This document shows, piece by piece, positions 1 through 64,000 of a stretch of DNA of 64,000 nucleotides (positions within the stretch are counted from its first letter, which is position 1; the number at the start of each line of letters is the position of its first letter). The notes beneath the pieces were generated by a model that was not told the origin of the DNA, did no database searches, and saw nothing but the letters and a program-made list of their open reading frames with translations. Source of the stretch: Agromyces protaetiae (GTDB lineage Bacteria; Actinomycetota; Actinomycetes; Actinomycetales; Microbacteriaceae); assembly GCF_030866785.1 (NCBI RefSeq), contig NZ_CP133018.1:1364001-1428000 (forward strand), written 5' to 3'. The position numbers were made by a program, and so were the translations under genes.

Positions 1-2
1 CC

Positions 3-44
3 TGTCGGACGGGCGCGGCGGTCGCCGACGACACGGGCGACTGA
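3..44 (+). CDS. 3' end of an upstream gene (partial)
   Basis: The third frame from the window edge is open and ends at a TGA at 42-44, with G or C at nearly every third codon position, as in the real genes here. It would encode the last 13 residues of a protein (ending AVADDTGD). Nothing about function can be inferred from so short a tail, and it could be chance. Confidence 0.3.
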   Translation, partial: CRTGAAVADDTGD

Positions 45-147
45 GACGAGAGCAGTCTAGCGAGCGGATGCTTCGCATGAACGGTGAGCCGGTGGAATCA
101 TCCGCGCGGATGAGCCGGCCACTCAGGCGCCGAGCGCGCCGCGCGAC

Positions 148-795
148 TCAGGCGTCGAGCGCCTCGAACACCGCGCCGTTGAGACGGAACGAGGCGCGTG
201 CCTCGTCGATCAGCGCGTCGACCTCCGCCGGCTCGAGTGCGAGCGCATTCATGGCCTCGCGGTAGCGGCGCTTGTAGCGCACCGGGCCCTCCTCGAGGTC
301 GAAGTCGTAGAACGAGAGCTGTTCGGGCGTCGCGCCGTAGTGCCGTGAGACGAGCGCGGCGATGGCCTGGCCGCCCGAAAGGTCGCCGAGGTACCGGGTG
401 TAGTGGTGGGCGAGGTAGCGCACGTCGTCGTCGGCGAGCTCGCGCAGATGGGTCACGTACGCGGCGGTGGCGGGGAGCGGCGGGTGCGCCTCGCGCCAAT
501 CGGCCGCGCCGAGCGCTGCGAGGTCGGATTCGATGGCGGCGAAGCGCGCGAGCCTCGGGTCGAACACCTCGGGATCGCCGGCCCGGCTGCCGCGCTCCTC
601 GAGCGCTTCGTACACCCAGGCGTACTGAGCCAGGTAGCGCGTGTAGTCGTCGAGGGACAGCTCCCCTCCCATGAGCCTGGTGATGAATCCGCGGCTCTCG
701 GCGTTGCGATGATCGTCGGCCGTCGCGGCGCGGACGAGCGCGGCGACATCGAGCGGAGCGGTGCCGGCTGGAGCGGTGGGGGGAGCGATCGTCAT
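148..795 (-). CDS. hmuO: Heme oxygenase (biliverdin-producing)
   Basis: A 215-residue cytoplasmic heme oxygenase, which opens heme to biliverdin, CO and Fe2+ using reductant and O2, so that heme can serve as an iron source. The family hallmarks are visible: a likely proximal heme ligand His29 in DDHRNAE after a short N-terminal extension, and the distal-helix motif GDLSGGQ near residue 140. The length matches HmuO/HO-1 catalytic cores. ATG at 795 follows a GAAGGG ribosome site. A perfect iron box lies just upstream at 813-831, so expression is probably repressed by iron-loaded DtxR/IdeR. No heme-uptake genes are adjacent; the neighbour at 921 is divergent and unrelated. Family assignment is firm; the symbol is by analogy with corynebacterial HmuO. 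Confidence 0.93.
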   Translation of the reverse strand: MTIAPPTAPAGTAPLDVAALVRAATADDHRNAESRGFITRLMGGELSLDDYTRYLAQYAWVYEALEERGSRAGDPEVFDPRLARFAAIESDLAALGAADWREAHPPLPATAAYVTHLRELADDDVRYLAHHYTRYLGDLSGGQAIAALVSRHYGATPEQLSFYDFDLEEGPVRYKRRYREAMNALALEPAEVDALIDEARASFRLNGAVFEALDA

Positions 796-812
796 GGGGC
801 GCCCTTCGAGGA

Positions 813-831
813 TGAGGTAAGGCTTACCTCA
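813..831. promoter_or_regulatory. DtxR/IdeR iron box
   Basis: TGAGGTAAGGCTTACCTCA is a perfect 9-1-9 palindrome that closely matches the DtxR/IdeR consensus TTAGGTTAGSCTAACCTAA. It lies between a minus-strand -10-like TACGAT (833-838) and the heme oxygenase start at 795, where bound repressor would cover the transcription start. The divergent gene at 921 has its own -10 box 77 bases away and is less likely to be controlled. Confidence 0.9.
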
Positions 832-907
832 CATCGTAGACGGTGGCGTGCGCCGACGACACCCAGGACTCCGATTCCGTCGAGGGAACCGTGACGGTGG
901 CTCCACT

Positions 908-913
908 TAGGCT
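908..913 (+). promoter_or_regulatory. -10 box for a leaderless transcript
   Basis: TAGGCT ends seven bases before the ATG at 921, and no ribosome binding site lies between. This is the spacing expected when transcription starts at the A of the start codon. Confidence 0.6.
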
Positions 914-920
914 GCTCGCC

Positions 921-1793
921 ATGGAGTACGGATTCATCTTCACGGGCAGCGATCCCGAGCTCGCGGTCGAGCTCGCACCACTCGCCGAGGCCTCCGGCTG
1001 GGACGCGTTCTTCGTGTGGGAGGGCATCTGGGCGACCGACCCGTGGGCGACGCTCGCCGCCGCGGCCGTGCAGACCGAGCGCATCCGCCTCGGCACGATG
1101 CTGACGCCCGTCCCGCGCCGCCGTCCGTGGGAGCTGGCGGGCCAGACGATGACCGTCGACCGGCTCTCGCGTGGTCGGGTGATCCTCTCGGCCGGCCTCG
1201 GCGTACCGCAGTCGGTCGAAGACCGATTCTGGATCTTCGAGGACGATCCCGGCCGCCGCGCGCGGGCCGAGATGCTCGACGAGTCGCTCGAGCTGCTCGA
1301 GGCGATGTGGCGCGCTCAGCCGTTCGAGTTCGACGGCGAGCACTACCGCGCGCGCCGCACCGATGAGATGCTGCCGCTGCCGGTGGTGCAGCAGCCGCGG
1401 ATCCCGACCTGGGTGGTCGGCATGTGGCCGCGTCCGAAGTCGATGCAGCGCGTCGTGCGGGCCGACGGGTGGATTCCGAACTACGCGCCGCCCGGTGTGG
1501 AGCTCAGCGGCCCCGAGGAGCAGGCCGCTGTGTACACGCCCGCGGTCGCCGCCGAGGCGATCGCGTGGCTGCGTGCCGAGCGCGAGGCCGCGGGTCTCGC
1601 CGAGCGGCCGTTCGCGATCGTGCACGAGGGCACCACGAGCGCGACGGCGGCTTCGGCGGCCCGCGCAACCGTGCAGCCCTGGGCCGATGCGGGCGTCACC
1701 TGGTGGCTGGAGTCCGACTGGTCGGTGCCCGCCGACCGCGTCGAGGCGTACGCCCGCGAGCGTATCGCGGCGGGCCCGCCCGCCATCGGCTGA
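921..1793 (+). CDS. LLM-class flavin/F420-dependent oxidoreductase
   Basis: A 290-residue member of the bacterial luciferase-like TIM-barrel superfamily, cytoplasmic, which uses FMN or F420 to oxidise or reduce a small substrate. Visible family features are the N-terminal strand YGFIFTGSD, the RIRLGTMLTPVPRRRPWELA segment after strand 3, and the following SRGRVILSAGLG. I place the start at ATG 921 rather than the upstream GTG at 843 because homology begins there and TAGGCT sits seven bases upstream. Substrate and cofactor cannot be read from the sequence; the actinobacterial setting makes F420 plausible. It is transcribed away from the heme oxygenase and ends just before a convergent small membrane protein gene. 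Confidence 0.85.
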   Translation: MEYGFIFTGSDPELAVELAPLAEASGWDAFFVWEGIWATDPWATLAAAAVQTERIRLGTMLTPVPRRRPWELAGQTMTVDRLSRGRVILSAGLGVPQSVEDRFWIFEDDPGRRARAEMLDESLELLEAMWRAQPFEFDGEHYRARRTDEMLPLPVVQQPRIPTWVVGMWPRPKSMQRVVRADGWIPNYAPPGVELSGPEEQAAVYTPAVAAEAIAWLRAEREAAGLAERPFAIVHEGTTSATAASAARATVQPWADAGVTWWLESDWSVPADRVEAYARERIAAGPPAIG

Positions 1794-1799
1794 AGCGAC

Positions 1800-2033
1800 T
1801 CAGGCGAGCCGCTCGTCCTCCGGGCGTACGAGCCCGTCGCCATTGCGCCGGTCACGGCTCGACTGGATGAGCGTGACCACGCCCCAGCCGAAGGCGATGC
1901 CGCCGACGAACGTGAACGCGTGCAGCCATGATGGGCCGCCCATGACGTCGGCGACCAGCGCGACGACGCCGACCAGGATGCCGCCGAACAGATACCCGAG
2001 TGCAGCAGCCTCCCGGGTGGTGAAGTTCTTCAT
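1800..2033 (-). CDS. Small two-helix membrane protein
   Basis: A 77-residue protein with two hydrophobic helices (about residues 10-30 and 36-56) and a charged tail rich in Arg and Asp. I do not recognise the family. ATG at 2033 (MKNFTTREA) is preferred because TACATT on the minus strand (2041-2046) ends seven bases upstream, the leaderless arrangement seen repeatedly here. It is divergent from the LuxR gene at 2147. Confidence 0.7.
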   Translation of the reverse strand: MKNFTTREAAALGYLFGGILVGVVALVADVMGGPSWLHAFTFVGGIAFGWGVVTLIQSSRDRRNGDGLVRPEDERLA

Positions 2034-2146
2034 GCGGATGAATGTATAGCGACCGGGCCCGAGGGCCGGTGGCGATGCAGTGGTTCCTACCAGCCGTCGC
2101 CGTGGCCGCTCCGCGTTCGCGTCCTCAACGCCCATAAGGTGGAGAT
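2034..2146. promoter_or_regulatory. Divergent promoter region
   Basis: This 113-base gap holds the minus-strand -10 TACATT (2041-2046) for the small membrane protein. It also holds the plus-strand -10 TAAGGT (2135-2140), six bases before the LuxR-family ATG at 2147. GGAG (2141-2144) between that box and the ATG could instead act as a ribosome site. I see no clear operator dyad. Confidence 0.5.
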
Positions 2147-4510
2147 ATGCCCCCGGTTCGTTCGCAGGTCGCGCTCGTCCGGGACCGGCTGTTCGGACCG
2201 CTCGACGGGCCCGCGAGAATCGTCGCCGTCGTGGGCGCGCGGGGCGCAGGGGTGAGCACGGTGCTGCAACAGTGGCGCGAACGCCACGAGACCGCCGTGC
2301 ACGTAGCTCCCGCGAGTCTGCCCGAGCTGCCGCCCCACGAGGCCTCGGGCGCCGTGCTCGTCATCGATCACGGCGACCATCTCGCGAGCGCTGAGTGGCA
2401 CCAGCTGCGCCGTCTGCTCGACGCCTCCCCGCAGTTGCGCATCCGGCTCGGCGTCCGCAGTCTGCACGGGCTGCCACCCGAGCTCGAGGTGGAGGTCGTC
2501 GACGACCTGGCGTTCACGCCGGAGGAACTCGGTGACTACCTCAGGGAGAACGCATCGCGGGCGGACCCCGGTGCGGTGTTCCTCGCCACCGCCGGACATG
2601 CCCGCGCCGTGCGGGCGATCGTGACCAGCGGCGTCACGCGTCGCGACCGCTTCGCCACGGTGCTCACCGCGGCAGCGGGCGGGATCGGGCTGCCTGCGGC
2701 CGCGTCGCGGCTCGCGGTGCCGAGCGCCCTCACCCCGAGCATCGTCGCCGCACTCGGCGGTCCGGACGACTTCATCGAACGGGCCGAGCGCGATGGACTC
2801 GGCTCGTGGACTCCCGGTGGCGGGCCGCCGGTGTTCACGCTCACCCCGCTCGTCCGGGCGGCCACCGCGGCGACGCACCCGGTTCCTGCGGACGATCGGC
2901 GCGGCATCCGGCAGTCGGCCGCCGCCCAGCTCCTTGACGAGGAGGCCTGGCTCGCGGCGATCGTCGAGGGCGCGCAATCCGGGCGCCTCGACCTCGTCGA
3001 CGTAGCGCTGAAACGCGGCGGCATGTCCGTGCTCTGGGACCACGGGCCCGCGATCGTCCGGGTGCTTCGTGGAGTGCCGGTCGCCCAGCTGCGTCGCTGG
3101 CCGGTCATCGCGATGGCGCAAGCGCTCGTGCTGAACGCTCGCCGCCAGCACGCCATCCGTGCCGCGGAGCTGATGGGCATCGCGCTCCTCGGCATCCAGA
3201 CCAGCGCTCGATCGTCGCCCGACCGGGCGCTGCTGCGCGTCATCGAGAGCGTCGCCCGCCGGCTCACCGGCTTCGGCGACGGCGGGGTCAAAGCGGCGCG
3301 CGCCGCCGCCCGGACGCTCGACGAGATGCCGCCGGCCGCGCTCGAGGACCTCGCAGGACTGCTCGGCGATCTCCGGGTGCACGCGGGGATCAGCCTGCTG
3401 TACGGCGGACACCTCGACGAGGCGCGGCTGCAGCTCGAGCGCGCGGCCGCCGCGCCGAGTCGCGTCGGCATCGAGCTCATGGCGATCGGCGGCGTCGCCA
3501 TGGTCGAGGCACTCAAGGGTGACATCCACGCGGCGCGTCGGTGGACCGCGCTCGCGGAGGCACGGACGTGGCCGACCGACATCGTCGACGAGTATCCGGG
3601 GAGCATGCTGCGCATCGCGCAGGCCTTGGTCGCACTCGAAGCCGGACGGTTCGCGGACGCACGCGATCGGATCGCGACGATCTGGCCGATCATCGACACG
3701 ATCGAGCACTGGCCGATCCTCGGCTACGTCCGCGCACTCATCGATGTCCGCAGGGGCGCACCCGAGGACGGTCTCGAGGCGCTTCGGCTGCTCCGTCAAC
3801 GGCGTGGCGGCCGGCTCGGCTCCGCGTCCGCCTCGGCACGCCTGCTCGATCTCGCAGAATCGACGCTGGCGCTCGCCGCGGGTGATCTGGCGACGGCCCG
3901 GCGGCTGAAGCCCGGTGCCGCCGATCACCCGTGGATCTGGCTGGGGGCGGCGAGGGTCGCCGTGTTCGAAGGCGACGACGATCGCGCCTTCTCGCTCCTC
4001 GGACGGGTCCGGGCGGTCACGCCCCGCGATCGCCTGGGCCTGCTGAGCCTCGAGGCGGTCCTGCTCCGGCGGCTCGGCCGATCCGACGAGGCCGGCGACG
4101 TCGCCCGGCGTGCGGATGCGCTCGTGCGGGGCGCCGGGGTGCTCACGCCGCTCGCCCTCGTGCCGGCGAGCGATCAGGACCTGTTCACGCTCGATCTGCC
4201 CGATGCGCCGCGGGGCCTCGATGACGTGTCGGCCGCTCCGCGGCTCACCGACCGCGAGCTCGTCGTCCTCCAGCAGCTGGTCCACACCTCGCGACTGCAC
4301 GACATCGCGACGTCGCTGCACGTGTCGGAGAACACATTGAAGACGCAACGCCGGTCGTTGTACCGCAAGCTCGGAGCGACATCCCGTGAGGAGGCGCTCG
4401 CTCGAGCGCTGGCTCACGGCCTGATCGACGACACCGTCGCGCCGACGCGCGCGATGAATGGCACCGACAGCAGCACGAGCGACACCGCCACCGCGAACAG
4501 GAGCGGGTAG
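2147..4510 (+). CDS. Large LuxR-family regulator with degenerate P-loop
   Basis: A 787-residue transcription factor with the layout of MalT/LAL-type regulators: an N-terminal nucleotide-binding-like region, a long helical repeat-rich middle, and a C-terminal LuxR helix-turn-helix (about 700-762, LTDRELVVLQQL then SENTLKTQRRSLYRKL). The Walker A position reads GARGAGVST (30-38), with Val36 where the catalytic Lys belongs. A Walker-B-like strand, AVLVIDHGDHL, is still present, so ATP hydrolysis is doubtful. The last 97 bases overlap the 3' end of the convergent MFS gene; the residues after the HTH are low-complexity and may be dispensable. Target genes are unknown, with the neighbouring exporter the obvious candidate. 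Start is ATG 2147, behind TAAGGT and GGAG. Confidence 0.85.
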   Translation: MPPVRSQVALVRDRLFGPLDGPARIVAVVGARGAGVSTVLQQWRERHETAVHVAPASLPELPPHEASGAVLVIDHGDHLASAEWHQLRRLLDASPQLRIRLGVRSLHGLPPELEVEVVDDLAFTPEELGDYLRENASRADPGAVFLATAGHARAVRAIVTSGVTRRDRFATVLTAAAGGIGLPAAASRLAVPSALTPSIVAALGGPDDFIERAERDGLGSWTPGGGPPVFTLTPLVRAATAATHPVPADDRRGIRQSAAAQLLDEEAWLAAIVEGAQSGRLDLVDVALKRGGMSVLWDHGPAIVRVLRGVPVAQLRRWPVIAMAQALVLNARRQHAIRAAELMGIALLGIQTSARSSPDRALLRVIESVARRLTGFGDGGVKAARAAARTLDEMPPAALEDLAGLLGDLRVHAGISLLYGGHLDEARLQLERAAAAPSRVGIELMAIGGVAMVEALKGDIHAARRWTALAEARTWPTDIVDEYPGSMLRIAQALVALEAGRFADARDRIATIWPIIDTIEHWPILGYVRALIDVRRGAPEDGLEALRLLRQRRGGRLGSASASARLLDLAESTLALAAGDLATARRLKPGAADHPWIWLGAARVAVFEGDDDRAFSLLGRVRAVTPRDRLGLLSLEAVLLRRLGRSDEAGDVARRADALVRGAGVLTPLALVPASDQDLFTLDLPDAPRGLDDVSAAPRLTDRELVVLQQLVHTSRLHDIATSLHVSENTLKTQRRSLYRKLGATSREEALARALAHGLIDDTVAPTRAMNGTDSSTSDTATANRSG

Positions 4511-5610
4511 ACGCCGCCGCTGAGCGTGAGGAGCACGCCGGCGATCGCGGGCGCGAGCATCTGCGGGACGATGGTGGCGAGCCCGAGCACGCCGAGGTCT
4601 CGCCCGTGATCGGCGTTCGAGGGCAGCACATCGATCATGAGCGCCAGGTCGGCGCTCAGGTACACCCCGCGGCCGACCCCGCCGATCACCGCGAACAGCA
4701 GCAGCCCGGTGAGGTCCGGGAAGGCGATCGGGAGGAGCAGTGCGACCGCGAGCACCGCGGTCGCGCCGATGATCCATGGCCGGCGTGCGTCGCCGACGAG
4801 CTTGGAGCCGGCGACCGCGCCGACCACGATGCAGGCGATGTGCGTGCCGATCAGCAGGCTCACGGTGCTGCCGGCATCGGCGACCGAGGCATCCGTGAAC
4901 GCCATCACGATGTAGAGCAGGTAGCCCATCACCAGCTGATGGCCGAGGATCATGAGGAACCGGGCGGCGAACACGAGCCTCAGGTCGCGGGACTTCCAGG
5001 CCTCGCGTGCCGGGGTCGACGGGGGAGCGGCCTCAGGGGGTGAGCGATCCGGAGCCGCGAGCGTGAACCCGACCATGACCACGACGAGCACGACGGCGAG
5101 CACGACGTACACCGTGCCCGACGAGCTCGCGCCCTGTCCTGCGACGCCGGCCCCGATTGCGATGCCGATCGCCGCGCCACCGCCGTACACCGCGGCCGCC
5201 CGGGGTCGTGACGGCTGATCCACCCGGTCGGCGACGATCGCGTCCAGCGGGGCTTCGACCGTGTTCAGGAACGGTTGCAGGATGAGCCATCCGAGCGCGA
5301 TGGCCCACACCGCCTCGGCCTGACCGAGCAGGAGCATCGCGACCGCGCTCGCGAGTGCGCCGCCGACGATCCAGGGCGAGCGCCGTCCCCATCTGGACCG
5401 TGTGCGGTCGGACAGCGCTCCCGCGAGCGGATGCACCGCGAAGGTGACGAGCGACGACGCGGTCATGATCAGCGCGAGGGTGAGCTCCTTCCCCTCGGGG
5501 TCCGCGACGGCGACCTGGGCCGGTACGAGGACACCGGCGATCGCGCCGTACATGACGTTCAGGGCCAGGCTGGCGACCAGGAGCGGCCACAGCAGCCGGG
5601 ATGGGGGCAT
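4414..5610 (-). CDS. MFS transporter
   Basis: A roughly 398-residue major facilitator protein with about 12 transmembrane helices. The loop 2-3 motif A appears as GALSDRTRSRWGRR, typical of drug or sugar proton antiporters and symporters. ATG at 5610 (MPPSRLLWPLL) is preferred because GGAAGA lies about seven bases upstream; an in-frame GTG at 5634 would add eight residues. The 3' end overlaps the 3' end of the LuxR-family gene by 97 bases, so the two messages would be antisense there. The substrate cannot be predicted; sequences of this kind are often annotated as sugar or multidrug permeases. Confidence 0.85.
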   Translation of the reverse strand: MPPSRLLWPLLVASLALNVMYGAIAGVLVPAQVAVADPEGKELTLALIMTASSLVTFAVHPLAGALSDRTRSRWGRRSPWIVGGALASAVAMLLLGQAEAVWAIALGWLILQPFLNTVEAPLDAIVADRVDQPSRPRAAAVYGGGAAIGIAIGAGVAGQGASSSGTVYVVLAVVLVVVMVGFTLAAPDRSPPEAAPPSTPAREAWKSRDLRLVFAARFLMILGHQLVMGYLLYIVMAFTDASVADAGSTVSLLIGTHIACIVVGAVAGSKLVGDARRPWIIGATAVLAVALLLPIAFPDLTGLLLFAVIGGVGRGVYLSADLALMIDVLPSNADHGRDLGVLGLATIVPQMLAPAIAGVLLTLSGGVYPLLFAVAVSLVLLSVPFIARVGATVSSIRP

Positions 5611-5782
5611 CTGCGCATTCTTCCAGAGCCGCACGGGGTGGGGTGGCCGGGGGTGAGTTCGGGGGTGAATAGGTCGCGGTCCGCGACGATCGCCCGGTGC
5701 GACATCGGCACGCTCGGGGAAAGACAGCCGATGGCTGCCGTGCGCCGTCGTGCGCGCGCATCACCCCCAGGAGTCGCAGATC
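5611..5782. promoter_or_regulatory. Intergenic leader with dyad and short hairpin
   Basis: Upstream of the surface-protein gene lie two copies of CGGGGGTGA (near 5649 and 5660), then a perfect 15-base dyad GTCGCGGTCCGCGAC (5673-5687) and a small hairpin CAGCC-GAT-GGCTG (5725-5737). The dyad could be an operator for either divergent gene. AGGAG at 5769-5773 is the ribosome site for GTG 5783. I compared the GGGGGTGAAT stretch with the c-di-AMP riboswitch and found the rest of that consensus missing. Confidence 0.4.
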
Positions 5783-8059
5783 GTGAACGCTCACCATCCA
5801 GATCCGCCGCGTCGGAGACGCGGCCGAACACTCGCCAAGACGGCGTTCGCCGCCGTCGCGGCCACCATGCTCGTCGCCGGCGGTGCGACCGCCGCGCACG
5901 CGGTCGAGTCGACCGTCCCGGTCTCGCCGAACCCGCCGCTGGCCGACCGCTGCGACCTCGACCTCGCCATCAGCATCGACCTGTCGAACTCGGTGACCGA
6001 CACGCAGCTCGCGCAGGCCCGTGCCGAGCTCTCCGGGCTCGTGGCGGCACTCGAGGGCTACCCCGTGAATCTCGCGGTGCACAACTTCGCCTCGAACGCG
6101 CCGGCGACCTCGGCTGCGTCGAACGCGCCGCTGCCCCTCACCTCGCTGGCGGACGCTGATGGCGTCGCGGCGATCGATGCGTACGTCAACGGCCTGCAGC
6201 GGCCGACGTCGGCTCAGGGCGGGACCAACTGGGATCGTGCGTTCGCCGAGATCGCGGACTCCACGGAGGCGTACGACGCGCTGCTGTTCATGACGGACGG
6301 CAACCCGACCCAGTACAACAGCCCCGCGCAGGGCCCGGGCAACTCGACGAACCAGGCCACGATCGACGCCGCCGTGACGAGCGCCAACGCGGTGAAGGCC
6401 GAAGGCGTGCGCGTGGTCCCGATCGGGGTCAACGACAACCTTTCCGGCAATGCGCTGGAGCAGTTCCGCGAGCACATCGAGCAGGTCTCGGGGCCGGTCG
6501 AGGGCAGCGACTACTACATCGCGGGCTTCACCGGTCTGCAGGACACGCTGATCGAGATCATCAACGCGAACTGCGCCTCGATCGACCTCGAGAAGGTGGG
6601 CGAACTCGCCGACGGCGCCACGGGCGCGGTCGGCGACCGCATCGACTATGCCTTCACGGTGACGAACACGGGCACGGTCACGCTCACCGGCGTCACCCTG
6701 GCAGACCCGAAGCCAGGACTGTCGGAGATCGAGTTCGGTGTCTGGCCCGGTGCACCCGGCGTGCTGGCGCCTGGTGCCTCGGTCCACGCGACCGCGAGCT
6801 ACCTGCTGACCGAAGCGGATGTCTCGGACGGGGAGGTCGCGAACGTGGCCGCCACCTCGGGGCTGCCGCCGGCCGGTGCCGCGGTGACCGATGAGTCGCC
6901 TGCGCTGGTCGTGCTGCCCGAGCCGGCCCCCGGCATCGACCTCGTCAAGAACGGCGCCGTGAACGGCAGCTCGATCGACTACACCTTCACCGTCACGAAC
7001 ACCGGCAACACCGTGCTCACGGGCGTCTCGATCACGGATGAGCTCGACGGGATCTCGGAGATCGTGTACGGCACCTGGCCGGGCGCGGCGGGCGTGCTCG
7101 CGCCGGGCCAGTCGGTCACCGCGACCGCGACCTACGTCATCACGCAGGCCGATCGGGACGCGGGCGAGGTCGTGAACACCGCGACCGCGACGGGGACGCC
7201 GCCGAGCGGCCCGGATGTCTCGGACGAGGATGGACACGAGCAGCCGCTGCCCGCGGCGCCTGGGATCCAGCTCGTGAAGACCGGCGCCGTCGACGGTTCG
7301 GCGATCGACTACACCTTTACGGTCACGAACACTGGCAACGTGACGCTGACGTCGGTGAACGTCGCCGATGAGCTCGAGGGCCTCTCGGAGATCGTGTACG
7401 GCACGTGGCCGGGCGAGGCCGGCGTGCTCGCGCCGGGCCAGTCGGTCACCGCGACCGCGACCTACGTCATCACGCAGGCCGACCGCGACGCGGGTGCGGT
7501 CGTGAACACCGCGACCGCGACGGGCACCCCGCCGAGCGGCCCGAACGTCTCCGACGAGGACGACCACGAGCAGCCGCTGGTGCCGTCCCCGGCGATCCAG
7601 CTGGTCAAGACGGGTTCGCTGACGGATGGCACGATCGCGTACGAGTTCATGGTGACGAACACGGGCAATGTGACGCTGTCAGGCGTCTCGATCGCCGATG
7701 AGCTTCAGGGCCTGTCGGAGATCGTGTTCGGCACGTGGCCGGGCGAGGCCGGCGTGCTCGCGCCGGGCCAGTCGGTCACCGCGACCGCCTCCTACCGGGT
7801 CACCGACGCCGACCGCGCCGCAGGCTCGGTCACGAACTCCGCGACCGCCACCGGTCTCCCCCCTGCCGGCCCGGCGGTCGCGGATGAGGACGGCGTCGAG
7901 GTGTCGACCCCGGCGCCGCCCACGAAGCCCACGGCACCGCTTGCCGACACGGGCTTCGACGGTGAGCGACTCGCCGGCGTCGGCGTGCTCGCCGCGCTGA
8001 CGCTGCTCCTCGGAGCGGGCGCGCTGTTCGTCCAGCGCCGCATCCGCGCCGGCGCGTAG
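5783..8059 (+). CDS. LAXTG-anchored surface protein: VWA domain plus four DUF11-like repeats
   Basis: A 758-residue secreted protein predicted to be bound to the cell wall. In order: an Arg-rich n-region and Sec signal peptide ending near residue 40 (ATAAHA); a von Willebrand factor A domain (about 60-245) with an intact MIDAS motif D66-L-S-N-S70 and later TDG; four DUF11-like beta-sandwich repeats of 107-118 residues (about 267-710); then the sorting signal LADTG (720-724), a hydrophobic helix and a basic tail. LAXTG is the type recognised by actinobacterial class E sortases. GTG at 5783 is chosen because AGGAG lies nine bases upstream and the signal peptide follows directly. The MIDAS domain suggests metal-dependent adhesion. 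A strong terminator follows. Confidence 0.88.
6581..7915 (+). repeat. Four in-frame 0.33-kb repeats encoding DUF11-like domains
   Basis: Units begin at 6581, 6935, 7265 and 7595. The second and third are exactly 330 bases. Each encodes I-D/Q-L-x-K ... Y-x-F-x-V-T-N-T-G ... G-V-L-A-P-G ... A-T. Units 2-4 share long identical nucleotide runs around the [12 protein letters not shown] segment, suggesting recent duplication or gene conversion, while unit 1 is more diverged. Confidence 0.85.
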
Positions 8060-8073
8060 TCGAACGCACACCA

Positions 8074-8109
8074 CACGACCCCCGCGGCCTTCGGGTCGCG
8101 GGGGTCGTG
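8074..8109. terminator. Bidirectional terminator between convergent genes
   Basis: Perfect 13-base arms (CACGACCCCCGCG at 8074-8086 and its complement at 8097-8109) flank a 10-base loop. It lies between the convergent surface-protein and dhaK genes. There is no long T run, as usual for GC-rich actinobacteria. Confidence 0.8.
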
Positions 8110-8146
8110 CTGTGCCTGACCGGTCCCGGATCGAGGACGCGCGGCG

Positions 8147-9142
8147 TCAGAAGATGCGCACGCCGGCCTCGGCCGGAGCGGCGAGTAGGCGCTCGATCTC
8201 ATCGTCGAGCCTGACCAGGGTCAGTGACGCGCCGGCCATGTCGAGCGAGGTGCAGTACTCGCCGACGTAGCTGCGCGCGACCGTGATCCCGCGCTCCTCG
8301 AGGACCTCGTGCGCGTGACCGTACGCGACGTAGAGCTCACTGATGGGCGTGCCGCCGAGGCCGTTGATCATGAGCGCGACGCGATCGCCGCGCTCGTAGG
8401 GGAGGTCGGCCAGCACGGGCTCGAGCAGGATGTCGACGAGCTCGTCCGACGGGACGATCTTTGCGCGGCGACGTCCCGGTTCGCCGTGGATGCCCACGCC
8501 GATCTCGATCTCGTCGTCCCCGAGCTCGAAGAGCGGCGAGCCTTTCGCGGGCGGTGTGCACGCCGTGAGCGCGAGCCCCATGGTGCGCGTCACGGAGTTC
8601 ACCTTCTCGCCGATCCGCATGAGCTCATCGAGGTCGGCGCCGGCTTCGGCCGCCGCGCCCACCGCCTTGATCACGAAGAAGTTGCCGGCCACGCCGCGGC
8701 GCCCGACCGTGTACGTCGAGTCCTGCACGGCGACGTCGTCGTCGATGAACAGCGTGCGCACGTTGACGCCGTCGGCCTCGCTCATCTCCTGGGCCATGTC
8801 GAAGGCCATGCGGTCGCCCGTGTAGTTGTTCACGAGCAGCAGCACGCCCTTCGCGGAGTTCAGGAGCTTCGTCGACTCGTAGACGTAGTCCATGGGCGGC
8901 GCGGCGAACACATCGCCCGGACACGCCCCGTCGAGCATCCCCTTGCCGACCACCATGACGTGCGCCGGCTCGTGGCCCGACCCCGAGCCCTGGATGATCG
9001 AGACCTTGTCGTCCCTCGGGGCATCGGATCGCATGATGAGGTTGTACGCGGGGACGTACGTGAGCGTGTCGGGGTTGGCCAGCGCGAGCCCCTTGAGCAT
9101 GTCGGGCACGAACTGCTGCGGGTCGTTGACGAACTTCTTCAT
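8147..9142 (-). CDS. dhaK: Dihydroxyacetone kinase substrate-binding subunit DhaK
   Basis: A 331-residue DhaK-type subunit, which binds dihydroxyacetone or a related ketose covalently through a histidine and presents it for phosphorylation by DhaL. The motif GSGSGHEPAH (52-61) and the hemiaminal-forming His219 in GIHGEPG are present, and length matches the family. ATG 9142 follows GGAGGA by seven bases; the upstream GTG at 9157 lies before that site and is rejected. It is the last gene of an operon: aldolase, HAD phosphatase, dhaL, dhaK. No PTS-type DhaM is present, so the pair may use ATP directly or borrow a phosphodonor encoded elsewhere. Related kinases act on erythrulose, so dihydroxyacetone is not certain. 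Confidence 0.92.
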   Translation of the reverse strand: MKKFVNDPQQFVPDMLKGLALANPDTLTYVPAYNLIMRSDAPRDDKVSIIQGSGSGHEPAHVMVVGKGMLDGACPGDVFAAPPMDYVYESTKLLNSAKGVLLLVNNYTGDRMAFDMAQEMSEADGVNVRTLFIDDDVAVQDSTYTVGRRGVAGNFFVIKAVGAAAEAGADLDELMRIGEKVNSVTRTMGLALTACTPPAKGSPLFELGDDEIEIGVGIHGEPGRRRAKIVPSDELVDILLEPVLADLPYERGDRVALMINGLGGTPISELYVAYGHAHEVLEERGITVARSYVGEYCTSLDMAGASLTLVRLDDEIERLLAAPAEAGVRIF

Positions 9143-9172
9143 TTCACTGTCCTCCACTGGTGTCGGGGCGGG

Positions 9173-9817
9173 TCAGGGGCTCGGGTTCCGGGCAGGCCAG
9201 CCCGCGGCGAGGGCCTCCGCGATCACCGCGATCGCCACGGCGCCCGCGTCGGGCGAGCCGATGCTGCGCTCGCCGGTGTACGCGGCGCGGCCGCGTTTGG
9301 CGATCATCGGCGTGGTCGCGTCGGCGGCTCGTCGCGCGGCCTCCGCGGCGGCGACGACGACGGCGTCGGATGCCTCGCCCTCGGCGAGGGCCGTCTCGAT
9401 CGCGTCGGTCATCGGTGCGAGCGCGTCGAGCAGGGTCTTGTCGCCCAGCTCGGCGTCGCCGCGCTTCTTGATCCCCTCGATCGCGGCGCGCAGCATCGCG
9501 ACCGCGTCCGCTCCCGAGAGGTCGGACCGGCCCTTCGCGACGGTCGCGGCCCTGAGGAAGGCCGTGCCCCAGATGGGGCCGGACGTCCCGCCGATCCGGC
9601 TGCTGATCGCGACGCCGATCTTCTGCAGGAACGTGCCGATGTCGGCACGGTCGTAGTCGTCCCAGTCCCTCAGGACGATCTCGAACCCGCGAGCGAGCGA
9701 GTAGCCGAAGTCGCCGTCGCCGACGACCGAGTCGAGGTCGCCGAAGTACTTCTCGTTGTCCACCGCCGTCTGGGCGATCGTCCGGACGACGAACTCGGCG
9801 TCGGCAACGCTCGTCAT
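9173..9817 (-). CDS. dhaL: Dihydroxyacetone kinase nucleotide-binding subunit DhaL
   Basis: A 214-residue all-helical DhaL subunit that carries ADP/ATP and transfers phosphate to the ketose on DhaK. The Mg-nucleotide loop is seen as GDGDFG (33-38; usually GDGDHG) with GGTSGP at 76-81. Its ATG (9817) overlaps the stop of the HAD gene in the four bases ATGA, so the two are translationally coupled. DhaK follows 30 bases downstream. Length and motifs match split kinases rather than the fused ATP-type DAK enzymes. Confidence 0.92.
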   Translation of the reverse strand: MTSVADAEFVVRTIAQTAVDNEKYFGDLDSVVGDGDFGYSLARGFEIVLRDWDDYDRADIGTFLQKIGVAISSRIGGTSGPIWGTAFLRAATVAKGRSDLSGADAVAMLRAAIEGIKKRGDAELGDKTLLDALAPMTDAIETALAEGEASDAVVVAAAEAARRAADATTPMIAKRGRAAYTGERSIGSPDAGAVAIAVIAEALAAGWPARNPSP

Positions 9818-10620
9818 GAGGTCTCCTTCTCGGTGGTGGCGGCGGCCGGGCGGTCGAGCTCGAGGATCCGGTCGAGATCGGCGAGGCCGATCTCGGCGCC
9901 CGGCGCGACGCCGAGCGGGTCGGCGATGACGTGCGCCGGCTCGGTCTCGTCCCCGAGTGAGGACACCACGAGCGAGGCACCGGTGAAGTCCTCGTCGGCC
10001 GTATAGCTGCTGACGGTCACGAGCGTCCTGAGCCCGGCCGCCACGGCGGCCTCGACCCCGTTCCCGCTGTCCTCGATGACGACGGTCTCGTCGGGATCTG
10101 CACCGAGCTCGTCGAGCGCGAGCAGGTAGATGTCGGGGGCGGGTTTCTTCCGCGGCACGATGTCACCGGCGAAGACCCTGAACCGCGCCGCGAGGTCGCG
10201 GCCGACGGCGTGGTCGAGGACGGCCTGCACGGATGCCTCGGCCGAGGTGGAGGCGACGGCGAGTCGCCACCCCGCGGCATCCGCCTGGCCCGCGATGCGC
10301 GCGATGCCGGGTCGCGCCGGGAGCGCGCCTGAGGCGACCAGCTCGGTGTAGACCGCGGTCTTGCGGCGGTGCCACTGCGCGAGCACCTCGCGCTGCCCGT
10401 CCTCGTCGGCCGGCAGCCCGTTCGCGGCGACGAACTCCGGGGTCAGCAGGCTCGCCATGCGCTCCTTGCCGCCGCCGATGCGGAGCTTCTCGGCGTAGTC
10501 CTCGTCGCTCCAGCGCACGGGGAGACCGAACGCCTCGAACGTCGCGTTGAACGCGGGCAGGTGGCCGTTGCGCTCGGTGTCGGCGAGCACGCCGTCGCAG
10601 TCGAAGATGAGGGTCGGCAT
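9814..10620 (-). CDS. HAD-family phosphatase (CbbY/beta-phosphoglucomutase-like)
   Basis: A 268-residue subfamily IA haloacid dehalogenase-like hydrolase. The nucleophile/acid pair lies in DCDGV (Asp7, Asp9); later motifs are the Ser/Thr in ASTS, the Lys in RKKPAPD and the acidic motif IEDSGNG. These enzymes dephosphorylate or isomerise small sugar phosphates through an aspartyl phosphate. It begins two bases after the aldolase stop and ends in an ATGA overlap with dhaL. That suggests it processes an intermediate of the same pathway, though which sugar phosphate cannot be told. Confidence 0.85.
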   Translation of the reverse strand: MPTLIFDCDGVLADTERNGHLPAFNATFEAFGLPVRWSDEDYAEKLRIGGGKERMASLLTPEFVAANGLPADEDGQREVLAQWHRRKTAVYTELVASGALPARPGIARIAGQADAAGWRLAVASTSAEASVQAVLDHAVGRDLAARFRVFAGDIVPRKKPAPDIYLLALDELGADPDETVVIEDSGNGVEAAVAAGLRTLVTVSSYTADEDFTGASLVVSSLGDETEPAHVIADPLGVAPGAEIGLADLDRILELDRPAAATTEKETS

Positions 10621-10622
10621 GA

Positions 10623-11483
10623 TCACCACGCCTTGCCCGCGCTGCCGAACGTTCCGGCGAGTCCTGTGGTCAACGCGACGATGTGCGAACGCACGTCGGC
10701 GAACAGCGACGGCGGGTCCCACGTGTCGGCGGCCTCCGCGCCCTTGAGGAACGCGAGGCTCGAGCGCATGAACTCGATCTTGAGCGCAGTCGAGATGTTG
10801 ACCTTCGCGCACCCGCGCGAGATCAGGTCGTGGAACTGCTCGTCGGTCATGCCGCTGCCGCCGTGCAGGGCGATCGGGATTCCAGTCGCCTCGACGAGTG
10901 CGGTCACCCGCTCGAAATCGAGGTCGGGCGAGGACGAGTACACGCCGTGCGCATTGCCGATCGAGGGGGCGAAGACGTCCACGCCGGTCTCGCGGATGAA
11001 CGTGAGCGCGGTGTCGAGGCTCTGCCGCCGGGTCTCCGTGTCGGTCCCGATGCCGTCTTCGACGCCCTTGATCGCCTCGATCTCACCCTCGACGTGGGCG
11101 CCGTGCCGGCGAGCCTCGGCGACGACCTCGATCGTCTGCCGCTGATTCTCCTCGACCGGCAGCGTCGACGCATCGAACAGCACCGAATTCCAGCCGCGCT
11201 CGAGACAGTCGGTGATCACCTGCCGTTCGGGGCAGTGGTCGAGGTGCAGGGTGACCGGCACCTCGATGCCGGCCGTCATCGACTCCCACATGCCGAACAG
11301 CACGTTCAGGCCGATGGACTTCACGGTCTTGACCGAGGTCTGCACGATCACGGGAGATCTGGCCTCGACCGCCCCCGCGAGCACCGCCTCGAGCGTGAGA
11401 TCGTTCACGATGTTGATGGCGGGGACCCCGTACCGGCCCTCGAAGGCCCGGTCCACGATCTCGCGCAGTGAGACGACAGCCAT
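10623..11483 (-). CDS. Class II fructose/tagatose-bisphosphate aldolase family protein
   Basis: A 286-residue zinc-dependent class II aldolase. The active-site elements are HLDHC (catalytic Asp82, zinc His83), GNAHG (His179) and HGGSG (His207 and the phosphate-binding loop). These enzymes reversibly split a ketose bisphosphate or phosphate into dihydroxyacetone phosphate plus an aldehyde. As first gene of the operon with HAD, dhaL and dhaK it links ketose phosphorylation to dihydroxyacetone phosphate metabolism. Housekeeping class II aldolases are usually longer, so this is probably a catabolic KbaY/GatY-like paralogue. A 16-base dyad lies 68 bases upstream of its ATG. Confidence 0.88.
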   Translation of the reverse strand: MAVVSLREIVDRAFEGRYGVPAINIVNDLTLEAVLAGAVEARSPVIVQTSVKTVKSIGLNVLFGMWESMTAGIEVPVTLHLDHCPERQVITDCLERGWNSVLFDASTLPVEENQRQTIEVVAEARRHGAHVEGEIEAIKGVEDGIGTDTETRRQSLDTALTFIRETGVDVFAPSIGNAHGVYSSSPDLDFERVTALVEATGIPIALHGGSGMTDEQFHDLISRGCAKVNISTALKIEFMRSSLAFLKGAEAADTWDPPSLFADVRSHIVALTTGLAGTFGSAGKAW

Positions 11484-11550
11484 GCGACACCCTCCTCGCC
11501 GTCGGGGTCAGGCTACGAGCGCGCCGCCGGCGCCGAAAGGCGTGGTTCCC

Positions 11551-11566
11551 CCTACGCGCACGTAGG
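11551..11566. promoter_or_regulatory. Dyad CCTACG-N4-CGTAGG, candidate operator
   Basis: A perfect 6-4-6 inverted repeat lies in the 106-base gap between the end of the LuxR-type regulator gene and the start of the aldolase operon. Its position upstream of the operon and its size suit a dimeric NarL/LuxR-type binding site. The adjacent regulator is the natural candidate, by inference. Confidence 0.5.
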
Positions 11567-11589
11567 CAGTTCCACGACGTCGCGGCTCG

Positions 11590-12993
11590 TCAGTGGGGGT
11601 GCAGCGCCGAACGGCTGGCCAGCGTCGTGCGGTTGGCTGCGCCGGTCTTTCTGAGGATCGCGCCGACGTGCTTCTCGACCGTGCGCACCGAGATCTGCAG
11701 GTCGACCGCGATGCGCTTGTCGGGGAGTCCGCGCTCCACGAGCAGCCGGACCTGTTTCTCGCGAGGGGTCAGGTGCTCGCCGCCGGCCCCGCCGGCGTCG
11801 AGCGCCGCGGCGAGCCGGTTCAGGACGTCGGCCGTCATGAGCGAGTCGCCGCGCGCGGCGGCGAGCACGGCTCGCGCGAGGTCGGCCGGGTCGGCCTCCT
11901 GCTCGACGAACGCCACCGCGCCGATGCGTGCCGCGCCGCGGACCCGCTCGTCGTCGAGGCCGTGGATGAGGAGCACGACCGCGGCGTGCGGGTCGGCCGC
12001 GCGCAGGTAGGACGTCAGCTGCACCCCGTCGATGTGCGGGAGGTCGAGGTGTGCGATCACGACGTGCGGGTGCAGCAGCTCGTAGGCCTCGAGGGCCTCG
12101 CCGGCGTCGCCGGCCTCGCCGACGACCTGGAGGCCGGGCTGGAGACTGCCGAGCAGGCGCGCCAGGCCCGCGCGGATGATCGGGCTCTCGTGCACGACGA
12201 GCACGCGCCAGCGAGGACGGGGCGCCGGTTCGGGCGACGTCACCGGCACGGGGTGGGGGCCGACGGAGTCGGGCCGAGCGGCCCAAGCCCGGTCGAAGGC
12301 GGGGGAGCTGTCGAGGTCGACCGCGTCGCCCGGGGCGCTCGGGTCGCCAGGGTCGCGCGGGTCGTCCACCGGTCCTGCGGCGAGCGGCGCGGGTCTGAGC
12401 CCCAGGACGTCGCGGGCGACGCGCTCACGTTCGGCCAGGACCGCGGCCTCGCGCTCGCGCCGGTTGGCGAGCGCATGCAGGCGTGCGTTCGCGATGGCGA
12501 TCGCGGCGTGCGTCGCGAACAACTCGACCAGCGTGGCATCCGAATGTGTGAAGCGGCGCGCGGGATCGCGACTGAACACGACGCAGCTGCCGATGATCGA
12601 TCCGGCCCAGCGGATGGGCACGCCGATCACGCCGTGCAGCGAGGCGCGGTCGGGTGCGGCGATGTGGCCGCCGCGCACGTCGGCGTACTCGTCGAAGATC
12701 ACGGAGCTCCGCGCCCGGACGATCGCCCCCGTCACGCCCTCGTCGAGGGGGAACGTGTGCCCGGAGAGGCAGCCGACGCCGAGGTCGACCTCCTTGCGGT
12801 ACGTGCCGGCCGCCTCGTCGACCGTGCAGATCGAGCCGCTGTCGCAGCCCAGGAGCTCCATGGTGTGCCGGAGGATGCGCTCGAGCAGCGGTGCGAGCGC
12901 GAACTGGCCGGCGAGGTCGGTCGCGAGCGCGGCGAGCGCCTCGAATCGCGCGTCGTCGTCGGGCGACGGATCGGGAAGTTCCGGGTGGGCCAT
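11590..12993 (-). CDS. GAF / pseudo-receiver / LuxR transcription regulator
   Basis: A 467-residue regulator with an unusual order: GAF sensor domain (17-172); a short helix AERERVARDVLG (187-198) resembling the start of a HisKA_3 dimerisation helix but lacking its His; a Pro/Asp-rich linker; a NarL-type receiver (about 261-398); and a LuxR HTH (407-462). The receiver has lost its chemistry: the acidic pair is His268-Glu269, the phosphoacceptor position is His315, the conserved Thr is replaced, and the conserved Lys is Gln365. It probably senses a ligand through GAF and acts without phosphorylation. ATG 12993 follows GGAGAT by seven bases; ATG 13008 is possible. It lies upstream of, and on the same strand as, the aldolase-dha operon. 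Confidence 0.85.
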   Translation of the reverse strand: MAHPELPDPSPDDDARFEALAALATDLAGQFALAPLLERILRHTMELLGCDSGSICTVDEAAGTYRKEVDLGVGCLSGHTFPLDEGVTGAIVRARSSVIFDEYADVRGGHIAAPDRASLHGVIGVPIRWAGSIIGSCVVFSRDPARRFTHSDATLVELFATHAAIAIANARLHALANRREREAAVLAERERVARDVLGLRPAPLAAGPVDDPRDPGDPSAPGDAVDLDSSPAFDRAWAARPDSVGPHPVPVTSPEPAPRPRWRVLVVHESPIIRAGLARLLGSLQPGLQVVGEAGDAGEALEAYELLHPHVVIAHLDLPHIDGVQLTSYLRAADPHAAVVLLIHGLDDERVRGAARIGAVAFVEQEADPADLARAVLAAARGDSLMTADVLNRLAAALDAGGAGGEHLTPREKQVRLLVERGLPDKRIAVDLQISVRTVEKHVGAILRKTGAANRTTLASRSALHPH

Positions 12994-13129
12994 TGCGACG
13001 ATCTCCATCGATGGTCGGCACGGCGATTCGCCTGATCACATCATGCGCCACCGAGCGGCGCGCGCACCACTGCCGGTGCTGCTCGTCGCGCGCTACGTTG
13101 GGGGCATCTCAACGCCGAAGGAGCGCCTC

Positions 13130-13720
13130 GTGGGCACCGTGATCATGTACGGATCGATGTCGGTGGACGGCTTCGTCGCGGACGACGACGATCAACCGGG
13201 CCCACTGTTCGACTGGTTGACCGGTGGTGACGTTCCGCTGGACGACAGCGGCGTGTTGAAGGTGTCGCAGGCGTCGTACGACTACACCCGGGCGTACTGG
13301 GACCGGATCGGGGCGACCGTCGTGGGCCGCCACGTGTTCGACCTGACGGACGGCTGGGACGGCACGCCGCCGAGCGGCGTCGACCACGTCGTCGTCGTGA
13401 CCCACCGGCCGCCGCCGGAGGGTTGGGACCCCGAGGCCCCGTTCCACTTCGTCGACGGCGTCGAGGCGGCCGTGGCCGTGGCGCAGGAACTCGCGGGCGA
13501 CCGCGTGGTCGAGGTCGCCGCCGGCGAGGTCGGCGGCCAGGCCCTCGCCGCCGGCCTCGTCGACGAGGTCCGCATGGACGTCGCACCTGTCGTGTTCGGG
13601 TCCGGCGCACGCTACTTCGGCTCGGTCGACGCCCAGCAGCTGCTGGAGGATCCCGTCGAGGTGATCCAGGGCGACCGCGTGCTGCACCTGCGCTATCCGG
13701 TGCGCCGTCCACCGGTCTGA
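13130..13720 (+). CDS. Dihydrofolate reductase-family protein (RibD C-terminal-like)
   Basis: A 196-residue protein of the dihydrofolate reductase / RibD C-terminal superfamily, which fits an NAD(P)H-dependent reductase fold. The N-terminal strand and loop GTVIMYGSMSVDGFVAD and the later EVAAGEVGGQALAAGLVDE segment are characteristic. GTG at 13130 is preferred because AAGGAG (13118-13123) sits six bases upstream; TACGTT at 13094-13099 is a plausible -10. In this stand-alone actinobacterial family the substrate is generally unknown, so it should not be taken as folA. It ends next to a convergent tRNA-Leu. Confidence 0.8.
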   Translation: MGTVIMYGSMSVDGFVADDDDQPGPLFDWLTGGDVPLDDSGVLKVSQASYDYTRAYWDRIGATVVGRHVFDLTDGWDGTPPSGVDHVVVVTHRPPPEGWDPEAPFHFVDGVEAAVAVAQELAGDRVVEVAAGEVGGQALAAGLVDEVRMDVAPVVFGSGARYFGSVDAQQLLEDPVEVIQGDRVLHLRYPVRRPPV

Positions 13721-13721
13721 G

Positions 13722-13803
13722 TGCGGAAGGAGGGACTTGAACCCTCACGCCCGAAGGCACAGGAACCTAAATCCTGCGTGTCTGCCGATTTCACCACTCC
13801 CGC
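13722..13803 (-). tRNA. tRNA-Leu (anticodon UAG)
   Basis: Read on the minus strand, this folds as a class II tRNA. The acceptor stem is GCGGGAG/CTTCCGC, the anticodon stem CAGGA/TCCTG closes the loop TTTAGGT (anticodon TAG), a long variable arm is present as expected for leucine, and the T loop is GTTCAAG. The discriminator base is A. CCA is not encoded and must be added. Confidence 0.93.
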
Positions 13804-13841
13804 GAGTGCCCGCCCAGTCTAGGCGGCTCGGCGGTGCGCAC

Positions 13842-14810
13842 TCAGCCCTGGACACCGCCGACGCACACTTGGAGCGCCCCGGGGCGCACGGTGATGCGCG
13901 CGCGGACGACATGCCCGAAACTGTCGCCGTCCAGCTCGATACCGTGCGGCGTCTCGAACCGGGCGTCGAACTGCCGGCCCTGTGCGTACGCCAGCGCCTG
14001 CAGGTCGGGCGCGAGCCGGAGCAGGTCCCGACCGAACCGCGAGCGGTGCGCGACGCCCTGGATCGTGAGACGGGTGCCGATCCTCGCCCAGCCGAACCCG
14101 CCTTTCGGACGCAGCATGACCACGTCCAGGAGCCCGTCGTCGACCTTCGCGGTCGGAATGAGGAGCATGTTGCCGGTCAGCGTGCCGCAGTTCCCGACGA
14201 TGACGGTGTGCGCGCGAGTCGACCGGGTGTGTCCGCCGTCGATGCGGTAGTCCAGGTGGAACAGCCGGTTGGCGATCACGGATCGAGCGATCGGGTTCAC
14301 GTAGGCGAGCCAGCCGAGGCGCTTCTTGGCGGTCGCGCTCGTGTTGGCGGCCATCTCGGCGTCGAGCCCGATGCCGGCCATCACCAGAAAGACGTGCGTG
14401 CGCCGCGCTGAGTGCTCGTCCTCGAGATCCGCGACCGCGATGTCGACCGGACGCGTCACTCCCGCGAACGCCGCCGCGACGGCGCCGTCGATGTCGGTGA
14501 GGGACAGGCGGAGATTGCGGGCCAGGAGGTTCCCGGTACCGGCGGGAACGAGTGCCAGCGGCGTCCCGCTCTCGACCAGGGTTTCCGCGACCGCCCGGAC
14601 GGTGCCGTCGCCGCCCGCAACGATCACCACGGTCGGACTTTTCGCAAGGGCCTCCTCAGCTGCGTGCGCTCCGAAGTCCTCGCTGCCGGTCTCGTACCAG
14701 CGGGACTCGCCCCACCCGTGCAGCTGTTCCTGCTCCGTCACAGCGCGGCGGACCCGGTCGAGTCGAGTCTTGACCGGGTTGTAGACGATCGCGGCATGCT
14801 TCACCTGCAC
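13842..14810 (-). CDS. Diacylglycerol kinase-family lipid kinase
   Basis: A 322-residue member of the DAGK catalytic family (DgkB/YegS-like), which phosphorylates a lipid or sphingoid alcohol with ATP at the cytoplasmic membrane face. The nucleotide-binding signature GGDGT (66-70) follows VVIVA, and LVPAGTGNLLARNL and the C-terminal GIELDGD segment are also typical. I choose GTG 14810 because TAGGCT on the minus strand (14818-14823) ends seven bases upstream; GTG 14804 would remove two residues. It stands alone between tRNA-Leu and the GH13 gene's terminator. Confidence 0.88.
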   Translation of the reverse strand: MQVKHAAIVYNPVKTRLDRVRRAVTEQEQLHGWGESRWYETGSEDFGAHAAEEALAKSPTVVIVAGGDGTVRAVAETLVESGTPLALVPAGTGNLLARNLRLSLTDIDGAVAAAFAGVTRPVDIAVADLEDEHSARRTHVFLVMAGIGLDAEMAANTSATAKKRLGWLAYVNPIARSVIANRLFHLDYRIDGGHTRSTRAHTVIVGNCGTLTGNMLLIPTAKVDDGLLDVVMLRPKGGFGWARIGTRLTIQGVAHRSRFGRDLLRLAPDLQALAYAQGRQFDARFETPHGIELDGDSFGHVVRARITVRPGALQVCVGGVQG

Positions 14811-14851
14811 CCTGCTGAGCCTAGGACCCGTGCGTCGGATCGGTGTCGGTG

Positions 14852-14872
14852 GGGCCGGCAGCATGCCGGCCC
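14852..14872. terminator. Hairpin terminator after the GH13 gene
   Basis: GGGCCGGCA (14852-14860) and TGCCGGCCC (14864-14872) form a perfect 9-base stem with a three-base loop. It lies just downstream of the stop of the minus-strand carbohydrate operon and upstream of the lipid-kinase promoter. Confidence 0.65.
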
Positions 14873-14889
14873 TCGCCCCGGCGCAGCAT

Positions 14890-16608
14890 TCAGCGGATGG
14901 CGACGACCGTCTCCCACGGTGCGAGACGCGGCGCGAGCGGAGCCCCCTCCCGGTGGTTGCCGAGGACGGTGCGCGCCGACCGCCACTGGTCGCACAGGTC
15001 GTCGGGGAGCGTGGCTGGTCGCCCCGAGAGGTTCGCGACGACCAGCAGCGTGGTGGCGTCGAGCGTGCGGGTGTAGGCGAACACCTGCGGGTCTTCGGCG
15101 AGCAGCAGACGGAAGCGTCCATCCACGACGACCGGTTCCGAGTGTCGCAGCTCGATGAGCCGGCGATACCACGCGAACACCGAGCGGGGATCGTCGTATT
15201 GCGCTTCGGCGTTGAGCCACGTGTGATTCGGGTTGACCGCGATCCACGGCTCCGCACTGCTGAAGCCGGCTCCGGGGGAGCCGTTCCACTGCACCGGTGT
15301 GCGGGCGTTGTCGCGGCTCGCCAGGGTGATGGCCTCGAGCACGTGTCGAGCGCGGTCGGGATCCATGCCGCGTGTGACCTCACGGTAATGATTGAGGGTC
15401 TCGAGGTCGCGGAAGTCGTCGATGCTCGCGAAGGGCATGTTGGTCATGCCGATCTCCTCGCCCTGGTAGATGTACGGCGTGCCGCGCATCAGGTGCAGGG
15501 TGGTCGCGAGGGCTGTCGCCGACTCGTACCAGTACCGGGTGTCGTCGCCGAACCGCGAGACGACCCGCGGCTGGTCATGGTTGTTCCAGTAGAGGCTGTT
15601 CCATCCGACGTCGGCGAGCTCCTCCTGCCAGCGCGCGAACACCCGCTTGAGCGCCACGAGGTCGAGCATGCCCGCCGTGAACTTGCCGCCCGGCCCGTGG
15701 TCGAGTCCCACATGATCGAAGTGGAAGACCATGTCGAGTTCGCGTCGGCGCGGATCGGTGTACAGGCGCGCCTTCTCGGGAGTGACGTCGACCATCTCGC
15801 CGACGGTCAGCACGTTATCGGCACGCCCGTCGAACACCTCGCGATGCATCTCCTGCAGGTAGTCGTGGATGCGCGGGCCGGAGCCGTAGAGCGCCATCCC
15901 GTCGCCCCACCCCGAGCTCCCCACGCGGCCGTCGGCGAGGTCGTCGGGCTTGGAGATGAAGCTGATGACATCCATGCGGAACCCGTCGACGCCGCGGTCG
16001 AGCCACCAGTTCATCATCCGGTAGATCTCCGACCGGACCTCGTGGTTCTCCCAGTTCAGGTCGGGCTGCTTCGGCGAGAAGAGATGGAGGTAGTACTGGC
16101 CGGTCGCCTCGTCGAGGTCCCATGCCGGCCCCGAGAAGAACGAGCCCCAGTTGTTCGGGGCGCCGCCATCGCGCGGGTCTCGCCAGATGTACCAGTCCCG
16201 CTTCGGGTTGTCGAGGGATGAGCGGGACTCCTGGAACCAGGCGTGCTCGTCAGAGGTGTGATTGACGACGAGGTCCATGATGAGGCGGATGCCGCGCTCG
16301 TGCAGCGTCGCGATCAGCTCGTCGAGGTCGTCGAGCGTCCCGAAAGCGGGATGCACCGCGAAGTAGTCGCTGATGTCGTACCCGTTGTCGTCCTGCGGCG
16401 ACGCGTACACGGGTGACAGCCAGACGACGTCGACGCCCAGTCGCACGAGGTGGTCGGCGTGCTCGATGATGCCGCGCAGGTCGCCCATGCCGTCGCCGTC
16501 GCCGTCGGCGAAGCTGCGGGGATAGATCTGGTAGACCACCGCGCCCTTCCACCACGGCTCACCGTTTCTCACGCTGGGGTGGCGGACCGAGGTGAGCAGG
16601 GTCGTCAT
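14890..16608 (-). CDS. GH13 alpha-glucosidase, predicted isomaltase / oligo-1,6-glucosidase
   Basis: A 572-residue intracellular GH13 enzyme that releases glucose from the non-reducing ends of alpha-glucans. The catalytic triad reads Asp213 in GFRMDVIS (nucleophile), Glu271 in LTVGEM (acid/base) and Asp345 in NNHDQPR. The residue after the nucleophile is Val, which in this subfamily goes with alpha-1,6 specificity (alpha-1,4 glucosidases usually have Thr). There is no signal peptide. Its ATG (16608) overlaps the stop of the GH66 gene in ATGA, and AAGGAT precedes it. As last gene of the uptake operon it would finish degradation of imported isomalto-oligosaccharides. Confidence 0.92.
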   Translation of the reverse strand: MTTLLTSVRHPSVRNGEPWWKGAVVYQIYPRSFADGDGDGMGDLRGIIEHADHLVRLGVDVVWLSPVYASPQDDNGYDISDYFAVHPAFGTLDDLDELIATLHERGIRLIMDLVVNHTSDEHAWFQESRSSLDNPKRDWYIWRDPRDGGAPNNWGSFFSGPAWDLDEATGQYYLHLFSPKQPDLNWENHEVRSEIYRMMNWWLDRGVDGFRMDVISFISKPDDLADGRVGSSGWGDGMALYGSGPRIHDYLQEMHREVFDGRADNVLTVGEMVDVTPEKARLYTDPRRRELDMVFHFDHVGLDHGPGGKFTAGMLDLVALKRVFARWQEELADVGWNSLYWNNHDQPRVVSRFGDDTRYWYESATALATTLHLMRGTPYIYQGEEIGMTNMPFASIDDFRDLETLNHYREVTRGMDPDRARHVLEAITLASRDNARTPVQWNGSPGAGFSSAEPWIAVNPNHTWLNAEAQYDDPRSVFAWYRRLIELRHSEPVVVDGRFRLLLAEDPQVFAYTRTLDATTLLVVANLSGRPATLPDDLCDQWRSARTVLGNHREGAPLAPRLAPWETVVAIR

Positions 16609-18251
16609 CGGAGATCCTTCTCTGCGCGAGCGGCGGGGCCGTCGGCGGCGGGGAGCCAGATCAGGGTCCATCGGCCGAGCGGAGGCAGGGCGAACGCCAG
16701 ATGCTCCTGGCCGGCGCTGAGGGCATCGGCCTGCGCGGCCGTCCCGGCGTCGCGGCCGAGGAGGGGGCGAAGCTCGGGGCCGTCGGGACTCGCCGACCAC
16801 ACGCCCACCGGTGCGAGGCCCGTGGCGACCTTCACCGTGGCGCCCTCGAGCGGCGCGACGGGAGGCTTGGCGCGATCCCACTCGGTCTCCTCGAGACCGA
16901 GCAGGTTGACCACGTGGACCACGTGCGAGCCGTCTCCGGTGCGGAAGACCCGCACCCAGACCGAGTCGGCAGCGGCCTTCGTCGAGACGGTGTGACCCGC
17001 TGCGTCGATCACGATGTCTTCGTTGATCCCGCCCGTGTAGAACTCCGTGACGTCGTGCACGTCGGGCGCCAGCAGGACGTCGCCGTACCTCACGAGGAAG
17101 TCGTACCAGGGCACGAGGGCGTCGACGGCCGCGGGTTCGAGCTCGGCGTTGCGCGGGTAGTAGGGATCGGTGAGGGCATGGGAGTTGTCGCCGAGGAGGA
17201 GGTGCGTCCCTCCGCTGGAGTAGATGGCCGCCATTGCGCATTTCGCCGCCTCGACGCCGCCGGCCGGGCCGTCGGCGAAGCAGGAGAGGTACGCGGAGAT
17301 GATCGGCGGATGCTCCGGACGCAGGGCGCGAGTGCGCGCCACGAGCTCCGCGAGGTCCTGCAGTGTGTCGTGCGGTGACCAGACCTCGATGTACGACGCA
17401 TCCTGTGCCGCGCCGGCGGTCTCGCGGGTGCCGAAGTCGTTGACGTTGTTGAACATGAACCGCGCGTCGGGTACGGCCGCCCGCACGGCCGCCAGCATGC
17501 GCACGAACGAGCGTGCCACATCGATGCGCCCGTCGGCGGTGCGTGCGAACTTGGGCCATCCGTATTGGTCGAGGTGGAAGCCGCGCAGGCGCGTGCGGTC
17601 GATCACGTCGCGCAGCTGCTGGGTGTAGTGGGCGAGCCACGCCTCGTCACCCGGGTCCACCAGCACGAGGAAGTCCTCACCGAGCCGGTAGGGGGCGCCG
17701 TCTTCTCGGCGCAGGACTGCGGCGGACCACCGGTCGACCTCGTCGGCGCCGATGGCGTACACCGCCGAGTAGCCGAGCGGCACCGTGCCTGCTTCGGAGA
17801 AGCGGGCCGCGAGCCGGTCGATCACCGCGAGGGAACGCGGCTGCCCGAGCGGATCGAGATACGGGTCCTCGGGCGGCAGCAGGGTGGAGTGGCGGTACGC
17901 CCAGTCATAGAACTGCGCGAGCGACAGGTGCAGTCGCCGGAAGAAGGTCAGCATCTCCTCGACGGGAGCGGAGTCGTCCATCTTGGTGACGAACCCGTAT
18001 CGGGGCCGGTCGAACGGGTCCTCGAGCACGTCGAAGGCGGTGCGGTGCCGTTCCGCCCCCGCCGCGTCCACGCCGGTGACGCCGTACCCTCCAACCGGCT
18101 GCGCGGGAACGATCGCAACACCGTCCTCCACCGTGACCTCGGCGACGACGTGGGCGAGGTGATGCACGCGCACGGTGCGCACCGACGGGTCGTCGACCAG
18201 GAGGCGGACGGCGTCGCCGGGGACGTGCGATGTGCGCTCGGGGATGATCAT
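16605..18251 (-). CDS. GH66 family glycoside hydrolase (dextranase-like), no signal peptide
   Basis: A 548-residue protein resembling the GH66 catalytic core of endo-dextranases and cycloisomaltooligosaccharide glucanotransferases, which act on alpha-1,6 glucan. The likely nucleophile is Asp228 in GFHLDQYGWPK and the acid/base Glu289 in YIEVWSPHD. A beta-sandwich precedes the barrel (about 1-80) and another follows. There is no signal peptide, whereas well-known dextranases are secreted, so a cytoplasmic role on imported oligosaccharides is likely. ATG 18251 follows AGGAG by eight bases. It is coupled to the GH13 gene downstream and lies 49 bases after the second permease gene. Exact product specificity is not predictable. 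Confidence 0.85.
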   Translation of the reverse strand: MIIPERTSHVPGDAVRLLVDDPSVRTVRVHHLAHVVAEVTVEDGVAIVPAQPVGGYGVTGVDAAGAERHRTAFDVLEDPFDRPRYGFVTKMDDSAPVEEMLTFFRRLHLSLAQFYDWAYRHSTLLPPEDPYLDPLGQPRSLAVIDRLAARFSEAGTVPLGYSAVYAIGADEVDRWSAAVLRREDGAPYRLGEDFLVLVDPGDEAWLAHYTQQLRDVIDRTRLRGFHLDQYGWPKFARTADGRIDVARSFVRMLAAVRAAVPDARFMFNNVNDFGTRETAGAAQDASYIEVWSPHDTLQDLAELVARTRALRPEHPPIISAYLSCFADGPAGGVEAAKCAMAAIYSSGGTHLLLGDNSHALTDPYYPRNAELEPAAVDALVPWYDFLVRYGDVLLAPDVHDVTEFYTGGINEDIVIDAAGHTVSTKAAADSVWVRVFRTGDGSHVVHVVNLLGLEETEWDRAKPPVAPLEGATVKVATGLAPVGVWSASPDGPELRPLLGRDAGTAAQADALSAGQEHLAFALPPLGRWTLIWLPAADGPAARAEKDLR

Positions 18252-18300
18252 CGGAGTGCTCCTGCGTCGCTGGTGGGGGATGCGTGCGGGGGGAAGGACA

Positions 18301-19143
18301 TCAGCTCTTGACCGCTCCTGTGGTGATGCCGGCGACGAAGAATCGCTGGAAGGTGATGTAGACGATGAGCACGGGGATGATGGCGATCGCCGACGCGGCG
18401 AAGACCAGACCCCAGCTCGTGGAGTGCTGCCCGTGGAAGAGCGCGATCGCGACGGGCAGGGTGCGTTGCGCGGGGTCGTTGATGACGGTGAGCGCCCAGA
18501 TGAACTCGTCCCAGGAGCCGAGGAACGAGAAGATCACCACCGTCGCGAGTGCCGGCTTGGAGAGCGGCAGCGCGAGATGGAAGTACCGACGCCACGCGCC
18601 GGCGCCATCCATCAGCATCGCCTCGTCGAGCTCACGCGGGATCGTCTCGAAGAACCCGCAGAGCAGGAAGGTGTTGAAGCCGAGCGCGGTGCCCACATAG
18701 AACGGCACGAGACCAGGGAGCGAGTCGAGCAGCTGCAGGTCCTTCGCGAGGATGAACTGCGGGATGATCAGCATCATGGTCGGAATCGTGAGACCGGCGA
18801 TGATGAGCGCGAACAGCAGCCGGCGGCCGGGGAAGCGGAATCGGGTGAACCCGTACGCCATCATCGACGAGAGCAGCACGATCAGGAACGTGCTCGCCGT
18901 GGCCACGAAGACGGAGTTCAGGAAGTAGAGACCGAAGTTCTCCTCGCCGAGGGCTCGCGCGTAGTTCTCGATCGTCGGTTCGGTCGGCAGCAGCTCGAAC
19001 GGGTTGCCGAGCGAGTTGGTCCGCGTCTTGAACGAGGTGGCGATCATGAACAGGAACGGGTAGACCAGCACGATCGCGAGCACCGTGAGGATCAGGTATC
19101 GCAGGGCCATGCTCACCCGGCGGCGGGTCTTGGGTGTGACCAT
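18301..19143 (-). CDS. ABC sugar transporter permease (MalG-like)
   Basis: A 280-residue inner-membrane permease with six predicted helices. The cytoplasmic EAA loop, ELDEAMLMDGAGAWRRYF, contacts the ATPase. It belongs to the CUT1 family, which imports oligosaccharides. ATG 19143 shares a base with the stop of the partner permease (TGATG), so translation is coupled; an earlier in-frame start would overlap the upstream gene. No ATPase gene lies in the operon, so a shared MsmK/MalK-type ATPase must be encoded elsewhere. Confidence 0.92.
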   Translation of the reverse strand: MVTPKTRRRVSMALRYLILTVLAIVLVYPFLFMIATSFKTRTNSLGNPFELLPTEPTIENYARALGEENFGLYFLNSVFVATASTFLIVLLSSMMAYGFTRFRFPGRRLLFALIIAGLTIPTMMLIIPQFILAKDLQLLDSLPGLVPFYVGTALGFNTFLLCGFFETIPRELDEAMLMDGAGAWRRYFHLALPLSKPALATVVIFSFLGSWDEFIWALTVINDPAQRTLPVAIALFHGQHSTSWGLVFAASAIAIIPVLIVYITFQRFFVAGITTGAVKS

Positions 19144-20090
19144 CAGAGGGCCGTCTTCCGTCGGGTCCACCAGTACTGCAGTGCCGAGAGGGCGAGCACG
19201 AGGATCGTCAGGCTGAATGAGATCGCGCTGCCGTACCCGAAGTCGAGGAACCGGAAGGCCTCCTCGTACATCATCGTCAGCGGGACCTGCGTGTCGTTCG
19301 CGCCGCCGGTGATGAGCAGCACCGAGATGAACACGTTGAAACCTCCGATGACGAGCAGGATGACGACGACCGCGAGGGCGGAGCGGATCGAGGGGAGCGA
19401 GACGTGGCGGAACCGCTGCCAGGCGTTGGCGCCGTCGAGCGCGGCGGCCTCGTGCAGCTCACGCGAGACGCCGGTCAGGGCGGCGAGGAAGATGAGCATC
19501 GCCCAGCCGAGGCCCTTCCACACGCCGAGCGCACAGATGGCGACGTACGAGGTCCATCTCTCGAGGAACCACGCGACGGGATCCTCGCGCACGCCCACGA
19601 CATCGATGAGGAGCGCGTTGGCGAGTCCGGTCTCGGCAGACGAGAAGATGAACTGGAAGAGCAGCGACACGACGACCCAGCTCGTGACGACCGGAAGATA
19701 GAAGAGCACGCGGTACGCGGTGCGGCCGGGGAGCTTCGAGTCGAGGAGGACGGCGATGCCGAGGCCGATCACGATCTGCAGCGGAACCGTCACGGCGGTG
19801 TACACGACGGCATTGACCAGCGCGATCTGCAGATCGGGGTCGCTGAAGGCCCGAACGTAGTTGTCGAGTCCGACCCAGGGGCTCTCCGCCCCGGGAACGA
19901 TGTTCCACTCGCGCAGGCTCATGAGGAACGTCTGCACGGTGGGGTAGAGCATGACGAGCGCGTAGAGGGCGAAGCCCGGGAGCACGAAGGCGTATCCGGC
20001 CCAGGCGATGCGACGGCCGCCGGCAGGGGCGAGGACCCGGCGCGCCGGGAGCGCGCGCGTGCGCGCTCCCGGCTCTCGGACAGTCGTCAT
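19143..20090 (-). CDS. ABC sugar transporter permease (MalF-like)
   Basis: A 315-residue CUT1-type permease, partner of the downstream MalG-like protein. It has about six membrane helices after a basic N-terminus, and an EAA motif RELHEAAALDGANAWQRF. It starts four bases after the stop of the binding-lipoprotein gene and ends in a TGATG overlap with the next gene. The complex would import the alpha-glucan oligosaccharides handled by the GH66 and GH13 enzymes. Confidence 0.92.
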   Translation of the reverse strand: MTTVREPGARTRALPARRVLAPAGGRRIAWAGYAFVLPGFALYALVMLYPTVQTFLMSLREWNIVPGAESPWVGLDNYVRAFSDPDLQIALVNAVVYTAVTVPLQIVIGLGIAVLLDSKLPGRTAYRVLFYLPVVTSWVVVSLLFQFIFSSAETGLANALLIDVVGVREDPVAWFLERWTSYVAICALGVWKGLGWAMLIFLAALTGVSRELHEAAALDGANAWQRFRHVSLPSIRSALAVVVILLVIGGFNVFISVLLITGGANDTQVPLTMMYEEAFRFLDFGYGSAISFSLTILVLALSALQYWWTRRKTAL

Positions 20091-20094
20091 CGGA

Positions 20095-21411
20095 TCAGTT
20101 CGCGTAGTCGGCGAGCAGCTCGTCGGTCTGTTCCGCCACCGTGTCGAGGGCTTCCTCGACCGTCTTCTCGCCGCGGAGGGCCAAACGGATCTCGTCCTGC
20201 AGCAGCGTGTCGATGCGTGACCAGGCCGGTGTCGCAGGGCGGTTCTTGGCGGTCTCGAGCTGCGCGAGGAACTGCTCGTAGTAGGCGTTCAGTTCGACGA
20301 GCTGGGGGGCGACATCGGTGAGCACGGAGATCTGGCCGATCTTCGAGAATTCGATCTGTGCCCATTCGCTGAGCAGGAAGCGCATGAACTCCGCGGCCGC
20401 CGCCTTGTTCTTCGACGACTTCGTCAGCACGATGTCCTCGCCACCCACGACGCTGATGCTGCCGCCCGCGCCGGCCGGCACCGGCGCCGCGTTGAGCTCG
20501 AAGTCCGGATACTGCGAGCCGAAGATGGGCCACATCCAGGGGCCGTCGAGGATCGTGGCGTAGGCGCCCTGAGCGAGCCCGTCGCTGGTGGACAGTCCGC
20601 CGGAGTCACCGAGCACCGTGTCGGGCATGAATCCCTGCGTGTAGAGATCGACGAAGGTCTGCACGCCGGCGATGGATGCCTCGCTGTTGATGTAGCCCGA
20701 AGCCACCGTCACGTCCTCGTCGGTGATATCGCCGCCGGCGCTCCAGATCCACGGGAGGACGTTCCAGCCCCCGGCGCCGTTGTCGGCGAAGGCGTAGATG
20801 TCCTTCGCCTTGAGCGCCGCGCCGACCTCCATCAGCTCGTCGACCGTCTCCGGCGGTGCGTCGACGCCCGCCGCGGCCAGCGCCTCGGCGTTGTAGAGCT
20901 GGACGCGTGTGTTCGTGTCGAGCGGAAGCCCGTAGTACTCGCCCTGCCAGCGGTTGGTCGCGAGCATGCCCGGGTACGTGCGATCGGCGATCTCCTGGAA
21001 GTCGGGCATCTCGGTGCTCAGCGGCACGAGGACGCCCAGGTCTGCGAGCTCGGGGACCCACGCGAGGTCGGCGCGGACGAGGTCGGGAAGCACGTCACCG
21101 GCGACGGCCGTGACGAGCTTCTGGTGCAGTTCGTCGTGGGGCACGGCGACGTCCTGGACCTCCACGTCGGGGTAGGTCTCGTTGAACTTCGGGATGATCA
21201 CGTCGCGCAGGGTCGAGACCTCGGTCGAGTCCACGCCGTACGCGTGCCAGAACGTGACCGTGCCGGAGATGTTGGTGTCGCCCGGTTCGCCGATGCCGTC
21301 GGCGGAGGTGCCGGCGTCGGCCGACGTGCAGGCGGCCAGGCCGGCGGACGCGAGCGCGAGTGCGCCGACGACGCTGAGGGCGCGCACCCACTTCGGAGTG
21401 GGACGGGACAT
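20095..21411 (-). CDS. ABC sugar-binding lipoprotein
   Basis: A 438-residue extracytoplasmic solute-binding protein (family 1, MalE-like). The signal peptide ends in a lipobox, LAAC, with Cys28 as the lipidated residue, followed by a Ser/Asp-rich linker and the start of the fold (SGTVTFWHAYG). ATG 21411 follows GGAGG. It is first in the operon, behind a good promoter (TTGACG at 21490-21485, 16 bases, TATAGA at 21468-21463 on the minus strand) that overlaps a candidate ROK operator. The ligand is inferred from the linked enzymes to be isomalto-oligosaccharide or panose-like glucan. Confidence 0.92.
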   Translation of the reverse strand: MSRPTPKWVRALSVVGALALASAGLAACTSADAGTSADGIGEPGDTNISGTVTFWHAYGVDSTEVSTLRDVIIPKFNETYPDVEVQDVAVPHDELHQKLVTAVAGDVLPDLVRADLAWVPELADLGVLVPLSTEMPDFQEIADRTYPGMLATNRWQGEYYGLPLDTNTRVQLYNAEALAAAGVDAPPETVDELMEVGAALKAKDIYAFADNGAGGWNVLPWIWSAGGDITDEDVTVASGYINSEASIAGVQTFVDLYTQGFMPDTVLGDSGGLSTSDGLAQGAYATILDGPWMWPIFGSQYPDFELNAAPVPAGAGGSISVVGGEDIVLTKSSKNKAAAAEFMRFLLSEWAQIEFSKIGQISVLTDVAPQLVELNAYYEQFLAQLETAKNRPATPAWSRIDTLLQDEIRLALRGEKTVEEALDTVAEQTDELLADYAN

Positions 21412-21457
21412 GATGACCTCCATTGGTCCAGTGATGATCGGGGTGCTGCGTGCGTAA

Positions 21458-21526
21458 ATAGATCTATAGCAAAACAAATACAGCCGTCAATAGTGTGTTT
21501 TGCGCGGTGTGGCGCAATAATAAGGT
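21458..21526. promoter_or_regulatory. Divergent promoter/operator region of the isomaltose regulon
   Basis: An AT-rich island between the binding-protein and ROK genes. The minus-strand promoter is TTGACG (21485-21490) and TATAGA (21463-21468), spaced 16. An inverted repeat GCAAAACA (21469-21476) / TGTTTTGC (21496-21503) has its left arm exactly between these two elements, which suits repression. A 10-base palindrome ATAGATCTAT (21458-21467) covers the -10. On the plus strand TTGCGC (21500-21505) and TAAGGT (21521-21526) could drive the regulator. Confidence 0.65.
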
Positions 21527-21561
21527 TCGCCATGCAACTAAAGGGCGGAGAAAGGGGCGTC

Positions 21562-22716
21562 ATGCCGACGAAGCAGCGGGCCTGGTCCTCAGCCGATGCG
21601 TCCCTGCCCGTGGCGATCGAGGTGCTGCGTCGCGGCCCGATCTCGCGCGCGGAGCTCGCACGCCGTCTCCAGCTCACGCGCGGGTCGCTCAGCCGTCTCA
21701 GCGCCCCGCTGCTGCAGTCGGGGATCCTCCGCGAGGTCGGCGAGCACAACGACGGCCGAGTCGGACGTCCCACGCAGCTCCTCGACGTGGACGCCGACGC
21801 CTCGACGTTCGTCGGCATCAAGCTGCGCGAGAACGAGGTGATCGTCGCCCTGACGAATCTCCGCGGGCACATCCTCAGGTCGAACACCGCGGCGCTGACC
21901 GCAGGCGACCCCGAGAGCGTCGTCGCCATCATCGCGGAGCAGGTGCGGGTCGTCGCCGCCGAGACGCCCCCGAGCGCGATCGGCATCGGGATCGGCGCAC
22001 TCATCCGCGACCGCGCCGACGTCGTCAGTGCGCCGTTCCTCGGATGGCGGGACGTTCCGCTCGCCAGGCTCGTGAGCGATGCGACGGGCATCCCCACCCT
22101 GATCGACAACGACGTGCTCGCGTTCACCGAGTACGAGCACTGGTTCGGAGAGGGCCGCGACGACGAACGATTCGCGGTGGTCTCACTCGGTTCGGGCACC
22201 GGATTCGGCCTGGTCGCCAACGGAGCGCTCGTCACCGCCAGCGACTACGGGATCGGCCTGGTCGGCCACTGGCCGCTCGACCCCGCGGGTCCGATGTGTC
22301 CCGACGGGCACCGCGGCTGCGCGATGAGCCTGCTCGACTCCGACTCCGTCGCGCGCCGCACGTCCGACGCGCTCGGCCGCCCGGTCGACTACGAGACGAC
22401 GCTGCAGCTCGCACGCGAGGGTCAGCCGGCTGCCCGGAGGATCGTCGACGAGGCCGGCCGGGGTCTCGGCCGGCTGCTGGCCGCGATCTGCAATCTCACA
22501 CTCCCGCAGCACCTGATCATCGCGGGGGAGGGTGTCGGACTCGCGCGGGTCGCGTGGGACGCCATCCACGAGGGCATCCGTGCCGACCGCGACCCGCGGG
22601 CGATCACGCCGCCCATCGTCATCACATCCGGCGACAACGCGGGATGGTGCCGAGGTGCGGCGGCGCTGGCGATCCAGGCCTACGTGCAGGGCCGTCTGCA
22701 CGACACCTCGGCCTGA
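21562..22716 (+). CDS. ROK-family transcriptional repressor
   Basis: A 384-residue regulator of the NagC/XylR type: an N-terminal winged helix (about 10-70, SRAELARRLQLTRGSLSRL) and a sugar-kinase-like ligand domain. The phosphate loop (SLGSGTGFG) and the catalytic-type Asp (IDNDV) are kept. The zinc motif, usually CxCGxxGCxE, reads CPDGHRGCAM, so the second Cys and the final Glu are replaced. Start ATG 21562 follows GGAGAAAGG; ATG 21532 is an alternative close behind TAAGGT. Being divergent from the uptake operon, with a dyad between, it most likely represses that operon until its sugar ligand appears. Confidence 0.9.
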   Translation: MPTKQRAWSSADASLPVAIEVLRRGPISRAELARRLQLTRGSLSRLSAPLLQSGILREVGEHNDGRVGRPTQLLDVDADASTFVGIKLRENEVIVALTNLRGHILRSNTAALTAGDPESVVAIIAEQVRVVAAETPPSAIGIGIGALIRDRADVVSAPFLGWRDVPLARLVSDATGIPTLIDNDVLAFTEYEHWFGEGRDDERFAVVSLGSGTGFGLVANGALVTASDYGIGLVGHWPLDPAGPMCPDGHRGCAMSLLDSDSVARRTSDALGRPVDYETTLQLAREGQPAARRIVDEAGRGLGRLLAAICNLTLPQHLIIAGEGVGLARVAWDAIHEGIRADRDPRAITPPIVITSGDNAGWCRGAAALAIQAYVQGRLHDTSA

Positions 22717-22800
22717 TCCGCCGCCGGTCGCGACACGCGACGCCGAGTGTCGGCTGTGCGGCGTATTCGGGCGAGTCATCGGCCTCGGCGCCGCAGGCAC

Positions 22801-22809
22801 TGTGGATAA
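22801..22809 (-). promoter_or_regulatory. Isolated DnaA-box-like 9-mer
   Basis: TGTGGATAA is the exact complement of the consensus DnaA box TTATCCACA. It stands alone 33 bases upstream of the Tad ATPase start at 22842. A single box is not an origin; it may be chance or a regulatory site. Confidence 0.3.
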
Positions 22810-22841
22810 CTTCGCAGTGAGGCATCCGCTTCTGAAGCATC

Positions 22842-24074
22842 ATGGGGCGCATGTCCGATCCCGTCCGCAGCATCGCCGAGCGCGTCCGCGACCGTGTGCT
22901 GCGCGAGGGGGTCGATCTCGGCGGCGATGACACGCTCGCGGCCGGGTATGCGCGCGACGAGGTCCGCAGGTACAACGAAGCCGCCCTCGGCGGGCTGCAC
23001 GAGGCGCTGGGCGACGAACCGGCGGCCGAGCGAGAGGTCGTCGCCGAGCTCGCGGGCTATGGGGTGCTCCAGCCGTTCTTCGACGACCCGAACATCGAAG
23101 AGCTCTGGATCAACGGGCCACGGCGCGTGTTCGTCGCGCGCGACGGCGTGCCCGAACTGACGAACATCATGCTCACCGAGCACGAGGTGCGCGAGTTGGT
23201 CGAGCGGATGCTGCAGCACTCGGGGCGGCGCGTGGACCTCTCGTCGCCGTTCGTGGACGCGTCGCTGCCAGACGGGTCTCGGCTGCACGTCGCGATTCCC
23301 GACGTGACGAGGTCGTGGTCGGTGAACGTGCGCAAGTTCCAGCAGCGCATCCGAACGCTGCCGCAACTCGTCGAGCGCGAGGCGCTCACCCGCGAGGCCG
23401 CCGAGTTCCTCCGGATGTGCGTGCTCGCCGGAGCGAACGTCCTCGTCTCAGGTGCGACGCACACCGGCAAGACGACGATGCTCAACGCGTTGATGTCCTG
23501 CATCCGCAGTCACGAACGGGTGGTCACCGTCGAGGAGACGTTCGAGCTCGACCTCGATGTGCGCGACCTCGTGGCGATGCAGTGCCGGCAGCCCAGCTTG
23601 GAGGGTACGGGCGAAATCACGCTGCGCAGGCTCATCAAAGAGGCGCTCCGCATGCGACCCGACCGGCTCCTCGTCGGGGAGGTGCGTGAGGCCGAGAGCC
23701 TCGACCTGCTGATCGCGTTGAACTCAGGGCTCCCCGGCATGTGCACCATCCATGCGAACACCGCCGCCGACGCCCTCGCGAAGCTCTGCACCCTTCCGTT
23801 GCTGGCCGGCCGGAACATCGACGCCGCCTTCGTCGTGCCGACGGTCGCGAGCTGCATCGACGTCGTCGTCCACCTCGCGATCGACCGGCACGGCGTGCGG
23901 CGCGTCGACGAGATCTCGGTCACCACCGGCGCAGTGGTCGACGGCACGGTCGAGGCGGATCGCGTCTTCATGCGGCGCGGCGCACGGCTGCGGCCGACGA
24001 GCGCCAGGCCTGAGCGGCTCACGAAGCTGCGCGTCGCGGGGTTCGACCCCGAGATCGTCCTGGGGGGCACGTGA
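22842..24074 (+). CDS. tadA: Tad pilus assembly ATPase (CpaF/TadA)
   Basis: A 410-residue type II/IV secretion ATPase that powers Flp pilus assembly. The N-terminal domain is typical of CpaF (YGVLQPFFDDPNIEELWING). The Walker A motif reads GATHTGKTT (about 204-212; usually GGTGSGKTT), and the Walker B region is RLLVGEVREAES. ATG 22851 is an equally good start, three codons later. It heads an overlapping operon with tadB, tadC and four small pilin or pseudopilin genes. No TadZ/CpaE or prepilin peptidase gene is in the cluster. Confidence 0.9.
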   Translation: MGRMSDPVRSIAERVRDRVLREGVDLGGDDTLAAGYARDEVRRYNEAALGGLHEALGDEPAAEREVVAELAGYGVLQPFFDDPNIEELWINGPRRVFVARDGVPELTNIMLTEHEVRELVERMLQHSGRRVDLSSPFVDASLPDGSRLHVAIPDVTRSWSVNVRKFQQRIRTLPQLVEREALTREAAEFLRMCVLAGANVLVSGATHTGKTTMLNALMSCIRSHERVVTVEETFELDLDVRDLVAMQCRQPSLEGTGEITLRRLIKEALRMRPDRLLVGEVREAESLDLLIALNSGLPGMCTIHANTAADALAKLCTLPLLAGRNIDAAFVVPTVASCIDVVVHLAIDRHGVRRVDEISVTTGAVVDGTVEADRVFMRRGARLRPTSARPERLTKLRVAGFDPEIVLGGT

Positions 24075-24937
24075 GTCTCGTCCTCGGCGCCGGGCTCGGG
24101 CTCGGGCTCCTGCTCGCGATCTCTCCGATCGTCTGGCCCGCCGCGCCCGCACGGTCGGCGGCACCGCGGCGCACCCGCTTCGACACCGTGCGCGACGAGC
24201 TGCAGCTCGCCGGCCTCAGCTCGGTACCGACGAGCGTGATCGCCGTCGTTGCCGGAGTGTTCGGCGTCGCGGTCGCGGCGCTCGCGCACGCGCTGTTCGG
24301 CCTGACCGCGCTGACGTTCGTGGGAGGCGTGCTCGGGCTAGCGATCGTGCCGGCGTCCGTGCACGCCCGAGCCCGGGCGCGGCGGGCCGCGAACCGCGCG
24401 GTGTGGCCCGAGGTCGTCGACCACCTCGTCGCCTCGGTGCGCGCCGGCCTGTCGCTGCCCGACGCGCTCGCCGCGCTCGCGACACTCGGACCTGCCGCGA
24501 CGCGCGCGCCGTTCGCCGCGTTCGACGACGAGTACCGGCGCACGGGTGTCTTCGCACCCGCGCTCGATGCGCTGAAGGCTCGGCTCGCCGACCCCGTCGC
24601 CGACCGCATCCTCGAGACCGTCCGGATGGCACGCGAGGTGGGTGGCACCGAGATCACCCACGTGTTGCGAAGCCTGTCGACGTATCTCCGAGACGACGCG
24701 GCGCTGCGCGCCGAAGTGCGCTCGCGTCAATCGTGGACCCGGAACGCCGCGAAGCTCGGTGTCGCCGCGCCCTGGGTCCTCCTCGTGCTGCTCTCGACGA
24801 AACCCGAGACGCTGCAGTCGTACGACACGCCCGCGGGTACCGGCCTGCTGCTCGTCGGGCTCGCGGTGAGCGCGGTGGCGTACCGGGCCATGGTCGCCCT
24901 CGGCCGGCTCCCCGACGAGCGGCGGTGGTTTCAGTGA
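24071..24937 (+). CDS. tadB: Tad pilus inner-membrane platform protein TadB
   Basis: A 288-residue type II secretion F-like membrane protein. It has two N-terminal helices, a cytoplasmic GspF-like four-helix region (WPEVVDHLVASVRAGLSLPD) and two C-terminal helices. Its GTG start overlaps the ATPase stop (GTGA), showing coupled translation. With TadC it forms the platform on which the ATPase acts. Confidence 0.88.
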   Translation: MSLVLGAGLGLGLLLAISPIVWPAAPARSAAPRRTRFDTVRDELQLAGLSSVPTSVIAVVAGVFGVAVAALAHALFGLTALTFVGGVLGLAIVPASVHARARARRAANRAVWPEVVDHLVASVRAGLSLPDALAALATLGPAATRAPFAAFDDEYRRTGVFAPALDALKARLADPVADRILETVRMAREVGGTEITHVLRSLSTYLRDDAALRAEVRSRQSWTRNAAKLGVAAPWVLLVLLSTKPETLQSYDTPAGTGLLLVGLAVSAVAYRAMVALGRLPDERRWFQ

Positions 24938-25872
24938 CGGGCACGGCAGCGCTGGCGATCGCCGCGGGCGCCGTGCTCGGCCTCGGCCTCTGGCTGCTCG
25001 CCGCGTCGGTGCCGAGACTCGGGCGACCGCGGCTGATGCAGCGGGTCGCCCCATACCTGGCGGATGTCTCGGACGAGGCCCGGGCGAGCCTGGTCCGCCG
25101 CACGGCCGATCCGGCGCCGGTGCTCGGCGTGGTCGCCGTTCCGCTCGCGCGGCGTGCCCGGGCGCTGCTCGGGCAGCTGCTCGGCGGTGACGAGGTCGTC
25201 CGCCGTCGGCTACGGCAGGCCGGTTCCGCGGGCGACGCCGATCGCTTCCGTGGCGAGCAGCTCGCGTGGTCGGTCGGGGCGTTCTGCGTGGCATCCGTCG
25301 TCATGGTCGTCGCGCCGGCGGCGCAGTCGCTCCCGGTCCCCGCTCGCGTCATGGTGCCCGTGCTTGCCGCCGTGCTCGGCGCGACGCTTCGTGACTGGCT
25401 GCTGCAGCGTGCTGCGCGGCGCCGACTCGAGCGCATCAGCGCCGAGCTGCCCACGGTGCTCGAGTTCCTCACCCTGAGCCTCACCGCGGGCGAAGGCATC
25501 CTCGACGCGATCCGTCGGGTCGCGCGCACCGGCCACGGTGAGCTCGCGGCGGAGTTCGCCGGCGTCGTGGCCGCGGTCGGCGCCGGGGTCCCGTTGCCGG
25601 TGGCGTTGCGCAGGCTTCGCGATGAACTGGGTCATCCCGCGGTGGCCCGGGCGCTCGATCAGGTGATCGGGGCGCTCGACCGGGGTGCTCCGCTCGCCTC
25701 GGTGCTGGCCGCGCAGGCCGGCGACGCGCGCGAAGCGGCGAAGCGCACGATCATCGAGCTCGCCGGGCGCAAAGAGATCGCGATGCTCGTGCCCCTGATC
25801 TTCCTGATCTTGCCGATCACGATCGCCTTCGCCCTGTTTCCCGGCTACGTCGTCCTGCAGGCGGGGCTCTGA
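24934..25872 (+). CDS. tadC: Tad pilus inner-membrane platform protein TadC
   Basis: A 312-residue partner of TadB with the same GspF-like fold (ISAELPTVLEFLTLSLTAGE) and a hydrophobic C-terminus (MLVPLIFLILPITIAFALFP). GTG at 24934 overlaps the tadB stop by four bases (GTGA). The sequence from this start begins with a membrane helix, as expected for the family. Confidence 0.88.
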   Translation: MTGTAALAIAAGAVLGLGLWLLAASVPRLGRPRLMQRVAPYLADVSDEARASLVRRTADPAPVLGVVAVPLARRARALLGQLLGGDEVVRRRLRQAGSAGDADRFRGEQLAWSVGAFCVASVVMVVAPAAQSLPVPARVMVPVLAAVLGATLRDWLLQRAARRRLERISAELPTVLEFLTLSLTAGEGILDAIRRVARTGHGELAAEFAGVVAAVGAGVPLPVALRRLRDELGHPAVARALDQVIGALDRGAPLASVLAAQAGDAREAAKRTIIELAGRKEIAMLVPLIFLILPITIAFALFPGYVVLQAGL

Positions 25873-25906
25873 CCCGAGACGAATGACATGAACGAAGGGA
25901 TCCTCC

Positions 25907-26074
25907 ATGAGACGACTGCTGGGCCGACTGTGCGACGAGCGCGGCGACGTGCCGGGATGGGTGCTCATCACGCTGATGACCGCGGGGCTCGTGCTCACGA
26001 TCTGGGTGCTCGCCGGGCCCGCGCTCGAGCAGGTGTTCCAACAGGCGATGGACCACGTGCTCGGCGGCCTCTGA
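25907..26074 (+). CDS. 55-residue pilin-like protein of the Tad cluster
   Basis: A short gene between tadC and the first TadE-like gene, with AAGGGA about seven bases before ATG 25907. The product has a charged N-terminus (RLCDERGD), one long hydrophobic helix (about 18-40) and a short amphipathic tail, which is the size and layout of a Flp major pilin. It lacks the canonical Glu at +5 after the Gly: the segment reads GDVPGWVLITLMT. No other Flp candidate is present, so this is the best candidate for the pilus subunit. That role is inferred from position and shape, not from a proven family match. Confidence 0.7.
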   Translation: MRRLLGRLCDERGDVPGWVLITLMTAGLVLTIWVLAGPALEQVFQQAMDHVLGGL

Positions 26075-26076
26075 CC

Positions 26077-26466
26077 GTGCGGGCGGCGCTCGCCGACGAG
26101 CGAGGGGCCGCGGTCGCGGAGTTCTCGCTCGTCGCGGCGTTGCTCGCCGCACTCGTGCTCGCGGTCCTGCAGCTCGCGCTCGGGCTGCACGTGCGGAACA
26201 CGCTCGCCGACGCCGCTGCCGAGGGCGCGCGGTATCGCGCGCTCGTCGGCGTGACCGACGCCGACGGCCTGCACCGCACCCGGGAGCTCATCGCGTCCGC
26301 GCTGACCGAGGAGTATGCGCGCGACGTCACACTTTCCAGAGCCGGCGCCGGTGCCGAGACGATCATCGAGGTGACCGTGCGCGCGCCACTTCCGGCCATC
26401 GGCCTGCTCGGTCCCGCGAACGCCATGGAGGTGACCGGCCGTGCGACCGTCGAGCCGCTGGACTGA
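26077..26466 (+). CDS. TadE-like pseudopilin
   Basis: A 129-residue single-pass protein. Its N-terminus, DERGAAVAEF, carries the Gly-x4-Glu-Phe pattern cut by prepilin-type peptidases, followed by a hydrophobic helix and a small extracytoplasmic domain. GTG 26077 lies two bases after the stop of the 55-residue gene. TadE-like proteins are minor pilins needed for pilus assembly. Confidence 0.8.
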   Translation: MRAALADERGAAVAEFSLVAALLAALVLAVLQLALGLHVRNTLADAAAEGARYRALVGVTDADGLHRTRELIASALTEEYARDVTLSRAGAGAETIIEVTVRAPLPAIGLLGPANAMEVTGRATVEPLD

Positions 26467-26917
26467 GCGCCTCCGCGGCCTCGGCGACGATCGCGGCGCC
26501 GCCGCGCTCGAGTTCTTGACGGCCGGCATCCTGCTCTTGGTGCCACTGGTCTACGTGGTGCTCGCGCTCGCCGCCGTGCAGGCCGGTACCTTCGCCGTCG
26601 AGGCCGCGGCTCGGCATGCCGCACGCGTGGCCGTGCTGGCCGCGGTCGACGATCGCCGTGCCTCACTCGACCTGATCGACCGGGCAGCGCGCACAGTGCT
26701 CGCAGACCGAGGCATGGATGGTGGCGCTGCCGAGATCGCGGTGTCGTGCGTGCCCGAGGGCGGCTGCGCCGCCGCGGGCGCCCGGGTGCGGGTCGAGGTC
26801 GCGACCTCGGTCGCGCTCCCGCTCGTCCCCGACCTGTTCGGGTGGCGGGTCGGCTCGGTGCGGGTCGAAGGCGTAGCCACCCAGACGGTGTCGAAATACG
26901 CGGTGACCGGCCGATGA
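26441..26917 (+). CDS. Second TadE/TadF-like pseudopilin
   Basis: A 158-residue paralogue of the preceding protein, with DRGAAALEF as the processing-type motif, one membrane helix and an exported domain with a Cys pair (CVPEGGC). It starts at GTG 26441, inside the last 26 bases of the previous gene. The low-complexity N-terminal extension before the motif is unusually long for a pilin leader. Confidence 0.75.
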   Translation: MRPSSRWTERLRGLGDDRGAAALEFLTAGILLLVPLVYVVLALAAVQAGTFAVEAAARHAARVAVLAAVDDRRASLDLIDRAARTVLADRGMDGGAAEIAVSCVPEGGCAAAGARVRVEVATSVALPLVPDLFGWRVGSVRVEGVATQTVSKYAVTGR

Positions 26918-27399
26918 CAGCGCGATGCCCGCGACCCGATCGCCGTACGTGGGGCGGAGGGCTGCACGACGAGACCGGATCGACGCTGCCGCTCATCGTC
27001 GGCTTCGCCGCGCTCGCCGGGGCGCTCATCCTCGTCGTCACCGCGGCCTCGTCGCTGTACCTCGAGCGCAAACGCCTCTTCACCGTCGCCGACGGTGCCG
27101 CGCTCGCCGCTGCCGAGGCCTGGTCCTTCGCCGCGACCGCTGCGACACCCGAGGGCGAGGGCGCTCCCGATGTGACCTTCGAGCAGGCGGCCCTCGAACG
27201 CGCGGTCTCGGACTACCTCGCCGCGGCCGACGCCGCAGCCGCCTTCGACGGGCTCCGGCTCGTCGGGGTCGAGAGCGCCGACGACCGCGGCGTCGCGGTC
27301 GCCCTCACCGCGAACTGGCGCTGGCTGGGCGACGGCGGGCTCATTCCGGTCGAGGTTCCGATCGAGGTCGTCGCCACCGCCCGTTCGGTCATCCGCTGA
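26914..27399 (+). CDS. TadG-like pilus-associated protein
   Basis: A 161-residue single-pass protein. The segment DETGSTLPLIVGFAALAGAL is typical of TadG-like and Rv3654c-like proteins of actinobacterial Tad loci, and a short extracytoplasmic domain follows (LYLERKRLFTVADGAALAAA). ATG 26914 overlaps the previous stop (ATGA). It is the last gene of the Tad operon and overlaps the 3' end of the convergent lipoprotein gene by 11 bases. Confidence 0.78.
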   Translation: MTARCPRPDRRTWGGGLHDETGSTLPLIVGFAALAGALILVVTAASSLYLERKRLFTVADGAALAAAEAWSFAATAATPEGEGAPDVTFEQAALERAVSDYLAAADAAAAFDGLRLVGVESADDRGVAVALTANWRWLGDGGLIPVEVPIEVVATARSVIR

Positions 27400-27970
27400 A
27401 CGACGCGTCGCTCACCGAGACACGGTCGAGTCGCTCGACCGCCTCGCGCACGCCCGGCTTGGTCTTGCCGCAGGCATCGCGCGGGTAGTGCACGGGAACG
27501 ACCGCACCGGCTGAATCCTCGAGCCAGAGCGCGGGGACGAGTTCCATGTCGGCGGTGCACGCGACGTTCGCTGGGACCGGGTCGTCGGGCTTCGCCAGCG
27601 CGTCGATCACCGGTCCGAGGTCGCCCTCGAACCGCTCGATCCGTACCGTCGGACCGTCGGCGGCTCCGTTCACCGGTGCGGGCGCGAAATCCACCTGGCA
27701 CCGCAGCGCCGCGACCGCGTCGAATCCGGCCGGCACACGCCCGGGCGTCGGAGCCGGCGCGCGCGTCTCGGGTGCGGGATCCCACCAGTCGCCCTCGGTG
27801 CGGCAGTCCACCTCGGCGACCGGCTGCGCCTCGGGCGAGAGCGGCGGCTGGGTCCCCGAGAGCTGCGCGCACCCAGCGAGCCCCACCAGCGCAGTCAGTC
27901 CGGCGGCCGCGAGAAGTGGTCGCACGAGCAATTCCAGCGAACGGTGTGATCTCGATGAGCAGTCCCTCAT
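27389..27970 (-). CDS. Predicted lipoprotein of unknown function
   Basis: Up to 193 residues, with a hydrophobic leader ending in the lipobox LAGC and then a Pro-rich exported domain with four Cys residues. I do not recognise the family. ATG 27970 gives a long leader with no clear ribosome site; GTG 27925 would give a conventional 19-residue lipoprotein signal and may be the true start. Its 3' end overlaps the last Tad gene. Convergent orientation makes a Tad role doubtful. Confidence 0.65.
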   Translation of the reverse strand: MRDCSSRSHRSLELLVRPLLAAAGLTALVGLAGCAQLSGTQPPLSPEAQPVAEVDCRTEGDWWDPAPETRAPAPTPGRVPAGFDAVAALRCQVDFAPAPVNGAADGPTVRIERFEGDLGPVIDALAKPDDPVPANVACTADMELVPALWLEDSAGAVVPVHYPRDACGKTKPGVREAVERLDRVSVSDASFSG

Positions 27971-28024
27971 GCCCAGAACAACGCGCGACGAGCCAGGAAC
28001 GTTGGGTGCGTCGGTGGTCGCCGG

Positions 28025-28426
28025 TCAGCCGGCGGCGCGTTGCACGCGGGTCGGCGTGAACGTGAGCCGGATGAGATCCATCCCGCCCCACTCCTCGATC
28101 ACGCCCGGGTACCAGTACCGCTTCGACAGTCGCGTCGCGAGTTCCTGGGCTCCGTCGGCCTGCAGCGTCACGTGGCCCTCGGCGGCGACCCAATACTCGG
28201 GTTCGCCGACCGGCGCCGTCACGACGACCGATGCCCGCGGATCGCGCCTGAGCCGTCTGATCCGTGCCGTGCTCGCGCCCGAGAACATCTCGAGCCCCCC
28301 GTCCTCCCCGAGCTCGTACCAGACGGGTCTCGGCGCCGGGAGCCGGTCTCCGTCGGGCACGGCCGTGAAGAAGAGATAGAGGGGCCTGGTCAGGAATTCC
28401 AGGTCGTCGTCGGTGAAGCTCGTCAT
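28025..28426 (-). CDS. PPOX-class flavin/F420-binding split-barrel protein
   Basis: A 133-residue protein of the pyridoxamine-5'-phosphate-oxidase-like split beta-barrel superfamily, which binds FMN or F420. Supporting segments are PRPVWYELGEDGGLEMFSG and ARIRRLRRDPRASVVV. Many actinobacterial members are F420-dependent reductases, but cofactor and substrate cannot be read here. Its ATG overlaps the stop of the small upstream gene (ATGA), so it belongs to the operon headed by the CrtC-like gene. Confidence 0.75.
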   Translation of the reverse strand: MTSFTDDDLEFLTRPLYLFFTAVPDGDRLPAPRPVWYELGEDGGLEMFSGASTARIRRLRRDPRASVVVTAPVGEPEYWVAAEGHVTLQADGAQELATRLSKRYWYPGVIEEWGGMDLIRLTFTPTRVQRAAG

Positions 28427-28671
28427 GGAGTCGGTACCTCGCAGAGTCTGCCGGTCTCGGCCGGGATGGTCGGGTCGGTGAACATAGGGGTCTCGCCCGA
28501 GTGCGCGGCCTGGTCATCGAGCGGCGTCCGCGACTCGTAGATCGAGTCTTCCATGGGAAGCGGCGTTCCTGCGGCGGCGATGGTGGCCGCGGGCCGAGCC
28601 TCGCCGAGGAGGCCGTCGACCACCGGCCGGTCCACGTCGTCGGTGTCAGGAGGGACCACTCTCGTCGACAC
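28423..28671 (-). CDS. Small acidic protein, unknown
   Basis: An 82-residue open frame from GTG 28671, 14 bases after the CrtC-like stop, ending in an ATGA overlap with the PPOX gene. The tight fit on both sides and GC-rich third positions argue that it is real, although the ribosome site is weak (GTG 28659 is an alternative). The product is acidic and Pro-rich, with no membrane helix or known motif. Confidence 0.5.
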   Translation of the reverse strand: MSTRVVPPDTDDVDRPVVDGLLGEARPAATIAAAGTPLPMEDSIYESRTPLDDQAAHSGETPMFTDPTIPAETGRLCEVPTP

Positions 28672-28685
28672 ACCCGAGCCCGCAC

Positions 28686-29777
28686 TCAGCGGAACATCAT
28701 CTTCTCGTAGAGCGTGCGGCCGGTCACCCGGTCGGTCAGGTCGTCGAGCCGGATGTCGAGGTCGAGGTCGGCGTTGAAGTCGTAGTACATGGGGTGCTCG
28801 CCCGCGTGGAGCACGCGCTGGATGCCGTGGCGGGGCGTGGACATGTCCAAGGATTCGATGAGCCGGGGTTCGGTCACGGTCATGGTGATCGTGCCGCGCT
28901 CGGCCGCCCAGGTCCACACCATCTTGGTCGGATAGGTCTGATGCCCGGGGCCGGGCACGTCGCCACTCGTCTCGAGCCGAAGCGGCAGCAGGTCGTCCGT
29001 GATGATCGTCTCGCCCTTGGCGAGGAAGAAGGTCGGGATATTGAGTTGACCGAACCCGAACAGGCCCTTCGTGGTCATCCGTACGTAGACGATCGTGTAG
29101 TCGCCGACGTGGGCGCGGCCCCAGTACCAGTGGTCGAGGAACGATCCCATGAGGTGGTTTCCCCAGTTGTGGTCGTGGTACGCGCTGCCTGTGAGCCGCG
29201 ACGTCGATCCGTGCTCGGTGATCGTCGCGGTGACGGTGCCGTACGGCACCGGCACCACCCACGCGAGGTAGTGCGACTTCGCCTGGTCGAAGTAGCTGAT
29301 TCCCGCCCCGGGGCGCCACGACGGCGCCGCACGGTCGATTCGCACGTCGGCGACGATGCCGTCCGCCTCGAGGTGCAGCTCGTACACGTCGAGGTCGCCG
29401 CGCACGGTGCTCGGGCCGATGCGCACGTCGCACCGATCGGTCGCGGCGCTGAACTCGTCCGCCGGGAAGGTGGGCTCGAGGTGCACCCGGCGGCCGTCGG
29501 GGTACTGCCGGATGACGAGCAGGGTCGGCGTGAGCGGGCCGGAGGGGTCGGTGTGCGGCTTGTTCGAGAACGTGACGACGAGGGTCGAGCCGTCGTCGAA
29601 CTGGCAGTCGAAGTACCACCACTCGAACGTGGTGTCCGCGGTCTTCGCGGCACGGTACCCGTCTTCCCAGACGGCGATGGTCTTCGGGTCGAGTCCGAGC
29701 GCGGCGAGCGCGTCGGTTTCCGCGCGGTCCATCTGCGCGCGGGCTTCGACGGTGTCGGGCAGATCGTGCACGGGCAT
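28686..29777 (-). CDS. CrtC/lipocalin-like protein (AttH family)
   Basis: A 363-residue cytoplasmic protein resembling the lipocalin-like double-barrel family of hydroxyneurosporene synthase (carotenoid 1,2-hydratase, CrtC) and AttH proteins. The hallmark segments are FEWWYFDCQF near residue 50 and YHDHNWGNH near residue 205. No carotenoid genes are nearby, so hydratase activity should not be assumed. ATG 29777 follows AAGGAG. It heads a three-gene operon with a small acidic protein and a PPOX-like protein. A 16-base dyad overlaps the likely promoter upstream. Confidence 0.78.
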   Translation of the reverse strand: MPVHDLPDTVEARAQMDRAETDALAALGLDPKTIAVWEDGYRAAKTADTTFEWWYFDCQFDDGSTLVVTFSNKPHTDPSGPLTPTLLVIRQYPDGRRVHLEPTFPADEFSAATDRCDVRIGPSTVRGDLDVYELHLEADGIVADVRIDRAAPSWRPGAGISYFDQAKSHYLAWVVPVPYGTVTATITEHGSTSRLTGSAYHDHNWGNHLMGSFLDHWYWGRAHVGDYTIVYVRMTTKGLFGFGQLNIPTFFLAKGETIITDDLLPLRLETSGDVPGPGHQTYPTKMVWTWAAERGTITMTVTEPRLIESLDMSTPRHGIQRVLHAGEHPMYYDFNADLDLDIRLDDLTDRVTGRTLYEKMMFR

Positions 29778-29833
29778 GGAACTCCTTCGTCGACGGCGAT
29801 GGCCGGCCGTACCCCTCGTGCGACCGGCTCCGG

Positions 29834-29849
29834 CGCCAGAGTACTGGCG
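29834..29849 (-). promoter_or_regulatory. Dyad CGCCAG-N4-CTGGCG over a -10 box
   Basis: A perfect 6-4-6 inverted repeat in the 153-base gap upstream of the CrtC-like gene. On the minus strand it contains TACTCT, a TANNNT -10 candidate about 57 bases before the ATG. This is the geometry of an operator that blocks the promoter. No cognate regulator is adjacent. The rest of the gap shows nothing else distinct. Confidence 0.4.
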
Positions 29850-29930
29850 TGACGATCGACGGATCGGGATCGACCGCTGCGACACGCGGAGGAGATTCTC
29901 CGATCCTGGGCTGGCGTCTGCCGCGATGCC

Positions 29931-31202
29931 TCAGGGCCGTCGGCGGTGCGGCACGTAGCGGGGGATCCAGCGCCAGAGCATCGCCGCCCCGATGAGGCCA
30001 AGCACGCCGACGGCGGCGCTCGCCGCCGTGATCGACACCACTGAGGTCACGGCCGAGATCAGCAATGGAGCTCCGGCCTGGCCGGTGTCCGAGATGGTGC
30101 GGAATGCGCCGAGGAACGGTGCGGGGTTCCCCTTCGGCGCGAGGTCGGCACCGAGCGTCATGATGATGCCGCTCGTGACGCCGTTCGCGACGCCGAGAAA
30201 GATCGCAAGCCCCGTGAACCACGCGACACGATCAGGGAGGTCGTGTGTGAACGCGAGCGCGAGATGCCCCATCGCCATGCCGAGTAGCCCCGGGATGGCG
30301 CTCCACAGTCGCCCGAACCGGTCCATGATCTGCCCGCTGACATAGAACAGCGCGAAGTCGATCGCGCCGGAGAGGCCGATGACGAGCGCCGCCTGCTCCG
30401 CGGGCATGCCGATCGAGACCGACCAGAGCGGGAGGATGACGATGCGGCTCGCGCGGATCGCCGCGATGATGCCCACGCCCGAACCGATCCGGGCGAGCAC
30501 ACCGCGATTCGCCCGGATCGCACGGAACACGCTCGACGACGCCGCGGCCGCTGATGCGGCCGAGTCGCCTTCGGTCGTCACGGCACCGGATGCTCCGCGC
30601 GCGACGCGTGCCGCACCGAAGGTCTTCTCGGGGTCGGGCAGCAGGAGCAGCACGGCGATGACGGCCGCGCACGCCACGACCAGGACCCAGAACACGGCCT
30701 CGCTCGAACCGGTCCACGCGATGATCCCGGCGGCGACGAACGGTCCGACCGCCCAGCCGCCGCGGAACACGCCACCGAGGGTCGACAGCGCCCGCGCACG
30801 CACCCGCGCCGGCACGTACGTCGTCAGGAACGCGTGCCGCGCAAGCGCGAACACCGCGGTCGCGAGGCCGAGCAGGAACACGCCCACCCCGAGCGCGAAG
30901 ACCGAGGGAAGGCCGAGCGGGACGAGCACGGCGATCACCGCGAGGATCGCCGCGCCGATCATCGCGGGTCGCTCGCCGATTCGGGCGACCAGCCAGCCGG
31001 CCGGCAGATCGGCGACGAGCTCGCCGACCATGAGCATGGCGGCGACAAGTCCGGCGATCGCGAGCGACGCGCCGCGATCGACCGCGACGAGCGGGATGAC
31101 CGGGATCAGCGCGCCCTCGCCGAGCGAGAACACGAGCGTGGGCAGATACGCCGGGAGGATGACCGAGCGCCACGCGAACGGGGCGGGCGAGGCGTCACTC
31201 AT
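29931..31202 (-). CDS. MFS transporter (drug/sugar efflux type)
   Basis: A 423-residue major facilitator protein with about 12 membrane helices. The loop 2-3 motif is DLPAGWLVARIGERPAM and the central loop is long and Ala/Ser-rich (about 225-250). ATG 31202 is supported by TAGCGT on the minus strand (31211-31216) eight bases upstream. It is divergent from prfB. Substrate unknown. Confidence 0.85.
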   Translation of the reverse strand: MSDASPAPFAWRSVILPAYLPTLVFSLGEGALIPVIPLVAVDRGASLAIAGLVAAMLMVGELVADLPAGWLVARIGERPAMIGAAILAVIAVLVPLGLPSVFALGVGVFLLGLATAVFALARHAFLTTYVPARVRARALSTLGGVFRGGWAVGPFVAAGIIAWTGSSEAVFWVLVVACAAVIAVLLLLPDPEKTFGAARVARGASGAVTTEGDSAASAAAASSSVFRAIRANRGVLARIGSGVGIIAAIRASRIVILPLWSVSIGMPAEQAALVIGLSGAIDFALFYVSGQIMDRFGRLWSAIPGLLGMAMGHLALAFTHDLPDRVAWFTGLAIFLGVANGVTSGIIMTLGADLAPKGNPAPFLGAFRTISDTGQAGAPLLISAVTSVVSITAASAAVGVLGLIGAAMLWRWIPRYVPHRRRP

Positions 31203-31279
31203 CGTCCTCGACGCTACACCCGACCAGCTCGGCGCCTGCGGCGGCCGGGATCCGCCCGCACGACTAGGCTGTTCGAGAC
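31203..31279. promoter_or_regulatory. Divergent promoters, MFS gene and prfB
   Basis: Minus-strand TAGCGT (31211-31216) serves the MFS gene, and plus-strand TAGGCT (31265-31270), nine bases before the ATG at 31280, serves prfB. Both are close enough to the start codons for leaderless or nearly leaderless messages. Confidence 0.5.
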
Positions 31280-32389
31280 ATGTTGGATGCAGATTTCTCG
31301 CAGGCGCTCGCGGCCCTGCGCGCCACCTTCCGCGACATCCGGGCCGTCGTCGACGTCGACGCACTCGAGGCCGACATCGCCCGGCTCTCCGAGGAGGCCG
31401 GTGCGCCCGACCTCTGGGACGACACCGACAACGCGCAGAAGGTGACGAGCGCGCTCAGCCACCGTCAGGCCGAGCTGAAGCGCGTCACCGAGGTCGAGGC
31501 TCGGCTCGACGACCTCGACGTGCTCGTCGAGCTCGCCGCCGAGATGGACGACGAAGAGGCCGCCGAAGAGGCACGTCAGGAGCTCACGGCGCTCGAGGGC
31601 GTGATCGGCCAGCTCGAGGTGCAGACCCTGCTCGACGGCGAGTACGACTCGCGCGGCGCGGTCGTCACGATCCGCTCGGGTGCCGGCGGCGACGACGCCA
31701 CCGACTTCGCCGAGATGCTCATGCGCATGTATCTGCGCTGGGCCGAGCGGCACAAGTACCCCGTCAAGGTCATGGACACGTCCTACGCCGAGGGCGCCGG
31801 CATCAAGTCCGCGACGTTCGAGGTCGACGTGCCGTATGCCTATGGCACGCTCTCCGTCGAGGCCGGCACGCACCGCCTCGCACGCATCAGCCCGTTCGGC
31901 TCGGCCGACAAGCGGCAGACGAGCTTCGCCGCGGTCGAGGTCATCCCCGTCATGGAGGAGGCCAAAGAGATCGACATCCCCGAGAACGACATCCGCGTCG
32001 ACGTCTTCCGGTCCTCGGGGCCGGGCGGCCAGTCGGTCAACACGACCGACTCAGCGGTGCGCCTGACGCACATCCCCACCGGCCTCGTCGTCTCGATGCA
32101 GAACGAGAAGTCGCAGATCCAGAACCGTGCCGCCGCCATGCGCGTGCTGCAGACCCGGCTGCTGCTGCTCAAACGTGAAGAAGAGGCCGCGAAGAAGAAA
32201 GAGCTCGCGGGCGTCATCACGGCGAGCTGGGGCGATCAGATGCGCTCGTACTTCCTCTACGGCCAGCAGCTCGTGAAGGATCTGCGCACCGGCTACGAGG
32301 TCGGCAACCCGGCCACGGTGTTCGACGGTGACCTCGACGGGCTCATCGCCGCCGGCATCAAATGGCGCAAGCGCAAAGACGACGACTGA
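31280..32389 (+). CDS. prfB: Peptide chain release factor 2
   Basis: A 369-residue class I release factor that reads UGA and UAA in the ribosomal A site and triggers peptide release. The anticodon-like tripeptide SPF is seen in [10 protein letters not shown], and the hydrolysis loop GGQ in [16 protein letters not shown]. Length is standard. The frame is uninterrupted from the ATG, so the programmed +1 frameshift found near codon 26 in many bacteria is absent, as is usual in actinobacteria. It is followed by ftsEX, a common actinobacterial order (prfB-ftsE-ftsX-smpB). Confidence 0.97.
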
Positions 32390-32455
32390 CCCAACGCGAA
32401 CGAGGCGCGAGTCGCTGAGCACGATTCCGCCGAACCCTGCTTAAGCTCGAACCCG

Positions 32456-33466
32456 ATGATCCGCTTCGACTCCGTCACCAAGACCTATCCGGGCCAGGGC
32501 AGGCCTGCCCTGAACGACATCGGGGTGGAGATCCTGCGCGGCGAGTTCGTCTTCCTCGTCGGCGCCTCCGGCTCCGGCAAGTCGAGCTTTCTGCGACTGA
32601 TCCTCAAGGAGGAGAAGCCGACCAAGGGCTCGATCCACGTCCTCGGGCAAGACCTCGGCTCGATCTCCAGCCGCAAGATCCCGTATTTCCGGCGGAGCCT
32701 CGGTGTCGTATTCCAGGACTTCCGCCTGCTGCCGAACAAGTCGGTCTATGACAATGTCGCGTTCACGCTCCGTGTGATCGGCAAGTCGCGCGGCTTCATC
32801 CAGTCGGCGGTTCCCGAGACGCTCAAGCTGGTCGGCCTCGACGGCAAGGCCAAGCGGATGCCTCATGAGCTCTCGGGTGGCGAGCAGCAGCGGGTCGCGA
32901 TCGCGCGCGCAATCGTGAACAAGCCGCAGGTGCTGCTCGCCGACGAGCCGACGGGAAACCTCGACCCGGTCACCAGTGCGGGCATCATGACACTTCTCGA
33001 GCGCATCAACGCCGGCGGCACGACGATCGTCATGGCCACGCACGAGGCCGGCATCGTCGACCAGATGAAGCGTCGGGTCATCGAGCTCTCGGCCGGCGAC
33101 ATCGTCCGCGACGAGACGGAGGCCGGGTACGACGGGCAGACCGTGCGCGACATCGAGTACGTGCCCGAGCAGCAGCCCGACGCGCCGATCACCGCGGTCG
33201 CCCCGAAGATGACCCCCGAGGTCATGCGCGATGCACCGCCGCTGTACGTGGAGCCCGAGGCGACCGATGACGTGACCGACGCTGCAGCCCAGATCACGGC
33301 GGCCGCGACCGGTCAGATCCAGCTCGACCCCGACCAGCTGAAACCGAAGGAGACGCCGGAGGCCGCGGCATCCGATCATCTGACGCTCGCCGAACGGCTC
33401 GGGTTGCGCGCCCCCGGCGGGCCCCGACACGACGACCGTGACCAGGAAGTGGGGCCCACCTCATGA
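32456..33466 (+). CDS. ftsE: Cell division ATP-binding protein FtsE, with C-terminal extension
   Basis: The ABC ATPase of the FtsEX complex, which couples ATP use at the division site to activation of peptidoglycan hydrolases. The Walker A motif is GASGSGKSS, the signature is [14 protein letters not shown] and the Walker B is [11 protein letters not shown]. The conserved ATPase ends near residue 228, where typical FtsE stops; here about 107 extra residues follow, acidic and Pro-rich with no recognised domain. TAAGCT (32442-32447) lies eight bases before the ATG. The stop overlaps ftsX in ATGA. Confidence 0.96.
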
Positions 33467-34374
33467 GGATCGGGCTCGTGCTCGCCGAGGCGGCGAGCGG
33501 GCTGCGCCGCAACGCCTCGATGGTCGTCTCGGTCGTGCTCGTCACGTTCATCTCGCTCACGTTCGTGGGCACCGCGGCACTCATGCAGCTGCAGATCGGC
33601 CAGATGAAGAGCTACTGGTACGACCGCGCCCAGGTCGCCGTCTACCTGTGCACCACCGTCTCGACGGCGGCGGGCTGTATCGACGGCGAGGCCACGGAGG
33701 AGCAGAAGGCGGCCGTCGAGTCGCAGCTCGACTCGGCCACCTTGACGCCGTACATCGACGAGTTCTACTTCGAAGACCACCAGCAGGCCTACGAGAACTT
33801 CCAGCAGCAGTTCGCGGGAACGCCTGCGGCCGACTACGTCACGCCCGAGGTGCTCAACGAGACGTTCTGGGTGAACCTCGTCGACCCGTCCCAGTCCGAG
33901 GTGATCGCCGAGGCGCTCGCCGGACTCGCGGGCGTCGAACAGGTCGTCGATCAACGCCGCTACCTCGACCAGATCTTCGACGTGCTGAACGCGGCGAGCT
34001 TCACGGCGATCGGCATCGCGGCGATCATGCTGGTCGCGGCGGCGCTGCTGATCGCGACCACGATCCGGTTGTCGGCGTTCTCGCGCCGTCGCGAGCTCGG
34101 CATCATGCGGCTGGTGGGTGCGTCGAACCGGTTCATCCAGACCCCCTTCGTGCTCGAGGGCGTCATCGCGGGACTGATCGGCTCGGTGCTCGCAGGTGCC
34201 GCGGTGCTCGGCATCGTGCACTTCTTCGTGCAGGGATACCTCGCGGGGAGTCTGTCGTTCACCTTCGTCGACCTCGGCGAGGCGTGGCTGGTGGTGCCGC
34301 TGCTCATCGCGGTGGGCGTGCTGTTGGCCGCGGTCTCGGCGGGCATCGCGATCCGCCGCTACCTGCGGGTCTGA
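33463..34374 (+). CDS. ftsX: Cell division membrane protein FtsX
   Basis: A 303-residue, four-helix membrane subunit of FtsEX. Its large loop between helices 1 and 2 (about 45-175) faces the cell exterior and, in related bacteria, contacts a RipC-like hydrolase. The N-terminal [20 protein letters not shown] helix and the C-terminal FtsX domain ([18 protein letters not shown]) are clear. The ATG overlaps the ftsE stop by four bases. Confidence 0.95.
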
Positions 34375-34395
34375 GCGCGCTCCGCGCGCGTGGGC

Positions 34396-34401
34396 TAGAC
34401 T
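34396..34401 (+). promoter_or_regulatory. -10 box upstream of smpB
   Basis: TAGACT lies in the 93-base gap after ftsX and would give a leader of about 60 bases to the smpB GTG at 34468, which has its own AAGGAG ribosome site. Confidence 0.45.
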
Positions 34402-34467
34402 GAACGGCTGCCCGGGCCGTGCCCGCGGCATCCGTCATGTCCACCCGCTCGAACGAAGGAGCAACCC

Positions 34468-34944
34468 GTGCCGAAGGAACGCGGTCAGAAGGTCGTCGCG
34501 ACCAACCGCAAGGCGCGGCACGACTACACGATCGAGGACACGTACGAGGCGGGTCTCGTGCTCACCGGCACCGAGGTGAAGTCGCTGCGAGAGGGACGTG
34601 CGTCGCTCGTCGACGGGTATGCCTTCATCGACGGTGGTGAGATGTGGCTCGACGCGGTGCACATCCCCGAATACACCGAAGGCACCTGGAACAACCATGC
34701 GCCCCGCCGGAAGCGCAAGCTGCTGCTGCACAAGCAGGAGATCATCAAGATCAGCCATCGCACGCAAGACGGCGGCTACACGCTGATCCCGCTGTCGATC
34801 TACTTCAGCGACGGCCGGGCGAAGGTGGAGCTGGCGGTGGCGAAGGGCAAGCGCGAGTACGACAAACGCCACGCGCTGCGCGAGCGGCAGGACAAGCGCG
34901 AGGCCGAACGCGCCATCGCGAGCCGGCGGCACCTGGGGGAGTGA
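34468..34944 (+). CDS. smpB: SsrA-binding protein SmpB
   Basis: A 158-residue RNA-binding partner of tmRNA in trans-translation, which rescues stalled ribosomes. It shows the family's NRKARHDY start, the [18 protein letters not shown] segment, and the basic C-terminal tail ([19 protein letters not shown]) that mimics mRNA in the decoding centre. GTG 34468 follows AAGGAG. Its RNA partner ssrA is encoded only 1.8 kb downstream. Confidence 0.97.
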
Positions 34945-34952
34945 CGCCCGCT

Positions 34953-34988
34953 GGCCGGGCTGACGGCCGGGCTGACGGCCGGGCTGTC
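34953..34988 (+). repeat. Three tandem 12-base units
   Basis: GGCCGGGCTGAC occurs twice exactly and a third time with one change (GGCCGGGCTGTC), immediately upstream of the phosphatase promoter box TAGGCT (35001-35006). Confidence 0.8.
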
Positions 34989-35000
34989 AGCGGCGGTCGG

Positions 35001-35006
35001 TAGGCT
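35001..35006 (+). promoter_or_regulatory. -10 box for a leaderless transcript
   Basis: TAGGCT, six bases before GTG 35013, with no ribosome site between. Confidence 0.55.
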
Positions 35007-35012
35007 GCGCGG

Positions 35013-35747
35013 GTGACCCCTCACGCGCGCATCCCCGTTCCCGGCACGTACAACTTCCGCGACGTCGGCGGCCTGCCCGCGTCGACCGGGGTGGTGCGGC
35101 GGGGCGTGCTGTACCGGTCCGACGGCCTGCAGCGGCTGGGCGAAGCCGGCCGCGCGGCGCTTGCCGAGCTCGGCGTCGGCATCGTCATCGACCTCCGCGA
35201 CGACACCGAGGCGAAGTTCATGCCTGACGACCTCGACGGGCTCGACGTCGAGGTGCTGCGGCTGCCCGTCTTCGAGGGGTCCGGCGCTTCGCACGGCCCG
35301 AACGTGACGCTCGAGGCGCTCTACGAGCGCATCGTCACGCAGCATGCGGGCGTCGTGGTCGACGCCATCCGCGAGATCTCGACGGCGGACGGCCGGGCCG
35401 TCGTAGTGCATTGCACCGCGGGCAAAGACCGGACCGGCATCGTGACCGCGCTGACCCTGCTCGCGGTCGGCGTCGACCGCGACGACGTCATCGCCGACTA
35501 CGCCCTGACCGAGGCGAACCTCGCAGGGGAGTGGCTCGAGGAGATGGTCGAGATGGTCGGCAGGTTCGGCGTGCCCGACGGTCCCGAGCTCCGCGTGCTG
35601 ATGGGCGGCAGCCCGCCCGAGGCGCTCGAGGGCGTGATCACGCTCGTTGAACGCGAGCACGGGTCGGCGCGCGAGTACCTCCTCGCATCCGGCCTCACGT
35701 TGCACGAGCTCGCCGCGCTCGAGCGCCTGCTCGTCGAACCGAGCTGA
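35013..35747 (+). CDS. Tyrosine-protein phosphatase (PtpB-like)
   Basis: A 244-residue phosphatase with the signature HCTAGKDRTG (Cys134 nucleophile, Arg140 phosphate ligand), plus the N-terminal NFRDVGG segment typical of the actinobacterial PtpB-like family. That family acts on phosphotyrosine and, in some members, phosphoinositides. It has no signal peptide. The start is GTG 35013, directly after TAGGCT. Targets unknown. Confidence 0.9.
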   Translation: MTPHARIPVPGTYNFRDVGGLPASTGVVRRGVLYRSDGLQRLGEAGRAALAELGVGIVIDLRDDTEAKFMPDDLDGLDVEVLRLPVFEGSGASHGPNVTLEALYERIVTQHAGVVVDAIREISTADGRAVVVHCTAGKDRTGIVTALTLLAVGVDRDDVIADYALTEANLAGEWLEEMVEMVGRFGVPDGPELRVLMGGSPPEALEGVITLVEREHGSAREYLLASGLTLHELAALERLLVEPS

Positions 35748-35810
35748 GCCGAGCGGCACGCCGTGTCAGGGAATCCCGGCGTGCTCGGCGCGTGCCGCGC
35801 AACTCGCTCC

Positions 35811-35910
35811 GCGCCACTTCTGCACGCCCGCGCCACCAATGCGGGCGCGGGCGTGCAGAACTGGCGCGATGGCGGGCGCGATGGCGGGCGCGGGCGCGCA
35901 GAAGTGGCGC
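35811..35910. repeat. Inverted repeat with two alternative right arms
   Basis: The 24-base left arm (35811-35834) is complementary, with one mismatch, to 35844-35867 across a nine-base loop. It is also complementary, with one different mismatch, to 35887-35910. The two right arms are therefore direct repeats of each other, separated by copies of GCGATGGCGGGC. It lies between convergent genes and may terminate both, or be a REP-like element. Confidence 0.75.
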
Positions 35911-35946
35911 GATGGCGGGTCCGCGGCATGCCGCGGGCCGGCCGCG

Positions 35947-36603
35947 TCAGGCGGTGAATCGGGCGTCGACGGATGCCTCGAGCACGAGGTCGGCGGGCGT
36001 GAGCTCGGTGACCGGGGCCTGCGCGCCGCCGAAGGCGGCGGCACGCATCATCACGGGCTGCGGGCCGGAGGGCCCTGGTTGCGGGCCGAGCAGCCCTCGA
36101 TCGGCGAGCTCGACGGCTGTCGGCTCGCCGAGTCCGAGCGCGTCGGCGTACACGCGGGCTTTCGCGATCGCGTCGGCGACCGCCCGTCGCTGGGCGTCCT
36201 CCTGCACGCGGTGGCGCGTGGCATCCGTCAGTCGCCACTCGACGCCGCCGATCGCGATCGAGTCGCGCTCGGCGGCGGCGCTCACCCATTCGGTGAGGCG
36301 TGCGAGATCGCGGAAGACGACCTCGACATCGGCGCGGGCCTCGTGAGCGAGGGGCAGCTGGCGGCCCTCGGCGTTCCAGGGGCGGTGCGCCCAGACCCGG
36401 AGCTGACCCGCTGACCAGACGTCGAGCACGCCCTCCGCGTCGACCGACTTGACCTCGTCGAGCAGCGCTTGGTGTGCGCGGCCGGCCTGCTGCAGGACGG
36501 CGTCGCGGCTCGGGCCGGAGGCCGCGACCGCGATGCTGACCGCGCCGAGCTCGGGTGCGATGCGGGCCTCGGCCCGGCCGGTGACGGTGATCTGGGTGCT
36601 CAC
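35947..36603 (-). CDS. SIMPL (DUF541) domain protein
   Basis: A 218-residue SIMPL-domain protein. It has the family's N-terminal strand QITVTGRAEARIAPELGAVS, a central region with AIAKARVYADALGL, and the C-terminal LVLEASVDARFTA. Members are often exported or oxidative-stress linked, but this one has no signal peptide. GTG 36603 is supported by AAGGAG nine bases upstream. Function is not known in detail. Confidence 0.82.
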   Translation of the reverse strand: MSTQITVTGRAEARIAPELGAVSIAVAASGPSRDAVLQQAGRAHQALLDEVKSVDAEGVLDVWSAGQLRVWAHRPWNAEGRQLPLAHEARADVEVVFRDLARLTEWVSAAAERDSIAIGGVEWRLTDATRHRVQEDAQRRAVADAIAKARVYADALGLGEPTAVELADRGLLGPQPGPSGPQPVMMRAAAFGGAQAPVTELTPADLVLEASVDARFTA

Positions 36604-36650
36604 GGTTCGCTCCTTCGCGGTCGGGAATGGCGCGCCGGGCGCCGATGTTC

Positions 36651-36752
36651 TATTCTGTAAGGCCGCGCAGTCCACTGCGCGGTTCATGGCAATTCCACAG
36701 TGTGCGACGACGGCCCGCCACGACCCTGCGACCGCAGGGCCTGGTGACCAGG
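36651..36752 (+). promoter_or_regulatory. ssrA upstream region with three consecutive dyads
   Basis: TATTCT (36651-36656) is a -10 candidate. After it come a perfect 9-2-9 hairpin CCGCGCAGT/ACTGCGCGG (36663-36682), a 7-2-7 hairpin CCCTGCG/CGCAGGG (36724-36739) and a 6-1-6 dyad CCTGGT-G-ACCAGG (36740-36752). The last abuts the mature 5' end of tmRNA. A structured precursor leader removed by RNase P is the simplest reading. Confidence 0.45.
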
Positions 36753-37120
36753 GGGATGATCGGTTTCGACATCGTCTGAGCAACCGCGAGAAGCGGGCCG
36801 AGGATGCAGGGTTATCTCGTGAACGCTCCCTGCACAACAATAACTGCCAATAAGAAGCAGTCTGACTTCGCCCTCGCTGCCTAAGCGAGTCCGATAGTCC
36901 GTCAGCCCGGGTGGGTTCCCGCCCCGGTCGCTGGCGTCATTTAGGGAACTTGCTGCGCGCCGTCGCCTGAGCGGCGTGCGGGACTTTACTCAGGCTGGGC
37001 CTGTCGACTCAGTTGCCTGTGGCAAGGGTCGGGGCCGAGCAGAACGCCTCACAGGATGCGCCCGGAGAAGGCGCGGAACCACAGCGATGGACGGGGGTTC
37101 GATTCCCCCCATCTCCACCA
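36752..37120 (+). ncRNA. ssrA: Transfer-messenger RNA (tmRNA)
   Basis: A 369-nucleotide tmRNA. The tRNA-like ends pair as GGGGATG with CATCTCC, including the G3-U70 wobble that identifies alanine acceptors. The T arm GGGGGTTCGATTCCCCC and an encoded CCA close the 3' end. The message part begins at GCC 36846 and reads ANKKQSDFALAA before TAA 36882-36884. With SmpB it adds this tag to stalled nascent chains for degradation. Confidence 0.97.
36846..36884 (+). CDS. tmRNA tag peptide reading frame
   Basis: Twelve codons and a TAA stop inside ssrA give ANKKQSDFALAA, with the usual hydrophobic ALAA degradation end. Translation resumes here without a start codon, after the tmRNA's own alanine is added. 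Confidence 0.92.
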   Translation, partial: ANKKQSDFALAA

Positions 37121-37151
37121 TGGTCGTCGTTGCACACGAACGAATGCCACA

Positions 37152-37183
37152 CGAAGAGGCCGCCCTACGGGGCGGCCTCTTCG
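37152..37183. terminator. Bidirectional terminator after ssrA
   Basis: CGAAGAGGCCGCCC (37152-37165) pairs perfectly with GGGCGGCCTCTTCG (37170-37183) around a four-base loop. The flanking CACA and GTGTG extend the stem with a small bulge. The hairpin loop contains the stop codon of the convergent transporter gene, so one element serves both transcripts. Confidence 0.85.
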
Positions 37184-38151
37184 CGTGTGCGCGGACCGGT
37201 GATGGCACGCGGCACGAGCGCGACCATGAGCACCATGACGACGAGCTCGACGAGGGTCTGCGTGACCACCACGAGCGGCGTCAGCGTGAACCCGGCCGGC
37301 AGCGCGAGTGCGAGCGGCAGCACCACGAGCGAGTTGCGTGTCACGCCGCTGAAGACGACCGCGCGGCGCTCGGGCACGCCGAGGCGTGCCGTGCGCGCGA
37401 CGAGGGCGCCCAGCGGGCCGACGAGGAGCGGGAACGCGGCGAACAGCGGCAACACGGTCACGAGGGCGGCGAGCTGGCCGCTGACCGCGGCGATCTGCGA
37501 CGCGACCACGATCGCGAGCGTGAGCATCATGAGCGGCACCATCGCGCCGAGGAATCCGCTCCGGAGGGTGCGGGCGGGCCGGATGCGGCGCGCAAGTGCC
37601 TGCGTCGCCGCTGCGGCCGCGAGGGGGACGGCGATCAGCCAGACGAACGCCTCGACGAACGGCGCCGCATCGAATGTTGCAATGACGTCGGGCCCGGCCA
37701 TCAGCCAGAGGTAGACGGGCAGCAGCAGGATCTGCGCGAGCATGAGCACCGGGGTCGTGGCGATCAGGCGGTCACGCGCGCCTCCCGCGAGTCCGGTGAA
37801 CACGATCACGTAGTCGACGCACGGCGTCAGCAGCACCAGGAGCACGCCGACGAGCAGCGCGGGGTCGCCGGCCACGAACCGACTGAGTGCGAACACGACC
37901 AGCGGGATCAGGACGAAGTTCAGGGCGAGGATCGCGACCAGGAACCGCCCGTCGCGGAACGCGCGGCCCAGGTGCGTGATGGGCACCGCCAGGAACGTCG
38001 CGTAGAGCAGCACCCCGAGCACCGGCGTGATGGCGACCTCGAGCGGGTGAGCGAGCGTCGGCGCCGAGAGCCCCACGATCGCGCCGGCGGCGATCGCGGC
38101 GAGGTACAGCCACACCTGGCGGCCTTCCCACCACTCGATCGCACGCTGCAC
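37165..38151 (-). CDS. SBF/ACR3-type transporter (arsenic resistance protein-like)
   Basis: A 328-residue membrane protein with about ten helices, of the bile acid:sodium symporter fold that includes the arsenite exporter ACR3. The segment LVLLTPCVDYVIVFTGLAGG has a Cys in the position conserved in ACR3-like proteins. No arsR or arsC gene is nearby, so arsenite as substrate is only suggested by similarity. The stop codon lies in the loop of the ssrA terminator. Confidence 0.8.
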   Translation of the reverse strand: MQRAIEWWEGRQVWLYLAAIAAGAIVGLSAPTLAHPLEVAITPVLGVLLYATFLAVPITHLGRAFRDGRFLVAILALNFVLIPLVVFALSRFVAGDPALLVGVLLVLLTPCVDYVIVFTGLAGGARDRLIATTPVLMLAQILLLPVYLWLMAGPDVIATFDAAPFVEAFVWLIAVPLAAAAATQALARRIRPARTLRSGFLGAMVPLMMLTLAIVVASQIAAVSGQLAALVTVLPLFAAFPLLVGPLGALVARTARLGVPERRAVVFSGVTRNSLVVLPLALALPAGFTLTPLVVVTQTLVELVVMVLMVALVPRAITGPRTREEAAP

Positions 38152-38213
38152 GGCTCCAAGCCTGCACCATGTGGCACGTCGTCAAGGGTCGCCGGGCGGA
38201 CGCTGCCCGGCAG

Positions 38214-38219
38214 TAGCAT
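38214..38219 (+). promoter_or_regulatory. -10 box for a leaderless transcript
   Basis: TAGCAT, seven bases before ATG 38227. Confidence 0.5.
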
Positions 38220-38226
38220 GGCCCGC

Positions 38227-39279
38227 ATGCCCTACGCCGCCGACGCCGCCAGATACGACCGCATGACCTATCGCCGATCGGGCCGTTCCGGCCTCCAGCT
38301 CCCGCTGCTCTCCCTCGGGCTGTGGCACAACTTCGGCGAGAACCGGCCGCTCGAAGGCCAGCGAGACCTGCTGCGCCGCGCATTCGACCTCGGAATCACC
38401 CACTTCGACCTCGCGAACAACTACGGCCCGCCGTATGGCGCGGCCGAAGAGAACTTCGGCCGCGTGCTCGCGACGGACTTCGCGCCGTACCGCGACGAGG
38501 TCATCATCTCGACGAAGGCGGGCTGGGACATGTGGCCGGGCCCATACGGGGTCGGCGGCAGCCGCAAATACCTCACCGCGAGCCTCGACCGCTCGCTCGC
38601 CAGCATGGGCCTCGACTACGTCGACATCTTCTACCACCACCGGCCCGATCCCGAGACGCCGCTCGAGGAGACGGCGGCGGCGCTCGATGCCGCTGTCCGC
38701 GCGGGCAAGGCGCTGTACGTGGGCGTTTCGTCCTACTCGGCGGAGCAGAGCCGAGAGATCGCCGGGTACCTTCGCGAGCTCGGCACGCCGCTGACGATCC
38801 ACCAGCCGTCGTACTCCATGCTGAACCGCTGGATCGAGACCGAGGGGCTGCTCGACACCGCCGAAGACCTCGGGTTCGGCATCATCGGCTTCACACCGCT
38901 GGCCCAGGGGCTGCTCACCGACAAGTACCTCCGCGGCATCCCCGAGCATTCGCGTGCAGCGGCGGGCACGTCGTTCGACCCGTCGATGATCTCGGAGGAG
39001 GCGCTCGAGCGATTGCGCGGGCTCGACGCGATCGCCTCGGCCCGCGGCCAGTCGCTCGCCCAGCTCGCCCTCGCCTGGGCGTTGCGCGACGAGCGCGTCA
39101 CGAGCCTCGTGATCGGTGCGAGCCGGGTCGAGCAGCTCGAGGAGAACGTGCGCGCGCTCGACCGGCTGGAACTCGCCGACGACGAGCTCGCCACGATCGA
39201 CCGGCACGCGGTCGACACGGGCGTCGATCTGTGGGCCGACGCACGCGGCGGCGGCGAGCTCCCGGACCTGCGCGGCTGA
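38227..39279 (+). CDS. Aldo/keto reductase (YghZ-like)
   Basis: A 350-residue NADPH-dependent aldo/keto reductase of the AKR14/YghZ group, whose E. coli member reduces L-glyceraldehyde 3-phosphate. The catalytic tetrad is recognisable: Asp and Tyr in HFDLANNYGPPYG, Lys in ISTKAGWDM and His in YHHRPDPE. ATG 38227 is chosen over ATG 38218 because TAGCAT ends seven bases before it. The stop lies within a tandem 20-base duplication. Confidence 0.9.
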   Translation: MPYAADAARYDRMTYRRSGRSGLQLPLLSLGLWHNFGENRPLEGQRDLLRRAFDLGITHFDLANNYGPPYGAAEENFGRVLATDFAPYRDEVIISTKAGWDMWPGPYGVGGSRKYLTASLDRSLASMGLDYVDIFYHHRPDPETPLEETAAALDAAVRAGKALYVGVSSYSAEQSREIAGYLRELGTPLTIHQPSYSMLNRWIETEGLLDTAEDLGFGIIGFTPLAQGLLTDKYLRGIPEHSRAAAGTSFDPSMISEEALERLRGLDAIASARGQSLAQLALAWALRDERVTSLVIGASRVEQLEENVRALDRLELADDELATIDRHAVDTGVDLWADARGGGELPDLRG

Positions 39280-39312
39280 TCGGGCGATCGGCCGGCTGAT
39301 CGCGCGATCGGC
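39273..39312 (+). repeat. Tandem duplication of 20 bases across a stop codon
   Basis: Two adjacent 20-base units, each starting CGGCTGATCG and ending GCGATCGGC, differ at one base. The first contains the aldo/keto reductase stop codon. Confidence 0.8.
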
Positions 39313-39349
39313 TCGGCGGGTCGGCGGATGCCTCGCGGCGCCCGCCGCC

Positions 39350-40141
39350 TCAGTGCGGCGCGTGCAGGGCTTCGAGCACCGCCTCGTGCAGGTGGCCGTT
39401 GGTCGCGAGCGCGCTGCCGTGGTGGGCGCCCGGCGCGCCGTCGATCGAGGTGAACCGGCCGCCGGCTTCGTCGACGATGGGCATGAGCGCGGCGAGATCG
39501 TACGTCTTCACGTCGAACTCGCCCACGATGTCGACCAGGCCCTCGGCGAGCAGCGTGTACGACCAGAGGTCGCCGTACGCGCGGTCGCGCCAGACTCGCT
39601 CCGAGAGGGCGAGGAGGCGGTCGAGGTGGCCGGCGTCGCGCCACTGCGCGAGGCTCTGGAAGCTGAGGGACGCGTCGGCGAGCTGCGAGACGCCCGACAC
39701 CCCGATGCGCCGCGGCTCTGTGCCCGGCGCATCCGTCGTCCACGCACCGTGACCCGTCGACGCCCACCAGCGGCGTCCGAGCGCGGGGGAGGACGCCACG
39801 CCGACGACCGGCGTGCCATCGACGGCGAGCGCGATGAGCGTGCCCCAGACCGGGACACCGCGCAAGAAGTTCGCGGTGCCGTCGATCGGGTCGATGATCC
39901 ACTGGCGTACCGACGAGCCCTCGGTGCCGAACTCCTCGCCGAGCACCCCATCGGTGGGCCGGAGCTCGGCGAGGCGATCGCGGATCGCACGCTCGACGGC
40001 GAGATCGGCCTCGGTGACCGGGGTGCGGTCGGGCTTCGTCGCGACCTCGAGGTCGACGGCCCGGAACCGTGCGAGCGAGATCTCGTCGGCGCGGTCGGCG
40101 AGGTCGAGTGCGAGCGCGAGGTCTTCGGCGAGAGTCGTCAC
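39350..40141 (-). CDS. hisN: Inositol-monophosphatase-family phosphatase, likely HisN (histidinol-phosphatase)
   Basis: A 263-residue Mg-dependent phosphatase. Its metal ligands are seen in LGEEFG (Glu69/Glu70) and WIIDPIDGTANF (Asp84, Asp87), and the C-terminal motif YDLAALMPIVDEAGG resembles HisN more than generic IMPases. HisN makes histidinol from its phosphate. The start is probably GTG 40141, eight bases after TAGGGT (minus strand, 40150-40155); GTG 40147 and TTG 40150 are in frame. No other his genes are in the window, so substrate assignment rests on motif resemblance. Confidence 0.8.
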   Translation of the reverse strand: MTTLAEDLALALDLADRADEISLARFRAVDLEVATKPDRTPVTEADLAVERAIRDRLAELRPTDGVLGEEFGTEGSSVRQWIIDPIDGTANFLRGVPVWGTLIALAVDGTPVVGVASSPALGRRWWASTGHGAWTTDAPGTEPRRIGVSGVSQLADASLSFQSLAQWRDAGHLDRLLALSERVWRDRAYGDLWSYTLLAEGLVDIVGEFDVKTYDLAALMPIVDEAGGRFTSIDGAPGAHHGSALATNGHLHEAVLEALHAPH

Positions 40142-40249
40142 GTGCACCAACCCTACTGAACCGCCCTGGTGCGAGCGGCCGCTTCGGGTGTACGGTGAGC
40201 GTCACTCAGCACACCCCGACGGCATACCCGGCCGAGAGAGGCCTCAGCG

Positions 40250-40612
40250 GTGAGGATCCGACCCGAGCGATTCGTGCGCGCCACGGCGCGCACCTTCGTT
40301 GCGCTCGCGACGGCATCCCTGGTCGCGCTGATCGCGCTCGCCGTCGCCGTCGCGCCGACGGCGCCGGTCGAGGCGCTCGCGGTCGCCGGTCAATCCTGGA
40401 TTCCCGGCGAGATTCCGCCTGAGCCGGGGGATCGTGCGCTGCATGACGCGTCGCCGGCCGAGGGTGGTCTCGACGACGGCGACGACGCGGTGGCCCTGCA
40501 TGCCGGCGTCGCCCGGCAGGTCACTGCACGACGCACGGGCGTTGCGGCGGCGCGCCGCCGAGACATCCGTCTCATCACCGGGTCCGCTCCGCGCGGGCCG
40601 CCGACGAACTGA
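40250..40612 (+). CDS. Small secreted protein, unknown
   Basis: A 120-residue product with an Arg-rich start and a strong signal peptide or membrane helix (residues 15-47, VALIALAVAVAP), followed by an acidic then Arg-rich stretch with no recognised domain. GTG 40250 has GAGAGAGG eight bases upstream, and TACGGT (40191-40196) is a plausible -10. The tail could be noise after a frameshift, but GC-rich third positions continue to the stop. Confidence 0.5.
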   Translation: MRIRPERFVRATARTFVALATASLVALIALAVAVAPTAPVEALAVAGQSWIPGEIPPEPGDRALHDASPAEGGLDDGDDAVALHAGVARQVTARRTGVAAARRRDIRLITGSAPRGPPTN

Positions 40613-40826
40613 TCCGCCTCGCTGCAGAGGCGTCCTGATCGGGGTCCCTTGTCCCCCAAAACGAGGGTGATTCACGCTTCAATGATTGACGCTCAGCTTT
40701 TTCGCGCCCAAAACTATGCTCGATGGGGACGCACTACCCGACGAATCCTCATCGGAGCTGCGATACCCGTCGCGCCTCCGTCGCCTCACACCTCATCGGT
40801 ACCCAGCCGAACCCGGAGGCACGGCA
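40613..40826 (+). promoter_or_regulatory. AT-richer leader of the peroxidase gene
   Basis: A 214-base gap, noticeably AT-richer than its surroundings between about 40655 and 40720. It contains TATGCT (40715-40720) as a -10 candidate, which would give a leader of about 100 bases. GGAGG at 40815-40819 is the ribosome site. I see no convincing riboswitch fold. Confidence 0.45.
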
Positions 40827-43800
40827 ATGAAACCCACTGCGCCGACGCGCGCCCGCGCGTCGTTCGAACATTCAGAACCAGGACGCTTCGCGCGTCTGCT
40901 CCTCGCCATGGTCACGGCAGTCATGCTCGTGGTCACGATGCTGGCCCTGCAGCCGGTGTCGGCCGCACAGGCGGCCACCGACGAAGATCCGTCATTCGTC
41001 CTCACGCAGAACGACCTCGAGTTCCTGCTCCGCCAGATGCAGATCTCGGAGTCGCACGCGGCGGGCAACCCGCTGCGCTGCGCGAACGACGAGGACTCGA
41101 GCGGCAAGTGCGTCACCGGCGACGCCCGCACGCTCGGCGTCCGGACGGTCGACGGGACCGAGAACAACCTGGTGGCCGGTCAAGCCGAATACGGCTCCGC
41201 CGACCGGGCGTTCCCGCGCCTGCTCGAGCCCGAGTGGCGCCAGGCCGACCCGAACCCGCCCTTCCCGGGCACCACGCCGCCGACGGGCCCTCCGGGCAAC
41301 CCGCCTGCGGTCGTCGAGATGTGCGAGCCGGGGAACACCTGCTACGCGCAGACCGACGGCATCGTCTACGACGCCGACCCCCGCACGATCTCGAACCTGA
41401 TCGTCGACCAGACGATCAACAACCCCGCGATCCTGAACCAGCTCGACGCCGGCACGGCGACGCGCGTGCCAGGCACCGACCGGGTCGTGATCCCGAACAC
41501 CGCGCCCGACGAGGAACTGTCGGCGCCGTTCAACACGTTCATGGGCTTCTTCGGCCAGTTCTTCGACCACGGGCTCGACCTCGTCAAGAAGGGCGGCAAC
41601 GGCTCGCTCATCGTGCCGCTGCAGCCCGACGACCCGCTGTACGTCGCGGGCTCGCGGACGAACTTCCTGACGCTCACCCGGGCGACGCGCATCGAAGACG
41701 AGGCGGGCAACCCGACGACCGAGCACATCAACCTCACGACGCCGTACATCGACCAGAACCAGACCTACTCGTCGCACCCGTCGCACCAGGTGTTCCTGCG
41801 TGAGTACACGGCGGACGCGAGGAACACGGGTCACCTGCTCGAGGGCGCCCAGGGTGGTCTCGCGACCTGGAACGGCGTGAAGGCGCAGGCGAACGAGGTG
41901 CTCGGCATCGAGCTCACCGACGCGGACCTCCTCGACGTGCCGCTGCTGCGCACCGACCAGTACGGGCACTTCGTGCCGGGCCCGGAGCGCGGGCTTCCGC
42001 AGCTCGCGGTCGCCGACGAGACCGTCGAGGGCGGCGTGGCGTTCGTCGAAGGCGACACGGACGCACCGATCTCGACGGAGGACGCGCTCGGAACCGGGCA
42101 CGCCTTCCTCGAGGACATCGCGCACGGCGCGACGCCCGTCGTCGGCCCGAACGGGCAGCTGCTGCCCCGGTACGACGAGAACGGCGAGCCGGTGCTCGAC
42201 CCGGAGACGGGCGAGCCGATCCTGTCGGGCTACGACAACGTCGCGCTCGGCCGGCACTTCATCGCCGGCGACGGCCGCGTCAACGAGAACATCGGCCTCA
42301 CGGCGGTGCACCACGTGTTCCACTCGGAGCACAACCGGATGATCGGTCAGATCGAATCCGTGCTGAACGGTGAGCGCCCCGAGCTCGAGAGCGGGAACAT
42401 CGAGGAGTTCGCCAAGGCGTTCCGCGGTGAGGCCCACGCGTTCCCGTCGCTCAAAGCCGGGCAGGAGCTGCCGCAGCCGGAGGCGGACGACTGGACGTAC
42501 GAGGAGCGCCTCTTCCAGGCGGCGAAGTTCGCGACCGAGATGCAGTACCAGCACCTCGTGTTCGAGGAGTTCGGCCGCAAGGTGGCCCCGTCGATCGATG
42601 AGGTCGTCTTCAACGAGAACAGCTACAACGCCGGCATCGACCCCGCGATCTTCGCGGAGTTCGCGCACGTCGTGTACCGGTTCGGCCACTCGATGATGAC
42701 CGACAGCATCGGCCGTGCGGCGGTCGAAGGCGGCACACAGGAGTTCGAACCCGTGCCGTTGTTCGACGGCTTCTTGAATCCCGACGCCTACGATCTCGGC
42801 GGCGACCTCACACCCGAAGAGGCCGCAGGCTCGCTGATCAACGGCATGACCGCCGAGGTGGGCAGCCAGATCGACGAGCACGTCGTGGACACGCTGCGCA
42901 ACCAGCTGCTCGGGCTGCCGCTCGACCTTGCGACGATCAACCTCCTCCGGGCCCGTGACGTCGGTGTCCCGCCGCTGCAGGAGGCACGTCGCACGTTCTT
43001 CGAGGCGTCGAACGAACCGGCCCTGCGTCCATACGCGAGCTGGTTCGACTTCGGCCAGAACATCAAGAACGGCAACAACTTCGGTCGTGGCGGTTCGAAC
43101 GCGTCGCTGGTCAACTTCGTGGCGGCGTACGGCACGCACCCGACCGTGGTCGACGCGACCACGATGGAGGCGAAGCGGGAGGCGGCAGCGCTGCTCGTGA
43201 ACGGTGCGCCGCTGGGCGAGGAGTTCATCCTGCAGTACGCCGGCATCGACCGGTTCGACACCGCGGCGAAGGTCTCGCAGCGCGCATTCCCGACCCCGGG
43301 CGTGCCGGTCGCGTACCTGACGAACGGGCACAACTTCCCGGACGCCCTCGCGGGCGGCGCCGCTGCGGCGGCGCAGGGTGGGCCCATCCTGCTGACGACG
43401 AACACCCTCGGAGCCGAGATCCCGAGCGCGACCGCGGTCGAGCTCGCTCGACTGAAGCCCGAGCGCATCGTGATCCTCGGTGACGCGAAGGCCGTGAGCG
43501 AGGCGCAGAAGACGCGACTCGAGGCCTACGCGACGAGCGGGGTGGTCGACCGCATCGGCGGCATCGACCGGTTCGAGACGGCGGCCATGATCAGCGAGGA
43601 GTTCGCTGCGCCTGGCGTCAACCGGGTGTTCGTGACGAACGGGTACAACTTCCCCGACGCGCTCGCGGGCTCCGCGGTCGCGGCGCGGGACGGTTCGCCC
43701 GTGCTGCTCGTCACGCCCACGTCGATCCCGGCGCAGACCGCTGCCGAGCTCGAACGCCTCGAACCCGACGAGATCGTCGTGCTCGGTGGTCTGCCGACCG

Positions 43801-46490
43801 TGGGGGCGAGCGTGTACTCCGCGCTGTCGAACTTCGCCCCGTCGATCGACCGGATCGCCGGTGCCGACCGCATCGAGACGGCTGTGCAGATCAGCGAGAC
43901 GTACTTCCCCGACGGGGCCGAAGAGCTGTTCATCGCGACGGGGTACAACTTCCCCGACGCGCTGGCCGGCGGCGTCGCCGCCGGGCTCAAGGGCTCGCCG
44001 CTGCTGCTGGTGAACCCGGCGGGCGCGTCGCAGGCGGTGCTCGACGAGATCGCACGGCTCCAGCCCTCGCGCATCCACGTGCTCGGCGACTTCCCGTCGG
44101 TGCCGCAGGTGGTGCACACGCAGCTCGCCGAGTTCACGCCCGAGCCGCTCGACCCGCCTGAGGACCGCCTGGCCTTCATGCAGAGCACGGGCGCCTGGGC
44201 GAACGACGCGGAGGGCAAGACCACCACGGGTCTCGACACGGTGGACTTCTGGATGGGCGGACTCGCGGAGCGGCTCAACCCGTTCGGCGGCATGCTCGGC
44301 TCGACGTTCAACTTCGTGTTCGAAGCCCAGTTGGAGGCGCTGCAGTTCGGTGACCGGTTCTACTATCTGTTCCGGAACCAGGGCCAGCAGCTGTTCGCCG
44401 CTCTCGAGGGCAACACCTTCGCGGACATCATCCAGCGCAACACGGATGCGTCGAACCTTCCGGCCGACGTCTTCGCGCTGCACGACCCGATCCTCGACCT
44501 CGAGAACCTGCCGAACCCGCGTCCCGCGGGGCTCATCCAGGAGCCGAATGGCACTTGGCGCTGGGACGGCGACGAGCACGTCGAACTCCACGGAACCGCG
44601 AATGCCGACCGCATCCGAGGTGACGAGGGCGACGACGCGCTCTGGGGCTACGACGGCGACGATGTCATCGAGGGCGGCGCCGGCAACGACGCGCTCGTCG
44701 GCGGCAAGGGCGACGACATCATCACCGACTCGTTCGGCGACGACAACATCAAGGGAAAGCAGGGCAACGACGCGATCAACTCCGGTCCGGGTATCGACCT
44801 GACGCTCGGCGGGCTCGGCGACGACTTCATCATGGGCGGCGGTGACTTCAAGACCATCTTCTCCGGACTCGGGAACGATGTGGTCCTGGGCACCTCCGGC
44901 CGGCTGACGGTCTTCGGCGGCGAGCACGACGACTGGGTCGAGGGTTCGTCCCACGCCGACCTGCTGCAGGGCGACAACGCCGACCAGTTCCAGAACGACG
45001 TTCTGGGCGGCGCCGACGTCGTGATCGGCGGTCTCGGCAACGACGACATCGAGGGTGAAGGCGGCGACGACATCCTCGTCGGCAAGGCCGTCGGCACCGA
45101 TCGTCATCTCGGCAACCTCGGGTTCGACTGGCTCACCTATTACGGCGAGTCGTTGAACGTGACCGCCGACATGTCGATGACTCGGGTCACGCAGCCGAAC
45201 AACCCGCTGCCGAGCCGGTTCGACCAGCTCGAGGCCCTCTCGGGCGGTGCCGGCAACGACACCCTCCGTGGGCCGCTGGTCGCACCGGATGACATCGCCG
45301 AGAACGAGATCCCGTTGCACAAGGCCACGCAGGAGAGCCTCGACCTGATCGATGGGCTCGAGGAGCTGCTGCGACCGGCCGGCGCACCGTACGACTACGC
45401 GGCACCGCTCCTGCGGGGCACGCCGGAGTCCGACACCGACGGCGTCCACAAGATCATGGTCGGCGGCGCAGGCTCCGACCTGATCGAGGGACGCGGCGGC
45501 AACGACTACCTCGACGGTGACGCGTTCCTCCGGGTGCAGCTCGTCGACACCGAGACGGGCACGCGCTACGACAGCGCAGCCCAGGTGCAGGCGGCGGTGT
45601 TCCGCGGGGACGTCAACCCGGGTCAGCTCGATATCGTCCGCGAGATCGTGATGGACCCGAACGCCGCCACCGCGGTCGACACCGCGTTCTACCGGAACTC
45701 CTTCGCCTCGTACACGATCAGCCAGCTGCCCGACGGGTACTGGCGGGTCGAGCACACCCAGGTGCAGGAGGCTGAGGAGAGCGACGGTACCGACGTGATC
45801 CGCGGCTTCGAGGTGCTCCAGTTCACGGATGGCTGCGCCATGCTGAACGAAGCGGGCACCGCCTGGGAGGCCTGCGAGGCCAGTGCTCAGGTGCTGCTCG
45901 ACACGGAGAGCCCCGTGGAGGACTCGCCCATCACGGCGACCATCACGGATCTCGATGGCAACGCGATCGACACCACCGGATTCACCAACGTGCAGTACAC
46001 GTGGTGGGGCGGGGAAGGCGAGGATGCCAACACCATCACCGAGTGGGAGCAGCTGGCACTGGTCACGGTCAATGCCGGTCAGCCCGCGAGCCCGACGACC
46101 TTCACACCCGGCGACACCGCCGTCGGGCAGTTCCTGAGGGTCACGGTGTCGTACCTCGACGCCAGCGGCATCGCACGGGTCGCGGCCTCCGCTCCCGCAC
46201 CGAATGTGGTCGCGAACGTCAACGACGTCCCGACCGCACCGACCATCATCGTCTCGCCGAGCGGTCTGCTGACCGTGACGCCACCGACGGATGGTGATGG
46301 CTTCAACGAGGACGATCCCGGATTCACCTACCAGTGGTTCCGCAACGGGGTCGCGATCGATGGAGCCACGGGGAACACCTATACGCCTGGCGCCGCGGAC
46401 TCGGGAGCCACGATCACCGTGACGGTCGGATACACCGACCTGAACGGGACGGCGGAATCGGTGACCTCGCCGGGGGTCCTCGCCCCCTGA
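40827..46490 (+). CDS. Giant secreted heme peroxidase with inserted cell-wall-binding repeats and RTX region
   Basis: A predicted 1,887-residue exported protein. It has a signal peptide (to about 48), then an animal-type heme peroxidase domain with FFGQFFDHGLDLV (distal His about 248), HSEHNRM (about 499) and YRFGHSMM (proximal His about 621). From about 805 to 1103 three cell-wall-binding type 2 repeats follow, each with D-R-x-E/D-T-A and NFPDALAG. The peroxidase family sequence then resumes (LAFMQSTGAW, GLDTVDFWMGGLAE, FGGMLGSTFNFVFEAQ; about 1112-1232), so the repeats sit inside the catalytic domain. Glycine/Asp RTX-type calcium repeats (about 1265-1430) and Ig-like domains complete it. 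ATG 40827 follows GGAGG by seven bases. Likely role: surface-bound oxidant production or defence, by inference. Confidence 0.9.
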   Translation: MKPTAPTRARASFEHSEPGRFARLLLAMVTAVMLVVTMLALQPVSAAQAATDEDPSFVLTQNDLEFLLRQMQISESHAAGNPLRCANDEDSSGKCVTGDARTLGVRTVDGTENNLVAGQAEYGSADRAFPRLLEPEWRQADPNPPFPGTTPPTGPPGNPPAVVEMCEPGNTCYAQTDGIVYDADPRTISNLIVDQTINNPAILNQLDAGTATRVPGTDRVVIPNTAPDEELSAPFNTFMGFFGQFFDHGLDLVKKGGNGSLIVPLQPDDPLYVAGSRTNFLTLTRATRIEDEAGNPTTEHINLTTPYIDQNQTYSSHPSHQVFLREYTADARNTGHLLEGAQGGLATWNGVKAQANEVLGIELTDADLLDVPLLRTDQYGHFVPGPERGLPQLAVADETVEGGVAFVEGDTDAPISTEDALGTGHAFLEDIAHGATPVVGPNGQLLPRYDENGEPVLDPETGEPILSGYDNVALGRHFIAGDGRVNENIGLTAVHHVFHSEHNRMIGQIESVLNGERPELESGNIEEFAKAFRGEAHAFPSLKAGQELPQPEADDWTYEERLFQAAKFATEMQYQHLVFEEFGRKVAPSIDEVVFNENSYNAGIDPAIFAEFAHVVYRFGHSMMTDSIGRAAVEGGTQEFEPVPLFDGFLNPDAYDLGGDLTPEEAAGSLINGMTAEVGSQIDEHVVDTLRNQLLGLPLDLATINLLRARDVGVPPLQEARRTFFEASNEPALRPYASWFDFGQNIKNGNNFGRGGSNASLVNFVAAYGTHPTVVDATTMEAKREAAALLVNGAPLGEEFILQYAGIDRFDTAAKVSQRAFPTPGVPVAYLTNGHNFPDALAGGAAAAAQGGPILLTTNTLGAEIPSATAVELARLKPERIVILGDAKAVSEAQKTRLEAYATSGVVDRIGGIDRFETAAMISEEFAAPGVNRVFVTNGYNFPDALAGSAVAARDGSPVLLVTPTSIPAQTAAELERLEPDEIVVLGGLPTVGASVYSALSNFAPSIDRIAGADRIETAVQISETYFPDGAEELFIATGYNFPDALAGGVAAGLKGSPLLLVNPAGASQAVLDEIARLQPSRIHVLGDFPSVPQVVHTQLAEFTPEPLDPPEDRLAFMQSTGAWANDAEGKTTTGLDTVDFWMGGLAERLNPFGGMLGSTFNFVFEAQLEALQFGDRFYYLFRNQGQQLFAALEGNTFADIIQRNTDASNLPADVFALHDPILDLENLPNPRPAGLIQEPNGTWRWDGDEHVELHGTANADRIRGDEGDDALWGYDGDDVIEGGAGNDALVGGKGDDIITDSFGDDNIKGKQGNDAINSGPGIDLTLGGLGDDFIMGGGDFKTIFSGLGNDVVLGTSGRLTVFGGEHDDWVEGSSHADLLQGDNADQFQNDVLGGADVVIGGLGNDDIEGEGGDDILVGKAVGTDRHLGNLGFDWLTYYGESLNVTADMSMTRVTQPNNPLPSRFDQLEALSGGAGNDTLRGPLVAPDDIAENEIPLHKATQESLDLIDGLEELLRPAGAPYDYAAPLLRGTPESDTDGVHKIMVGGAGSDLIEGRGGNDYLDGDAFLRVQLVDTETGTRYDSAAQVQAAVFRGDVNPGQLDIVREIVMDPNAATAVDTAFYRNSFASYTISQLPDGYWRVEHTQVQEAEESDGTDVIRGFEVLQFTDGCAMLNEAGTAWEACEASAQVLLDTESPVEDSPITATITDLDGNAIDTTGFTNVQYTWWGGEGEDANTITEWEQLALVTVNAGQPASPTTFTPGDTAVGQFLRVTVSYLDASGIARVAASAPAPNVVANVNDVPTAPTIIVSPSGLLTVTPPTDGDGFNEDDPGFTYQWFRNGVAIDGATGNTYTPGAADSGATITVTVGYTDLNGTAESVTSPGVLAP
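43242..44130 (+). repeat. Three cell-wall-binding type 2 repeats
   Basis: Three units of about 95 residues, starting near GIDRFDTAA, GIDRFETAA and GADRIETAV. Each contains NFPDALAG and a late strand such as RIVILGD or EIVVLGG. This family attaches proteins non-covalently to Gram-positive cell-wall polymers. Confidence 0.88.
44618..45120 (+). repeat. RTX-type calcium-binding repeats
   Basis: A run of Gly/Asp nonapeptides of the form GGxGxDxhh (for example GGAGNDALV and GGLGNDDIE) within the peroxidase gene. A further pair appears near 45240 and 45460. Such repeats fold into calcium-bound beta rolls. Confidence 0.85.
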
Positions 46491-46514
46491 TACATGGGGA
46501 CCCTCGAATAGGTC

Positions 46515-46553
46515 GGGGAGGGGCGGGCCTGGCGGGCAGGCCCGTTCCTCCCC
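46515..46553 (+). terminator. Terminator after the peroxidase gene
   Basis: Two 17-base arms (46515-46531 and 46537-46553) pair with two mismatches around a five-base loop, 24 bases after the stop. Confidence 0.75.
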
Positions 46554-46800
46554 GATCTGCCCGACCAGCGCCGACCCACCCCAGCCCCCGAGAGGTCGGT
46601 TCGCGCAGTGGCGACCTGTCGGGTACGGGCCCGGCCGATGCCCCACCGCATCGGCCGGGTTCGTGCGCGTCCTGGCGCGTCAGCAGGCGGCGACACCGCC
46701 CGAGCGGATGCCTCGTGGCCGACGCCCGACCGATTGGCACATTCGGAGATCGGCTGGTAACGTTGATCCCCGGCCCGGGGCAATGAAATCCCGGGCCGAT
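46554..46800 (+). promoter_or_regulatory. Intergenic region with tRNA-Lys promoter
   Basis: Most of this stretch shows no gene. A secondary hairpin is possible around the two GGCCGATG/CATCGGCC copies near 46632-46652. A good promoter for the tRNA is TTGGCA (46734-46739), 18 bases, then TAACGT (46758-46763), 37 bases before the mature tRNA. Confidence 0.6.
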
Positions 46801-46876
46801 GCACCTCTAGCTCAATCGGCAGAGCAACTGACTCTTAATCAGTGGGTTCAGGGTTCAAGTCCCTGGGGGTGCACCA
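46801..46876 (+). tRNA. tRNA-Lys (anticodon CUU)
   Basis: A 76-nucleotide tRNA: acceptor GCACCTC/GGGGTGC, D arm AGCTCAATCGGCAGAGC, anticodon loop ACTCTTAAT with CTT, T arm CAGGGTTCAAGTCCCTG, discriminator A and an encoded CCA. Confidence 0.96.
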
Positions 46877-46879
46877 GCA

Positions 46880-46902
46880 GCCCCGCGTCTACGACGCGGG
46901 GC
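46880..46902 (+). terminator. Terminator after tRNA-Lys
   Basis: GCCCCGCGTC (46880-46889) and GACGCGGGGC (46893-46902) form a perfect 10-base stem with a three-base loop, four bases after the tRNA. Confidence 0.85.
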
Positions 46903-46938
46903 TTCGCATTTCAGCGCGGTCCTTCGTCGACCGGATGC

Positions 46939-47532
46939 TCAGTCGTCGACGCCGCGGGCGGCGAGGGCCTCGCCCATGGCGTCGGCGGTCTGCAGGGCGC
47001 GCACGACCACGGGGACGGCGATCGCGCGCAGCGACCCTTCGGCGCCGCGCGCCTTGCGCGCCTCCAGGACGGCACGGACGAGCTCCTGCATGAGCGGCAC
47101 GGCGCGGATCGTGAGCGCCAGCACGAGCCCGACCCGGTCGGCGTCGATGCGCCGGCCGAACGGGCGGAGCGCGGCGCGCATGGCGTCGAGGATGTCGCCG
47201 ACGCGGGTCGTGAGGGTCACGAGGGCGGCCAAGGCGACGCAGACGAGCACGCGCAGCGCGAGCATCAGGGCCGCCTCCCAGCCCTGGAAGAACCAGTTCA
47301 GCGCGCCGGCGAACGCGACGATCACCACGATGGGTGCGAGTTGAGCGAGCACGGCGCGCGGCCGGATCCCCGCGATCGCGAACAGCACCGCGGTCACAGC
47401 CGCAGCCCCCAGCATCCACGGCCACGACGGCAGCAGCGCGACGGCGATCACCGCGATCGCGAGGCCCGCGAGCTTCCAGCCCGCGGGCAGGCGGTGCAGC
47501 ATCGAATCGCCGGGGGAGTACAGCCCGATCAT
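46939..47532 (-). CDS. bioN: Biotin ECF transporter transmembrane protein BioN
   Basis: A 197-residue EcfT-type membrane coupling protein with about five helices and the two short Ala-Arg-Gly signatures (EARKARG and EALAARG) that contact the ATPase. It ends the bioY-bioM-bioN operon, starting 10 bases after bioM. Together they import biotin. Confidence 0.9.
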   Translation of the reverse strand: MIGLYSPGDSMLHRLPAGWKLAGLAIAVIAVALLPSWPWMLGAAAVTAVLFAIAGIRPRAVLAQLAPIVVIVAFAGALNWFFQGWEAALMLALRVLVCVALAALVTLTTRVGDILDAMRAALRPFGRRIDADRVGLVLALTIRAVPLMQELVRAVLEARKARGAEGSLRAIAVPVVVRALQTADAMGEALAARGVDD

Positions 47533-47542
47533 GACGGATGCC

Positions 47543-48223
47543 TCATCCCACGAGTGCCCGGTACGCCTCGAGCGACGCGGCCGGTGGGCCGTCGGCGACG
47601 ACGCGACCCTCGTCGACCACGAGCACGCGGTCGAACGACTCGACCGACTCGAGCCGGTGCGTGACGAGGATGAGCTGCTGATCCAGCTGGGCGAAGTGCC
47701 GCTCCACGAGCAGCGAGTTGCGTGCGTCGAGCAGCGTGGTCGGCTCGTCGGCGACGACGATCGCCGGCTCGGCGACGAGCACGGCCGCGAGCGCGAGCAG
47801 CTGCTTCTGCCCGCCCGACAACCGGTGCGCCGGCCGGTCGGCGAGCTCGGTCAGCCCGAACCGCGCGAGCGCGCCGTCGACCCGGGCCGAGGCATCCGCC
47901 GCACTCAGCTTGAGCCGCCGCAGCGAGAACGCGACGTCCTCGCGCACCGTCGGCATGACGATCTGGTGATCGGGATTGGTGAACACGAACCCGACGCGGC
48001 GCCGCACCTCGCGGCCCTGCCGCGCGACGTCGAGCCCGTCCACCAGCACCCGGCCCGACGTGGGCGAGATGAGCCCGTTCACGAGTCGCGCGAGCGTCGA
48101 CTTGCCCGAGCCGTTCGCGCCGATCACACCGATACGCGGCTCGGTGAGGCTCAATGACACCTCGTGCAGCACCGGCTGGTCGTCGTACCGGTGCGAGACC
48201 CGGTCGAAGACGATCTCGGGCAT
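47543..48223 (-). CDS. bioM: Biotin ECF transporter ATPase BioM
   Basis: A 226-residue ABC ATPase of the energy-coupling factor class. It has Walker A GANGSGKST, the ECF-typical TNPDHQI Q-loop segment, signature LSGGQKQL and Walker B VVADEPTTLLD. The ATG shares a base with the bioY stop (TGATG). Confidence 0.92.
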   Translation of the reverse strand: MPEIVFDRVSHRYDDQPVLHEVSLSLTEPRIGVIGANGSGKSTLARLVNGLISPTSGRVLVDGLDVARQGREVRRRVGFVFTNPDHQIVMPTVREDVAFSLRRLKLSAADASARVDGALARFGLTELADRPAHRLSGGQKQLLALAAVLVAEPAIVVADEPTTLLDARNSLLVERHFAQLDQQLILVTHRLESVESFDRVLVVDEGRVVADGPPAASLEAYRALVG

Positions 48224-48861
48224 CAGCGGGCAGCCGGCGCGGCCTCGTCGGCGCTGCGGCGACGCCACGGCCACTCGCGCGGCACGATCAGGCCGGGCCA
48301 TGCGCGGTGCACGCCGGCTGCGACGCCGGCCGCGATGACCGCCTTGACGACATCGCCGGGCAGGAACGGCACGGCGCCCGCCAGGAACGCCTGATGGAGC
48401 GGCAGTCCGGTGACCACCGCGAGCCAGGGCACGCCGACGAGGTACACCACCACGATGCCGCCCACGACACTCGCGACGAGCAGCGGCCAGAACTTCAGCC
48501 GCGGCGCGAAGCGCTCGGCGATCCAGCCGATGACGAACGCGCCGGGGATGAATCCGATGAGGAACCCGCCCGACGGGCCCGCGAGCACGCCGAGACCGGC
48601 GGCGCCGCCCGCGAGGATCGGAAGTCCGGCGAGGCCGAGCGCGGCATACACGATGACGGCGAGCGAGCCCTTGCGCGCCCCGAGCATGACGCCCGCGAGC
48701 ATGACGCCGAGGGTCTGCAGGGTGATCGGCACGCCGAAGCCGACTGGGATTGCTCCGGGCAGGGTGAGGCCGGCGATGAGCGCGGCGAACACCGCGATCT
48801 GGGCGAGGTCGCGTGCGGTGGACTTCGGCGCGGCGCGGCTGGGCGTGGGGGCAGTCGTCAT
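48223..48861 (-). CDS. bioY: Biotin transporter substrate-binding membrane protein BioY
   Basis: A 212-residue S component with six helices and the BioY pattern (VPITLQTLGVMLAG and GPSGGFLIGFIPGAF). ATG 48861 is chosen because TAGCGT on the minus strand (48869-48874) lies seven bases upstream, a leaderless layout; GTG 48870 is the alternative. The following bioM and bioN genes make a complete biotin importer. Confidence 0.94.
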   Translation of the reverse strand: MTTAPTPSRAAPKSTARDLAQIAVFAALIAGLTLPGAIPVGFGVPITLQTLGVMLAGVMLGARKGSLAVIVYAALGLAGLPILAGGAAGLGVLAGPSGGFLIGFIPGAFVIGWIAERFAPRLKFWPLLVASVVGGIVVVYLVGVPWLAVVTGLPLHQAFLAGAVPFLPGDVVKAVIAAGVAAGVHRAWPGLIVPREWPWRRRSADEAAPAAR

Positions 48862-48949
48862 GAAGCTCACGCTAGGAAGGACCGGCCGGCGTGCGCGCGA
48901 GGTCGCCCTACAAAGAACCGGCGCCGACTTTGGAGCGCGGTGCGCCGGG

Positions 48950-49420
48950 TCAGGCGGCGGCGTCGAGCTTCGCGGGCTCGTCGTGCGAGGCGTCGGTCGC
49001 GTCGACGGATGCCTCGGGCTGGTCGGTCGTCTCGGCGGACGCCGGCTCGTCGTGCACGGGCTCGACCACGGGCTCCGCCCACAGCACGAGCGGCGAGGGG
49101 TTCCAGCTCAGTGCCATGGTGTCTTCGCCCTCGGGGACCACGACCGCGACGGTTTCACGCTCGTCGAGGATCGTGCGGGTGACCTCCGAGGCGATCTGGT
49201 GGGTGACGACGGCGTCGAAGATCATGTCGGTGTCTTCGGGCGTGCGGCGCACGAGCGCCCATTGCCCGTTGGCGCCGATGAACTCGGCGAGTTTGGTGTT
49301 GACCAGCTCGAAGATGTGCTCACCGCGAAGGTCTGCCGCCGATGGTCGAGGTGCGGCCGTGGCGGCGATCGGGGTGGCTTCGGCTTCGAGCCGTGCGCGG
49401 CGGCGCCAGCGGCGGAACAT
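48950..49420 (-). CDS. Conserved-looking hypothetical protein, acidic tail
   Basis: A 156-residue cytoplasmic protein with an Arg-rich start, a compact middle (HIFELVNTKLAEFIGANGQW to TRTILDERETVAVVV) and a disordered acidic Glu/Asp/Ala tail. I do not recognise the family. GAGAGGGG about eight bases before ATG 49420 supports the start. No functional clue from neighbours. Confidence 0.7.
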   Translation of the reverse strand: MFRRWRRRARLEAEATPIAATAAPRPSAADLRGEHIFELVNTKLAEFIGANGQWALVRRTPEDTDMIFDAVVTHQIASEVTRTILDERETVAVVVPEGEDTMALSWNPSPLVLWAEPVVEPVHDEPASAETTDQPEASVDATDASHDEPAKLDAAA

Positions 49421-49542
49421 CGGCGGCCCCTCTCAGTTCGGCGGGTCGGGTGGGGAGCTTGTACCACAGTCTGGTGGACGAGTGGGAGATCTCCCGGCTG
49501 GACACGCCGCGCCGACCGACGCGGTGCCGTTCCGCGTCGTCG

Positions 49543-49731
49543 TCAGTCGAGCAGCTTCGCGCGCTCCGACTCGTCGGCCACGGTGCCGATCGCGATCGCG
49601 AGGCTCGCGGCCCACGAGATCCACATGAGCAGCAGGCGCCAGTCGCGTGGCCCGGCGAAGGTGGCTCGGACCACGCCGATGCCGCTGAAGATCGCACTGA
49701 CGACGGCCCCGCTGAACAGGTACTTGCGCAT
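49543..49731 (-). CDS. Small two-helix membrane protein
   Basis: A 62-residue protein with two hydrophobic segments (about 6-25 and 33-50) and a charged tail (DESERAKLLD). Unknown family. It is divergent from the TetR gene, and the two TetR operators lie between them, so it may share that control. Confidence 0.6.
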   Translation of the reverse strand: MRKYLFSGAVVSAIFSGIGVVRATFAGPRDWRLLLMWISWAASLAIAIGTVADESERAKLLD

Positions 49732-49782
49732 ACGACCACGCTATCGCCCGTTCTCGACCGCGCTGGGAGTCCGCCGGGAATC

Positions 49783-49815
49783 TGACCGATCGGACAGGGA
49801 CTGACCGATCGGTCA
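49783..49815. promoter_or_regulatory. Two tandem TetR operators
   Basis: TGACCGATCGGACA (49783-49796, one mismatch from perfect) and TGACCGATCGGTCA (49802-49815, a perfect 14-base palindrome) lie 19 bases apart centre to centre. They end two bases before the -10 TAGCGT (49818-49823), six bases upstream of the TetR ATG. This suits autorepression by the adjacent TetR and control of the export operon. Confidence 0.8.
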
Positions 49816-49829
49816 ATTAGCGTGTTTCC

Positions 49830-50420
49830 ATGCCCACAGACCCTCAGCCGACGTCCCGCGTGCGCGCCGCCGACGAGCTCAAACAGGTCGCCCTCGAGCA
49901 GTTCGCGACGGTCGGTTTCGCGGCGAGCTCGCTGCAGCAGATCGCCGACCGCGCCGGGTACTCGAAGTCGAGTGTGCTGTACCACTACGCCTCCAAAGAG
50001 GCGCTGCTCGAGGCCGCGATCGGGCCGGCCATCGACCTGCTCGAGCGTCTGCTCCGGGACTTCGTCGACGCCGGCCGCACGCTCGACGCACGCCGCGTGT
50101 TCATCCGGGAGTTCGTCGACTTCCTGCTCGGCAACCGGCTGGCCGTGCACACCTTCGTGAACCAGGGCCAGTTCCTGCGGGACATCCCGGTCATCGAACG
50201 CGCGAACACCGTGATCCGCGGGCTCGCCGACTCCATCTGCGACGCCGATGCGCCGCTCGCCGAGCAGATGCGCTTCGGCGTCGCGCTCGCCGGCGCGACC
50301 TACGCCCTCGTCGCCGACGAGACGATCCTCGAGGACGAGCAGCGTCACCCCGACGACGAGGTCCGCGAGGCGCTCGTCACCGTGCTCTCCGAACTGCTGC
50401 TGCCGGCCGACGGCCGCTGA
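49830..50420 (+). CDS. TetR-family repressor of the MMPL export operon
   Basis: A 196-residue regulator with the N-terminal TetR helix-turn-helix (ALEQFATVGFAASSLQQIAD, then YSKSSVLYHYASKEALLEAA) and a helical ligand domain. It starts at ATG 49830 in a leaderless arrangement directly after its own operators. The MMPL gene begins 21 bases downstream. The inducer is probably a substrate of the exporter. Confidence 0.9.
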   Translation: MPTDPQPTSRVRAADELKQVALEQFATVGFAASSLQQIADRAGYSKSSVLYHYASKEALLEAAIGPAIDLLERLLRDFVDAGRTLDARRVFIREFVDFLLGNRLAVHTFVNQGQFLRDIPVIERANTVIRGLADSICDADAPLAEQMRFGVALAGATYALVADETILEDEQRHPDDEVREALVTVLSELLLPADGR

Positions 50421-50441
50421 CCGAGAAAGACTGCAACGCCC

Positions 50442-53303
50442 GTGGCCCTCCTCCTCCACCGCATCGGACGCTTCGCCTACCGCCGCGCCTGGCTCGTCCT
50501 CGCCGCCTGGGGCGTGGCGCTCGCCGCGCTGCTCGGCGCGGGCATCGGTCTCGGCGGTCAGCTGCAGGAGTCGTACTCGATTCCCGGCACCGAGTCGCAG
50601 ACCGCGATCGACCAGCTCGCGGCCGTGTTCCCGCAGACCGCGGGAGCGTCGGCGAAGGCCGTGCTCGAGGTGCCCGACGGCGACTCGGTCGAAGACGCCT
50701 CCGCCCGCTCGGCGATCGAGGCCATGGAAGCCGAGCTCGAAGACGTCGACGGCGTCGCCAGCGTGCTCGGCCCGTTCGACGAGTACGCGGGCGACCAGAT
50801 CTCCGGCGACGAGCGCACCGCCTACATCCAGGTCCAGTTCGACGGTCAGACGACGGATGTCTCGCAGGACTCCTTGGATGCGGTCGTCGCCACGGGCGAG
50901 ATCGGCCGGGACGCCGGGCTCGAGGTGGCCTTCGGCGGTGAGGTGTTCGAGGAGACGACGTTCGGGCTCACGATCACCGAGGCGCTTGGCGTGCTCTTCG
51001 CCGGCGTCGTGCTCTTCATCACGTTCGGATCGCTCGTCGCGGCGGGCATGCCGCTGCTCACCGCGCTCGTGGGCGTGGGCGCCGCCTTCGGCGGCATCAC
51101 GATCGTCTCGGCCTTCACGACCGTGTCGAGCACCGCGCCGATGCTCGCGGTGATGATCGGGCTGGCGGTCGGCATCGACTACGCGCTGTTCATCCTCTCG
51201 CGGCACCGCACCCAGCTCGCCCGGGGCGAGGATCCCGAGCACAGTGCGTCCGAGGCGGTCGCGACCGCGGGCGGTGCGGTCGTGTTCGCGGGCCTCACGG
51301 TCATCATCGCGCTCCTGGGGCTCCTCGTGGTCGGCATCCCGTTCCTCAGCGTCATGGGCGTCGCCGCGGCGTTCGCGGTCTTCATCGCGGTCGCCGGCGC
51401 CGTCACGCTCCTGCCGGCGCTGCTCGGACTGCTCGGCCACCGGCTCGTGCCGAAGCCCGGCAGCCGCGCGGCGCGACGGGCGCTCGCCGGCGACGAGGGC
51501 GGAAAGCGCACGATGGGCCGCCGCTGGGTCGACACGGTGCTGAAGGCGCCGATCGTGTTCGTGGTGCTGGTCGTCGGGCTGCTCGGCGCCGCCGCCATCC
51601 CCGCCGCGAGCCTCGACCTGAATCTGCCCGCGGGCAACGGCGAACCGGGCTCGAGCCAGCGCGAGGCCTACGACATGATCGCCGACGGGTTCGGCCCCGG
51701 CGCCAACGGGCCGCTCATCGTCACGGTCGACATCACCCAGACCACCGACATCTTCGACGACCTGGACGCGATCGGCGCGCGCCTCGCGGAGGTCGACGGC
51801 GTCGACTACGTCGGTCAGGGCATGCCGAACGAGACGGTCGACACGGCGATCATCCAGGTCATCCCCGAGAGTGCGCCCGACGACCCCGAGACCAAGCACG
51901 TGGTGCAGGAGATCCGCGACCTGGAGCCCTCGATCACCGCCGACTTCGGCACACCCATCGCGGTCACGGGCTACACGGCCGTCTCGATCGACATCTCGCA
52001 ACGACTGAACGATGCGCTCATCCCGTTCGCGCTCATCGTCGTCGGCCTCTCGATCGTGCTGCTGCTCATCGTCTTCAGGTCGCTGTTCGTGCCGGTCAAG
52101 GCCGCACTCGGCTTCCTGCTCTCGGCGTTCGGCGCGATCGGGGTGACCGTCGCGGTCTTCCAGTGGGGCTGGGCGGCCGAGCTGTTCCACATCGAGCCGG
52201 GCCCCATCCTCAGCTTCCTGCCCATCCTGCTCATGGCGGTGCTCTTCGGGCTCGCCATGGACTACGAGGTGTTCCTCGTGTCGGGCATGCGCGAGGAGTA
52301 CGTGAAGACCAAGGACCCGCGTACCTCGATCGTGCACGGCTTCCAGCACGCGGCCCGCGTCGTCACGGCCGCCGCGCTCATCATGTTCTTCGTCTTCTTC
52401 GCCTTCGTGCCCGAGGGCTCCGGCGTGATCAAGGGCATCGCCTTCGCGCTGGCCGTCGGGGTCGCCTTCGATGCGTTCCTCGTGCGGATGACCCTCGTGC
52501 CGGCCGCGATGGCCCTCGCCGGCCGCGGCGCCTGGTGGTTGCCGACGTGGCTCGCCCGCGCGCTGCCCGACGTCGACATCGAGGGCGAGGGCCTCAGGAC
52601 GCACCTCGACCAGGCGGCGTGGGCGGCATCCCGACGAGCGGCCGTGCTCGCCGAGGACGCCGTCTTCGGCCTGCCGGACCGCCCGATCGGCCCGGTCGAC
52701 GTCGAGGCGCCGACCGGAGGGCTGCTGCTCGTCTCCGGCGAGCCGGTCGATCGCCGGATCGTGGCCGCCGCGCTCGCCGGCCGCCTCGCGCCGGTCGACG
52801 GCCGGGTCGCGGTGCTCGGCGAACCGCTTCCCACCGGGGCATCCGCCGTGCTCCGCCGCGTCGCGATCGCCGAGCTCGACACCGACGCCACGCGAAGCGT
52901 GGCGGACCTGATCGCCTCCCGGCTCGACGCGACGAGGCCGTGGTACCGGCTCACGCCCTCGACCGCGGCAGTCGACGGCTGGCTCGAGCGCCTCACCGAG
53001 GCGCGCGGCCCCGGAGCGGCCGGCATCGATCGTCACACGAGCGTCGCCGCGCTCGGCGCGGTCGACCGTGCGCTGATCGCGCTGACCGCCGCGCTCGCCG
53101 AACGACCCGACGCGGTCGTGATCGACCTCGACGACGAGACCGGCGCCGACGGCGCCCGGTTCTGGTCGGCCGCGGCCCGGCTCGTTCCGGCCGCCACCAC
53201 CGTCATCGCCGGGGTCGCGCCCGGGCATGACGCCGCACCCTTCGCGCCGCGCGGGCTCAGCACCGTCCGCCTCGGCGCCGTCCTCCAGGAGACGAACCGA
53301 TGA
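50442..53303 (+). CDS. MMPL/RND-type exporter with C-terminal decayed ABC-ATPase-like domain
   Basis: A 953-residue membrane protein. Residues 1 to about 700 are a standard MMPL transporter: two repeats of one plus five helices, each with a large extracytoplasmic loop (for example VGIDYALFILSRHR and GLAMDYEVFLVSGMREEYV). The last 250 residues follow the plan of an ABC ATPase but without its catalytic residues: LLLVSGEPVDRRIVAAAL where Walker A should be (no GKS/T), GRVAVLGEPL, then LGAVDRALIALTAALAERPD at the signature and VVIDLDDETG at Walker B. GTG 50442 has a weak GAGAAAGA upstream. The stop overlaps the YhgE/Pip gene (ATGA). Substrate is probably a lipid or drug. Confidence 0.88.
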   Translation: MALLLHRIGRFAYRRAWLVLAAWGVALAALLGAGIGLGGQLQESYSIPGTESQTAIDQLAAVFPQTAGASAKAVLEVPDGDSVEDASARSAIEAMEAELEDVDGVASVLGPFDEYAGDQISGDERTAYIQVQFDGQTTDVSQDSLDAVVATGEIGRDAGLEVAFGGEVFEETTFGLTITEALGVLFAGVVLFITFGSLVAAGMPLLTALVGVGAAFGGITIVSAFTTVSSTAPMLAVMIGLAVGIDYALFILSRHRTQLARGEDPEHSASEAVATAGGAVVFAGLTVIIALLGLLVVGIPFLSVMGVAAAFAVFIAVAGAVTLLPALLGLLGHRLVPKPGSRAARRALAGDEGGKRTMGRRWVDTVLKAPIVFVVLVVGLLGAAAIPAASLDLNLPAGNGEPGSSQREAYDMIADGFGPGANGPLIVTVDITQTTDIFDDLDAIGARLAEVDGVDYVGQGMPNETVDTAIIQVIPESAPDDPETKHVVQEIRDLEPSITADFGTPIAVTGYTAVSIDISQRLNDALIPFALIVVGLSIVLLLIVFRSLFVPVKAALGFLLSAFGAIGVTVAVFQWGWAAELFHIEPGPILSFLPILLMAVLFGLAMDYEVFLVSGMREEYVKTKDPRTSIVHGFQHAARVVTAAALIMFFVFFAFVPEGSGVIKGIAFALAVGVAFDAFLVRMTLVPAAMALAGRGAWWLPTWLARALPDVDIEGEGLRTHLDQAAWAASRRAAVLAEDAVFGLPDRPIGPVDVEAPTGGLLLVSGEPVDRRIVAAALAGRLAPVDGRVAVLGEPLPTGASAVLRRVAIAELDTDATRSVADLIASRLDATRPWYRLTPSTAAVDGWLERLTEARGPGAAGIDRHTSVAALGAVDRALIALTAALAERPDAVVIDLDDETGADGARFWSAAARLVPAATTVIAGVAPGHDAAPFAPRGLSTVRLGAVLQETNR

Positions 53304-55297
53304 GCACCCGACTGCAATCCCTGCTCGGCCGCACCGACCGCCAACGCCGCACGCGCTTCGCCGCACTGCTCGCGGCCGTCATCCTCGTGCCGCTCGCGGT
53401 CGCCGGCCTCGTCTCCGGCGCGCTCGGCGGCGCCGCCGACCGCCTCGAGACCATTCCCGCCGTCGTGGTGAACGACGATCAGATGGTCACCACGACGCTT
53501 CCCGACGGCAGCGAGCAGACGGTGCTCGCCGGACGGCTGCTCGTGACCGAGCTCACCGGTGACGGGGGTGCCGGTTTCGACTGGTCGATCACGAATGACG
53601 ACGAGGCCGCCGAGAAGCTCGAGTCGGGCGAGGCGTACGCGGTGCTGACCATCCCGCCCGGGTTCTCGGAGTCGATCACGTCGCTGTCGGGCGACCAGCC
53701 CACCAAGGCCGACCTCTCGATCCGCACCGACGACGCGCACGGCTACCTCGCGGGCGCCGTCGCGCAGTCGGTGGGCACCGCGATGAGCGCCACATTCGGC
53801 CAGGCCATCACGGCGCAGTACCTCGAGGGCTTCTACGGCAACCTCGCCACCCTCGGTGGCTCGCTCGGCGACGCCGCGAGCGGCGCGACGGAGCTCTCGA
53901 GCGGCGCCGGCACACTGGCCGATGGGGTCGGGCAGCTGTCGGCGGGCGTCGCGCAGGCGGCGTCGGGCGCGGCGGATGCCTCGGCCGGGGCCTCGACGTA
54001 CGCCTCCGGCGTGCACCAGTTCGCCGACGGCGTGACCGGCTACACGCAGGGCGTCGACGGCATCGCGTCCGGCCTCGGCCAGCTCAGTGCCGGCGCAGCG
54101 CGCGTGGATCAGATCTCCGATGCCTGGGACCAGTACACGGGCGGGATCTCCGCGGGCGTCAGCCAGGTCGACCAGTACCTCGGCCCGGCTGCGACCGGCC
54201 TCGATCAGTTCATCGCTGAGAACCCGGAACTTGCCGCGCAATTCCCGCAGTTGCAGCAGGCGGCCAATGCCGTCACGGGTGTGCGCGGCCAACTCGGTCA
54301 GCTCTCGACCGGCGGCCAGACCCTCGCGGCGGAGTCCCGCGCAGCGATCGATGGTCTGCAGGGCGGGATCGCCGAGGCCGCCGGCGGCGCCGCACAGATC
54401 TCCGCCGGATCCGCGGGTCTCCGCGACGGGGCGACCGGTCTCGCCGCGGGCGCCGACCAGCTCGCCGGCGGCGTGGACGAACTCGCCTCGGGTCTCGGGC
54501 AGCTCTCGACCGGGGCATCCGCCGCCGCGACCGGAGCCACGCAGCTCGCCGACGGCACCACCCAGCTCGCCGACGGCCTCACCAGCGGCGCCGAGGGCGC
54601 CTCGGCGCTGACCGACATCGACGCCGCCGAGACGGCCGACGTGGTGTCGCAGCCGGTGAGCGTCGCCTCCGAGCGCCAGAACGAGATCGGGTCGATCGGC
54701 GAGGTCATCGGCATCCTCTTCGCGCCCATCGGGCTCTGGATCGGTGCGCTCGCGATGTTCCTCGTGTTCCGCCCGATCACGCGCGAGGTGCTCCGCAGTA
54801 CGTCCTCGACCGGTGGCATCGTCGGTCGCACGCTCGTGCGTGCCTCGCTCGTCGCACTCGCGCAGACCGTGGCCGTGGTCGCGCTGCTGCACGCCGCGCT
54901 GGGAGTCTCGTGGGCGGTGCTCCCGCAGACGCTCGCGTTCTCGGCGCTCATGGCGCTGGTGTTCACCGCGCTGCACGCGTTCCTCACCACGGCCTTCGGC
55001 CGGGCGGGACTGCTCGTCTCGCTCGTGCTCGTCGCGCTGCAGATCGCGGCGACGGGCGGGCTCTACCCGATCGAGGTCGTGAGTGCGCCGTTCCAGGCGA
55101 TCAGCCCGTTCCTGCCGCTCACCTGGGCGGTACAGGGCATGCAGGGCATCGTGGCGGGCGTCGGCGGTGGGGTCGTCGGCGGCGCGGCGGCGGTGCTGGC
55201 GCTGTTCGGGCTGGCCGGCGTGCTGCTCACCTGGGCGGTCGTGGCGCGGCGCCGAGGCATCCGCTCGACCGGCCTGACCGCGGCCGCGCTGGGCTGA
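53300..55297 (+). CDS. YhgE/Pip-family ABC-2-like membrane protein
   Basis: A 665-residue protein with one N-terminal helix (about 18-40), a long extracytoplasmic part rich in Gly-Ala-Ser-Leu heptad-like repeats (about 190-430, such as LSSGAGTLADGVGQLSAG) and about five C-terminal helices of ABC-2 type. The family includes phage infection protein Pip and ESX-linked YhgE/EsaA-like proteins. Its ATG overlaps the MMPL stop by four bases. The pairing suggests a joint envelope exporter under TetR control. Confidence 0.87.
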   Translation: MSTRLQSLLGRTDRQRRTRFAALLAAVILVPLAVAGLVSGALGGAADRLETIPAVVVNDDQMVTTTLPDGSEQTVLAGRLLVTELTGDGGAGFDWSITNDDEAAEKLESGEAYAVLTIPPGFSESITSLSGDQPTKADLSIRTDDAHGYLAGAVAQSVGTAMSATFGQAITAQYLEGFYGNLATLGGSLGDAASGATELSSGAGTLADGVGQLSAGVAQAASGAADASAGASTYASGVHQFADGVTGYTQGVDGIASGLGQLSAGAARVDQISDAWDQYTGGISAGVSQVDQYLGPAATGLDQFIAENPELAAQFPQLQQAANAVTGVRGQLGQLSTGGQTLAAESRAAIDGLQGGIAEAAGGAAQISAGSAGLRDGATGLAAGADQLAGGVDELASGLGQLSTGASAAATGATQLADGTTQLADGLTSGAEGASALTDIDAAETADVVSQPVSVASERQNEIGSIGEVIGILFAPIGLWIGALAMFLVFRPITREVLRSTSSTGGIVGRTLVRASLVALAQTVAVVALLHAALGVSWAVLPQTLAFSALMALVFTALHAFLTTAFGRAGLLVSLVLVALQIAATGGLYPIEVVSAPFQAISPFLPLTWAVQGMQGIVAGVGGGVVGGAAAVLALFGLAGVLLTWAVVARRRGIRSTGLTAAALG

Positions 55298-55306
55298 CCT
55301 CGGGGC

Positions 55307-56167
55307 TCAGCGACCCTCGCCCGGCAGCAGCGTCTCGAGCGCGCGCTGCGAACGGCTCGTCTCGCGCGGGCGGGGGGCCTGACCGAGGTGCCGACGGGCG
55401 AACTCGAGGGTCTCCCGCAGCAGGTCGATGCGGTCGTGTTCGGTCTTCGCCTTCCGGGTGTTGACCTCGGCGACGACCGAGCCGTTCCACTCGCGCTCGG
55501 CGAGCAGCCCGAGCACCTCGGCCACCGGCTCCCGGCCGTGACCGGGAAGCAGGTGCTCGTCGAAGATCTGCCCCTCGCCGATGGCGCCCGAACCGTCGCA
55601 GAGATGGACGTGGCGCAGGCGATGCCCGAGGTCCTTCGCATACGCGAGGCTGTCGACGCCGGAGAGCGCCGCGTGCGAGAAGTCGAGCGTCACCGCGTCG
55701 CAATCCATGACGCGCGGATCCCAGCCGGGTGAGTAGGCCTTCAGATTCTTGCCCGCTGCGCGCCAGGGGAACATGTTCTCCACCGCGATCTCGACGCCCC
55801 GGCGTTCCGTGATCTCGCGCACGATCGAGAGGAATTTCTCGGCGTAGCCCGACTGCCAGCGGAACGGCGGATGGACGACGACCGACTCCGCGCCGACCGC
55901 GGCCGCGAGCTCGGCCGTGCGGTCGAGCTTCACCTTCGGGTCGCGCCCCCAGACGAAGTGGGTCAGCAGCAGCACCGGCGCGTGGATCGACAGCACCGGA
56001 AGCGCGTACCGCTTCGAGAGCTCGCGCAGCACTTCGGGCTGCTGTGTGGTCTCCTCCTGGGTGACCATCACCTCGACGCCGTCGTAGCCGGACAGCTTCG
56101 CCAACCGGAACGCGTGCTCGGGACCCTGCGGGTAGACGCAGGTCGTGCTCATGCCGACTCGGATCAT
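55307..56167 (-). CDS. Sugar phosphate isomerase/epimerase-like TIM-barrel protein
   Basis: A 286-residue AP-endonuclease-2-like (xylose isomerase-like) barrel with the metal-binding landmarks LSIHAP, VVHPPF, VENMF, LDFSHAAL, HVHLCDG and EVN. Homologues are isomerases or epimerases of sugars, polyols or inositols, and the substrate cannot be told here. ATG 56167 is chosen; TACACT on the minus strand (56178-56183) is a -10 ten bases upstream. It converges on the YhgE/Pip gene with a nine-base gap. Confidence 0.82.
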   Translation of the reverse strand: MIRVGMSTTCVYPQGPEHAFRLAKLSGYDGVEVMVTQEETTQQPEVLRELSKRYALPVLSIHAPVLLLTHFVWGRDPKVKLDRTAELAAAVGAESVVVHPPFRWQSGYAEKFLSIVREITERRGVEIAVENMFPWRAAGKNLKAYSPGWDPRVMDCDAVTLDFSHAALSGVDSLAYAKDLGHRLRHVHLCDGSGAIGEGQIFDEHLLPGHGREPVAEVLGLLAEREWNGSVVAEVNTRKAKTEHDRIDLLRETLEFARRHLGQAPRPRETSRSQRALETLLPGEGR

Positions 56168-56271
56168 CAGGTGGGCCAGTGTAGTGCGCCGAGGTGAAAG
56201 GTCGGCACGAACGGAGTGGGCGGAATCCCGACTGTTAGCCTGAGGGGAGCGCGAGGAGGACACCGCCGCCC

Positions 56272-58515
56272 ATGACGACATCTCCCGGATCAGACGAGCT
56301 CTACATCGACGCCGCCTACGACATGGTCGTGGTCTCGAACCGCCTCCCGGTCGACTATCAAGGGGGAGTCGGCGCCGACACGATCTGGCGCAGCTCGCCC
56401 GGCGGGCTCGTCACCGCGCTCGAACCGGTCATGCGCACATCCGGTGGCGCGTGGGTGGGCTGGCCGGGTGTGGCCGACCGCGAGTTCGACCCGTTCGACC
56501 ACGACGGGATCTCGATCATCCCCGTGCCGCTGTCGGAACAGGAGCTCGCCGACTACTACGAGGGTTTCTCGAACGACACCATCTGGCCGCTGTACCACGA
56601 CGTGATCGCGCCGCCGACGTTCCACCGCGAATGGTGGGACGCCTACGTTCGCGTGAACCGGCGGTTCGCCGAGGCTGCCGCTCGTGCGGCTGCCGAGGGT
56701 GCGGTGGTCTGGGTGCAGGACTACCAGCTGCAGCTCGTGCCGCGGATGCTCCGCGAGTCCCGCCCCGACCTCGTCATCGGGTTCTTCAACCACATTCCGT
56801 TCCCGGCATACGGCATCTACTCGCAGCTGCCGTGGCGCCGCCAGGTCGTCGACGGCCTGCTCGGTGCCGACGTGATCGGCTTCCAGCGTTTGGCCGACGC
56901 GAGCAACTTCGCGCGTGCGGTGCGCCGCTTGTTCGGCTACGCGACGAAGGGCACCGTGATCGAGGTCCCGGCCGAGGACGGCGAGGTCCGACGGGTCGTC
57001 GCCCGGCACTTCCCGATCTCGATCGATGCCGCCGGCTTCGAGGAGATCGCACGGCGTCCCGAGGTCCAGGAGCGCGCCAGACAGATCCGTGAGGAGCTCG
57101 GCAACCCGGCGACGATCATGCTGGGCGTCGACCGGCTCGACTACACCAAGGGCATCCGGCACCGCATCAAAGCCTTCGGCGAACTGCTCCACGAGGGACG
57201 GCTGTCGGTCGAGGACGCCACGCTCGTCCAGGTCGCGAGCCCGTCGCGCGAACGCGTCGAGACCTACCGGCAGCTGCGTGACGAGATCGAGCTCCAGGTC
57301 GGCCGGTTGAACGGCGACTACTCGACCCTCGGGCACCAGGCGGTGGCCTACCTCCACCACGGGTACCCGCGCGAAGAGATGGTCGCGTTGTACCTGGCCG
57401 CCGACGTCATGCTGGTGACCGCGCTCCGCGACGGCATGAACCTGGTCGCGAAGGAGTACGTCGCATGCCGGTTCGACACCGACGGCGTGCTGCTGCTCAG
57501 CGAGTTCACCGGGGCGTCCGATGAGCTGCGACAGGCGATCCTCGTGAACCCGCACGACATCGAGGGGCTGAAGGACTCGATCATCGAGGCCACGCAGATG
57601 CCCGCGCGCGAGCGCGCGCGACGCATGCGGGCCTTGCGGAAGCGCGTCCGTGACAACGACGTCGCGAACTGGTCGGCGACCTTCCTCAAGACCCTCACCG
57701 GCGTCGGCAAGATCGCGCCGGGCATCTCCGATCCGCTGCAGGCCGCGATCGTCGCGCTCGCGAGCACCGAGCGACTGCTCGTCGCCCTCGACTTCGACGG
57801 CACGCTCGCGCCACTCGTCGACCGTCCCGAGGACGCCCGCGCGACCGAACGCGCCCGTGCGGCGATCGAACGACTCGCCTCCGACGAGGAGACCCGTGTG
57901 GCGATCGTGTCGGGCCGGGCGCTCCAGAGCCTCAGCGAGGTCGCGAATCCGTCGGCGGGCACCCTGCTCTCGGGCTCGCACGGCGTCGAGCTGCAGCTCG
58001 ACGCGGGGGGCGTGCAGGTCGACCTGCGCGAGAACGAGCTCGCGAAGCTCGAGCGCCTCGGACAGATCGTCGAACAGGTCGCCGCAGCGACGCCCGGCGC
58101 ATGGATCGAGCACAAGCCGGCCGGACTCGCGCTACACACCCGGCAACTGAGCACCGCCGACGGTGTGGCGTTGCAACAGGACGCGCGTACGCACGTCGAG
58201 ACCGAGCTCGTGGGCATCACCGTGCGCACGGGCAAGGCCGTGCTCGAGTTCGCCGTACGCGAGAGCGACAAGGGCGAGTCGCTCACCCGGCTCCGCCAGC
58301 ACGTCGGGGCCACTGCGGTGCTCTATATCGGCGACGACGTCACCGACGAAGACGCGTTCGCGACGCTCGACAGCGACGACGTCGGGGTCAAGGTCGGTCA
58401 GGGCAAGACCCTGGCGGCGCATCGCGTGCGCAGCCCGGACGACGTCGCTGAGCTGCTCGAGCGGCTGGCCGATGCCCGCGAGGGCGCGCGCGGGCGAGAC
58501 CCGCGCTGGACATAG
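56272..58515 (+). CDS. otsA-otsB: Bifunctional trehalose-6-phosphate synthase/phosphatase
   Basis: A 747-residue fusion. The N-terminal part (to about 480) is an OtsA glycosyltransferase (GT20) that makes trehalose 6-phosphate from UDP-glucose and glucose 6-phosphate, with [12 protein letters not shown], the [11 protein letters not shown] loop and KEYVACR. The C-terminal part is an OtsB HAD phosphatase with LDFDGTLAP (nucleophile near Asp507), IVSGRAL and [10 protein letters not shown], releasing trehalose. GAGGAGG precedes ATG 56272, and TAGCCT (56236-56241) is a likely -10. Trehalose protects against osmotic and drying stress. Confidence 0.95.
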
Positions 58516-58518
58516 ACT
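58513..58518 (+). promoter_or_regulatory. -10 box for leaderless ilvD
   Basis: TAGACT ends seven bases before the ilvD ATG at 58526 and overlaps the end of the trehalose gene. There is no ribosome site between. Confidence 0.55.
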
Positions 58519-58525
58519 CGTCCTT

Positions 58526-60223
58526 ATGCCCACCGAGTTCGATCACAAGCCCCGTAGTCGCGTCGTCACCGATGGCATCGAAGCCACGACGAGCCGTGGA
58601 ATGCTGCGTGCCGTCGGCATGGGAGATGCCGACTGGGACAAGCCGCAGATCGGCATCGCGAGCTCCTGGAACGAGATCACGCCCTGCAACCTCTCACTCG
58701 GCCGCCTCGCGCAGGCCGCGAAGGAAGGCGTGCACGGCGGCGGCGGCTACCCGCTGCAGTTCGGCACCGTGTCCGTCTCCGACGGCATCTCCATGGGCCA
58801 CGAGGGCATGCACTTCTCGCTCGTGTCGCGTGAGGTCATCGCCGACTCGGTCGAGGTGGTCATGGAGGCCGAGCGGCTCGACGGGTCGGTCCTCCTCGCG
58901 GGCTGCGACAAGTCGATCCCCGGGATGCTGATGGCCGCGGCCCGGCTCGACCTCGCGAGCGTGTTCCTCTATGCCGGCTCCATCGCGCCGGGCTGGGTGC
59001 GACTCTCCGACGGCACCGAGAAGGACATCACGATCATCGACTCGTTCGAAGCGGTCGGCGCGGTCAAGGCCGGCAAGATGAGCGAGGCCGACGCCAAGCG
59101 CATCGAGTGCGCCTTCGCGCCGGGCGAGGGCGCGTGCGGCGGCATGTACACCGCCAACACGATGGCCTCGGTCGCCGAGGCGCTCGGCCTCTCGCTGCCC
59201 GGTTCGGCCTCGCCGGCGTCGGCCGACCGCCGCCGCGACTACTACGCGCACCGCTCGGGCGAGGCCGTGGTCAACCTGCTGAAGCAGGGCATTACCGCGC
59301 GCCAGATCCTCACCAAGAAGGCATTCGAGAACGCCATCGCGGTGGGCATGGCGCTCGGCGGCTCGACGAACATCGTGCTGCACCTGCTCGCCATCGCCCG
59401 TGAGGCCGACGTCGATCTCACCCTCGACGACTTCAACCGGATCGGCGCGAAGGTGCCGCACATCGGCGACCTGAAGCCGTTCGGCAAGTACGTCATGAAC
59501 GACGTGGACCGTCGCGGCGGCGTGCCCGTGCTCATGAAGGCGCTGCTCGAGGCCGGCCTGCTGCACGGCGACGTGCTCACCGTCACCGGCAAGACCATGG
59601 CTGAGAACCTCGCCGAGCTCGACCTGCCCGCGCTCGACGGCGAGGTGCTGCACACGCTCGACGACCCGATCCACGAGACCGGCGGCATCACAATCCTGCA
59701 CGGCTCGCTCGCTCCCGAAGGCGCGGTCGTGAAGACCGCCGGGTTCGACGCCGCCGTGTTCGAGGGCCCGGCCCGCGTGTTCGAGCGCGAGCGCGCGGCG
59801 ATGGACGCCCTCACGAACGGCGAGATCTCACACGGCGACGTGATCGTGATCCGGTACGAGGGCCCGAAGGGCGGGCCCGGCATGCGCGAGATGCTGGCGA
59901 TCACGGCCGCCATCAAGGGCGCCGGGCTCGGAAAAGATGTACTACTCTTGACGGACGGTCGATTCTCAGGCGGCACAACCGGCCTGTGCATCGGCCATCT
60001 GGCACCCGAGGCGGTGGACGCAGGTCCGATCGCCTTCGTGCGCGATGGTGATCTGATTCGGGTCGATATCGCGGCTCGTTCCATCGACCTACTGGTCGAC
60101 GAAGCCGAGCTGGCCGCCCGCCGCGAAGGCTGGGCGCCGCTTCCTCCGCGCTACACCCGAGGCGTCCTCGCGAAGTACTCCAAGCTCGTGCGCTCCGCTG
60201 CCGAAGGCGCGACGACGGGCTGA
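58526..60223 (+). CDS. ilvD: Dihydroxy-acid dehydratase
   Basis: A 565-residue Fe-S dehydratase that converts 2,3-dihydroxy-3-methylvalerate and dihydroxyisovalerate to the 2-keto acids of isoleucine and valine synthesis. The three cluster cysteines are seen in ITPCN (Cys54), AGCDKS (Cys127) and [12 protein letters not shown] (Cys204). It is first of ilvD-ilvB-ilvN-ilvC, with only 46 bases before ilvB and no sign of an attenuator peptide. Confidence 0.96.
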
Positions 60224-60269
60224 GTGCTGCGCCCCACCCGCTCACTCACCGTCCAGCAGAAGGATACGA

Positions 60270-62072
60270 ATGTCCACGGAATCCAGTCCCGTGCCGACGC
60301 CCCCGAGCCCGCCCTCCAGCGCGCCCGAAGAACTCACCGGCGCCCAGGCGGTCGTCCGCTCGCTCGAGAATCTCGGCATCACCGATGTCTTCGGTCTTCC
60401 GGGCGGCGCCATCCTGCCCGTATACGACCCGCTCCTCGACAGCCGCAAGCTCCGGCACATCCTCGTCCGCCATGAGCAGGGTGCCGGCCACGCGGCCGAG
60501 GGCTATGCATCGGCGTCGGGCAAGCTCGGCGTCGCGATCGCGACCAGCGGGCCCGGCGCGACGAATCTCGTCACGGCGATCGCCGACGCGCACATGGACT
60601 CGGTCCCGCTCCTCGCCATCACCGGTCAGGTCTTCTCCAACCTGATGGGCACCGACGCGTTCCAAGAGGCCGACATCGTCGGCATCACGATGCCCATCAC
60701 GAAGCACTCCTTCCTGGTCAAGAGCGCCGAGGAGATCCCGGCGACGATCGCGGCTGCGGTGCACATCGCGACCACCGGCCGTCCCGGCCCGGTGCTCGTC
60801 GACATCACGAAGGACGCCCAGCAGGCGACGTTCCCCTTCCAGTGGCCGCCGAAGATCGACCTCCCGGGGTACCGGCCCATCACGAAGGCGCACGGCAAGC
60901 AGGTGCAGGCCGCGGCCCAGCTCATCGCCGAGGCGAAGCGGCCGGTGCTCTACGTCGGCGGCGGCATCGTGCGTGCGAACGCCTCGGAAGAACTGCTCGC
61001 GTTCGCCGAGGCGACGAACACCCCCGTGGTGACGACGCTCATGGCACGGGGCGCGTTCCCCGACTCGCACCAGCAGCATCTCGGCATGCCGGGCATGCAC
61101 GGCACGGTGCCGGCGGTGCTCGCACTGCAGGAGGCCGACCTGCTGGTGGCGCTCGGAGCCAGGTTCGACGACCGGGTGACGGGCAAGGCGGCGCTCTTCG
61201 CGCCCGACGCGAAGGTCGTGCACGTCGACATCGACCCGGCCGAGATCTCGAAGATCCGCACCGCGGACGTGCCGATCGTCGGTGACCTGAAAGACGTGCT
61301 GGTCGACCTCTCCGCGGCCTACCGCGACGCCATCGGCGACCAGACCCCCGACCTCGACGAGTGGTGGGCGACGCTCGACGGACTCCGCGAGGAGTTCCCG
61401 CTCGGGTACTCGCCGACCTCTGACGGGCACCTCGCGCCGCAGTATGTGATCCAGCGCATCGGCGAGCTCACCGGGCCCGAGGGCGTCTACGCGGCGGGCG
61501 TCGGCCAGCACCAGATGTGGTCGGCCCAGTTCATCAAGTACGAGCGGCCGAACTCGTGGCTGAACTCGGGCGGTGCCGGCACGATGGGCTACGCCGTTCC
61601 CGCGGCGATGGGCGCGAAGGTCGCGCAGCCCGACCGTGTGGTCTGGGCGATCGACGGTGACGGCTGCTTCCAGATGACGAACCAGGAGCTCGCGACCTGC
61701 ACCCTGAACGACATCCCGATCAAGGTCGCGGTCATCAACAACTCCTCCCTCGGCATGGTCCGGCAGTGGCAGACCCTGTTCTACGACGGCCGCTACTCGA
61801 ACACCGACCTGAACACCGGCCACGACACCGTGCGGGTCCCCGACTTCGTGAAGCTCGCCGAGGCGTACGGCGCACTCGGCATCCGGGTGACGAAGGAAGA
61901 GGAGGTCGACGCCGCGATCAAGCTCGCGCTGGAGACCAACGACCGCCCGGTCGTGATCGATTTCGTCGTCTCGGCCGATGCCATGGTGTGGCCGATGGTG
62001 CCGCAGGGCGTGTCGAACAGTTACGTGCAGTACGCCCGCGACCACTCGCCGGCCTTCAGCGAGGAGGACTGA
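60270..62072 (+). CDS. ilvB: Acetolactate synthase large subunit
   Basis: A 600-residue thiamine-diphosphate enzyme that condenses pyruvate with pyruvate or 2-ketobutyrate, the first common step of valine, leucine and isoleucine synthesis. The activating Glu lies in [14 protein letters not shown], and the ThDP motif runs GDG([12 protein letters not shown]) to NNSSLG. AAGGAT precedes the ATG. The regulatory subunit starts two bases after its stop. Confidence 0.96.
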
Positions 62073-62074
62073 CC

Positions 62075-62584
62075 ATGTCGACCCACGTGCTCTCGCTCCT
62101 CGTCGAGGACAAGCCCGGCCTGCTCACCCGGGTCGCCGGGCTGTTCGCCCGCCGCGGCTTCAACATCGAATCCCTCGCGGTCGGCCACACCGAGATCCAG
62201 GGCCTGTCCCGCATCACGGTCGTGGTCGACGTCGAGGACCTCCCGCTCGAGCAGGTCACGAAGCAGCTGAACAAGCTCGTGAACGTGATCAAGATCGTCG
62301 AGCTCGAGCCGGCGCAGTCGGTGCAGCGCGAACATCTGCTCATCAAGGTCCGGGTCGACAACGCGACCCGATCGCAGGTCCTCGAAGCCGTGAACCTCTT
62401 CCGCGCGCGGGTCGTCGACGTGGCGACCGACGCACTCGTCATCGAGGTGACGGGCGACTCCGGCAAGACCCAGGCGCTGCTCAAAGTGCTCGAGCCCTAT
62501 GGCATCAAAGAGATCGCCCAGTCGGGTCTTCTCGCGATCGGCCGCGGCGGCAAGTCCATTTCCGAGCGCGTCTTCCGCAGCTGA
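62075..62584 (+). CDS. ilvN: Acetolactate synthase small (regulatory) subunit
   Basis: A 169-residue ACT-domain protein that binds valine and confers feedback inhibition on IlvB. The N-terminal ACT domain reads HVLSLLVEDKPGLLTRVAGL, and the C-terminal domain ends LAIGRGGKSISERVFRS. GAGGAGG inside the end of ilvB serves as ribosome site, so the subunits are co-translated. Confidence 0.95.
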   Translation: MSTHVLSLLVEDKPGLLTRVAGLFARRGFNIESLAVGHTEIQGLSRITVVVDVEDLPLEQVTKQLNKLVNVIKIVELEPAQSVQREHLLIKVRVDNATRSQVLEAVNLFRARVVDVATDALVIEVTGDSGKTQALLKVLEPYGIKEIAQSGLLAIGRGGKSISERVFRS

Positions 62585-63646
<1,062 letters not shown>

Positions 63647-63657
63647 ACGCGACTCTC

Positions 63658-63692
63658 AACGGCCCGTCCCGGATTCTCCGGGACGGGCCGTT
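63658..63692 (+). terminator. Terminator after ilvC
   Basis: AACGGCCCGTCCCGGA (63658-63673) pairs perfectly over 16 bases with 63677-63692 around a TTC loop, 11 bases after the ilvC stop. A partial copy of its right side (GGGCCGTTGCCGTCTCC) follows directly. Confidence 0.9.
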
Positions 63693-63739
63693 GCCGTCTC
63701 CGGGCCGTTGCCGTCTCCGGCCCCGCCACACCTCGCTTG

Positions 63740-63810
63740 CTCAGGAATCGCGGACGGTGTTGCGGCGTGTCCGCCCGCGACACGCCGCCGCGCGGCGGGA
63801 TCTTCCTGAG
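63740..63810. repeat. Nested inverted repeats
   Basis: An outer pair CTCAGGAA (63740-63747) / TTCCTGAG (63803-63810) encloses an inner perfect pair GCGGCGTGTC (63762-63771) / GACACGCCGC (63779-63788). The 71-base element ends exactly where the hexanucleotide repeat begins. Confidence 0.6.
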
Positions 63811-63888
63811 CACGGGCACGGGCACGGGCACGGGCACGGGCACGGGCACGGGCACGGGCACAGGCCCGGGCACGGGCACGGGCACGGG
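63811..63888. repeat. Hexanucleotide repeat (CACGGG)n
   Basis: Thirteen units of CACGGG in a row, 11 exact and two changed (CACAGG, CCCGGG at 63859-63870). It lies in the gap between convergent genes. Being a multiple of three it leaves frames open on both strands, but those frames are not genes. Confidence 0.95.
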
Positions 63889-63894
63889 CGCGGC

Positions 63895-64000
63895 TCAGGG
63901 GGCGTTGCCCCAGAAGGTCCCGACGAGTCCGGCGTGTTCGAAGTACGCCGCGGCTTCCGCAGGCTCGCGTCGCCGGTACGGCGAATCGAGGCGGCCGGCG
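63895..64000 (-). CDS. 3' end of a gene entering from the right edge (partial)
   Basis: A minus-strand frame open to the window edge, ending at TGA (63895-63897), encodes about 34 residues (ending LVGTFWGNAP) with GC-rich third codon positions. The protein family cannot be identified from this tail. Confidence 0.55.
   Translation of the reverse strand, partial: AGRLDSPYRRREPAEAAAYFEHAGLVGTFWGNAP

Follow-up and report, generated by a model that had tools for sequence, protein, structure and literature searches.

An MMPL exporter fused to an ABC ATPase-like domain lacking catalytic motifs, and its linkage to YhgE in Agromyces protaetiae and other Actinomycetes

ABC-2-type membrane proteins normally need an ATPase motor, and MMPL exporters are proton-driven. 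In the window, that is, the whole 64,000-nt stretch of DNA analysed here from the 4.18-Mb genome of Agromyces protaetiae (the close relatives named in protein searches were Agromyces species), one gene joined an MMPL exporter to an ABC ATPase-like domain and overlapped a gene for an ABC-2-type protein, raising the question of what such a domain does at the end of a pump. The gene order on the + strand was TetR, MMPL fusion and YhgE/Pip. The first gene (nt 49830–50420) encoded a TetR-type regulator of 196 aa (PF00440, 48.8 bits, cut-off 24), a relative of which was present in 31 of 32 fused loci of Microbacteriaceae; 21 bases separated its end from the start of the fusion gene, 953 codons long (nt 50442–53303). 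The YhgE/Pip gene (nt 53300–55297) began with a start codon overlapping the fusion-gene stop as ATGA (nt 53300–53303), the four-base overlap that had been noticed earlier. On the - strand, at nt 47543–48870, lay BioY together with an intact gene for an ABC ATPase, called ECF-type from its position beside BioY, which served as the positive control for motifs.

Residues 1–705 of the fusion protein (nt 50442–52556) made up an MMPL/RND exporter: PF03176 was matched twice (E 5.2e-90), and MmpL3 in the PDB was matched with E 1.2e-53, the MmpL3-like core extending over residues 9–708. Asp246-Tyr247 (nt 51177–51182) aligned with the IDY of MmpL3 (Asp256-Tyr257) and Asp607-Tyr608 (nt 52260–52265) with its DYEVF (Asp645-Tyr646), the two pairs described, with this numbering, as the MmpL3 proton relay (PMC10466384). 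By pattern, the first pair was found in 65 and the second in 62 of 66 fused loci, and in 79 and 71, respectively, of 83 Agromyces-type proteins, some of which were partial sequences. Since both pairs are kept, the MMPL part is probably powered by the proton gradient. Unlike MmpL3, the protein has an ABC-fold domain as its tail, and it scored 214 bits with the MmpL3 equivalog model NF052608, against a cut-off of 1400. A PDVDIEGE motif (residues 709–716, nt 52566–52589) follows the MMPL part.

The last 245 residues, scanned alone against family models, gave no match. Profile, structure and family evidence agreed in assigning an ABC nucleotide-binding-domain fold, predicted with high confidence, to about residues 731–948 (nt 52632–53285); because of this agreement, an artefact or chance resemblance was rejected. 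The profile and structure comparison proposed in the earlier note thus recovered the fold and bore out its description of an MMPL exporter carrying a decayed ABC ATPase-like domain. Among 47 family members searched with Pfam, PF00005 was matched by nine (best 8.1e-4), other folds being represented by four families with one or two members each at E up to 0.1. The whole fold was shared with the ABC ATPase subunits EcfA, MlaF, FtsE and TM_1403, but unlike in these, Walker A, Q-loop, signature and catalytic Glu were all replaced. Where Walker A (GxxxxGK[ST]) is expected, the domain had GEPVDRRI (residues 766–773, nt 52737–52760), of which 124 of 126 fused relatives share Arg771 and 118 share Arg772; the Q-loop position was Glu811 (nt 52872–52874), with Glu in 74 and Asp in 45 of 125 relatives; the signature position read LGAVDRA (residues 871–877, nt 53052–53072) instead of LSGGQxx; and the Walker B remnant was VVIDLDD (residues 892–898, nt 53115–53135), in which Leu896 replaced the catalytic Glu. 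Thus, the absence of catalytic motifs claimed earlier held for Walker A, signature and catalytic Glu alike, and the domain would no longer bind or hydrolyse ATP in the canonical way.

The downstream protein consisted of an ABC-2-type membrane part and a heptad-repeat middle, and like YhgE/Pip proteins in general exceeded the cut-offs of both the N- and C-terminal models (TIGR03061, 113.7 bits, cut-off 96.15; TIGR03062, 148.3 bits, cut-off 102.2); TIGR03057 (70 bits, cut-off 18.6) and PF12698 (74.1 bits, cut-off 31.6) were also matched. Phage infection proteins belong to the YhgE/Pip group, as do relatives of EsaA, a protein of type VII secretion; membership in EsaA was rejected for the window's protein (TIGR03929, 27 bits against a cut-off of 122). 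A PDB profile search gave 32 matches, all of which, judged by names and ranges, fell on the coiled-coil middle, and none for the membrane part. With the motifs absent from the upstream domain, the pair did not amount to a complete ABC transporter, that is, YhgE plus a nucleotide-binding domain with catalytic motifs. The main text of a paper on enterococcal PIP (PMC4999554) describes a YhgE/PIP domain without known function and does not use the word ABC, whereas the YhgE of the window has an ABC-like partner upstream.

The domain was not confined to this locus. In Microbacteriaceae, 187 of the 299 genomes, spread over 66 of the 85 genera, matched it at E up to 0.001; a few of these genomes may match by the MMPL tail alone because the 245-residue query includes about 20 residues of it. 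The first 40 loci comprised 33 with MMPL plus domain (one truncated at a contig end, another frame-broken) and seven with free-standing relatives; profiles of the two sets aligned with an hhalign probability of 99.7 (E 3e-27), and a PW[WY]-like motif was common to both. Wider scans of 396 genomes of the order and 394 of the class, with loci fetched, placed both forms across Actinomycetes. From 139 rows scoring at least 58 bits (those below being outside the count), L174, L176, L180 and L182 were excluded as being ordinary ABC ATPases for which no YhgE was found downstream. The remaining 135 rows form the family, with 65 fused members and 70 taken as free-standing; the latter include three cut or frame-broken fused genes (L061, L071, L195), and some rows share a locus (two each in L061, L062, L144 and L148, three in L151). 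YhgE lay directly downstream in 134 of these 135 rows, the loci having been picked by the domain; the exception, L134, stops at a contig end. A start allowing the four-base overlap exists in 47 of the 65 fused rows, counted by choosing the in-frame start nearest to such an overlap. Since the loci had been chosen by the domain, a reverse search was made from YhgE with TIGR03062 in 118 genomes of the class. It gave 51 places, 26 of them over the cut-off, in 25 genomes; among these 26, examined as a set, a family member stood upstream of YhgE in every case (4 fused, 22 free-standing), in 19 by coordinates (domain upstream on the same strand, the two starts under 2.6 kb apart) and in seven by fetching and checking.

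Thus, the fusion operon is not a local oddity: it extends to a class-wide family linked to YhgE, and YhgE in this sample comes with an ABC-like partner lacking normal ATPase motifs. Microbacteriaceae, the family for which a survey had been proposed earlier, do contain the domain, but the event is class-wide rather than theirs. The free-standing proteins belong to the same family as the window domain and likewise stand upstream of YhgE; they differ in being separate from MMPL and in that several keep Walker A, and in Herbiconiux and Glaciihabitans they are annotated as 'ATP-binding cassette domain-containing protein'. These free-standing relatives suggest that the ABC-like protein is the partner of YhgE, which in the fusion has become tied to a pump through that partner.

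The reading favoured here, at a rough probability of 0.55, is that the C-terminal domain is a pseudo-ATPase docking piece for YhgE and that MMPL and YhgE form one TetR-regulated export unit. The domain would have been retained as the cytoplasmic docking piece of YhgE, the product of the adjoining gene, and, lying within the MMPL chain, would hold the proton-driven exporter against the ABC-2-type protein. The proton gradient would power MMPL, YhgE, which has a long heptad-repeat region, would carry or accept the substrate beyond the membrane, and the adjoining TetR would control the unit. Counting against this reading, free-standing members occur without MMPL, so YhgE does not always need it. 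So does the helical subdomain, which is part of the groove that receives the coupling helix in ABC transporters; many other Micrococcales fusions lacked the helical-subdomain stretch, including the signature (181–249 residues from motif to end in 20 loci), and canonical docking would not be possible there because this part of the groove is lost. A power-source swap, in which an ABC-2-type protein with a dead ATPase came to be driven by a proton-powered RND pump, the dead ATPase serving as mechanical coupling and the free-standing relatives resembling the stage before the swap, is a tentative extension that we consider rather doubtful.

The motifs were lost to different degrees across the family, as scored by alignment with the intact ABC gene of the window together with pattern searches. 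Exact LSGGQ occurred in none of the 135 rows, against LSGGQ in L174 and the ABC gene of the window and LSSGQ in L176, and Asp-Glu at Walker B in no aligned row, against all three of these ABC controls. Nine of the 65 fused rows, all outside Microbacteriaceae, and 11 of the 70 free-standing rows retained Walker A. Roughly 40 more free-standing rows had a Lys-to-Arg P-loop (GSGRT and the like), the commonest free-standing form, for which 'GR' scoring was doubtful in 5 of 47 rows (L061, L165, L183, L184 and L188); 12 fused 'GR' rows were not P-loops and mostly reflected a later AGR motif. This recurrent, unusual variant was seen, for example, in free-standing L105–L111 and L143–L149. A protein search with a fused member keeping Walker A (100% match, Aeromicrobium sp. 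S22) gave 88 proteins; GK[ST] was found in 80 of 87 fused matches (P0174 being outside the 87, and P0158 searched whole since the motif was not found in it). Among free-standing matches GK[ST] was present in 17 of 20, compared with 0 of 83 Agromyces-type proteins, in which the P-loop is gone. By alignment, none of 82 Agromyces-type matches and none of 20 free-standing ones had Asp-Glu at Walker B; among 86 matches to the Aeromicrobium query a single fused protein did (P0170), itself without Walker A. One SGG[QEM] string (P0065) was located away from the signature position. The Aeromicrobium fusions shared the architecture of the window protein, with YhgE adjoining in the loci fetched, but differed in their intact Walker A and in exceeding the PF00005 (ABC_tran) cut-off (48.1 bits in P0087, cut-off 25); most are annotated as MMPL family transporter, and the one of A. 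marinum as 'ABC transporter, ATP-binding protein'. The survey for unfused or intact versions suggested earlier thus found the former, and fused members with intact Walker A outside Microbacteriaceae alone, with LSGGQ in none. The earlier interpretation is partly supported and extended: the window's domain represents a late stage of decay within a YhgE-linked pseudo-ATPase family found across the class, and one branch of this family was built into an MMPL pump.

Such a pattern would also suit a regulatory or nucleotide-sensing domain, in which ATP binding by the members that keep Walker A would serve to gate YhgE or MMPL, with no canonical hydrolysis involved, and the domain in the window's lineage would be a fixed regulator that has lost binding as well. 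The Walker A counts above, the commonness of the Lys-to-Arg P-loop among free-standing rows, and the loss of the signature from all members and of the catalytic Glu from every member except one, itself without Walker A, agree with it. Against it, the phosphate loop is gone from the lineage of the window, as the Agromyces-type proteins testify; this alternative appears unlikely beside docking.

How the fusion arose can be approached within the same genome. A close, unfused MMPL paralogue (L198; 466 bits to the MMPL part of the window, 893-codon frame) ended with PNVDVEG, its version of the PDVDIEGE motif, and about 20 further residues, about where the fusion begins in the window protein, and neither the domain nor YhgE was found in 9.5 kb around it. 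Neither was found in the stretch fetched around a more distant MMPL paralogue (L197), and the stretch around a third RND-like gene (L199) gave no match. The two YhgE matches of the genome (E up to 1e-10) adjoin its two fused MMPL genes, the second operon, L142 (G000:C1:962000-971500, nt 1834–6854), being of the helical-subdomain-less kind, its domain being short and its YhgE scoring below the TIGR03062 cut-off. A short PF03176 match was seen elsewhere in the genome (G000:C1:206860-207099). The earlier note had proposed that an ABC ATPase gene was fused to the MMPL gene and lost catalysis. Its first part stands: the unfused paralogue ends about at the junction, fused relatives with intact Walker A exist, and the domain goes with YhgE, being directly upstream of it when free-standing, and the unfused paralogue has no YhgE in the 9.5 kb around it. 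Loss through fusion was rejected; because free-standing and Walker A-keeping fused members also lack the signature and catalytic Glu, their loss was probably independent of fusion. In a quick tree the fused and free-standing states need three changes; a single fusion is nevertheless compatible with the data, as a tree holding all 61 fused rows together was not worse (p-AU 0.549, the test set excluding six rows that had long branches or fell outside the family). A three-gene stage with separate MMPL, ABC-like and YhgE genes was found in none of the loci examined, and titles and abstract openings on YhgE, MMPL, ABC-2, EsaA and domain fusion gave no description of such a fusion.

In seven Agromyces comparisons the dN/dS of the domain was 0.28–0.65, against 0.10–0.31 for the MMPL tail, so that slow decay is possible since the domain evolves faster than MMPL. 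A vestige whose role ended once MMPL took over would likewise account for the lost motifs, for the helical subdomain that other lineages have lost and for two broken-frame copies (L061, nt 2240–7070, and L195, each broken within or near the domain by assembly error or real loss). Against this, dN/dS was below 1 in all seven comparisons, 78 of 83 Agromyces-type matches were of full length (953–1015 aa; the others being P0039, P0075, P0081, P0085 and P0086), residues such as Arg771, Arg781 and Gly787 were near-invariant, the fold was predicted with high confidence, and every family row in the loci examined came with YhgE, bar the one at a contig end; simple decay is therefore judged quite unlikely. 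Two database entries, P0085 and P0165, run as single ORFs from MMPL into ABC-2 and are frameshift artefacts or real three-part fusions.

Over 30 loci, domain distances correlated more closely with those of YhgE (r 0.80) than with those of their own MMPL (0.72), and the partial correlation between domain and YhgE given MMPL and TetR was 0.36 (ranks 0.50), compared with 0.09 (ranks 0.20) for the control of domain and TetR given MMPL and YhgE. Given MMPL alone, the values were 0.54 for domain and YhgE and 0.44 for domain and TetR, and MMPL and YhgE correlated at 0.81; such distance-matrix correlations, in which unequal rates and common descent act as confounders, are no more than suggestive of docking. 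An assembly factor, with MMPL and YhgE acting separately and the domain only helping its partner to fold or to insert into the membrane, would fit the overlapping genes equally well, since these would suit co-translational assembly. The covalent place of the domain in the MMPL chain and the tracking of YhgE by its distances speak against this alternative, yet both are compatible with it; we consider it improbable.

The RND and ABC superfamilies of transporters seem to be joined here through a dead motor domain, whose relatives have decayed to various degrees. Because the ABC-like partner of YhgE lacks ATPase motifs and, in one form, belongs to a pump that is probably proton-driven, the question of what powers YhgE becomes directly testable.

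A fused trehalose-phosphate synthase/phosphatase gene (nt 56272–58515) adjoined the operon, and an OtsA/OtsB relative was present in 19 of the 66 fused loci and in 2 of the 69 free-standing ones, the flanks being short. MmpL3 exports a trehalose lipid; this neighbourhood may point to a trehalose-lipid substrate or may be plain synteny. As for the free-standing genes, L062 (nt 3–4531) had two units of ABC-like gene and YhgE that diverge from each other, one on each strand, and L144 and L148 had such units as tandem pairs, as if the two formed a heteromer.
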